From NCBI RefSeq assembly GCF_000170755.1, contig NZ_ABCK01000040.1:1-34227 (forward strand): a DNA stretch of 34,227 nucleotides, in the 5' to 3' direction. This document shows, in pieces, positions 1 to 34,227 of this stretch (position 1 is its first letter; each line of letters opens with the position of its first letter). Below the pieces are notes generated by a model that was not told the origin of the DNA, searched no databases, and was given only the letters and a program-made list of their open reading frames with translations. Both the position numbers and the translations under genes were made by a program. The DNA comes from Lentisphaera araneosa HTCC2155 (GTDB taxonomy: Bacteria > Verrucomicrobiota > Lentisphaeria > Lentisphaerales > Lentisphaeraceae).

Positions 1-789
1 TCTGACTTGGAGTGGGCTGGCAATGCCAGCATTCATGATATGGCGGCTAAAGCAGGTGTGAGCGAAGCTTCGGTAACGCGCTTTTCCCGTAGTGTGGGAT
101 GCAAAAATGTTCCTGATCTGAAAAAAGCTCTCGTCAGTAGTTTTGCTATTGGGCAACGTTTCTTAGAAGGTCACATGGATCCCATTACAGAAGAGAGTGG
201 AGCTATTGGTCAGGTCGTTAAAGGCATTATTGAAGCTCTCAATACCGTAAACACTCAAACCTCTCAGCAAAAAATCGAACAGACAGCAAGCCTTGTTAAT
301 GAGCTTGAGCGTGTCGTCGTTTTTGGTTCTGGGGGCGGTTCCACAGTCATCGCGGACGATGCCGTCAATCGCATGTTTCGTTTTGGGGTCAATATCACTT
401 CTTACGGTGATTTCCTCATGCAACGCATGGTTGCGGCTACTTTGAATGAGGATTCCCTCGTTTTAGTTATTTCTACAACGGGGCAAATAGCGGAGATTAA
501 CGAAAGTGCTCAAATTGCTAAACAATACGGAGCCAAAGTTGTGGCGATCACTCGAGGTGATTCACCCTTAGCGCAATTAGCCGATATTCATCTAGAGGTC
601 CACATTCAAGAAGACGAGGGGATTTATAAAGCGACCGCTTCTCGCTATGCCTTGCTAGCAGTTATAGATGCGATTGCTCTGGAACTCGCCGTTTTGCGCA
701 AGGATAGCTCTAAAGAAACTTTAAGACGAATTAAGTACAACCTCGACGCCGTTCGTGGCGGTGATCGCAGGTTCCCCGTAGGAGATTAA
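1..789 (+). CDS. RpiR/MurR-family transcriptional regulator (5' end cut by window)
   Basis: The frame is open from the first base, and the 262 visible residues lack roughly the first 25-30 of the usual ~280-residue family length, so the true start lies outside the window; the TTG at 7 is unlikely to be the start. The N-terminal part carries the RpiR helix-turn-helix (MAAKAGVSEASVTRFSRSVG), and residues ~105-235 form a SIS sugar-isomerase-type effector domain (VVVFGSGGGS, then LVLVISTTGQ). Proteins of this family sense phosphorylated sugars or sugar acids. Its stop codon touches the start of the next gene, so it is very likely the local regulator of this catabolic operon; a phosphorylated keto-deoxy acid or amino-sugar phosphate would be a sensible effector (inference). 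Confidence 0.9.
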   Translation, partial: SDLEWAGNASIHDMAAKAGVSEASVTRFSRSVGCKNVPDLKKALVSSFAIGQRFLEGHMDPITEESGAIGQVVKGIIEALNTVNTQTSQQKIEQTASLVNELERVVVFGSGGGSTVIADDAVNRMFRFGVNITSYGDFLMQRMVAATLNEDSLVLVISTTGQIAEINESAQIAKQYGAKVVAITRGDSPLAQLADIHLEVHIQEDEGIYKATASRYALLAVIDAIALELAVLRKDSSKETLRRIKYNLDAVRGGDRRFPVGD

Positions 790-2256
790 ATGGATAAAAA
801 GTACAGTTATTTATTTCAAAATGCCTTAATTTTTGATGGCTCAGGTCAAGCGCCTTATTTGAGCGACTTAGCTTTGAAAGATGATTTGGTTTGCGCAATT
901 GGCAAACTCAATCAAGAGCAAGCCGAATTCATTTATGATATGGAAGGCAAAGCTTTAGCACCTGGCTTCATTGATGTGCATACGCATGATGATAATGCTG
1001 TACTCAAATCCCCAGAATGTCTTCCTAAAATAAGCCAGGGCGTTACGACGGTGATCGTGGGCAACTGCGGACTGAGTGCCGCTCCGGTGCGACTGAGTTC
1101 TGCACCACCAGATCCCTTGAATCTTTTAGGAACTCAAGGAGATTTCTGTTTTCCCAATTTCAAAGCTTATGTTCAAGAAGTTAATCGAGTCCAACCTGCT
1201 GTAAACGTGGCGGCGCTAGTAGGGCATACAGCTCTGCGAGTGAACCACATGACAGATTTGTATAGAGAAGTAAGCGACTCCGAATTAGTCGCCATGAAAG
1301 ATGAGCTCGACGAATGTTTGAAGCAGGGGGCAATCGGTTTAAGTACGGGCTTAGCCTATGCTACGGCGCGCCAATCGAATACAGAAGAAGTTATTGAATT
1401 AGCCAAAGTTCTCGGTGCGAATAACGGTGTTTATGTGACTCACTTGCGCAATGAATTTGACCAAGTGATTGAAGCCATAGAAGAGGCCTTCTCGATTGCC
1501 GAGAGTGGCGACATACCGCTTATTATCTCGCACCTTAAATGCGCAGGCCCCGATAATTGGGGGCGCAGTGGTGAAATCTTAAAGTTTATCGAGTCATCGC
1601 CCTATAGTCATCGCGTGCACATGGATTGTTATCCTTACGCCGCAGGATCCAGTACTTTGGATTTAGGTCAGGTAGACGAACGCGTAAAAATTCTGATCAC
1701 TTGGTCTGAGGCACATCCCGAGATTTCCGCTAAATACCTTCATGAAATAGCCCAAGAATGGGGGCTGAGTCAGTATGAAACGGCTCAGAAGCTGCAACCC
1801 GCCGGTGCGGTTTACTTCTCCATAGACGAAGACGATATGAAAAAAATCATTTCTCACCCCAAAACGATGATCGGCTCAGATGGCTTGCCTCATGATCCCC
1901 ATCCGCATCCCCGCTTATGGGGAACCTTTCCACGCGTCATCGGAAAACTGGCTCGGGAACAAAAATTGATGACCGTGAGTACGGCCATTCATAAAATGAC
2001 TGGCTTGTCAGCCAAAAACTATAAGCTTCGAGGGCGGGGTTCTTTAGCTGTCGGAAGTTTTGCCGACTTGGTCGTTTTTGATCCTGAAAAAATTGCGGAC
2101 ACCGCAACATTCGAGAAACCCATCAGCCTGGCTCAGGGGATTGAGCAAGTCTATGTCAATGGCGTCAAAAGTTTTGCCGAAGGAAAATCTCAGGGACGAA
2201 ATGGCCGCTATGTGGCGGGGAAGAAAAAATCTCACAATCTCATTAATCAAACTTAA
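790..2256 (+). CDS. N-acyl-D-amino-acid deacylase / D-aminoacylase family amidohydrolase
   Basis: A 488-residue cytoplasmic metal-dependent amidohydrolase with no signal peptide. The metal and catalytic residues of the D-aminoacylase family are all at the expected places: HxH at H64/H66 (DVHTHDD), C93 (GNCG), H218 (THLR), H248 (SHLK) and D364 (GSDG), followed by the family stretch with several His-Pro pairs (DPHPHPRLWGTFPRVIGK). The start follows a strong AGGAG at 779-783 that lies inside the end of the regulator gene. Family members remove acyl groups from N-acyl-D-amino acids; relatives deacetylate N-acetylated amino-sugar acids. With the downstream RidA, kinase and aldolase genes, deacetylation of N-acetyl-glucosaminate or -galactosaminate is the best guess, but the substrate cannot be read from the sequence. 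Confidence 0.88.
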   Translation: MDKKYSYLFQNALIFDGSGQAPYLSDLALKDDLVCAIGKLNQEQAEFIYDMEGKALAPGFIDVHTHDDNAVLKSPECLPKISQGVTTVIVGNCGLSAAPVRLSSAPPDPLNLLGTQGDFCFPNFKAYVQEVNRVQPAVNVAALVGHTALRVNHMTDLYREVSDSELVAMKDELDECLKQGAIGLSTGLAYATARQSNTEEVIELAKVLGANNGVYVTHLRNEFDQVIEAIEEAFSIAESGDIPLIISHLKCAGPDNWGRSGEILKFIESSPYSHRVHMDCYPYAAGSSTLDLGQVDERVKILITWSEAHPEISAKYLHEIAQEWGLSQYETAQKLQPAGAVYFSIDEDDMKKIISHPKTMIGSDGLPHDPHPHPRLWGTFPRVIGKLAREQKLMTVSTAIHKMTGLSAKNYKLRGRGSLAVGSFADLVVFDPEKIADTATFEKPISLAQGIEQVYVNGVKSFAEGKSQGRNGRYVAGKKKSHNLINQT

Positions 2257-2270
2257 AAAAGGAATTTATT

Positions 2271-2663
2271 ATGAGTGATATTAAACGTTATGGAACATCA
2301 AAAGCGGGCGCAGGAGGTCAAAACCTGCCTTTCGCACGTGCAGTTGAAGCTGATGGTTGGTTACATGTTTCGGGTCAAGTGGCCATGGAAGATGGTGAAA
2401 TTGTCGGTGGCAACATCGTTCAGCAAACCCATAAAACAATTGAAAATCTCTTGGCAATTATTCACGAAGCGGGTTACACCAAAGATGATATCGTGCGTTG
2501 TGGTGTGTGGTTGGATGATCCCCGTGATTTCTGGAGTTTTAATGGTGTCTACAAAGAGTACTTCGGTGGCGAGCACGCCCCTGCAAGAGCTTGTGTACAA
2601 GCCACAATGATGGTGGATTGCAAGGTCGAAATCGACGCAATCTGCTACAAAAAGCCGGAATAG
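2271..2663 (+). CDS. RidA/YjgF/UK114-family protein (enamine/imine deaminase-like)
   Basis: A 130-residue single-domain Rid protein. The conserved arginine that binds the substrate carboxylate is R106 (HAPARACVQA), and the C-terminal acid E120 (KVEIDAI) is present. The ATG lies after AAGGA (AAAAAAGGAATTTATT), 14 bp after the deacylase stop. Archetypal RidA hydrolyses reactive enamine/imine intermediates released by PLP-dependent dehydratases. In this operon no separate ammonia-lyase or dehydratase is visible, so this protein is the only candidate inside the visible operon for the step that removes the amino group from a deacetylated amino-sugar acid. That role is inferred from position; the family call itself is firm. 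Confidence 0.88.
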   Translation: MSDIKRYGTSKAGAGGQNLPFARAVEADGWLHVSGQVAMEDGEIVGGNIVQQTHKTIENLLAIIHEAGYTKDDIVRCGVWLDDPRDFWSFNGVYKEYFGGEHAPARACVQATMMVDCKVEIDAICYKKPE

Positions 2664-2670
2664 ACTTATT

Positions 2671-4152
2671 ATGTCGCCGACCTTGTTTCTCTCAGTTTTT
2701 GCCATCTATATTGTTGGCATGATTGTCCTAAGTGTATGGATCTCCCGTAGACAGACTTCTGGTGAAGATTTCTTATTGGGGAATCGTAGCGTACCCTTAT
2801 TCCTTATTTTGGGAACAACAGTAGCAACAATGGTCGGCACGGGCTCCAGTATGGGAGCCGTTGGCAAAGGTTATGCCGATGGTTGGGCCGGATCTTTGTA
2901 CGGTATCGGTGGTGCCTTAGGTATCTTGCTTTTAGCCAAACTTTTCTCGAAAGTGAGAAAGTATAATTTTATGACTTTCTCAGAAGAAATTTCCTTTTAT
3001 TATGGCGCCAATAAGACGATTAAAGGAATCATTGGGGTCCTTATACTGATTGCTTCGATCGGCTGGCTCGGCGCGCACATACTCGGTGGTGGCATGTATT
3101 TGGCATGGATTGCCAATATCGACCTCATGTACGCCAAAATCATTATCGCTTTAGCTTTTGGTGTTTACGTTATTATAGGGGGGTACATGGCGGTTGTTTG
3201 GACCGATACGATCCAGGCCCTCATCCTTTTCTTTGGTTTTATCCTCATGGCCTACATGTCCGTAGATAAACTTGGTGGCTTTGTTGAACTCAGTCAAAAA
3301 ATGGGCGATACTCAATTCGCCTTCTTAAATTCAGATCAAATTTTACCCTCGATTTCACTCGCTTTTGTGATCCTCGTGGGGGTTATGGCAACGCCTTCTT
3401 ACCGTCAGCGTATTTATTCTGCCGATAATATCTCCACGGTGAAAAAAAGTTTTTATCTCAGTGGCACACTCTACCTTTTCTTCTCCTTTATTCCCGCACT
3501 CATTGGTATTTCCGCTCAAGTGCTCAATCCAGAACTCGAAAACTCAAATTTTGCTTTCCCTTATTTAGCGGTCGAAGTCTTGCCCGTTTCCGTTGGACTC
3601 ATTGTACTCATTGCTGGTTTGAGTGCGACCATGTCTTCGGCGAGTTCCGATGCGATTGCGGGCGTTTCGATTCTTTTGCGCGACATTTATATTCTCGTTT
3701 TTAATAAAATGCCCGACAAAGAGAAGATGGTCTCGCACTCGCGTTGGGGTTTGATTGGCATTACTGGCATGGCGCTAATCTTCACCATGTATTCAGAAGA
3801 TATTATTTCCTACATTAAAAATATGATTTCAGTTGTGATGAGCGGCATGTTTGTCTGTTCCTTACTCGGTTGCTTTTGGAAACGAGCCACTTGGCAGGGG
3901 GGCATTGCGGCACTTCTCGGTGGCGCGACTTGCTCAGTGAGTTTTATGTTTAACGACGCCTGGATGAGCTATTGGGGAAACCCTTCGATTCCTTCCGTAC
4001 TTTCGGCTTGTGTTGTTGGAGTGCTTGTGAGTTTGATGACGCCTGAAAATACTCTCAGTGATGAAGAATCACTCGCCATTCTCGAGGCTGAAAGACAGCT
4101 CATGGAACAGCATGAAGAAGTTCATGCCAGTGATGAAAGCGAAGTTAGTTAA
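2671..4152 (+). CDS. Sodium:solute symporter (SSS family)
   Basis: A 493-residue inner-membrane protein made almost entirely of hydrophobic helices (about 13), ending in a charged cytoplasmic tail rich in Glu (residues ~460-493). The N-terminal helix, the LGNRSVP stretch after it, the Gly-rich GTGSSMGAVGKGYADGWAG loop and the GLSATMSSASSDAIAG segment at about residues 315-330 are typical of SSS transporters; the Ser-rich segment contributes to the sodium site in this fold. It starts 7 bp after the RidA gene and stops 3 bp before dgoK. It probably imports the acid sugar or its N-acetylated form handled by this operon; the substrate is not predictable from sequence. Confidence 0.9.
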   Translation: MSPTLFLSVFAIYIVGMIVLSVWISRRQTSGEDFLLGNRSVPLFLILGTTVATMVGTGSSMGAVGKGYADGWAGSLYGIGGALGILLLAKLFSKVRKYNFMTFSEEISFYYGANKTIKGIIGVLILIASIGWLGAHILGGGMYLAWIANIDLMYAKIIIALAFGVYVIIGGYMAVVWTDTIQALILFFGFILMAYMSVDKLGGFVELSQKMGDTQFAFLNSDQILPSISLAFVILVGVMATPSYRQRIYSADNISTVKKSFYLSGTLYLFFSFIPALIGISAQVLNPELENSNFAFPYLAVEVLPVSVGLIVLIAGLSATMSSASSDAIAGVSILLRDIYILVFNKMPDKEKMVSHSRWGLIGITGMALIFTMYSEDIISYIKNMISVVMSGMFVCSLLGCFWKRATWQGGIAALLGGATCSVSFMFNDAWMSYWGNPSIPSVLSACVVGVLVSLMTPENTLSDEESLAILEAERQLMEQHEEVHASDESEVS

Positions 4153-4155
4153 ACG

Positions 4156-5028
4156 ATGCAACAAGTATTCTGTGATTGGGGGACAAGTTCCCTTCGAGGC
4201 TACCTCTTGGATGATTCTAAGATTATTCAAAAGTACTCATCTGATTTGGGCTTGCTAAAAGCGCAAAAAATTGGCTATGAAAAAGTTTTGGATAGCGTTT
4301 TAGACTCATTCCAATGTGAGCACGATATTCCCATATATTTCAGTGGTATGATCGGTTCAAAGCAGGGCTGGGCTGAGGCTCCCTATGTGCCCACTCCAGT
4401 TGGGATTGAGCAAATGAAAGGTAAGACGATTAAGCCGGCAAAAAATATTCATATCATTGGCGGAGTGAGCCATTTGGACGGCTCAGGCAATTATGATGTC
4501 ATGCGCGGCGAAGAAGTTCAGGTCTTTGGTGTCTTAGAACAAGAGCCTGCGACCAGCTTGATTTGTTTGCCGGGAAGTCATTCAAAATGGGTGAAAATTG
4601 AAGCCGGTCAGATAAAAATCTTCGCAACTTGGATGACGGGGGAACTCTTTAAAGCTTTAAGTGAAAATACTATTTTTTCGACTCAGCTTGAGTCAAAAGA
4701 GTTTAATCATGAGGCCTTTATTCAGGGAGTGGGCTTTGCGCGTGAACATCACGACTTGGGTAGCAGTCTTTTTAAGTTGAGAATAGAATATCTTTTTGAA
4801 AGGTCAGATAAACACCATTTTTATTCTTACCTCTCAGGGTTTCTCATTGCCAGTGAAATCCGTGAAGCGATTGGAGTGGCAAAAAAGGTGAGCCTCTGTG
4901 GTTCTGACTCTTTGATGAACTCTTATGCTTTAGCACTCGAAGTTTTTGGTGTTGAGTCAAAACAATTCCCCTCAGAGACAGCGACGATTAGAGGGATAGA
5001 AAAAATTTGTGGAGAAAACAATGAATAA
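4156..5028 (+). CDS. dgoK: 2-dehydro-3-deoxygalactonokinase
   Basis: 290 residues, the usual size for DgoK. Family signatures are the N-terminal phosphate-binding stretch FCDWGTSSLRGYL (residues 5-17), the central MRGEEVQVFG and the LPGSHSKWV motif. The enzyme phosphorylates 2-keto-3-deoxygalactonate at the 6-hydroxyl using ATP. The gene sits between the symporter (3-bp gap) and the matching aldolase, which it overlaps by 8 bp, so the two are almost certainly translationally coupled. The family is distinct from the PfkB-type 2-keto-3-deoxygluconate kinases, which hints at a galacto-configured or relaxed-specificity substrate. Confidence 0.92.
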   Translation: MQQVFCDWGTSSLRGYLLDDSKIIQKYSSDLGLLKAQKIGYEKVLDSVLDSFQCEHDIPIYFSGMIGSKQGWAEAPYVPTPVGIEQMKGKTIKPAKNIHIIGGVSHLDGSGNYDVMRGEEVQVFGVLEQEPATSLICLPGSHSKWVKIEAGQIKIFATWMTGELFKALSENTIFSTQLESKEFNHEAFIQGVGFAREHHDLGSSLFKLRIEYLFERSDKHHFYSYLSGFLIASEIREAIGVAKKVSLCGSDSLMNSYALALEVFGVESKQFPSETATIRGIEKICGENNE

Positions 5029-5638
5029 ATTTTTAAAAGAAATGCCACTGATCGCCATCATTCGTGGCGTCAAGCCATCAGAAGCCTTAGAGGTGACTCA
5101 AGCTTTATATGATGGCGGCATACGCTGTGTGGAAGTACCACTGAATTCACCAGAGCCCTACGAGAGTATAAAACTTATTGCTGACGCTTTTGCGGGTAAA
5201 ATGCTCGTGGGCGCCGGTACGGTTATTACTGTTGAGCAAGCTCAAAAAGTCAAAGAGGCTGGAGGAAAGATCATTGTTTCTCCTAATGTGAACCCGGAAG
5301 TCATTAAAGAGACAAAAAAATTGGGTATGCAGTCTTATCCAGGCGTGATGACCATCAGCGAATGTTTTACAGCTCTGGATGCCGGCGCAGATGCCCTCAA
5401 ACTCTTTCCTGCTGACTCAGTAGGAAAAAACTTTATCAAAGCAGCAAAAGCAATTCTGCCAGCGGGCACACAAGTTTTAGCCGTAGGCGGTGTCGACCAG
5501 TCAAATATCAAAGAATGGCAAGAATCCGGAGCCGATGGCTTTGGCTTGGGCAGTAGCCTCTATAAATCATCGTATACAATCGCCGAAATTAAGGCTTTAA
5601 GTTTTGAATTTACGACCGAATTAAAAAAGGATAATTAA
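5021..5638 (+). CDS. dgoA: 2-dehydro-3-deoxy-6-phosphogalactonate aldolase (KDPG/KDPGal aldolase family)
   Basis: A 205-residue class I aldolase, the same length as E. coli DgoA. The Schiff-base lysine is K127 in the ALKLFPADS motif, the catalytic acid is E38 (VEVPLNSP), and R15 (IIRG) binds the carboxylate/phosphate; the LNSPEP stretch is closer to DgoA than to Eda. The ATG at 5021 is chosen over a GTG at 5009 because GGAG at 5011-5014 is correctly placed for it and the resulting length fits the family. The gene overlaps dgoK by 8 bp. The enzyme splits the phosphorylated keto-deoxy acid to pyruvate and D-glyceraldehyde-3-phosphate, the exit of the pathway into central metabolism. Confidence 0.92.
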   Translation: MNKFLKEMPLIAIIRGVKPSEALEVTQALYDGGIRCVEVPLNSPEPYESIKLIADAFAGKMLVGAGTVITVEQAQKVKEAGGKIIVSPNVNPEVIKETKKLGMQSYPGVMTISECFTALDAGADALKLFPADSVGKNFIKAAKAILPAGTQVLAVGGVDQSNIKEWQESGADGFGLGSSLYKSSYTIAEIKALSFEFTTELKKDN

Positions 5639-7300
5639 ATGAATAAGTATGTGGCTTTACTGCTCGTTTTAATTTCTACGACTTTAATGGGACAAAAACA
5701 GAATGTGATTCTGATATTAGTGGATGACCTAGGCTACTCTGATCTATCGAGTTATGGGGGAGAAATCCAAACTCCCGCCATCGATAGCCTTGGCGCTAAG
5801 GGAATTAAAATGACACAGCTTTATAATTCGGCTCGTTGTTGTCCCACCCGAGCTTCTTTACTCACGGGTTTATACTCGCACAAGACGGGTGTGGGTTTTA
5901 TGACGAAAGATCAGGGCAAGCCGGGTTATAGAGGCTTTTTGAATGACAAATGTATGACTATTGCCTCGGTGTTAAAAGGCGCCGGCTACAAAACTTATCT
6001 AGCGGGTAAATGGCACCTCAAAGGTTTGAAAGGTCAGGATTGCTTGCCCACAAGTAGAGGTTTTGATCGCTTTTATGGGCCTTTTCATGACTACGCCGAT
6101 TTTTATATGCCCGAGCTCTATCACTCGATGCCAGAAAAAGGTTTTAAAGTCAATCAACGCCCCGGGAAATTTTTTGCGAGCAACGCCATCACGGATTACG
6201 CACTTAGCTTTTTAAATGAAGCACGGCAAGAGGAAAAACCTTACTTCTTATATTTAGCTTACAATGCGCCACATTTTCCACTTCAGGCCCCCAAAGATTT
6301 AATTGATAAGTACGTGCCGACTTACGAAAAGGGCTGGGATAAACTCAGGCAAGAACGTTTGCAAAAAATGAAAGATTTAGGGCTAGTCAATCAGGCGCTA
6401 ACTTTACCCGAACGTGGGCTCGTGGCAAAAGTCGATAATCGCAACAAGGATTCCAAGTATTACGGTAAGCAAATCCCTGCTTGGAAGAGTCTAGATAGTG
6501 ATCGTCAAAAAGATTTGGCTCGACGCATGGCGACTTTTGCGGCCATGGTCGAAAATGTGGATCAAAATATCGCGCTGGTATTGAGTGATTTGAAAAAGAA
6601 TAATGAACTCGAGAATACAGTTATTTTCTTTCTTTCGGATAATGGTGCCTGTGCCGAATGGGATCCCCATGGTTTTGATGATAATCCTTATCCCAAAAAT
6701 AAATTGTATAAAGCTGACGAACTGGCTCAGGTTGGTCAGGAAAAGACCTTTCATAGCTACGGAACTGGCTGGGCCAATTTGGGTAACACACCCCTGCAGT
6801 CATATAAACATTATAGCTACGAAGGGGGTATTTCTTCGCCTTTTATCATGTATGCCCCCCAATTTATCAAAGCCAAAAAAGGCTTTGATCATAGCCCCGC
6901 CCATGTCATGGATTTAGCGCCGACAATTTACTCCACCTTAGGTGCTACTTATCCGAAAGAATTTAAAGGTATAGAACTTTATCCACTGCAGGGCAAAAGT
7001 TTGCTGGAAGTCTTAAAAAAAGATTCGCCCGAACGCGTTCTTTATTTTGAACACGAAGGCAATCGCGCCATTAGGCAAGGGCAATGGAAAGCCGTTTGGG
7101 TGAATTATAAAAAAGTCTGGGAACTCTATAATATCAATGAAGATCGACTCGAACAAAATGACTTGGCGGCAAAAATGCCAGAACTAGTGACAGAGCTCTC
7201 TAAGAAGTGGCTAGATTGGGCCGAGGAAAACTTTGTCGAATTGCAAAAAATGTCCTCGCCAAGCTCAAAAATGCCAACAGTCTATTACCGTAGAAAGTAA
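5639..7300 (+). CDS. Secreted arylsulfatase-type sulfatase (family S1, formylglycine)
   Basis: 553 residues with an N-terminal signal peptide (residues 1 to ~19). All hallmarks of an active type I sulfatase are present: metal ligands D29/D30 (LVDDLGYSD), the maturation motif C-x-P-x-R at C67-R71 (CCPTR followed by ASLLTG), K124 and H126 (GKWHL), H212 (APHFP) and D334/N335 (SDNG). C67 would become formylglycine, so an anaerobic (anSME) or aerobic (FGE) maturase is needed elsewhere in the genome. The ATG directly follows the aldolase stop, with AAGGA 7 bases upstream, so it is the last gene of the operon. The carbohydrate sulfate ester it cleaves is unknown; the operon suggests a sulfated amino-sugar or uronic/aldonic acid polymer. 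Confidence 0.93.
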   Translation: MNKYVALLLVLISTTLMGQKQNVILILVDDLGYSDLSSYGGEIQTPAIDSLGAKGIKMTQLYNSARCCPTRASLLTGLYSHKTGVGFMTKDQGKPGYRGFLNDKCMTIASVLKGAGYKTYLAGKWHLKGLKGQDCLPTSRGFDRFYGPFHDYADFYMPELYHSMPEKGFKVNQRPGKFFASNAITDYALSFLNEARQEEKPYFLYLAYNAPHFPLQAPKDLIDKYVPTYEKGWDKLRQERLQKMKDLGLVNQALTLPERGLVAKVDNRNKDSKYYGKQIPAWKSLDSDRQKDLARRMATFAAMVENVDQNIALVLSDLKKNNELENTVIFFLSDNGACAEWDPHGFDDNPYPKNKLYKADELAQVGQEKTFHSYGTGWANLGNTPLQSYKHYSYEGGISSPFIMYAPQFIKAKKGFDHSPAHVMDLAPTIYSTLGATYPKEFKGIELYPLQGKSLLEVLKKDSPERVLYFEHEGNRAIRQGQWKAVWVNYKKVWELYNINEDRLEQNDLAAKMPELVTELSKKWLDWAEENFVELQKMSSPSSKMPTVYYRRK

Positions 7301-7379
7301 AGATAAGTATTCAGTTGGCAGTTTTCAGTGAATATTGTCTTGTCCTGATATAGGTTGTCATCTAAAATAGGAAAAACCT

Positions 7380-7763
7380 ATGAAAGATACAATAAGATAT
7401 AGTGAATCATTTAAACAAAAAGTGGTAAACGAGATCTCCAAAGGTAAATTTATAAGCTGTGGAGAAGCGAGCCAAGCTTATGGGATATCAGGCTCTTGTA
7501 CAGTAAGAGCCTGGGTCAAAAAGTATGGTAGAACAGACTTATTACCAAAGGTGATTAAAGTGGAAACAGAAAATGATATTGATGAGATTAAAGCTCTTAA
7601 AAAGCATATTGCTGAGTTAGAGAAAACAGTAACCGAACTAGCGATAAGTGATGTTATGAATAAAGCTTACTTTGATATAGCTTGTGATGAGTTCGGCGTA
7701 TCTGATAAAGAAGCCTTCAAAAAAAAAGTCGGTGTGAAGCGGTCAAAAGAGTCAGATCAATGA
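7380..7763 (+). CDS. IS3-family transposase OrfA
   Basis: 127 residues: N-terminal helix-turn-helix of the transposase_8 type (RYSESFKQKVVNEI, then SQAYGISGSCTVRAWVKKYG) and a C-terminal leucine-zipper-like coiled coil (IKALKKHIAELEKTVTELAI). It ends in an ATGA overlap with orfB. A run of nine A followed by G at 7719-7728, near the 3' end, is the kind of slippery site used for the -1 programmed frameshift that makes the OrfAB transposase; the -1 frame is open from that run into orfB. OrfA itself looks intact. Confidence 0.88.
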   Translation: MKDTIRYSESFKQKVVNEISKGKFISCGEASQAYGISGSCTVRAWVKKYGRTDLLPKVIKVETENDIDEIKALKKHIAELEKTVTELAISDVMNKAYFDIACDEFGVSDKEAFKKKVGVKRSKESDQ

Positions 7764-8594
7764 ATAGCCACTTTACTGTTAAACAACTTTGTAATCACCT
7801 CCATATGAGTCGGCAAAATTTCTATAAAAATAAATCTTTAAGCACCAAAAAAGAAGTAGATAGAAAACTTGTGATCGATCTTATTAAAGAACAACGTTGC
7901 ATTCAATCTGAGCTCGGAATTCGAAAGCTGCAGAATATGTTAGTAGATAACTTCAAAGAGAATTCTATACAGATAGGACGAGATCGCTTATTCGATATAG
8001 CTCGCGAAGAACGCCTATTAATCAAAAGAAAGAGGAAGTACTGTCGAACTACTGACTCTAGGCATCGTTTTAAAGTCTACAAAATCTAATAAAGGATAAG
8101 GTGTTACCGCACCTAACCAGGTGTGGGTTTGTGATATAACATACATCAGAGTTGCAAAAAGCTTTGTTTATCTAGCGTTAATCACAGATGCCTTCTCTAG
8201 AAAAATTATTGCTTATAATGTGGGAGAGAGTTTAGAAGCTGTAGGATGTATCAAAGCATTAAAGATGGCTTTAAAAAGTCTCCCAAAAGGGTCATACCCC
8301 ATCCATCACTCTGACCGTGGGTCTCAGTACTGCTGTCACGATTACATTGAAATCTTGACGAATAGAAATCTTCCTGTCAGTATGACTGAAGAAAACCATT
8401 GCTATGAAAATTCAAAAGCTGAAAGAGTCAACGGAATACTGAAGTATGAATATCATTTACGCGAAACATTTAAGAACTTTAAAGATGCTAAAAAAGCAAT
8501 TAAGCAGGCTATTTACTTATACAATAATTGTCGCCCTCATACAGCTTTGGAATATTCATTTCCAAGTGTTGTTCATGAAACACAATGTGCATAA
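7760..8594 (+). pseudogene. IS3-family transposase OrfB, broken by a frameshift and a nonsense codon
   Basis: The first piece (7760-8089) holds the N-terminal HTH_21-type region ending TTDSRHRFKVYK; the second (from about 8100 to 8594) holds the rve catalytic core with D (VWVCDITYI), D (HHSDRGSQYC) and E (ENSKAERVNGILK). The pieces are in different frames. Adding one A to the AAAA at 8081-8084 restores KVYKNLIKG, after which a TAA at 8097-8099 stands where the family has Leu, followed by GVTAPNQVW. So at least two lesions separate the halves: a 1-base deletion and a nonsense change. The element is unlikely to transpose by itself. Confidence 0.85.
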
Positions 8595-8647
8595 ATATTA
8601 GTCAATTAACATAAACAAAAGTGACAACTATTTTTCAGGACTTGACA

Positions 8648-8990
8648 ATGGTACGCCAAGCACTAGCTTCCATGAGAAGGCATTTACAAGTTACGGTTTG
8701 CATTAAAGTTATATTTTTCTGAGAATTGAGAAAACCAGTTTTCAAATGCCATCAAATTGTCTTGCTTCCATTCGCATTCTTTTATGGACTGCCTAGTCCG
8801 ATGCATGATTGTATCCTATTTGATGCTGCAATCTTGGCAACGAACTTTCAACAAGGTCTGGCAAACCTATCATTCTGCTGGTGCTCCGCAGTCATCGCAT
8901 AAGACATTTGATAAACTCTTTTCTTTTTAAATTTCTTCCTTAATTGTGATTATAAGAAATATTGGGGAGGTTGGCTGGATTGGTGGATAA
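8648..8990. other. Gene-free stretch between two insertion sequences, possible relic
   Basis: 343 bp with no convincing gene. On the - strand (about 8690-8910) one frame reads CDDCGAPAE, two stops, then a CQDC pair 18 positions after the first, another stop, and a 38-codon run ending NANRNL. The paired CxxC spacing resembles a zinc ribbon, so this may be a decayed protein-coding gene, but I do not recognise the family. The part next to 8990 is the 3' flank of the IS110-type transposase and probably contains the end of that element; IS110 elements lack clear inverted ends, so I cannot place it. Confidence 0.3.
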
Positions 8991-10070
8991 TCATGATGCT
9001 TTTTTTAAAGCCTGTTTGTGGAGTGGTTCATAATTATCGCCACTGACCCAAAGTCGATGCATTAAAACAGCTAGCTTCCTAGCTATGGCTACTTTTGCTT
9101 TTTTTCTCCCCGCGCCACCACCTCGTGAGGCAATTCGATGTCCGTACCTCTTCAAATCAGAATCCGGGGATCTATCGCTAAAAATATGTTGAGCACAAAT
9201 AACCAGTAATGATCTCAAGTACCTATCTCCATGCTTTGTTATTCTTAGTTGTTTATCTTTTTCTCCCGATTGGTCCCGCTTTGGAGTTAGACCTAAAAAA
9301 GCACCTATATCACGACTCTTATTAAAACGGGTTGGATCATCAATAGTTAAAACAAATGCCAAGGCAGTAACTGGTCCCACTCCAGGAATCTGACGCAGGT
9401 GCTGAGCCTCGGGACAAGACTCTTCACTAATCAGTTCAATTCGATCATCCAACCTCTCTATTCGATCAGTCAGTTCTTGACATTCGTATAGCATCTCACC
9501 TAAAGTTGGCAATAAATCATCACATACATACTCATACATCTTTTCACTGAAACGATTAGCTTCGCACTTAGGGAGATCACTAACTCCTAAACTCTTTAGT
9601 ATACCCCTTAATGAATTCATCGTTTGGGTTCGCATCTTCACAAAATGCTCACGAGCACGCAACACTGTAAGCACTTGCTGAGAGTCCATACTTCGGTGTT
9701 GGATGCCGTACAAAAGTGATGGATCCATTCGGGCTACCCGTGCTATCTTTTCAGCGTCTTTTTCATCGCACTTATTCGTGCTGTCCCATATCATTCGAAG
9801 CTTACGAGCATTTGCTACAATTACATTGAAGCCCATACTTTTGAGTTTGCTCGATATCCATAAAGAGCTACTTCCTACTTCTAGAGCTACTCGGATTTTA
9901 TGAGGGCGTTCATAATTCGAAAAATATACACTTAACGATTCCAGATTATTTTCAATCTTTGCTTGTTCGACGATTTTACCTTCGGAATTTAATACACAAA
10001 TATCGTGTTTTTGATTTCCGAGGTCCATTCCAATTGTGATTTCAAGTACAGTGATAGTAATTTTAGACAT
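8991..10070 (-). CDS. IS110-family transposase (DEDD RuvC-like plus transposase_20)
   Basis: 359 residues, full length. The N-terminal DEDD/RuvC-like domain has D16 (GMDLGNQKHD), E64 (ALEVGSSS), and D102/D105 (CDEKDAEKIA). The C-terminal transposase_20 domain begins at the helix-hairpin-helix-like QIPGVGPVTALAF (~227), carries the catalytic serine candidate S268 (KRDQSGEKDKQLR) and ends with RKLAVLMHRLW. The frame is intact. IS110 enzymes are guided by a structured non-coding (bridge) RNA made from the element's own non-coding end. The 5' side here (10071 to about 10340) is long and rich in hairpins. This may be the only one of the first three IS copies that still has an intact enzyme. Confidence 0.93.
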   Translation of the reverse strand: MSKITITVLEITIGMDLGNQKHDICVLNSEGKIVEQAKIENNLESLSVYFSNYERPHKIRVALEVGSSSLWISSKLKSMGFNVIVANARKLRMIWDSTNKCDEKDAEKIARVARMDPSLLYGIQHRSMDSQQVLTVLRAREHFVKMRTQTMNSLRGILKSLGVSDLPKCEANRFSEKMYEYVCDDLLPTLGEMLYECQELTDRIERLDDRIELISEESCPEAQHLRQIPGVGPVTALAFVLTIDDPTRFNKSRDIGAFLGLTPKRDQSGEKDKQLRITKHGDRYLRSLLVICAQHIFSDRSPDSDLKRYGHRIASRGGGAGRKKAKVAIARKLAVLMHRLWVSGDNYEPLHKQALKKAS

Positions 10071-10345
10071 GGCAGTTCTCCGTTAATTTTGGTGGTAACT
10101 TAATTAATGTCAGGCAAGGTCTGCTAGCAAGTGGACTTTGCCAAGGGCTGCCTTCTCATACTATCTTGGCAATTTATTCCCCGCAAAATCAACTTAATCA
10201 CCGCAAAATATGCGGTGATTAAGTTGTTGAACAGGAGCACGAGTGAGACAGTTTCACTATCGTAGCGGCCACTGGAGCTACTGTCGTAGAGGCAAATAAA
10301 CTTTATATGATTTCCAGTATGCATTTGCTGCAGAAATGAATATCA
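10071..10345 (-). ncRNA. Hairpin-rich non-coding flank of the IS110 element: candidate bridge RNA
   Basis: About 270 bases upstream of the transposase start with no gene. Two strong stems are visible: an 8-bp perfect stem (TTGCCAAG at 10138-10145 with CTTGGCAA at 10165-10172, 19-nt loop), and a perfect 16-bp stem at 10190-10205/10211-10226 with a 5-nt loop. In IS110 proper, the bridge RNA is encoded in the non-coding end upstream of the transposase, in the same direction. Position and folding fit, but I have not identified the target- and donor-binding loops, and in the IS1111 branch the RNA would be on the other side. The right limit is arbitrary. Confidence 0.4.
10190..10226. repeat. Perfect 16-bp inverted repeat, 5-nt loop
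   Basis: The arms at 10190-10205 (CAACTTAATCACCGCA) and 10211-10226 are exact reverse complements, with AAATA between them. No T-run follows on either strand, so it does not look like an intrinsic terminator. Confidence 0.9.
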
Positions 10346-10352
10346 GATTTTT

Positions 10353-10626
10353 AGGTAAGCGCTGGAGCGAAGCTCCGAGTGTTGGGATTATCAAGGGTGC
10401 AAGTACCCTTGAGCGGGGTGTGGGGCGGAGGCCCATGTATAAATACCTCGGTTGGCCGAGGAGTCCTACTAAAAAATGTACACGATCACCCACAGGCATG
10501 GTGCTTCGCACACGAGATGTACGCTGTCCCTCTCGAGTTCTCCCTGCAAGATACTGCCGTATGGGCTAATAATTTTTGTCCGCCTGTCTGGCAAGACCCT
10601 TAACCAGGCGACTGGGGGCTTTGCCC
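10353..10626. other. GC-rich hairpin-dense element (structured RNA or palindromic repeat), split by the IS4 insertion
   Basis: A block clearly richer in G+C than its surroundings and made of successive stem-loops: GGAGC/GCTCC at 10364-10376; TCAAGGGT/ACCCTTGA at 10391-10412; CCTCGG/CCGAGG at 10446-10461; GTGC/GCAC at 10501-10511; a long bulged stem GTCCGCCTG/CAGGCGAC at 10578-10612; and the terminal palindrome GGGGCTTTGCCCC at 10615-10627. The palindrome is duplicated at 12039-12051 on the other side of the IS4-family element, so the native element continues there. Short frames exist on both strands but none resembles a protein. I do not recognise the RNA family; a multi-copy palindromic element or a non-coding RNA are both possible. 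Confidence 0.5.
10616..10626 (+). repeat. Target-site duplication of the IS4-family element, left copy
   Basis: GGGCTTTGCCC directly precedes the left inverted end (CATAAGCGCTAACC). The same 11 bases recur in the same orientation directly after the right end at 12040-12050. One further matching base on each side makes the exact boundary ambiguous by a base or two. The duplicated target is itself a palindrome of the form GGG-N5-CCC. Confidence 0.85.
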
Positions 10627-12039
10627 CATAAGCGCTAACCAGAAGCTTTTAAATCATTCTGTACTGTGTCTATTTGCAGTTTACGTGTACGTGGAGGTTC
10701 TTTGAGTGTTTCGCGAATTCTCATCCAATTCACCACAACCTTTCTTAGTGATATCGCTGGAAGTATAGTCTGTAAAACTATGGAATATAAAAACTCTCTT
10801 TCTCGCCATAATGATCTAGCACTGTTAGTTTTGGATAGTTTTTTTGATGGGGTATCCCCAGGGAAAAAAATCTTCGCCGCAGCGAATTATATACTCAATC
10901 AATGTTGCTACTAAAATCTTTCCTGCGAGCCAACTCCTCATTCCTATATCATTTTTTTTGTATAAGGGTGCCGCACCTATAATTGATTTTAAGCGCTTGA
11001 ATAGAAGCTCTATTTGCCATCGGCTACGATAAATATTAAGGATTTTTTCGGGTGATACAGACTCAGCCAATGTAGTTAAGATTAAAATATATCCTGCATA
11101 CTCTAAAGTTTCCGGTCTTGTGCTTCCTTTGCGACTGTTTTTACTGGCTTTCCGATGAATCGCTTTTTGAGCTTTTAAAGTACTTTCATGATCTTTTTTC
11201 ATAGCACAAACTCGAGCGTTTATTTGACCTTCATTGTGTTTTATAACAACGTTGTATTCACCGATATCTCCGAGTTTCAATTTCCGTAATTTCGACAAGA
11301 GTTTAAAAGGCGTACCATTGTCGTTATGTAAAGGGGTAAGGCTAGGAGGGAAGCGACAAAGAATATAGCCTCCATTGGAATGGACATGAATAATGCCATT
11401 TCTGCGTGGATAAACACGGTCTCCAATGAAAACGTCATTTGGTTTAACGGAATAATTCTTAAGTGATTCTCCTTTTTTTTGATCCGTTATAGTAATCTCG
11501 TCTGGTGCTAAGGTTTTTGCATTCATGGAGTAGTGAAGCATCCATGTGGATCCTGTTGCTCCTGGCTCCCTGACAATAGAGCCGTCAACATATCTGAAAT
11601 TATATTCTTCTTGCTCAGGAAGTCCCTGCGGGTTTTTCGGCTTCATTTTATCCAATAGTTGCGTAGTGCACCAGTTGAACCACTCACTTGATTTTTGTAA
11701 CCTTTTGAGTAATGCTACATCACTAACGTCAATAATATTGCCCTCTTTTGCCAAGGCGCATGTTGAGCGTAAAGAGAGGTTCCCACCCAAATGAATTAGT
11801 AATGTTCTTAGAAGCTTCGAAGGGCCATCTTCGCCTGAAAATTTTCGTCCGAACTTTAGCATTCCAGTTTCCGCCATCATACCATCCCAACCATCAGGAA
11901 GGAATGTTTTAAAATAATCCCAATCAGACCGAACTAAGCCATCTATATCCATATTAAGTACTAACCTTTATTTAATGAAAATAATATCATTTCAATATAA
12001 TTTAAGATTTGTAAATGTAAATTTTGATTAGCGCTTATG
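10627..12039 (-). mobile_element. IS4-family insertion sequence (IS231-like target choice)
   Basis: About 1.41 kb. The ends are inverted repeats: left CATAAGCGCTAACCAGAA; reverse complement of right CATAAGCGCTAATCAAAA (15 of the first 18 match, with the first 11 identical). It is flanked by an 11-bp direct repeat, GGGCTTTGCCC. IS231, an IS4-family element, is known to favour GGG-N5-CCC targets and to make duplications of about 10-12 bp, so the site fits. It is inserted in the last palindrome of the hairpin-dense element at 10353. It has one transposase gene on the - strand, with a frameshift. Confidence 0.88.
10635..11952 (-). pseudogene. IS4-family transposase, frameshifted near the C terminus
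   Basis: The main frame (11952 down to 10825, 375 residues) carries the DDE triad D123 (YVDGSIV), D178 (FIGDRVY) and E315, and the IS4-type Y-(2)-R-(3)-E-(6)-K signature at Y308, R311, E315 and K322. It stops early after GYPIKKTIQN. The next frame resumes PSKKLSKTNSARSLWRERE and continues through LPAISLRKVVVNWMR to a TAG at 10635-10637 lying in the left inverted end. Removing one T from the T7 run at 10839-10845 joins the frames to a protein of about 440 residues, normal for the family. It is either a disabling 1-base insertion, slippage at a homopolymer, or a sequencing error. The start ATG is at 11952. Confidence 0.85.
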
Positions 12040-12050
12040 GGGCTTTGCCC
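12040..12050 (+). repeat. Target-site duplication of the IS4-family element, right copy
   Basis: GGGCTTTGCCC follows the right inverted end (TTAGCGCTTATG), matching the copy at 10616-10626. Beyond it the sequence CGCTTTATGGGT presumably continues the interrupted hairpin-dense element. Confidence 0.85.
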
Positions 12051-12143
12051 CGCTTTATGGGTAATTATGTTCATTGTTAGGATCTCCTCAATTCATTCAA
12101 TATGATCTAACTCTAGAAAAAGAGTCTTGTTTCAGCTTCTGAA

Positions 12144-13085
12144 TTATTTTCCTGGGAATTTTGAGGCGATGGCGGCGGCCACATCAGAGACTTTTTTGAG
12201 AGGGAGTTGAGTTTGAGCATTTTTCACTTCATTGCGGTATTCGCGAGGACTCAAGGAAAAGGCTTTGGTAAAGGCAGAAGAAAAGTGTTGAGAGCTAGAG
12301 AAGGCGAGTTCGAGAGCAATTTCTCCAATACTGAACTTTGATTCGGTAAGTAGGCGTCGAGCTTCTTGGAGTTTTTTACTAGCGACATATTTGATGGGTG
12401 ACATGGAACTCACCGCTTGAAATTTTCGGCGAAAATGAACTTCACTCAAGTTAAACAGGCGAGCGAGATTCGAACTCGTGATGACTTGATCAAAGTGCTG
12501 GAGAATATAATGGTCTACGGTGTTGATCATGCTTAAGGCTGCGGAGTGTTCAACTTTAACGGATTTTAAGTAAGATTGTTGAGCTTGATAAAGGCAGGTG
12601 AAAATCTCGTAAAATTGAGCCTTGGAGATCATGGTGCTCATTTCATCCTGATTGCGGTGAGCCTCAATTAGTTTCAAAAAAGGACGTTTAAATTCTTCTC
12701 CGGGAGAAATGACGCGAGGGATGAATTCGGAAAGAGTCTTAGTGATAAATGAAAACTCTTCAGGGCTAATATCATCGTGCTTTTCATAGAGGTTGAATTG
12801 TAAAAAATAACGTTCTCCAAGGGGAAGGCGCCCCATTAAGGAAGACTGAGTTTCATAAGGTTTAACCAAAATGAGATCACCTGGTGAGAGGTGGTAGAAA
12901 TGCCCATCGACCCACCACTCCAGTTCGCCTTTCTCTACATAGATGGCTTGGAAGAAAGGCATGCTATGGGGAAAAATTGCTTCTTCAAGTACTTGAGTAA
13001 TGACGCGTCGACCGATGACGGGTAAGGACTTGTGGAGGCTGGCTTGGTCGCCTTCGCGGATGCCGTAGCGTTCTAGTAAGTTCAT
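12144..13085 (-). CDS. AraC-family transcriptional regulator
   Basis: 313 residues: an N-terminal cupin-like ligand-binding half (residues ~35-110, including GDLILVKPYETQ) and a C-terminal double helix-turn-helix of the AraC/HTH_18 type (~205-290: SNLARLFNLSEVHFRRKFQ, then IGEIALELAFSSSQHFSSAFTKAF and the closing SPREYR). It is transcribed away from the fuconate dehydratase-like gene across a 144-bp AT-rich gap, the usual arrangement for a regulator controlling its divergent catabolic operon. The effector is likely the acid sugar or its polymer breakdown product (inference). Confidence 0.92.
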   Translation of the reverse strand: MNLLERYGIREGDQASLHKSLPVIGRRVITQVLEEAIFPHSMPFFQAIYVEKGELEWWVDGHFYHLSPGDLILVKPYETQSSLMGRLPLGERYFLQFNLYEKHDDISPEEFSFITKTLSEFIPRVISPGEEFKRPFLKLIEAHRNQDEMSTMISKAQFYEIFTCLYQAQQSYLKSVKVEHSAALSMINTVDHYILQHFDQVITSSNLARLFNLSEVHFRRKFQAVSSMSPIKYVASKKLQEARRLLTESKFSIGEIALELAFSSSQHFSSAFTKAFSLSPREYRNEVKNAQTQLPLKKVSDVAAAIASKFPGK

Positions 13086-13229
13086 AAAAAGTTCTTTCTT
13101 ATTATTTTATCATATTTAATTATAAGCATAAAATAAATATTTTTGTATAAAAAACGATCATCTATATTCGAAAGTTAAGTCCATCTTATTGCTTATTGTT
13201 AAGCAAACAAAGAAAATTAAGGATTTTTA
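13086..13229. promoter_or_regulatory. Divergent regulatory gap between AraC regulator and fuconate dehydratase-like gene
   Basis: 144 bp, strongly AT-rich. It contains an inverted repeat TTGCTTA-TTGT-TAAGCAA at 13189-13206, which lies just upstream of the AAGGA ribosome binding site of the + strand gene. This could be an operator or a leader hairpin. I can see -10-like AT boxes on both strands but no convincing -35/-10 pair, so no promoter is assigned exactly. Confidence 0.45.
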
Positions 13230-14492
13230 ATGAGTTTAACAATTACAAAAGTAGTGGCTCGGGATGCACGTTTTCCCTTGGGACCAGGAGCGGGAAGTGA
13301 TGCGGTTCACCTCGATGCGGTGTATTCTTATGCAGTGTGCGAGTTGTACACTGATGGCGAAGAGAAGGGCAGTGGTTTAGCATTTACGGTGGGAGCGGGT
13401 AACGAACTCGTTTGTCAGGCCATTGAGTTTTTAGCGCAAGAACTCGTTGGTAAAGAAATCGATGAATTGATGGCAGATTTTGGTGAGTTTCAACGCAAGC
13501 TCTCGAATCACACACAATTTCGTTGGATTGGTCCTCATAAGGGCGTGGTTCAGTTAGCTTTGGGGGCTATTACCAACGCTTGTTTTGATCTTTGGGCTAA
13601 GAAAAAAGCTGTGCCTCTGTGGAAGCTCTTGTTAGATCTTTCGACGGAAGAAACAATTCAGCTTTTAGATTTCTCTTATGTGGAAGATGTACTGAGCAAA
13701 GAGGAGGCTCGAGTGATTCTGAATTCGCATGTGATTGATCGTCACAAGCGTGAAAATGTTTTGACGGACAATTATCAGGGTTACGATACCTCAATTGGTT
13801 GGTTTAATTATTCTGATCAAAAGGTACGCGATAATATCAAAAAGAGTATGGCTGCGGGCTTTACTTCTATGAAGCTCAAAGTGGGATCTCCTGATCACGA
13901 GCGCGATTTGCGCCGTGCTTATATGGTACGCGAATGCGCTGGTGATGCAGCCACTGTGATGCTTGACTGTAATCAGCAGTGGCAGTTGCAGGAATCTATT
14001 GAGTTTATGATGAAAGCGAAGGATATGAATCCTTATTGGATCGAAGAACCGACGCATCCAGATGATATCTTAGGACACCAAACTTTGGCTCGTGCCATTT
14101 CACCCGTGAAAGTGGCTTGCGGCGAACACGTGCCCAATCGCGTTATTTTCAAGAATTACCTGCAATCGAATGCGATGCACTTTAATCAAGTGGATGCAGT
14201 GCGAGTGGGCGGCATTAGTGAGTTTATACTGATTTCTTTAATGAGTCGAAAGTTCAATATTCCCGTTGTGCCTCACGTGGGTGACATGGGACAAATTCAC
14301 CAACACTTGGTGCTCTTCAATCATATTGCCATGGGACATGAAGCCTTGTTCCTCGAACACATTCCTCACCTTCAAGAGCATTTTGTTCATCCCTGCCAGA
14401 TTGTAGATGGGCGCTATATAACACCTCAGGAAATCGGTGCGAGCAGCGATTTGAAATGCCTTCAAGCGGATAATATCCGCGTGGCTATTTAA
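13230..14492 (+). CDS. L-fuconate dehydratase-like enolase-superfamily enzyme
   Basis: 420 residues of the mandelate-racemase subgroup. Catalytic residues are at the places known for FucD: K215 and K217 (MKLKVGS), metal ligands D246 (MLDCNQQW), E272 (WIEEPTHPDD) and E299 (ACGEH), and general acid/base H349 (VVPHVGDMG). The N-terminal pattern (ARDARFPLG..AGSDAV) and the WIGPHKGV and LGHQTL stretches are also FucD-like. The reaction would be dehydration of L-fuconate to 2-keto-3-deoxy-L-fuconate in the cytoplasm. AAGGA lies upstream of the ATG. The symporter gene follows 9 bp later. Related acid-sugar dehydratases share this fold, so specificity for L-fuconate is likely, not certain. Confidence 0.85.
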   Translation: MSLTITKVVARDARFPLGPGAGSDAVHLDAVYSYAVCELYTDGEEKGSGLAFTVGAGNELVCQAIEFLAQELVGKEIDELMADFGEFQRKLSNHTQFRWIGPHKGVVQLALGAITNACFDLWAKKKAVPLWKLLLDLSTEETIQLLDFSYVEDVLSKEEARVILNSHVIDRHKRENVLTDNYQGYDTSIGWFNYSDQKVRDNIKKSMAAGFTSMKLKVGSPDHERDLRRAYMVRECAGDAATVMLDCNQQWQLQESIEFMMKAKDMNPYWIEEPTHPDDILGHQTLARAISPVKVACGEHVPNRVIFKNYLQSNAMHFNQVDAVRVGGISEFILISLMSRKFNIPVVPHVGDMGQIHQHLVLFNHIAMGHEALFLEHIPHLQEHFVHPCQIVDGRYITPQEIGASSDLKCLQADNIRVAI

Positions 14493-14501
14493 GGAGCGAT
14501 C

Positions 14502-16217
14502 ATGGAAAATTCAATTGATATGGATGTCAATGCCGAAGCAGTCAATAGCATCGGCGGAATCGACATTGGGGTGATTATTGTTTATATCGTCGGTATTATA
14601 GCGGTAGGTTGTTGGGCGGGAATGCGCAATAAAAATAAGGAGGAATCTGCAAAGGATTATTTCTTAGCTGGTGGAACCTTGAAGTGGCCGGCCATTGGTC
14701 TTGCGCTCTTCGCAACCAATATCTCCACTGTCCACCTCGTTTCATTGGCTCAAACGGGTTTTGACGAAGGGCTACTTTCGGGCAATTACGAATGGATGGC
14801 GGTCTTCACTTTAGTGATTCTAGGGGTGTTTTTTGCGCCTTTTTATATCCGTTCAAAAGTTACGACCCTGCCTGACTTTTTGGAGAAGCGTTACTCGCGA
14901 ACTTGTCGAGATTGGCTGGCTGTCATGTCAGTGGTCTCTGCCATAGCGATTCACATTGCCTTTGCTTTGTATACAGGTGCGGTAGTGCTCAAGGGTATGT
15001 TTGGCTTTCCGATTCTTTATAGCGTTATTGGCGTAGCTATACTTACTGGTATCTATACTGTTGTGGGTGGTTTGATGGCTGTGGTGCTCACGGAATCTAT
15101 CCAAACGATTGTTCTCTTGCTCGGAGCGTGTTTTGTGACTTATTTTTGTTGGACGAAGTTAGGGAGCAGTGGTGAAAGTGTGATTGATTTGATCACTAGT
15201 CATGCACAGATTAAAAACGATAGTGGAGAAGTGATAGATAGTAAACTGAGTATGCTCAAAAGCGGTGGGCATTCCCCTTGGTATGCTTTTTTGCTGGGCT
15301 TTCCCGTTTTAGGTATTTGGTATTGGTGTGCCGATCAAACGATTGTTCAGCGTGTCTTGGGAGCTAAAGATGAAAATCACGCTCGAGTGGGCTCAATTTT
15401 TGCAGGTTTTATTAAAATACTTCCTGTGTTCATCTTCATACTTCCAGGTTTGATGTTTTACGCTATTATCCAGCAAGGAATTATTCCTGAGTCAGCCATG
15501 CCCACAAAGTTAGTGGATGGTAAAGAAGTGATTGATTCGAGTCAAACTTATGCGGTGATGATTCGCGAACTTCTCCCCGTGGGGCTCAAAGGCGTGGTGG
15601 CTGCGGCTCTTCTTTCAGCTCTCATGAGTACGGTTTCAGGAGCACTGAACTCGATTTCAACCTTGGTGAGCTACGATATTTATAAGCGCTTTAAAGCAGA
15701 TGCTGACGATCAGCACCTCGTGAAAGTAGGACGAATTGCCTGTGTAGCCGCGACAATTATTTCCATCATTATCTCTCTACAGCTGGATCGCTTTGGTAGT
15801 ATCATTCAAGGACTCAATACTTTGATTGGCTATATTGCGGCACCAATTACGGCAGTATTTGTCATGGGTGTCTTCTGGAAAAAAGCATCGGCAAAAGCCG
15901 CCGTGACCTCTTTGGCGCTGGGCTTTGTGATTTCATTAGTCTTGATGATCTTTAGTTTTACTGGGATCACGATTCCCGTTTGGAGTGAAGTTCCCTTCCT
16001 TATGCAAGCCTTTTATCTCTGTGCCTTTTATATGATTTTAATTGGTATTATATCCACTTTAAACCCCCATGAACATACGGTAGAAAGTGAGAAGCTTTAT
16101 TGGAAAACACCTTTTGAAGCTCTCCAAGGCGAAGCCTGGAAAGGGGTGGGGAATTATAAAAGCTTATCTGGCGTACTGATTTGTATAATGATTGTTCTTT
16201 TTTATACTTTTAGGTAG
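14502..16217 (+). CDS. Sodium:solute symporter (SSS family, SGLT-like)
   Basis: 571 residues with about 14 hydrophobic helices. Typical SSS/SGLT signatures: DYFLAGGTLKWPAIGLALFATNIS near residues 52-75, and the sodium-site region AALLSALMSTVSGALNS at about 370-386. The N terminus has a short hydrophilic leader before the first helix. It starts after AAGGAG, 9 bp behind the dehydratase gene, so the two form an operon for uptake and dehydration of the same acid sugar. It is longer than, and distinct from, the symporter at 2671. Confidence 0.92.
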   Translation: MENSIDMDVNAEAVNSIGGIDIGVIIVYIVGIIAVGCWAGMRNKNKEESAKDYFLAGGTLKWPAIGLALFATNISTVHLVSLAQTGFDEGLLSGNYEWMAVFTLVILGVFFAPFYIRSKVTTLPDFLEKRYSRTCRDWLAVMSVVSAIAIHIAFALYTGAVVLKGMFGFPILYSVIGVAILTGIYTVVGGLMAVVLTESIQTIVLLLGACFVTYFCWTKLGSSGESVIDLITSHAQIKNDSGEVIDSKLSMLKSGGHSPWYAFLLGFPVLGIWYWCADQTIVQRVLGAKDENHARVGSIFAGFIKILPVFIFILPGLMFYAIIQQGIIPESAMPTKLVDGKEVIDSSQTYAVMIRELLPVGLKGVVAAALLSALMSTVSGALNSISTLVSYDIYKRFKADADDQHLVKVGRIACVAATIISIIISLQLDRFGSIIQGLNTLIGYIAAPITAVFVMGVFWKKASAKAAVTSLALGFVISLVLMIFSFTGITIPVWSEVPFLMQAFYLCAFYMILIGIISTLNPHEHTVESEKLYWKTPFEALQGEAWKGVGNYKSLSGVLICIMIVLFYTFR

Positions 16218-16273
16218 GCTCTGAGAATTTATATATTTCAAGCTTTGATATATGTAAGATATATATTTGGATC

Positions 16274-16286
16274 AGCATATTATGCT
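16274..16286. repeat. Short palindrome upstream of the DUF1592 gene
   Basis: AGCATA-T-TATGCT, perfect 6-bp arms around one base, in the 200-bp gap between the symporter gene and the next operon. It could be an operator, but it is short enough to occur by chance. No terminator is visible in this gap. Confidence 0.25.
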
Positions 16287-16417
16287 TTGGAATTCAGCAC
16301 AAAAATTTAAACTTTTCGGTAAACGCTAGTCAAGTCTGTCTTTATTTTGGTTCTGACTGTTAACGATGAGTAAATAATTTGATAATCTTTAGAAAGAAAA
16401 TTTTAGGTGATTTAAAA

Positions 16418-19400
16418 ATGATGAAAAACAAAAAATACTTCGGTCTTATTGCGATGTTGGGAAGTTTTGTGACCCATGGTCAAGAAGCCCCTAGTTCCGA
16501 CCATTACGAAGAGAACATACAGCCCATCTTAGAGAAGTTCTGTATCCGTTGCCATGGCGAAAAAAAGCAGAAGGGTGGTTTTCGTATTGATCAATTAGCG
16601 AATGATTTTTCCGGTAAAAAACTCTTTTCATGGGAGAAGATGCAGCATGTTTTGACAATGCCGCTTGATTCAGATGAAGTCATGCCTCCCGAAGATAGCA
16701 AGCAACCCTCCGCCGTTGAACGCCTCATGCTCACAAAGTGGATTAGTGAAAATTTAGATGCGGGACGCTTGCGTGCGGCAGAAAAGAATGGCTCCGTACG
16801 TCGTTTAACTAAGAGTCAGTATAGAAATACACTTCGCGACTTATTGAGTTTAGATGAAAATGTCGGACGGACTTTACCCGATGATGCTGTATCTGCAGAA
16901 GGTTTTACCAATGATGGTAAATCCATGCAGTTATCACCAATGCAAATGGAGACTTATTTCTCGATTGCGCAAAAGGCTTTAGATCTAGCTGTCGTCAATC
17001 CCGACGAAAAACCTCAGATTCAGAACTTCAAAGTTAATTTTGGGGATGAAATCAATAAAGAGCCTATTGCGGATAAATTAATTTTGGGAGCAGGAAGTAA
17101 ACAGTTCGAGCTTAAAAACTTTTTAGTTACTGAACCAGTACCTCAAAAACCTTTTGCTTTTGAGCCTTACAAAATGCAGCGCCAGTATCGTTTTATCGAA
17201 GGTTACAAAGGTAACTCTACAGTACGAGAGTGGCGTGATTTCGATAGCATCTATCATGCGGTCTTTGCCGGTACAAGTGGTCCACGTGCACCATACCCCA
17301 AAGGCGATCCAATTAATTTTTCAGATGAAGGGATGCTGATGCGACCTTCAATTCCTGCCAAGGCCTCTTGGTCTCCGACAATTGTTTGGTCACCACGCTT
17401 TAAGATTTCTTTGCGTGAATTACCGACTACAGGCAATTTCAAAGTAAAAGTGACTGCAGCCAAATTTAGAGACAGCTTAATTTTGAAGAAAGGCAGTCCT
17501 GTTATTGAAGACAATGTAAGTACTCAAAGCATATATGCAGATAACACAGCTAAGAGTGAACTTATCATTCCTGAAGAAGGGATTTATCAGTTAGATATTA
17601 AATATCTCCCTAAGGCTAAAGCGACTAATTTGAACGTGAAATTAGGAAGTCAGACTTTCGTCCTTCCTCTCCAGGCAGAAAATGGCGGTAAAAATGGCAA
17701 TAAAATTAATGTTCAAGGTTCAGATAGAAAAGATGTAAGTTCGATTTTAATTCAAGTTCCTGGAAAAGATAAATATATAAATCTTTCAGAAATCGAAGTG
17801 TACGACCGTAAAAATAAAAAAATTAAAAAGCCACTTATCACCATGAGTTCTGAATATGCTAAATCCATGGGTGCGGATAAATTTACAGATGGGAACTTTG
17901 ATAATTTTGGTCACACTCAACAGGAAGATAGCCCTTGGATTAAAATTGAGTTTGATAAACCGACTCAAGTCAGTTCTTTAATTATCTATAATCGCAAAGG
18001 TTTTGAGAGTCGATTTGATGGTGCGGAGTTCACTTATTTTAATAAGGAGAAGCTTATTGTTAAACGCTTACTGAATGATATTTCTGAAGCCAGTGAAATT
18101 CAGGAAGGGCTTAAGGTGTTGAGGTTAGCAAAAGGCAAGTACCCTGTAAAAATCATGCCAAACAAGTTACTTCGACTCGATTCTCTAAGTATTAGTCCTT
18201 TGAATACAAATGATGATAATTATCACTTATTTACGACTTTTGAGCAGCGCAATCCACTAGTGAATTTACAAATGGGTTTCCGTCGTGATGATGGCAGTAC
18301 GCTCAATGAAATTGCTCCAAGTCAAGTCGTCGATTCCTATGAGTTTAAATCTTATGATTTTGTGGGAAGCATCAATGATTTTCCAAGCCCTGTGCTCAAT
18401 AAAGCCAACGCCAACTATTTGGCAGGTATTCGTGAAATTGGTTTGCGCCATGATTATGTGACTGAAATTGATGTGCCGCGACTGATTGTTAAGTCAGTCG
18501 AATTTGAAGGACCTTATTATGAAACCTGGCCGACAAAATCACATCAATCCATCTTTATCCCTTCAGCGAATAGCGAGAATAAAGAAAAGTATGCCAAAGA
18601 AATAATTCAGAATTTCATGTTCCGAGCGTATCGCGGCAAAGTCAGTGAAAGAGACTTGGCGGTAGCCTATAAAATTTGGCAAGATACTTACAAAGAGAGC
18701 AATGAATTCCGTGAGAGTGTCAAAGATTCACTCTTAGTCATTTTAACTTCTCCGCAATTCCTCTTTATCACCGAGCATTCAAATTCTCCAGAAAAAGAAA
18801 AGCTCGATGATCGTGAGCTAGCGGCTAAATTATCGTATTTCTTATGGAATAGTCCGCCAGATAGCGAACTTATGGCCCAAGCCAAAGAGAATAAGATTAG
18901 TGCAGACCTAACTAAGCAGGTGGATGCGATGATCAACGATCCACGCTTTGCGAACTTCGCAGAACGCTTCACTCGCGATTGGTTGATGTTGGATAAATTT
19001 GATTCGATTAAAGTGGATAATAAACTTTATCCCAAACTTACTAAGCGCATGCAACAGCACCTGAGGCAGGAACCTATTGAGTTTATCAATCACCTAATTC
19101 AAGAGAACTTAGAACTGAGCAATATTATTCATTCTGACTTCACAATGGGTAATGACATTGTTGCGGAGTACTACAATATTCCCAATAAAAATCCGCAGGG
19201 TTTAAAATTCCAAAGACTTAATCTTACTGATAAAAACCGTGGTGGCCTCTTTACGCAGACGAGTATTTTAACGGGCTTATCAGATGGTCACGAGTCGAAC
19301 CCAGTGAAGCGCGGTACTTGGGTGGCTAAAAAGATTGTAGCGGAACCTCCGGGCACGCCACCACCAAATGTTCCCAATATTGACGAAGAAGATAAAACTT

Positions 19401-19786
19401 TGACTTTGCGTCAAAAATTAGAGGCTCACAGAAATCAAAAGGGCTGTAAAAATTGTCACAAAAAGATCGATTCCTGGGGCATTCCATTTGAGATGTTTGA
19501 TGCAGGTGGTTACCTCAAAGCCAATTACGAAGCAGATAGTGAATTACCCGATGGCACAGAAGTGAATGACTTGAACGAGATGAAAAAATATCTCATTGAA
19601 GACCGCATGGATCAAGTCGCCTTTAGCTTCATGAAACATTTAGCGATTTACGCAACGGGTCGCAGCCTCAATTTTGACGAAGTGGCTTTCCTGAAAGAGA
19701 GCTCAGTCCGACTCGCAGACTCTGGTTATAAGACCAGAGATTTGTTGAAATTCGTCGTAAATAGTCACATTTTTAATACAAAGTAA
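16418..19786 (+). CDS. Planctomycete-type cytochrome c protein (DUF1587/1592/1588/1585)
   Basis: About 1122 residues with a signal peptide (residues 1 to ~21). A c-type haem site C42-x-x-C45-H46 lies in the N-terminal PSCyt domain. DUF1587 follows (from ~128, RRLTKSQYRNTLRDLLSLD), DUF1592 (~750-880, with DDRELAAKLSYFLWNSPPDSEL), DUF1588 (~940, GGLFTQTSILTGLSDG) with a second CxxCH at ~1009 (CKNCH), and DUF1585 at the C terminus (ATGRSLNFDE). Between DUF1587 and DUF1592 are beta-rich inserts, one (~470-590) resembling a discoidin/F5-8 carbohydrate-binding module. The start at 16418 is chosen over an upstream TTG because AGGTGA precedes it and it begins the signal peptide. Function of this family is unproven; it is expanded in polysaccharide-degrading PVC bacteria. 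Confidence 0.88.
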   Translation: MMKNKKYFGLIAMLGSFVTHGQEAPSSDHYEENIQPILEKFCIRCHGEKKQKGGFRIDQLANDFSGKKLFSWEKMQHVLTMPLDSDEVMPPEDSKQPSAVERLMLTKWISENLDAGRLRAAEKNGSVRRLTKSQYRNTLRDLLSLDENVGRTLPDDAVSAEGFTNDGKSMQLSPMQMETYFSIAQKALDLAVVNPDEKPQIQNFKVNFGDEINKEPIADKLILGAGSKQFELKNFLVTEPVPQKPFAFEPYKMQRQYRFIEGYKGNSTVREWRDFDSIYHAVFAGTSGPRAPYPKGDPINFSDEGMLMRPSIPAKASWSPTIVWSPRFKISLRELPTTGNFKVKVTAAKFRDSLILKKGSPVIEDNVSTQSIYADNTAKSELIIPEEGIYQLDIKYLPKAKATNLNVKLGSQTFVLPLQAENGGKNGNKINVQGSDRKDVSSILIQVPGKDKYINLSEIEVYDRKNKKIKKPLITMSSEYAKSMGADKFTDGNFDNFGHTQQEDSPWIKIEFDKPTQVSSLIIYNRKGFESRFDGAEFTYFNKEKLIVKRLLNDISEASEIQEGLKVLRLAKGKYPVKIMPNKLLRLDSLSISPLNTNDDNYHLFTTFEQRNPLVNLQMGFRRDDGSTLNEIAPSQVVDSYEFKSYDFVGSINDFPSPVLNKANANYLAGIREIGLRHDYVTEIDVPRLIVKSVEFEGPYYETWPTKSHQSIFIPSANSENKEKYAKEIIQNFMFRAYRGKVSERDLAVAYKIWQDTYKESNEFRESVKDSLLVILTSPQFLFITEHSNSPEKEKLDDRELAAKLSYFLWNSPPDSELMAQAKENKISADLTKQVDAMINDPRFANFAERFTRDWLMLDKFDSIKVDNKLYPKLTKRMQQHLRQEPIEFINHLIQENLELSNIIHSDFTMGNDIVAEYYNIPNKNPQGLKFQRLNLTDKNRGGLFTQTSILTGLSDGHESNPVKRGTWVAKKIVAEPPGTPPPNVPNIDEEDKTLTLRQKLEAHRNQKGCKNCHKKIDSWGIPFEMFDAGGYLKANYEADSELPDGTEVNDLNEMKKYLIEDRMDQVAFSFMKHLAIYATGRSLNFDEVAFLKESSVRLADSGYKTRDLLKFVVNSHIFNTK

Positions 19787-19799
19787 GGAACTGAGAATT

Positions 19800-21143
19800 A
19801 TGAAGACAAAATTAAATAGACGTTCAGTACTAAAAGGTTTCGTAGGCGTGAGCCTAGCTCTGCCCATACTAGAAATTATGGGTGAAGAAGTCCTGAAAGA
19901 ATCGAATCGAGCCAAGCGTTTTTGTGCGCTTTATACCGCCAATGGCATGTCTCATCCCCAAGAAAAAAACAAAATAGATCAATGGAATTGGTACCCCTCA
20001 GAAACAGGGCGCAATTTTAAATTTAACGAATCGACTAAAGCCTTTGAGAAACTGCGTAGTCAAGTGTCGATGTTTGGTGGTTTCGGTCACAAAAATGCCA
20101 TCCTATCGGATCCACACGTTTGTTCTGATATGTGGCTCACTGGTGCACCATTTCACGACCCTAAACCAGGTACGTATAATACGATATCTTTAGATCAGGT
20201 GATTGCCCAGCATACTAAGAAACATTGTCGCCAAGCGTCTTTAGTTTTATCAATTGATAATGGTGTAGGTTTCCTATCGAGAACAGGTACGATTGCCTAC
20301 AATAATGAAGGTAAGCCAATTCCCGCAGAGAATAACCCCCGGAATGTCTTCAATCGCCTTTTCTTAAGCTCAAAAGACTCCATGGAACAACAGCGCGTTC
20401 TCTTGAAAAAGAAAATGAAAATTGTCGATGCGGTACTCGATAGCTCTCGCGATTTTAATAAGCGTTTGGGTTCAGCTGATAGAGAGAAAATGGATCAGTA
20501 TTTGACCTCACTCAGTGAATTGGAATCACGCCTCGAAACATCAGAAAAATGGATCGATATTCCCCTTAAACAACAAGATTTTAGTCACTTAGATTTTGAT
20601 TATGATCTCGAGCAAGATCCCGCGCAATTCTATCAGACCATGTTTGATGTGATTACTCTAGCTTTCGATGCGGATATCACTCGTTCAGTTGCCTTCATGC
20701 TCAACCGTGAGGATGGTATGGGTATTTCAAATACTTTCCCATTGCGTTTAGGTTTGAGTAAGGATCACCATGGGCTTTCTCATGCCAAAGACAAGAAAGG
20801 TCAGATGGACTTCGCGAAATATGATCAATTCCTCAGTGGACAAGTTTCCTACTTCCTAGAAAATTTGAAGAAGACAAAAGAAGCCGATTCTAATTTATTA
20901 GATAATTCACTGGTGCTTTTCGGTAGTGGTTGCAGTACCACTCACAATGTAAAAAATGTACCAACCTTATTAGCTGGTGGTAAGAATATGGGTGTGAAAC
21001 ACGGTTCCTATTTCCGTCGTGATGGTGAACGTCTCAACAATCTCTATTTGAGTATTTTGAAATCTATGGACATTCCAGTGAATAGTTTTGGTGATAGCAC
21101 CAAAGAACTCAAAGAGGGCATCTTCACTTATCAAAAGGCTTAA
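19800..21143 (+). CDS. DUF1552 protein, exported
   Basis: 447 residues. The N terminus has twin arginines in KLNRRSVLKGFVGVSLALP, a Tat-like export signal. The body (LYTANGMSHPQE, QVSMFGGFGHKN, DMWLTGAPFHDP, the late GSGCSTTHN) matches the DUF1552 family. This family is found almost always beside DUF1592 cytochrome proteins, as here (13-bp gap, AAGGA before the ATG). Its biochemical role is not established; it shares general features with the DUF1501 proteins (such as that at 28779) that accompany DUF1549/DUF1553 proteins. The last codons contain the ribosome binding site of the next, interrupted gene. Confidence 0.85.
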   Translation: MKTKLNRRSVLKGFVGVSLALPILEIMGEEVLKESNRAKRFCALYTANGMSHPQEKNKIDQWNWYPSETGRNFKFNESTKAFEKLRSQVSMFGGFGHKNAILSDPHVCSDMWLTGAPFHDPKPGTYNTISLDQVIAQHTKKHCRQASLVLSIDNGVGFLSRTGTIAYNNEGKPIPAENNPRNVFNRLFLSSKDSMEQQRVLLKKKMKIVDAVLDSSRDFNKRLGSADREKMDQYLTSLSELESRLETSEKWIDIPLKQQDFSHLDFDYDLEQDPAQFYQTMFDVITLAFDADITRSVAFMLNREDGMGISNTFPLRLGLSKDHHGLSHAKDKKGQMDFAKYDQFLSGQVSYFLENLKKTKEADSNLLDNSLVLFGSGCSTTHNVKNVPTLLAGGKNMGVKHGSYFRRDGERLNNLYLSILKSMDIPVNSFGDSTKELKEGIFTYQKA

Positions 21144-21146
21144 ACT

Positions 21147-21213
21147 TTGCTCAAACAAAGTTTACTTTTAGCATGTCTCGTTTTTGCGGAATCCGCCTTT
21201 GCGGATCCCGCAA
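21147..21213 (+). pseudogene. 5' fragment (signal peptide) of the interrupted cytochrome c gene
   Basis: From a TTG at 21147, preceded by AAAAGG at 21133-21138, the frame reads MLKQSLLLACLVFAESAFAD and then PA before the insertion sequence begins. This is a textbook signal peptide with an AFA cleavage site. Joining 21213 directly to 22811 (one copy of CCGCAA kept) gives ADPAKALFKEKCAQCHG without a frame change. The TTG sits 3 bp after the DUF1552 stop, so the gene was the third member of that operon. Confidence 0.85.
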
Positions 21214-21280
21214 GATGCACTCCGACAGTTCATTCAAGAGGCTCATAAATAATAGCTTTAAAATGTATTTATTTGTAAAA

Positions 21281-21338
21281 AATTCCGCCTAAAATGCTAT
21301 ATTGTAGTTCTTTACAAAAACAAATAGCAGGCGGAATT
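21281..21338 (+). promoter_or_regulatory. Inverted repeat that can hide the transposase ribosome binding site
   Basis: AATTCCGCCT at 21281-21290 and AGGCGGAATT at 21329-21338 are exact reverse complements (10 bp, 38-nt loop). The right arm contains the AGGCGG Shine-Dalgarno element 8 bases before the ATG at 21343. Transcripts entering from the host operon would include both arms and fold so that the site is masked; a transcript started inside the loop region (TATATT at about 21299) would lack the left arm and be translated. Such read-through protection is known from other IS elements such as IS10 and IS50. Confidence 0.55.
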
Positions 21339-21342
21339 CATC

Positions 21343-22788
21343 ATGAACGATACTCTTTTTTCCGAATATTTCATCGGGGAACTACAACAAACGGCAGGAA
21401 TTTTAAGCGGTCCGCTGAAGATTGCGGGGGAAATCATACTTCTTCCTGAATTTGAAGGGATCCGAAAAGCGATTGAGAGTGATCAATTCCAGTTGAGTAT
21501 GGATAGGGCCGCTACTAAAAATCGCGAATTTAAAAATGGCAATACCAAAAAGCATCCACCAGCGGAATTAGTGGTTGCCTTGTTCATAGCCCGTCACTTT
21601 TATAATAATTGTTACGGGGAACGCGGCTATAGCATGTTATGTGAGAACAGTTCATTACATCAATTTATCGGGCGCCTAGGCATCGGGAAGTTCCCTTCAC
21701 GCAATACGATTCATGAACAGATTTCTGCACTTTCTGAACATACCCTTACACTTTTTCATCAAGCTATTTTGAACTGTGTCAAAGCATGTGACTTAGATGA
21801 TTTCTCAGCAGTAATCATTGATTCCACAGCCATCAAAGCCGATTCGTCCTGGCCGGTTGATAGTGCATTACTGAAGAACCTTAGTTGTAAAGTTATGAAA
21901 AATATTCAGAAAGTACATGATAAGCTCCCTTGCCTTGAACGTAGAGGAATCCCTCTCAAACGTCTACAGAATTACTGTGATGATATGAGTAAATTGGATT
22001 TTGTGATTTCGATGTTTAAAGGGAAGAAAGGAGCCAAGAAAATGAGGTATAAGTCTTATACACAAGAACTTTTGCCGAGGTGTCGAAAATTTATAACACG
22101 CCTGGAAAAGGTTCTACCTAAAATCAAACAGCACTGTAGCAGTATAAAGTCCTCGATGCTTGATGAAGATTTTTCTCGCTTTATTGATAAAGTTTTGATG
22201 GTTGAGCACCGCTTTAAGATGGCTCCTGAGGACTACGATGCCAAGACGGCAAGAAAAATTTACAGTATGAGTGATGACGACGCTGCCTTTATCAAAAAAG
22301 GCGGTCGTGAAACAGTTTTTGGTTATCGTCCAAACTTTGCTTTTAGTGCCAATGGTTTTCTGACTTCTTTCATTTTGGAATCTGGAAATACCAGTGACAG
22401 TAAAGTCTTTGCAGATTGCCTTGTGGAAAATAAAAAAATGACTGTAGAATCCGCTATGATGGTCAGTGTTGATGATGGATATAGCTCTGCAACGAATTTG
22501 GATTACGCCATAGAACAGGGAGTGGAATTAGTCAGTATCAGCGGTTCAAAGGGCAAGAAGCTTCTGGGAGAAGAAATTTATGAAAGTGAAAACTATCAGC
22601 TGGCGAGAAACATCCGCTCAATCTCTGAAGCGGGGATTTCAAAGATGAAGAACTATCACAATCTTGAGAGGTTTACCGTTTGTGGCTTAAAGAGAGTTCG
22701 ACAGGAAACGCTCATAAGCACTATAGGGTTCAACTTGGAGAGACTCTACCAGTTATTATCTCAAATCGAACTTCAAGTTGCTGCGTAG
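21343..22788 (+). CDS. DDE-type transposase (ISNCY/IS1182-like, family uncertain)
   Basis: 481 residues, intact. N-terminal region of the InsH-like type (HPPAELVVALFIARHFYNN, then FPSRNTIHEQISAL). Catalytic core: first acid in VIIDSTAIKADSS, second in VSVDDGYSSATN, and a C-terminal glutamate candidate in ISTIGFNLERLYQLL. Between these is the phrase ETVFGYRPNFAFSANGFLTSFIL followed by LESGNTSDSK, typical of DDE transposases with a beta-strand insert. ATG after AGGCGG. The frame is uninterrupted, and the element's inverted ends and target duplication are crisp, so the insertion looks recent. Confidence 0.85.
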   Translation: MNDTLFSEYFIGELQQTAGILSGPLKIAGEIILLPEFEGIRKAIESDQFQLSMDRAATKNREFKNGNTKKHPPAELVVALFIARHFYNNCYGERGYSMLCENSSLHQFIGRLGIGKFPSRNTIHEQISALSEHTLTLFHQAILNCVKACDLDDFSAVIIDSTAIKADSSWPVDSALLKNLSCKVMKNIQKVHDKLPCLERRGIPLKRLQNYCDDMSKLDFVISMFKGKKGAKKMRYKSYTQELLPRCRKFITRLEKVLPKIKQHCSSIKSSMLDEDFSRFIDKVLMVEHRFKMAPEDYDAKTARKIYSMSDDDAAFIKKGGRETVFGYRPNFAFSANGFLTSFILESGNTSDSKVFADCLVENKKMTVESAMMVSVDDGYSSATNLDYAIEQGVELVSISGSKGKKLLGEEIYESENYQLARNIRSISEAGISKMKNYHNLERFTVCGLKRVRQETLISTIGFNLERLYQLLSQIELQVAA

Positions 22789-22797
22789 AATGTCGGA

Positions 22798-23388
22798 GTG
22801 CATCCCGCAAAAGCCCTTTTTAAAGAAAAGTGTGCTCAATGCCATGGGCTCAATGCAGAAGGAAATGATTTACTCAATGCACCGACGCTTGCCTCCCAAT
22901 CATCGCTCTACATAAGTGAACAATTGCATAAATTCAAAAAAGGCATTCGTGGCGGTGATGCAAAAGTTGATGCGGTAGCTAGCCTGATGTCTCAGCAGGC
23001 AAAAACTCTGCAAGAATCAGTAATCAAGTTACTTGCTCAGTACCTCTCAAAACTTGAAGCACCAAAGAGGGGAGTCGTAGAAAACGAATCGGCTCAAGCT
23101 GGAGAAAAAATCTACCAAAAGCAAGCGAACTGCATCTCTTGCCATGGTGATTATGGCCAAGGTAATGATTCCATGAAGGCCCCAAAACTCAACATTCTTT
23201 CAGCGAGCTATATAGCAGCTGAATTGAATAAATTCGCCAAGAACCAGCGCGGATTAAGCGCCGATAAAGATCCTCATGGCTACCTCATGGTAAAAACGCT
23301 TAAAGACTATGCTTTAAGCGAAAAAAACTTCAAAGATCTAGCGGTTTATATCAGTACGCTCAGAAAACCCAAAGAAGAGAAAAAATAA
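22798..23388 (+). CDS. Di-haem cytochrome c (c4-like), 3' part of a gene interrupted by an IS
   Basis: Two cytochrome c domains, each with a CxxCH haem site: CAQCH (residues 12-16 of this frame) and CISCH (about 112-116), in the tandem arrangement of cytochrome c4. The GTG at 22798 lies inside the inverted end of the insertion sequence and is not the native start. The real gene began at TTG 21147 with a signal peptide, now cut off by the IS. Without that peptide the protein would stay in the cytoplasm and get no haem, so the gene is probably non-functional. It belongs to the DUF1592/DUF1552 operon, where it could act as electron-transfer partner (inference). Confidence 0.9.
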   Translation: MHPAKALFKEKCAQCHGLNAEGNDLLNAPTLASQSSLYISEQLHKFKKGIRGGDAKVDAVASLMSQQAKTLQESVIKLLAQYLSKLEAPKRGVVENESAQAGEKIYQKQANCISCHGDYGQGNDSMKAPKLNILSASYIAAELNKFAKNQRGLSADKDPHGYLMVKTLKDYALSEKNFKDLAVYISTLRKPKEEKK

Positions 23389-23428
23389 TTATATCTTTTG
23401 CGGTTTAAGCTTAAGCTGCTGAACTAGA

Positions 23429-24244
23429 TTAGTTTGAAGTATTCACCTGTTTGAGGATATCCTGCCATGCTTTGATGGATTTGGTGATATTTTCAGCTTT
23501 GTCACCCTTTATCCCATAGCCTTGGAGGCCGACGGGACCTTTGAACTTGAGTTCTTTAAGTTTTTTAAAGAGACGTTCCTGAGGGAAACTGCCCTTATCT
23601 AAAGTTTGGATGAGCATCGGCCAATGTTTGCCGTCAATATCGGCACCATTGGTGGTAACGGAAAAAAGGTGGGACGCGCAAGTGTCCAAAGTCTTTTCTA
23701 AGTCTTCGGCCTTTTCGCTTTTGAGGAAATGACAAAGATTGAAGGTGATTCCGAGGTTGGGGTGATTGACTTCCTTTATCACCTCCATCGCTTGGGGAAT
23801 GGTGGCAACAGCAAAACCAGCATGGGGGTAGAGCGTTACTTTGATACCAAGTGCGGCCATCTTATCACAAGTCTGACGAATGGCGGCTATGATCTTGGGT
23901 GATTTTTTTTGTAAGGTCAGTTCAATCATGAAACCCTGATTCGCCAAGGGCTTAAGGTGCTCAGTTGGGAAGGGGCTTTCACCCGCATTTAAGTAAACAC
24001 TTAAGACTTTTAGGCCGTGTTTACGATAGGTATTAGATCTTGTGGCGATGTGCTGATTGAGACCAAAGACCTGGCTGACACCTGCATAGCCCAGTTTTTT
24101 GAGTATTTCAGCTTCTTTCTCAGGTGCCGTTCCTGGAGGCATGCCATTGAGGAAGGCGTAAAACTGAGGTTCAAATTTTTCTGAATAGAGAGAGAGACTT
24201 AAGACTAAATTGAGTAGGCAGAGAGTAAATACTTGTTTCATCAT
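23429..24244 (-). CDS. Exported sugar-phosphate isomerase/epimerase-like TIM-barrel protein
   Basis: 271 residues with an N-terminal signal peptide (MMKQVFTLCLLNLVLSLSLY). The rest matches the AP-endonuclease-2/xylose-isomerase-like TIM barrel: GYAGVSQVFGLN, LKVLSVYLNAG, VTLYPHAGFAVATIPQAMEVI, and LGITFNLCHFLKSE, in which His and Glu are potential metal ligands, ending GPVGLQGYGIKG. Exported versions are frequent in PVC bacteria next to polysaccharide-use genes; the substrate is unknown. It converges on the cytochrome gene with only 40 bp between. A perfect palindrome lies just upstream. Confidence 0.82.
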   Translation of the reverse strand: MMKQVFTLCLLNLVLSLSLYSEKFEPQFYAFLNGMPPGTAPEKEAEILKKLGYAGVSQVFGLNQHIATRSNTYRKHGLKVLSVYLNAGESPFPTEHLKPLANQGFMIELTLQKKSPKIIAAIRQTCDKMAALGIKVTLYPHAGFAVATIPQAMEVIKEVNHPNLGITFNLCHFLKSEKAEDLEKTLDTCASHLFSVTTNGADIDGKHWPMLIQTLDKGSFPQERLFKKLKELKFKGPVGLQGYGIKGDKAENITKSIKAWQDILKQVNTSN

Positions 24245-24260
24245 TAAAAATGGCCATTTA

Positions 24261-24281
24261 TAATTTCATTCAATGAAATTA
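24261..24281. promoter_or_regulatory. 21-bp perfect palindrome upstream of the isomerase-like gene
   Basis: The arms are TAATTTCATT and AATGAAATTA around a single C. It ends 16 bp upstream of the - strand start codon at 24244. The symmetry suits a dimeric repressor operator; no T-run makes it a terminator. Confidence 0.4.
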
Positions 24282-24427
24282 ATATAAACACAATCTTTAA
24301 GTACGCCAGTTTTGTGTTATTGATATAATAAATTTTAAGTTCATTTTATATATTGAGAGTTAATGGTGAAACTGGATGAATCGCCCTTGGATAGTAAGGC
24401 AAATCATGAACCTAAGCTTATATATTA

Positions 24428-25297
24428 TTATTTATCTTGGAATTTTTTGCGGTATTCGCGGGGTGTCATGCCTTTTAGCTCTTGGAAACGACGGTTGAAA
24501 TTTGATAGGGTATTGAAGCCTGAATCATAACAGATGTTCGACACGCTATCTTTTGATTCACTTAAACGTCGACAAGCTTGCGCAATGCGCAATTCATTGA
24601 GGTAATGAACAAAGGTTTTACCTGTGTTACGCTTAAAAAAGCGCGAAAAGGACTTGGGGCTCATCATACATATTTCTGCAGCTTCATCGAGGCTGATAGC
24701 TCGATCTAAATTATTGGATATATGTTGAGTAATGAGATCGACTTTACTGACCGTTTTTTGGTTGAGGTTGGGGGTATAAAGGGGGCTCACGAGTTTCTTG
24801 CGATCTTTGCGTGGAGCGCGTGCCATGATATCGAGGACTTTTATAACTTGAGTATAACGCTGAAAATCACCCATTTGATCCATATCGATCATCAGTGTAT
24901 GAATTTGATCGCGAGTTCTTCCTATGAATTCAAATGACCTTGAAGCATCATTGAGAAACTCGCCAATGTGATTAGTTTCATGTCGATCAAATAAAGCTGA
25001 GCCCATGGATTCTTTAGAGAATTGAACGACAGCCATAGCGGGCTTATCGGGGTTATCTTCATCTAATTCGGCATCGCTTGCGTGAAAGGCGTGCGGGTGG
25101 TTGGGGCCGGTTATGACGAGAGTGCCTGGTTTGAGATCGCCGATATAATCGCCATTAATATAATGACCTGTATGTTTTAGGTTGAGGAGTATATCGTATT
25201 CAGGGTGGTGATGCCACACGGGCCACAAATTCGTATCTAATTTATAAATAAATGAGCGGGTTTGTAAGTCACTTAATATTTCTAACTGTGCTTCCAT
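24428..25297 (-). CDS. AraC-family transcriptional regulator
   Basis: 289 residues: an N-terminal cupin sensor (WPVWHHHPEYDILLNLK with a His cluster, GDLKPGTLVITGPNHPHAF) and a C-terminal AraC/HTH_18 domain (SLDEAAEICMMSPKSFSRFFKR, VSNICYDSGFNTLSNFNRRFQ, closing MTPREYRKKF). AGGTGA precedes the ATG at 25297. It is divergent from the DUF1549/DUF1553 operon across 244 bp and upstream of the isomerase-like gene, so it probably regulates one or both (inference). It is a different subtype from the regulator at 12144. Confidence 0.92.
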   Translation of the reverse strand: MEAQLEILSDLQTRSFIYKLDTNLWPVWHHHPEYDILLNLKHTGHYINGDYIGDLKPGTLVITGPNHPHAFHASDAELDEDNPDKPAMAVVQFSKESMGSALFDRHETNHIGEFLNDASRSFEFIGRTRDQIHTLMIDMDQMGDFQRYTQVIKVLDIMARAPRKDRKKLVSPLYTPNLNQKTVSKVDLITQHISNNLDRAISLDEAAEICMMSPKSFSRFFKRNTGKTFVHYLNELRIAQACRRLSESKDSVSNICYDSGFNTLSNFNRRFQELKGMTPREYRKKFQDK

Positions 25298-25541
25298 AAA
25301 TCACCTATTCAATACTTTATCTTCTTAATTAATTTAACTTAATACTTGTAAGGTAGGAATAGTATCAGAGTTTATATAAATCAAGATATATTGAAATAAT
25401 TTATAGTACAAAAGTAACCCACAAGAGTTTTTAAAATTATTATTTTGTGGAAAAAGTATCAGTTTTTGTCCATTTAAAGGTGTTGATATATTTTATTGAG
25501 AATAGGTTTAACTATCAAAAAAACTTTATATCAGGAATGAC
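25298..25541. promoter_or_regulatory. Divergent regulatory gap, AraC regulator / DUF1549-DUF1553 operon
   Basis: 244 bp, very AT-rich. AGTATCAG occurs twice in direct orientation, at 25361-25368 and 25455-25462, 94 bp apart (about nine helical turns), and a CCACAA...TTGTGG inverted pair lies between them and the second copy. These are candidate sites for the AraC protein, without further support. AGGAA precedes the + strand ATG at 25542. Confidence 0.35.
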
Positions 25542-28500
25542 ATGAACCGTTTTATACCACTTTGTTTACTCAGTTTTACCTTTTTATTAAGTGCCGAACA
25601 AATAAGTTCTCAGCATCTCGAATTTTTTGAAAAGAAAATTCGCCCCGTTTTAGCAGAGCATTGTTATAAATGCCATTCGATAGATTCTGAGAAATTAAAA
25701 GGTGAACTTCTCCTCGACTCAAAATGGGGCTGGGAGAAAGGTGGAGATACAGGACAGGTGATCATACCTGGTAATGCGGCTGAGAGTTTGCTTATTAATA
25801 TGATACATCACAAACCCGATGTGGAGGCGATGCCACCAAAAAATAAATTGAGTGCGGAACAAATTAAAGATTTTGAAAAGTGGATAAGCTTAGGAGCACC
25901 TGACCCACGCCCTAAAAAAGAACGTACCAAAGTTGATCCTCATGCTTATGATGTAGAAAAACGTAAGCAGTGGTGGTCTTTAAAACCCATTAAATCGTAT
26001 CAAGCACCTCAAGTTTCGAATAAAAATTGGGCGAAGCAGGGCGTGGATAATTTTATACTGGCTAAATTGGAAGAAAAAAGTTGGCAACCCGCCGCCAAAG
26101 CTGAAAAAAGAGATTTACTGAAACGAGTTTATTATGACCTTACGGGTCTTCCCCCCACAGTGGCCGAGCAGGAAGCTTTCGAAAAAGACCTTTCTGACAA
26201 GGCATACGAAAAAGTCGTTGATCAACTATTGGCTTCACCACGTTTTGGTGAGCACTGGGCACGTAAATGGATGGACCTCATGCGCTATGCTGAAACCAAA
26301 GCATTTGAAATGGATTACACCATGCCGCATGTGGATCGCTACCGAGATTACCTCATAAGAGCTTTTAATGATGATCTTCCTTATAATCAAATGGTTTTAG
26401 AAGCTTTTGCGGGTGATATTATCGAGCCGCGTTTAGACCCAAAAACGGGTGCTAACGAGTCTCTCAAAGGTCCCGGTTTCTTTTACCTCTCAGATGGTCA
26501 CCATGGTCCACCCGATTTACATCTTGATGAAGTTCGCGTTTTTGATAATATTATTGATGTGATTGGTAAGACTTTTCAGGCCACAACTATTTCTTGTGCC
26601 CGTTGCCATGACCACAAATTTGATGCCGTTGCAGAAAAAGATTTTTACTCACTTTATGGAATCATCGCCAGTTCACGTCGCGATATGCGCAATAGTGTGA
26701 ATCCGAACAAAATTACTCCACACTTTGGCAATTTAAAAAAATCAAAAGAAGAGATTAAAAAAGCTCTCATTCCCGTATGGAAAAATGACTTAGTCAACTT
26801 GGAAAAAAACCTGAAGAAGATTGCTGTAGGCGGAGAACTGAGTGAAGAACTTACAGAGATTAAAACACGACTTAAAGAAAAATATAAGAATGCCAATACG
26901 GGACTTTTCCCCTTAAATATTGCCGTGATTCAAAATCAGCAAGCTTCTCAAAAAAATTGGAATCAACTAGCACAAATGACTAAGCTTGATGGCGAGACCA
27001 TTGGTGGCTTGAATTCATCCTCCAAGGGGACATGGACCTCAAATGGCTTGAGTTTTGGTTTAGATCCAAAGAAAACAGGCGAATTCGTGGTCTCTAACAC
27101 AAAAGATAAAATCATCCAATCTTTTGTGGGAGATAGTATGGCAGCTGGTGATCTGGGTTCTAGAATGGACGGATCACTCCAATCGGATAGATTAATCCTC
27201 GATGGCAAACCCATTTATTTAAAAGTTAAAGGGCGCAATACTACGGTAAGTTTGGTTGTCAATAACTATGAGTTGGTGGGCTACGGTCCTACAACGAGTG
27301 TACTCAATAAAAACATTGATTCAGATGAATGGCAGCTCATTAGTATTCCAACACATTTGTGGAAAGGCAGTCGTGCTTACATAGATGTCCGTCTCAATGG
27401 CTTGGCCAATCGACCTACTAAGTTTGGCTACCACTACCACCACCGCGAAGGCTCTTACATAGCCATAGAAAAAGCTAATGTTGCTAAACTCGAAATGAAC
27501 ATGCAAAGCCCCTGGGGAGCATTGCCTACTGTAGAAAGCCGAGAGCAAAAAATCGAGCTCTTGATGGCTCGTGCGCATCAAGCTTTGACAAACTGGAGCC
27601 ATAATAATTTAGCTCAAGGTGATGATCGTATTTTAGATTATTTACTTACAGCAGGCTTACTGACTAATAGTTTTGAAAAAGCTCCTCAAGCCAAACAAGC
27701 TTTGCTGAATTTTAGGAATGAAATTAACAAAATGCCCATCCCTGAATACGTCAGAACTTTATCTGATGGCAAAGGCTATGATGAACCGGTTTATATTCGT
27801 GGCCTCCATACTAACTTGAGTAAAGAACCCAATCCTCGTCGTTTCATTGATGGCATTGACCCTTCGTCACTCAATGCAAAAGGCAGTGGCCGCCTCGAAT
27901 GGGCACAAAGAGTTTTGGATGAAAATAATCCACTGACAAGTCGAGTCATGGCCAATCGTATTTGGTATCACATTTTTGGTCAGGGCATTGTCTCTTCAGT
28001 TGATGACTTTGGTCAAATGGGAGCCTTGCCAAGTCACCCTGAGCTCCTAGATTTTATTGCTCAAGACTTTGTCAAAAACAATTGGTCAGTCAAGTCACTC
28101 ATTCGCAAATTTGTTTTGAGTTCGACTTATCAAATGTCCAGTGTGCCTTCTTCAGAATCAATGGAGCAAGATCCAAACAATATTTATCTTCAGCGCATGT
28201 CGATTAGAAGAATGAAGGCAGAATCAATTCGTGATACAATCTTGGCTGTTAGCGGGAGATTAAATAATCAACTCTATGGTAAAAGTGTAGCGATTAATCT
28301 TCATGAAACCCCCAATAGTCGTTCAAAACCAAGGCATAGTGGGCCAATGGATGGGCAGGGGAGACGTTCAATATACCTTGAATTACGCCGAAATTTTTTG
28401 CCTGGCTTTCTTACAGCCTTTGATATGCCTAATGCTACGGAACCCTTTGGCAAACGCAATGTGACCAATGTGCCGGCGCAGTCATTGACATTGATGAACG

Positions 28501-28769
28501 ACCCCTTTGTAACTGAGCAAGCTTTAGTTTGGGCTAAGTCACTTCTTCAGTCTAAAAAATCCTTCGAAGAAACAGTTAAACTCATGCATGAACAAGTTTT
28601 CTGTCGGCCAGCCTCAGAGAAAGAGCTTACTTGGGCGCACAGAACTTTTGCAGATATCGCAAAAACAGAGTTAAACCAGAGTTTTGAGCAAGCACTTAAA
28701 AATGAAAAAATATGGCAGCACTTTTGCCATGTGATGTTTAACCGTAAAGAAATGATCTATAAATTTTAG
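25542..28769 (+). CDS. PSCyt1-DUF1549-DUF1553 cytochrome c protein
   Basis: 1075 residues with a signal peptide (1 to ~18). PSCyt1 domain with haem site C41-x-x-C44-H45 and its closing IIPGNAAESLLINMI and MPPK motifs; DUF1549 from ~168 (VDNFILAKLEEKSW) with a second CxxCH at ~352 (CARCH) in the DHKFDAV context; a middle beta-rich insert (~480-660) that resembles a carbohydrate-binding jelly roll; and DUF1553 from ~767 to near the end (RFIDGIDP, ANRIWYHIFGQGIV, LMNDPFV). This is the standard PVC domain order. It leads a five-gene operon. Enzymatic role unproven; a secreted redox step on polysaccharides is often proposed. Confidence 0.92.
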   Translation: MNRFIPLCLLSFTFLLSAEQISSQHLEFFEKKIRPVLAEHCYKCHSIDSEKLKGELLLDSKWGWEKGGDTGQVIIPGNAAESLLINMIHHKPDVEAMPPKNKLSAEQIKDFEKWISLGAPDPRPKKERTKVDPHAYDVEKRKQWWSLKPIKSYQAPQVSNKNWAKQGVDNFILAKLEEKSWQPAAKAEKRDLLKRVYYDLTGLPPTVAEQEAFEKDLSDKAYEKVVDQLLASPRFGEHWARKWMDLMRYAETKAFEMDYTMPHVDRYRDYLIRAFNDDLPYNQMVLEAFAGDIIEPRLDPKTGANESLKGPGFFYLSDGHHGPPDLHLDEVRVFDNIIDVIGKTFQATTISCARCHDHKFDAVAEKDFYSLYGIIASSRRDMRNSVNPNKITPHFGNLKKSKEEIKKALIPVWKNDLVNLEKNLKKIAVGGELSEELTEIKTRLKEKYKNANTGLFPLNIAVIQNQQASQKNWNQLAQMTKLDGETIGGLNSSSKGTWTSNGLSFGLDPKKTGEFVVSNTKDKIIQSFVGDSMAAGDLGSRMDGSLQSDRLILDGKPIYLKVKGRNTTVSLVVNNYELVGYGPTTSVLNKNIDSDEWQLISIPTHLWKGSRAYIDVRLNGLANRPTKFGYHYHHREGSYIAIEKANVAKLEMNMQSPWGALPTVESREQKIELLMARAHQALTNWSHNNLAQGDDRILDYLLTAGLLTNSFEKAPQAKQALLNFRNEINKMPIPEYVRTLSDGKGYDEPVYIRGLHTNLSKEPNPRRFIDGIDPSSLNAKGSGRLEWAQRVLDENNPLTSRVMANRIWYHIFGQGIVSSVDDFGQMGALPSHPELLDFIAQDFVKNNWSVKSLIRKFVLSSTYQMSSVPSSESMEQDPNNIYLQRMSIRRMKAESIRDTILAVSGRLNNQLYGKSVAINLHETPNSRSKPRHSGPMDGQGRRSIYLELRRNFLPGFLTAFDMPNATEPFGKRNVTNVPAQSLTLMNDPFVTEQALVWAKSLLQSKKSFEETVKLMHEQVFCRPASEKELTWAHRTFADIAKTELNQSFEQALKNEKIWQHFCHVMFNRKEMIYKF

Positions 28770-28778
28770 GAGACCACA

Positions 28779-30197
28779 ATGAATCCATTTTCCCGACGTG
28801 AACTTCTTCGCCAAGCCTCAATGGGCTTTGGTGGCCTGGCATTAGGTTCTTTACTCAATGGTGAAGCCAAGGCAACCTCAAGACTCAATCCTGCAGATTT
28901 AGGACCACTTTCTCCCAAGCCAGGGCATCACCGAGCTAAAGCTAAGAGTGTAATTTTCCTCTATATGGATGGCGGTGTTTCTCAAGTTGATAGCTTTGAC
29001 CCAAAACCCTTGTTAAATAAACTCAATGGGACGAAACCGAAATTCAAAGTTGACGCTACAGTTTTTAATAATAACGGCAATATTTTAGCGAGCCCCTGGG
29101 ATTTTAAAAATTACGGCAAAAGTGGTCTTCCCATTAGTGACCTCTTTCCTCATATTGGTTCATGCGCTGATGATCTTTGCGTGATTCGCTCAATGACGGC
29201 ATTTTCTCCCAATCACCCAAATGCCAATTATGCACTTCACTCAGGGCACCCTTTGGTAGGGCGTCCGAGTATGGGGGCATGGGCGTCTTATGGACTGGGA
29301 ACACTCAATAATAACTTACCAAGTTTTGTAGTCCTTCACGGGGGACAAGTTCCCTCTGGTGGAATGATGACGAATTTTGGCAGTGGTTTCTTGCCAGCAA
29401 ATCACTCAGCTTCAGTTTTTGGTCTCCAAAATCCTTCGATGCGCAATACTAAGCCCTTCGAAAGCAAAGCTCAACTACAGCAAGAAAAATTGAGTCATGC
29501 GGCTGAAATGGATCGCGATCTCCTAGGTCGATTGGGACATGCCAAAGAAGTTGAATCGAGTATTCGTAACTATGAGTTAGCTTACCGCATGCAAATGGAA
29601 GTCCCTGAAGTTATGGATATTAGCGGAGAGAGTGAAGCGACGAAGGAGCTTTATGGTTTAAATTCGCCTTTTAAGCATACTCAGAGTTATGGTCGTCAAT
29701 GCCTCAATGCGCGACGTCTTGTTGAGCGCGGCGTTCGTTTTGTCGAATTAACTATCAGCCCCGGCACAGGGGACCGTTGGGATCAGCATGGTAACCTTAA
29801 GCAAGGTCATGAAAAAAATGCTCTTATGGTGGATCAACCCATTGCTGGGCTTATTAAAGATTTAAAGGCGCGTGGTCTATTAGATGAAACTTTACTTGTG
29901 TTCACAGGTGAATTTGGACGTACTCCTTTCGCGCAAGGTCGCAATGGCCGAGATCACAACCCTCAAGGGTTCAGTATGTGGATGGCGGGCGGTGGCGTTA
30001 AAGGCGGCACTGTGTATGGCGCAACAGATGAGTACGGTTATCGAGCCGTAGAAGGGAAAATGACTGTTCATGACCTTCATGCCAATATGTTACACCTTCT
30101 GGGGATTGATCACGAACGTCTGACTTTCCGCTTTAGTGGACGTGATATGCGCCTTACCGATGTGCACGGCGAGATCATTCCGGAGATCATGGCGTGA
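28779..30197 (+). CDS. DUF1501 protein (exported, Tat-like signal)
   Basis: 472 residues. The N terminus SRRELLRQASMGFGGLALGS is a Tat-type signal. The DUF1501 body shows FLYMDGGVSQVDSFDPKP, the ARRLVERGVRFVELTISPG segment, then GEFGRTPFAQGRNGRDHNP and WMAGGGVKGGTVYGATDEYG, a sulfatase/phosphatase-like fold signature. DUF1501 genes nearly always follow DUF1549/DUF1553 genes, as here (9-bp gap, AGGAG). Its stop overlaps the next start by 4 bp. Activity is not established. Confidence 0.92.
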   Translation: MNPFSRRELLRQASMGFGGLALGSLLNGEAKATSRLNPADLGPLSPKPGHHRAKAKSVIFLYMDGGVSQVDSFDPKPLLNKLNGTKPKFKVDATVFNNNGNILASPWDFKNYGKSGLPISDLFPHIGSCADDLCVIRSMTAFSPNHPNANYALHSGHPLVGRPSMGAWASYGLGTLNNNLPSFVVLHGGQVPSGGMMTNFGSGFLPANHSASVFGLQNPSMRNTKPFESKAQLQQEKLSHAAEMDRDLLGRLGHAKEVESSIRNYELAYRMQMEVPEVMDISGESEATKELYGLNSPFKHTQSYGRQCLNARRLVERGVRFVELTISPGTGDRWDQHGNLKQGHEKNALMVDQPIAGLIKDLKARGLLDETLLVFTGEFGRTPFAQGRNGRDHNPQGFSMWMAGGGVKGGTVYGATDEYGYRAVEGKMTVHDLHANMLHLLGIDHERLTFRFSGRDMRLTDVHGEIIPEIMA

Positions 30198-31642
30198 AAA
30201 AATTCATAAGTTCAGTTTTACTTATTGCGAGTTCCGCAAGCTTGTCAGCATCTGAATCAAAAGTCAATTTTGAAAAAGACTTATGGCCGATTTTGGAACG
30301 TTCTTGCCTGGAATGTCACGATAAGGAAAAAGTCGTAAATGGGAAACGCAAGCGTCCTAAAGGAGGCTTGCGAATTGATTCACCTAAACTTCTTATGTAT
30401 GGAGCCAAAGGCGATCCAGTTATCATACCTGGCGACGCTGAAGAAAGCTCATTCTACTACCTCACGGTACTCGATGAAGATGATGATGATATCATGCCTG
30501 CGAAAGGTCCTATCCTCACTAAAGTTGAAACTGAGTTACTCAAGAAGTGGATCAATCAAGGAGCTCACTTTGGATCGTGGACGGGAAGTGAACCAAAATT
30601 AAGTTCAGAGCAAATAAGTCTGGTCAATAAGCTCAATGAAGGGGATACAGTTATTTATCCTACCGTTCTGGGGGGAATTGATCTTTATGTAGATTTATCG
30701 CGCCTTCGTGAAAAGGGGACGGATAAAGATTTAAAGGAGCTTGAGGTTTTAATTCCTAAAATCCAAGAACTGAACTTAAGTGGAACTCATGTCAAAGATA
30801 TCAGATTACTAGCAAAAGCTGTGAATTTGGAGCGTTTAAATCTCAGTAAAACGGATGTGACAGATCAAAGTTTATCTAGTTTAACACAATTGAATAAGCT
30901 CAAGATTTTGAACCTCTATGGCACCAAAATCAAGAGTTTGCCCGAATTGCCGAAGTCACTGAAAAAGATTTATCTTGCGAATACCGCAATGACTCAAGAA
31001 GCCATCACCAAGTTAGCACAAGCTAGACCAGACTTAGAGATCTATTCTAACTGGGACTTAAATCAAGTTAGAGCTATTCTCGCAGTGGCAAATAAGAACA
31101 CGGCAAGTTTCAATGGAATTGTCGAAGTGAAGAAGAAGCCCAAGAAGAAGCCTCAATTAAAATCTCTCCGAGCTGAAAATGACTTTGTTTTTGAGGATTT
31201 TGAAAGTGGTCTCTATACTAAGTGGAAAGTGACTGGAAATGCTTTTGGTTCGCAGCCAATTCTTGTAGAAGAAATTCCCAAGTATCAGGGTGATGTGAAT
31301 GCGCGAAATAAGTATTTGGTGAATTCCCATGCATCGGCCACTAGCCATGGTGGGGACAAAGCACAAGGCACGATGACTTCCAAGAAGTTTACCATTAATA
31401 AAAATTGGATCAAATTTTTGATTGGAGGCGGCAGCCATAAAAACAAAACCTGCCTGCAGCTGATTATTGATGGCAAAGTTGTTGCCATAGCCCATGGGCA
31501 CAATCACAATAAAATGAGAATTGATTACTTTGATACTTCAAAACTCAAAGGAAAAATGGCGCAATTAAAAATCGTTGACCTCCACTCAGGGGGGTGGGGA
31601 AATATAGGCATCGATGAAATCATCTTCACAGACAAAAAATAA
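30194..31642 (+). CDS. Cytochrome c / leucine-rich repeat / lectin-like fusion protein
   Basis: 482 residues. GTG start in a GTGA overlap with the DUF1501 stop. Signal peptide (1 to ~19), then a PSCyt1 domain with C37-x-x-C40-H41 and IIPGDAEESSFYYL, IMPAKG. Residues ~165-280 are leucine-rich repeats (LNLSGTHVKDIRLLAK, LNLSKTDVTDQSL, LNLYGTKIKSLPEL). After a lysine-rich linker (KKKPKKKPQ) residues ~325-482 form a beta-sandwich like the domain found next to GH32 enzymes: FVFEDFESGLYTKWKVTG, LVNSH, GTMTSKKFTI, FLIGGGSHKN, GGWGNIGIDEI. No glycosidase catalytic domain is attached. It is probably exported and carbohydrate-binding (inference). Confidence 0.85.
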   Translation: MKKFISSVLLIASSASLSASESKVNFEKDLWPILERSCLECHDKEKVVNGKRKRPKGGLRIDSPKLLMYGAKGDPVIIPGDAEESSFYYLTVLDEDDDDIMPAKGPILTKVETELLKKWINQGAHFGSWTGSEPKLSSEQISLVNKLNEGDTVIYPTVLGGIDLYVDLSRLREKGTDKDLKELEVLIPKIQELNLSGTHVKDIRLLAKAVNLERLNLSKTDVTDQSLSSLTQLNKLKILNLYGTKIKSLPELPKSLKKIYLANTAMTQEAITKLAQARPDLEIYSNWDLNQVRAILAVANKNTASFNGIVEVKKKPKKKPQLKSLRAENDFVFEDFESGLYTKWKVTGNAFGSQPILVEEIPKYQGDVNARNKYLVNSHASATSHGGDKAQGTMTSKKFTINKNWIKFLIGGGSHKNKTCLQLIIDGKVVAIAHGHNHNKMRIDYFDTSKLKGKMAQLKIVDLHSGGWGNIGIDEIIFTDKK

Positions 31643-31672
31643 TTTTTAAATAAAAAAGATAGGAACACCTCT

Positions 31673-32635
31673 ATGACAAAAATACATCAAAAAAGGCTAA
31701 GAAAATACAGCTTAGTATTTTCTTTATTTCTCACGCTGAATATTTTCGCAGCAACGGCCATTACCCTCCCAAAAGGCGAGCAGAAAAGCGCTACAGGAAT
31801 CACCCACAGTTTTTTAGTGACGGGTCCAAAAACATGTATCGTCAATGAACAAAGTGAAATCACTTGGCAAATAAACCGTGGCTCGAGAGATGGTTATGTA
31901 CTAGCGAATGGCAATGTTTTGATTACTTTTTCAAGAGATGTTACTGAATATGATAAAAACCAGAAAGTTGTTTGGTCATATAAACTTTCAAAAGAAAATA
32001 AAGAAATATCGACTGCGCAGCGCCTGCCTAATGGCAATACACTGCTTGTGGAAAACGGAGCCAAACCACGCCTCTTAGAAGTGGATGCCCAAGTTAAAAT
32101 CATTCTCGAAGTTAAACTGCAGCCAGAAACTAATAATGCGCACATGCAGTCACGTATGGCACGCAAGCTGCCCAATGGAAACTACATCGTTCCTCATCTT
32201 CTTGCTTTTGCCGTTAAAGAATATAATTCACAAGGGGAAGTGGTGAATGTGATTAAAACTGACTTAGAAGAGCTGGGAGGTCGCAAAAGACGTAATTGGC
32301 CTTTTACAGGTATTCTTTTAGAAAACGGTAATTTTCTTATCAACTTAACTAATGGTAATAAGACAGTTGAAATGACTCGTGACGGAAAAGTGGTATGGAA
32401 AGCAGATAACACGACGAGTGGAGGACGTTTTGCCGATCCTTGCGGTGGTCAACAACTCGATAACGGAAACCGAGTCATTGGTAGCTATGGTCAACGCAAA
32501 GCTGATAAAGCGCGCATTTTTGAACTCGATAAAGACAAAAAAGTCGTTTGGGAATTCTTTCACCCTCAAATTAAAGGTCATGAAGTTCATATCCTCACAA
32601 CAAATGGCAAAGCTGAAAGCGGAAAATTAAGGTAG
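31673..32635 (+). CDS. Secreted beta-propeller protein (NGN-repeat, PQQ/arylsulfotransferase-like)
   Basis: 320 residues with a signal peptide ending near residue 27. About five blade repeats share the pattern L.NGN.L, then V.E.D..GKVVW: at YVLANGNVLI, RLPNGNTLLV, KLPNGNYIV, LLENGNFLI and QLDNGNRVI; a sixth blade is probably shared between the N terminus (ITWQINRG) and the C terminus (HEVHILTTNG). Similar repeats occur in arylsulfotransferase-like and PQQ-like propellers, but I see no catalytic His or PQQ site, so a binding or scaffold role is as likely. AGGAA precedes the ATG; the SDR gene follows after 3 bp. Confidence 0.78.
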   Translation: MTKIHQKRLRKYSLVFSLFLTLNIFAATAITLPKGEQKSATGITHSFLVTGPKTCIVNEQSEITWQINRGSRDGYVLANGNVLITFSRDVTEYDKNQKVVWSYKLSKENKEISTAQRLPNGNTLLVENGAKPRLLEVDAQVKIILEVKLQPETNNAHMQSRMARKLPNGNYIVPHLLAFAVKEYNSQGEVVNVIKTDLEELGGRKRRNWPFTGILLENGNFLINLTNGNKTVEMTRDGKVVWKADNTTSGGRFADPCGGQQLDNGNRVIGSYGQRKADKARIFELDKDKKVVWEFFHPQIKGHEVHILTTNGKAESGKLR

Positions 32636-32638
32636 TCT

Positions 32639-33394
32639 ATGTCATTCTCTTTGGAAAACAAAGTGGCTCTCGTTACTGGAAGCTCCAAGGGGCTAGGCAA
32701 AGCGATTAATAAACGCTTTGCCGAAGCTGGGGCTAAAGTCGTTGTCAATTATTGTCACTCGGAGTGCACGGCACAAGAAACCTACGATGAACTTGTCGCC
32801 ATGGGAGCGGAAGCTCTTATGATTCGAGCTGATGTAACTGATGAAGCTCAGGTCAATGAAATGGTTGCAGAGATCGAAGAAAAACTCGGACCTATCGACA
32901 TTCTTATTCCCAATGCCACTCCAGATCAACCTCAGAAGCCCATAGAGGAGTACAGCTGGGATGATTATATGTCCATGATTAACTTCTTTATCAAGAGTCC
33001 TTACTTGCTCACGAAGGCAGTTTTACCATCAATGAAAAAGCGCAAAAAGGGCAGAGTTATCAGCATTGCTTCAGAAGTGTATGAAAAGAGTGTTGGGAAC
33101 TTTTCAACTTATGTGAGTGCAAAAGGCGCTCAACTTGGTTGGACTAGAAGTATGGCCACTGAGTTAGCACCATGGAGTATTACGGTTAACTCGGTCTGTC
33201 CTGGGTGGATTCCTGTGGAACGTCATGAAAAGGACCCCCAAGATATTAAAGATGCATACTTATCGGGTATACCGCTGCAGCGCTGGGGCAGACCTCAGGA
33301 TGTCGCAAGTACGATTCACTTCCTTGCAAGTGATGATGCTTCTTTTATAACTGGTGAGAATATCATGGTGAGTGGTGGTAACTCCCATTTCTGA
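32639..33394 (+). CDS. Short-chain dehydrogenase/reductase (SDR, FabG-like)
   Basis: 251 residues, classical SDR. Cofactor motif TGSSKGLG (13-20), NAT at 92-94 in place of the usual NNAG, catalytic S145 (ISIAS), Y158 and K162 (YVSAK), and the C-terminal FITGENIMVSGG. It uses NAD(P)H to oxidise or reduce an alcohol/ketone. It ends the operon of exported DUF proteins but has no signal peptide, so acts in the cytoplasm. Sugar or sugar-acid dehydrogenase is a reasonable guess (L-fucose or 2-keto-3-deoxy-L-fuconate would match the gene at 13230), but sequence alone does not settle it. Confidence 0.88.
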   Translation: MSFSLENKVALVTGSSKGLGKAINKRFAEAGAKVVVNYCHSECTAQETYDELVAMGAEALMIRADVTDEAQVNEMVAEIEEKLGPIDILIPNATPDQPQKPIEEYSWDDYMSMINFFIKSPYLLTKAVLPSMKKRKKGRVISIASEVYEKSVGNFSTYVSAKGAQLGWTRSMATELAPWSITVNSVCPGWIPVERHEKDPQDIKDAYLSGIPLQRWGRPQDVASTIHFLASDDASFITGENIMVSGGNSHF

Positions 33395-33417
33395 TTTTTA
33401 TAGATTTACTTCGTTAA

Positions 33418-33471
33418 AATTATTGCTCTAAAGATATTGAAACTTTATCCTAGGGACTTGTAGCAATAATT
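33418..33471. repeat. 10-bp inverted repeat upstream of the ABC-transporter lipoprotein
   Basis: AATTATTGCT at 33418-33427 and AGCAATAATT at 33462-33471 are exact reverse complements with 34 bases between. It lies after the SDR stop and 49 bp before the next gene, so it may be an operator pair or a weak structure. A TATAAT box at 33499-33504 follows. Confidence 0.35.
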
Positions 33472-33519
33472 GAGTAAATAAGTTTTTAAATAGTTCTATA
33501 TAATAAAAAGTGAGTATGT

Positions 33520-34227
33520 ATGAATTCCAAAAAAGATTTAAAGAGAATACCCCATACGGTTTTTCTATGTTTTTTAACTGTTTTGGCTTTTGCGTCATGC
33601 AAAGTTGAAGAAGAAGCTAAAGATCAAAAAATTAAAGTGGCTTTTGTTACGAATGGCCCAGCAGATTTTTGGCTTTATTCCCAAGCTGGGGTAAAAAAAG
33701 CTGCCAAAGAACTTGGCATTGAAGCGGAGTTTAAAGTCGGTGACCAAACCACAGCCAAACAAAAACAGATTGTCGATGACCTCATTGTGAGTGGGGTGAA
33801 AGCTGTGGCAATCAGTCCAGCTAACGCCAAAAACCAAGTTCAAATGATCAATGAATGGTCGGCTTACATCCCAGTTATTTGTGCGGATAGTGATGCACCT
33901 AAAAGTAAACGTATTGCCTACCTGGGTACAGACAATGTAGCTGCGGGTCGTCAATGCGGTGAGCTTCTTAAACAGGCACTTCCCGATGGTGGTAAAGTGA
34001 TGGTATTTGTGGGTTTGCGAGATGCGCAAAATGCCATCGAGCGTTTCCAAGGATTAAAAGAAGCTATTGAAGGCACGAAAATTGAAATCCTCGATTTAAG
34101 AACTGATAATGGCGATCGCGTAAAAGCTCGTAAGAACGCCGAAGATGCACTCATTGCTCACCCGGACATCGTTGGTATGGTGGGACTATGGGCTTACAAT
34201 GCTCCCGCAATCCTTGGGGCTTTAGAG
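33520..34227 (+). CDS. Sugar ABC transporter substrate-binding lipoprotein (3' end outside window)
   Basis: Open from ATG 33520 to the last base (236 codons, no stop), so the gene runs off the right edge. The N terminus has a basic start, hydrophobic core and lipobox LAFASC with the lipid cysteine at 27. The rest fits the ribose/rhamnose-type periplasmic-binding family (Peripla_BP_4): KVAFVTNGPADFWLYSQAGV, the QIVDDLIVSGVKAVAISPAN segment, ICADSDAPKSKRIAYLGTDN, and DGGKVMVFVGL. Full-length members have ~310-340 residues. AAAAGTGAG precedes the ATG. Permease and ATPase genes would be expected just beyond the window. Confidence 0.9.
   Translation, partial: MNSKKDLKRIPHTVFLCFLTVLAFASCKVEEEAKDQKIKVAFVTNGPADFWLYSQAGVKKAAKELGIEAEFKVGDQTTAKQKQIVDDLIVSGVKAVAISPANAKNQVQMINEWSAYIPVICADSDAPKSKRIAYLGTDNVAAGRQCGELLKQALPDGGKVMVFVGLRDAQNAIERFQGLKEAIEGTKIEILDLRTDNGDRVKARKNAEDALIAHPDIVGMVGLWAYNAPAILGALE

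What the first reader, a model, noticed from the sequence alone, without database searches (positions are those of the whole stretch)
10071..10345. Candidate bridge RNA in the IS110 flank
The 270-bp leader of an intact IS110 transposase has no gene and at least two strong stems (10138-10172, 10190-10226). IS110 elements carry a guide RNA in the corresponding end that specifies target and donor DNA. An intact enzyme plus a structured leader makes this a plausible active RNA-guided recombinase.
Basis: partly seen in the sequence, partly recalled or inferred. Interest (0 to 1): 0.5.

Follow-up and report, generated by a model that had tools for sequence, protein, structure and literature searches.

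The report
RNA-guided jumping gene, guide misplaced

Summary
The leader 10071-10345 is not the bridge RNA. (1) Five copies at 98-99% aa in Lentisphaera marina and the relatives in the same genome end near 10166, so only 96 bp of the 275-bp "leader" belong to the element. Stem 10138-10172 straddles the element/target border and stem 10190-10226 lies outside it. (2) A covariance model of the 3' non-coding region matches only 8773-8905 (- strand) in the window. The element (8669-10166, 1498 bp) is an IS1111-group member: sub-terminal inverted repeats with 7/3-bp extensions, DEDD and GL-P----SG motifs, and a 322-bp 3' NCR. That NCR encodes a predicted seekRNA/bridge RNA whose two guides, in IS1111 order, match the flanking target. 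The target is a REP-like palindrome, GCCA^AGCnnnnGCTTGGC, with 56 intact copies in the genome. Relatives in the same genome (70% aa) carry different guides that match their own, different flanks: natural retargeting. Across 15 element types no permutation of 100,000 reaches the own guide-flank score. This is a new member of a known kind. The most novel open reading is that the true 96-bp leader encodes an antisense (RNA-OUT-like) hairpin; it is unproven.

The parts
8669..10166 (-). IS1111-group insertion sequence, 1498 bp (ends set by the IS1111 7-bp/3-bp extension rule; 2-3 bases of 'AG/AAG' are ambiguous with the target)
   Evidence: 6 of 6 near-identical copies share these ends and diverge outside except for the target motif; length
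8991..10070 (-). DEDD transposase/recombinase, 359 aa; D16, E64, D102, D105 and GLTPKRDQSG (S268) by inspection
   Evidence: C-terminal match (residues 203-347) to the solved ISCro4 and IS621 transposases, E 3.7e-9 and 1.5e-8
10149..10166 (-). left end: 7-bp extension AGATAGT (10160-10166) + sub-terminal inverted repeat ATGAGAAGGCA (10149-10159)
8669..8682 (-). right end: sub-terminal inverted repeat TGCCTTCTCAT (8672-8682) + 3-bp extension GGA
8669..8990 (-). 3' non-coding region, 322 bp, source of the predicted guide RNA
8773..8905 (-). seekRNA/bridge RNA region: covariance model match, 139 bits (the window is one of the 8 sequences the model was built from)
8821..8896 (-). predicted 76-nt seekRNA core closed by GATGaCTGC/GCAGCATC
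8877..8885 (-). top-strand (right-side) target guide AGCACCAGC, complementary to GCTGGTGCT of the target; 8 of 9 at the window's own right flank, 9 of 9 at L058
8833..8840 (-). bottom-strand (left-side) target guide TTGCCAAG, 8 of 8 with the left flank
8798..8816 (-). possible donor-binding segment (weak evidence)
10167..10172 (-). left half of the interrupted target (TTGCCA)
8650..8668 (-). right half of the interrupted target (AGCTAGTGCTTGGCGTACC)
   Evidence: intact sites
8684..8689 (-). possible -35 (TTGTAA) of a circle-junction promoter whose -10 would lie in the left end (GATAGT or TAGTAT, 10158-10165); weak match, 8 of 12
10071..10153 (+). hairpin in the true leader, stable mainly on the strand antisense to tnp (possible antisense regulator); not a guide RNA
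10190..10226 (.).

Best explanation
An intact IS1111-group insertion sequence sits in a REP-like palindrome. Inferred cycle, from the studied IS1111 elements: the ends join into a circle, and a promoter across the right-end/left-end junction transcribes tnp and the 3' NCR. The NCR yields a ~76-nt seekRNA (within a longer ~130-nt structured RNA) that binds the DEDD recombinase. [quoted passage not shown] Insertion is between GCCA and AGC in one orientation without target duplication. Shown here: the ends, the RNA structure by covariation, guide-target matching, natural retargeting, and intact target sites. Inferred: transcription, processing, protein binding, circle formation and activity.
For: Ends: 6 of 6 near-identical copies share them. 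sTIR and 7/3 extensions. R1 model: 24 hits at E<=0.01 in 36 sources, all on the tnp strand downstream of tnp (strands and positions), 12 of them in relatives not used to build it. Covariation: 25 of 30 pairs with two-sided changes, 94.3% of cells paired versus 31-42% for slid controls (alignment fitted to the model). De novo fold of a MAFFT alignment of 15 sequences: 15 pairs, 9 with two-sided changes (stretches chosen from R1 hits). Guides: 10 of 10 Lentisphaera copies scored match their own guide type better than the other two types on both sides (the guide letters were chosen after seeing the flanks). Blind scan of the whole NCR, 15 element types: mean own score 14.4 versus 10.8 swapped, 0 of 100,000 permutations reach own; also 0 without the L087 artefact. 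Target: 56 intact GCCAAGCn3-6GCTTGGC sites in the genome, reversed control 0; 23 intact TGCCAAGCNNNTGCTTGGCG sites, control 0.
Against: No transcript, protein-RNA or transposition data. The NCR is not more stable than shuffles (whole NCR z +1.0, core z -1.0); support rests on covariation. No Rfam match at gathering score. The window copy has one T-guide mismatch to its own flank. In the blind scan the right-side guide carries most of the signal: the left side alone beats every swapped NCR in only 3 of 15 types, the right side in 9 of 15, the sum in 13 of 15 (not L085, L090), and 12 of 15 when L097 replaces L087, whose right flank repeats its own NCR. The donor-guide signal is weak. The junction promoter is poor in this copy. 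12 of 36 sources gave no R1 hit at E<=0.01: L027 and L028 lack the region and L036 is cut by the contig end, but L084-L087 have a long 3' NCR.
Confidence: 0.95

Rival explanations
1. The leader 10071-10345 encodes an IS110-type (5') bridge RNA.
For: Gene-free and more structured than shuffles on the tnp-sense strand (z -3.6). The antisense leader contains one TTGCCAAG arm like the left flank.
Against: The element ends at 10166 in 6 of 6 near-identical copies. The structure comes from outside DNA and a border-spanning stem. There is no second guide: antisense T 5, sense B 5 and T 6 against the window's own flanks. The arm carries a substitution in the five L. marina copies and in the own-genome relatives (CTCGGCAA). 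The R1 model has no hit there. Relatives L081, L085, L087 and L090 have leaders of only about 40-60 bp.
Confidence: 0.02
2. The 96-bp in-element leader acts as a regulator of tnp: an inverted repeat that hides the ribosome-binding site in read-through mRNA, or an antisense hairpin RNA over the tnp start.
For: Of 24 leaders folded, by eye 23 pair a 5' arm with the sequence just before the tnp start, and in 19 that arm begins at the inner edge of the sTIR. In 9 of 9 Lentisphaera leaders (6 distinct sequences) the antisense strand is much more stable (z -4.4 to -6.3) than the sense strand (z -0.3 to -2.4). RNAalifold on the antisense strand finds 31 pairs; of 6 that vary, 4 are kept in every row, mostly through G-U. 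The sense strand gives 22 pairs.
Against: Only one pair with a two-sided change and two pairs with broken cells. Among the 15 relatives' leaders there is no consistent strand bias: L080 favours antisense (z -7.1 versus -3.3), L085 and L088 favour sense, most are similar. Promoter-like sites are not above chance (6 found, 4.8 expected); the one + strand site inside tnp (9477-9506) lies about 560 bp before the hairpin.
Confidence: 0.35
3. A dead relic: guide and ends are remnants, no longer mobile.
For: A single copy of this subtype was found in the genome. No activity data.
Against: Open frame with motifs intact, ends and guides intact, and five copies at 98-99% aa in L. marina, four with the same 1495-bp layout and one with an insert.
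Confidence: 0.2

Closest known systems
IS1111-family insertion sequences with seekRNA (ISEc11, ISKpn4, ISPst6, ISPa11; Siddiquee et al. 2024, PMC11187229: abstract, introduction, results and discussion read)
   Same: sTIR of 11 bp with 7/3-bp extensions, 3' NCR, seekRNA of 70-100 nt with the top-strand guide before the bottom-strand guide, GL-P----S(T)G motif, no target duplication. ISPa11 also targets REP palindromes. Natural redirection between ~70% identical relatives was also reported (ISEc11/ISXne4).
   Different: Host is Lentisphaera; the target is a different palindrome; tnp is 359 aa (330-350 aa given as the family spread); three guide specificities were seen in one genome.
IS110-group bridge RNA systems (IS621; Durrant et al. 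2024, PMC11208160: passages read)
   Same: DEDD recombinase with serine motif; bispecific target guides; a two-base core (CT in IS621, AG/CT here).
   Different: The IS110 group mostly encodes the RNA in a long 5' (left) end and has very short repeats; here the right end is long (322 bp) and the left short (96 bp).
IS10 RNA-OUT antisense control and read-through hairpins of insertion sequences (recalled, no call)
   Same: A hairpin over the transposase start region, here more stable on the antisense strand.
   Different: No transcript or promoter evidence here.

Membership tests
IS1111 group | sub-terminal inverted repeats, usually 11-13 bp | tested here: met
   ATGAGAAGGCA / TGCCTTCTCAT, 11 bp, perfect
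IS1111 group | terminal extensions of 7 bp (left) and 3 bp (right) | tested here: met
   With AGATAGT and GGA as extensions, the flanks rebuild an intact genomic palindrome. Consistent but not unique: the cut point is ambiguous by 2-3 bases (AG/AAG).
IS1111 group | longer non-coding region downstream of tnp | tested here: met
   322 bp 3' versus 96 bp 5'
IS1111 group | DEDD residues and GL-P----S(T)G motif | tested here: met
   Pfam hits; D16, E64, D102, D105 and GLTPKRDQSG by inspection
IS1111 group | seekRNA with top-strand guide 5' of bottom-strand guide | tested here: met
   AGCACCAGC (8877-8885) precedes TTGCCAAG (8833-8840) on the - strand; swap test. The RNA itself is predicted, not observed.
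IS1111 group | RNA co-purifies with and is needed by the transposase; circular intermediate | not testable with these tools
   bench experiment needed
IS110 group (5' bridge RNA) | bridge RNA in a long left end upstream of the recombinase gene | tested here: not met
   left end only 96 bp, no R1 hit, no guide pair
IS110 group (5' bridge RNA) | no or very short sub-terminal repeats | tested here: not met
   11-bp perfect sTIR
REP-like palindromic repeats (target) | many dispersed palindromes with conserved stem and variable loop | tested here: met
   56 sites in own genome, 41 in G001, 2 in L. marina (G002), reversed control 0
REP-like palindromic repeats (target) | location between genes | not tested
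   not checked

The most novel reading that the evidence does not exclude
The genuine 96-bp leader encodes an antisense hairpin RNA, analogous to IS10 RNA-OUT, that pairs with the tnp start region and limits the RNA-guided recombinase. IS1111-group elements of this genus would then carry a second, regulatory RNA at the opposite end from the guide.
Probability: 0.15. Interest if true: 0.5.

Novelty: new member of a known kind. Interest (0 to 1): 0.27.

Why it matters
It settles where the guide RNA is and which IS group this is. It also extends covariation-supported, guide-matched seekRNA predictions to Lentisphaera and to relatives in the same phylum. Three guide specificities in one genome, each tracking its own target, are a natural demonstration of retargeting. 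In L. marina no intact exact target site was found while four of its five copies occupy one, which suggests target saturation (or loss of the repeat) and would be easy to test. The mechanism itself is published.

Tried and rejected
Rfam search: nothing at gathering score, and only four weak matches when relaxed, the best at E 0.19 over the outside palindrome. Thermodynamic z-scores: misleading, because they favour the outside DNA and not the NCR. Donor-binding loop: own-extension match mean 4.1 versus 3.5 for others, 179 of 100,000 permutations reach own; for this window only ACAATC against ACTATC, with one of nine other segments scoring higher and two equal. Treated as unproven. Junction promoter: TTGTAA-16-GATAGT, 8 of 12, weak here; TTGACA occurs in L079, L080, L082, L091 and L092. 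Type-2 target TAACTCAGCCTATGG with up to 2 mismatches hardly exceeds its reversed control (26 versus 17 in own genome, 12 versus 9 in G001, 12 versus 11 in G002; one exact site each in own genome and G002). Type-3 target ATACCTAAAGGCATG with up to 1 mismatch is enriched (15 in own genome, 1 in G001 and 7 in G002, versus 0 in each control). Plasmid records: at least 5000 hold a relative, all below 60% identity (listing only, not followed). Rows dropped in the swap test: nine loci without both ends found (L031, L036, L078, L089, L093-L096, L099), L084 (right flank cut by the contig end after 2 bases), and repeat copies of one type; the first listed copy stood for each type. In checking I found that L087's right flank repeats its own NCR, which inflates its score; the result holds with L097 in its place or with L087 dropped. 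Copies not scored: L062 (insert), L027/L029 (two pieces of one interrupted copy) and L028 (cut by the contig end); guides and flanks of L062 are. Three matches with E above 0.01 (two in L095, one in L024) entered alignment A2 and were dropped for A3. Structure prediction and viral-contig scans were not run, as they would not change the answer.

Full report
Observation. The transposase at 8991-10070 (- strand) is intact: 359 aa, with Pfam DEDD_Tnp_IS110 and Transposase_20. Motifs D16, E64, D102, D105 and GLTPKRDQSG were read by inspection. But the in-element part alone has z -0.25 on that strand and the outside part z -4.6.

Ends of the element. In its own genome (6.02 Mb, 81 contigs) the element has five full-length relatives at 70-71% aa (one with two stops) and two incomplete ones, one of them in two pieces. 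The DNA match to the full-length relatives covers only about 10167 to 8666. Lentisphaera marina carries five copies at 98-99% aa; the other same-genus genome, G001, has none. In 6 of 6 near-identical copies, the window included, the left end begins at AGATAGTATGAGAAGGCA and the right end stops at TGCCTTCTCATGGA, with unrelated DNA outside except the target motif. This gives an element at 8669-10166, 1498 bp, with a 96-bp leader and a 322-bp 3' NCR. The stem at 10138-10172 therefore joins element DNA to target flank. The palindrome at 10190-10226 is outside and has no other copy in the genome at E<=0.001 beyond its self-match.

Guide RNA. The 3' NCR contains GATGACTGCGG-AGCACCAGC-...-AGTTCG-TTGCCAAGAT-TGCAGCATC. 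A model (R1) of 8 Lentisphaera sequences gave 24 hits at E<=0.01 in 36 sources. These are 12 Lentisphaera copies (8 of them in the model) and 12 relatives not in it; by the strands and coordinates they lie on the tnp strand downstream of tnp. The 12 sources without such a hit are L027, L028, L036, L084-L087, L093-L096 and L099. On the fitted alignment (17 distinct rows) 25 of 30 pairs show two-sided changes and 94.3% of cells pair, against 31-42% when slid. A MAFFT alignment of 15 of these stretches, aligned without the model, gives 15 pairs by RNAalifold, 9 with two-sided changes. Stability alone would not have found it: whole NCR z +1.0 and core z -1.0.

Guides match targets. For the window type, AGCACCAGC is complementary to GCTGGTGCT on the right, and TTGCCAAG equals the left flank. 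Two other guide types occur in the same genome, each matching its own flanks. Of 10 copies scored, 10 match their own guide type best on both sides; there the guide letters were picked after seeing the flanks. The blind test scans the whole NCR: across 15 element types from the phylum the mean own score is 14.4 against 10.8 when swapped and 0 of 100,000 permutations reach it. The right side carries more of the signal (own 7.73 versus 5.30, 0 of 100,000) than the left (6.67 versus 5.51, 2 of 100,000). 13 of 15 types beat every swapped NCR on the sum. L087's right flank repeats its own NCR; with L097 instead, 12 of 15 types do, and still 0 of 100,000 permutations reach the own score. The window copy itself pairs 8 of 8 on the left and 8 of 9 on the right. 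In the leader, the sense strand scores B 5 and T 6 against the window's flanks and the antisense strand B 8 and T 5, compared with B 8 and T 7 in the NCR.

Target. Rejoined flanks of the window copy give TTGCCA^AGCTAGTGCTTGGCGTACC (L. marina L058 and L062: AGCTGGTGCTTGGCGTACCC), a palindrome with stem GCCAAGC/GCTTGGC. The genome has 56 sites GCCAAGCn3-6GCTTGGC, G001 41 and L. marina 2, with 0 in the reversed control. The stricter TGCCAAGCNNNTGCTTGGCG has 23, 23 and 0 sites. Four of five L. marina copies occupy such a site. Target saturation or loss of the repeat are both possible.

Mechanism. The features equal those published for IS1111 elements (PMC11187229: abstract, introduction, results and discussion read): sTIR, 7/3 extensions, 3' NCR, top-strand guide first, no target duplication. 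That paper also reports REP targeting by ISPa11 and natural redirection between ~70% identical elements. PMC11208160 (passages read) places most bridge RNAs in the right end of IS1111 elements and the left end of IS110 elements. Expression from the circle junction, processing and activity are inferred. The junction promoter is weak here (8 of 12) and the donor guide is unproven.

The true leader. 24 leaders were folded with 12 nt of coding sequence (two more loci, L093 and L096, had no recognisable left end). By eye, 23 of 24 pair a 5' arm with the sequence just before the start codon, and in 19 that arm begins at the inner edge of the sTIR. In 9 of 9 Lentisphaera leaders (6 distinct sequences) the antisense strand is far more stable (z -4.4 to -6.3) than the sense strand (z -0.3 to -2.4). 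The antisense consensus has 31 pairs, one with a two-sided change and two with broken cells, against 22 on the sense strand. The 15 leaders from other genera show no consistent strand bias: L080 favours antisense, L085 and L088 sense. An RNA-OUT-like antisense regulator is possible but has no promoter support (6 promoter-like sites, 4.8 expected).

Verdict. The finding points at the wrong end; the predicted guide RNA lies at 8773-8905 and is strongly supported. It is a new member of the IS1111 seekRNA kind. In five literature searches no listed title concerned this Lentisphaera element; apart from the two papers named I saw only the listings.

Noticed in passing
10071-10166 (+ strand): The true leader folds strongly mainly on the strand antisense to tnp (z -5.8 versus -0.25 sense; -4.4 versus -0.7 with 12 nt of tnp added); possible antisense regulator.
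   Followed up: partly
L029:1207-1425: An interrupted copy of the relative has a 32-nt tandem duplication of the seekRNA 5' part, including the top-strand guide.
   Followed up: no
L062 (L. marina copy): Carries about 1.1 kb of extra DNA inside the element downstream of the seekRNA (2617 versus 1495 bp between the same marks).
   Followed up: no
L087, just after the right end: The right flank repeats part of the element's own 3' NCR, as if the right end were duplicated.
   Followed up: partly
10466-10628: A dispersed repeat with at least 25 partial copies at 76-95% in this genome (40 of 82 candidates scored); a near match to the type-3 target (C2:206068-206082) overlaps one copy.
   Followed up: partly
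7380-8648: IS3-like element (named by inspection; only the integrase-core ORF 8121-8594 was scanned) whose end is repeated in the genome and stops about 20 bp from the IS1111 right end, beside the target half-palindrome.
   Followed up: no
G002 (L. marina) whole genome: No intact exact target site found while four of five element copies sit in one; own genome and G001 have 23 each.
   Followed up: partly
10825-11952 and 21343-22788: Further DDE transposases; the window is rich in insertion sequences.
   Followed up: no
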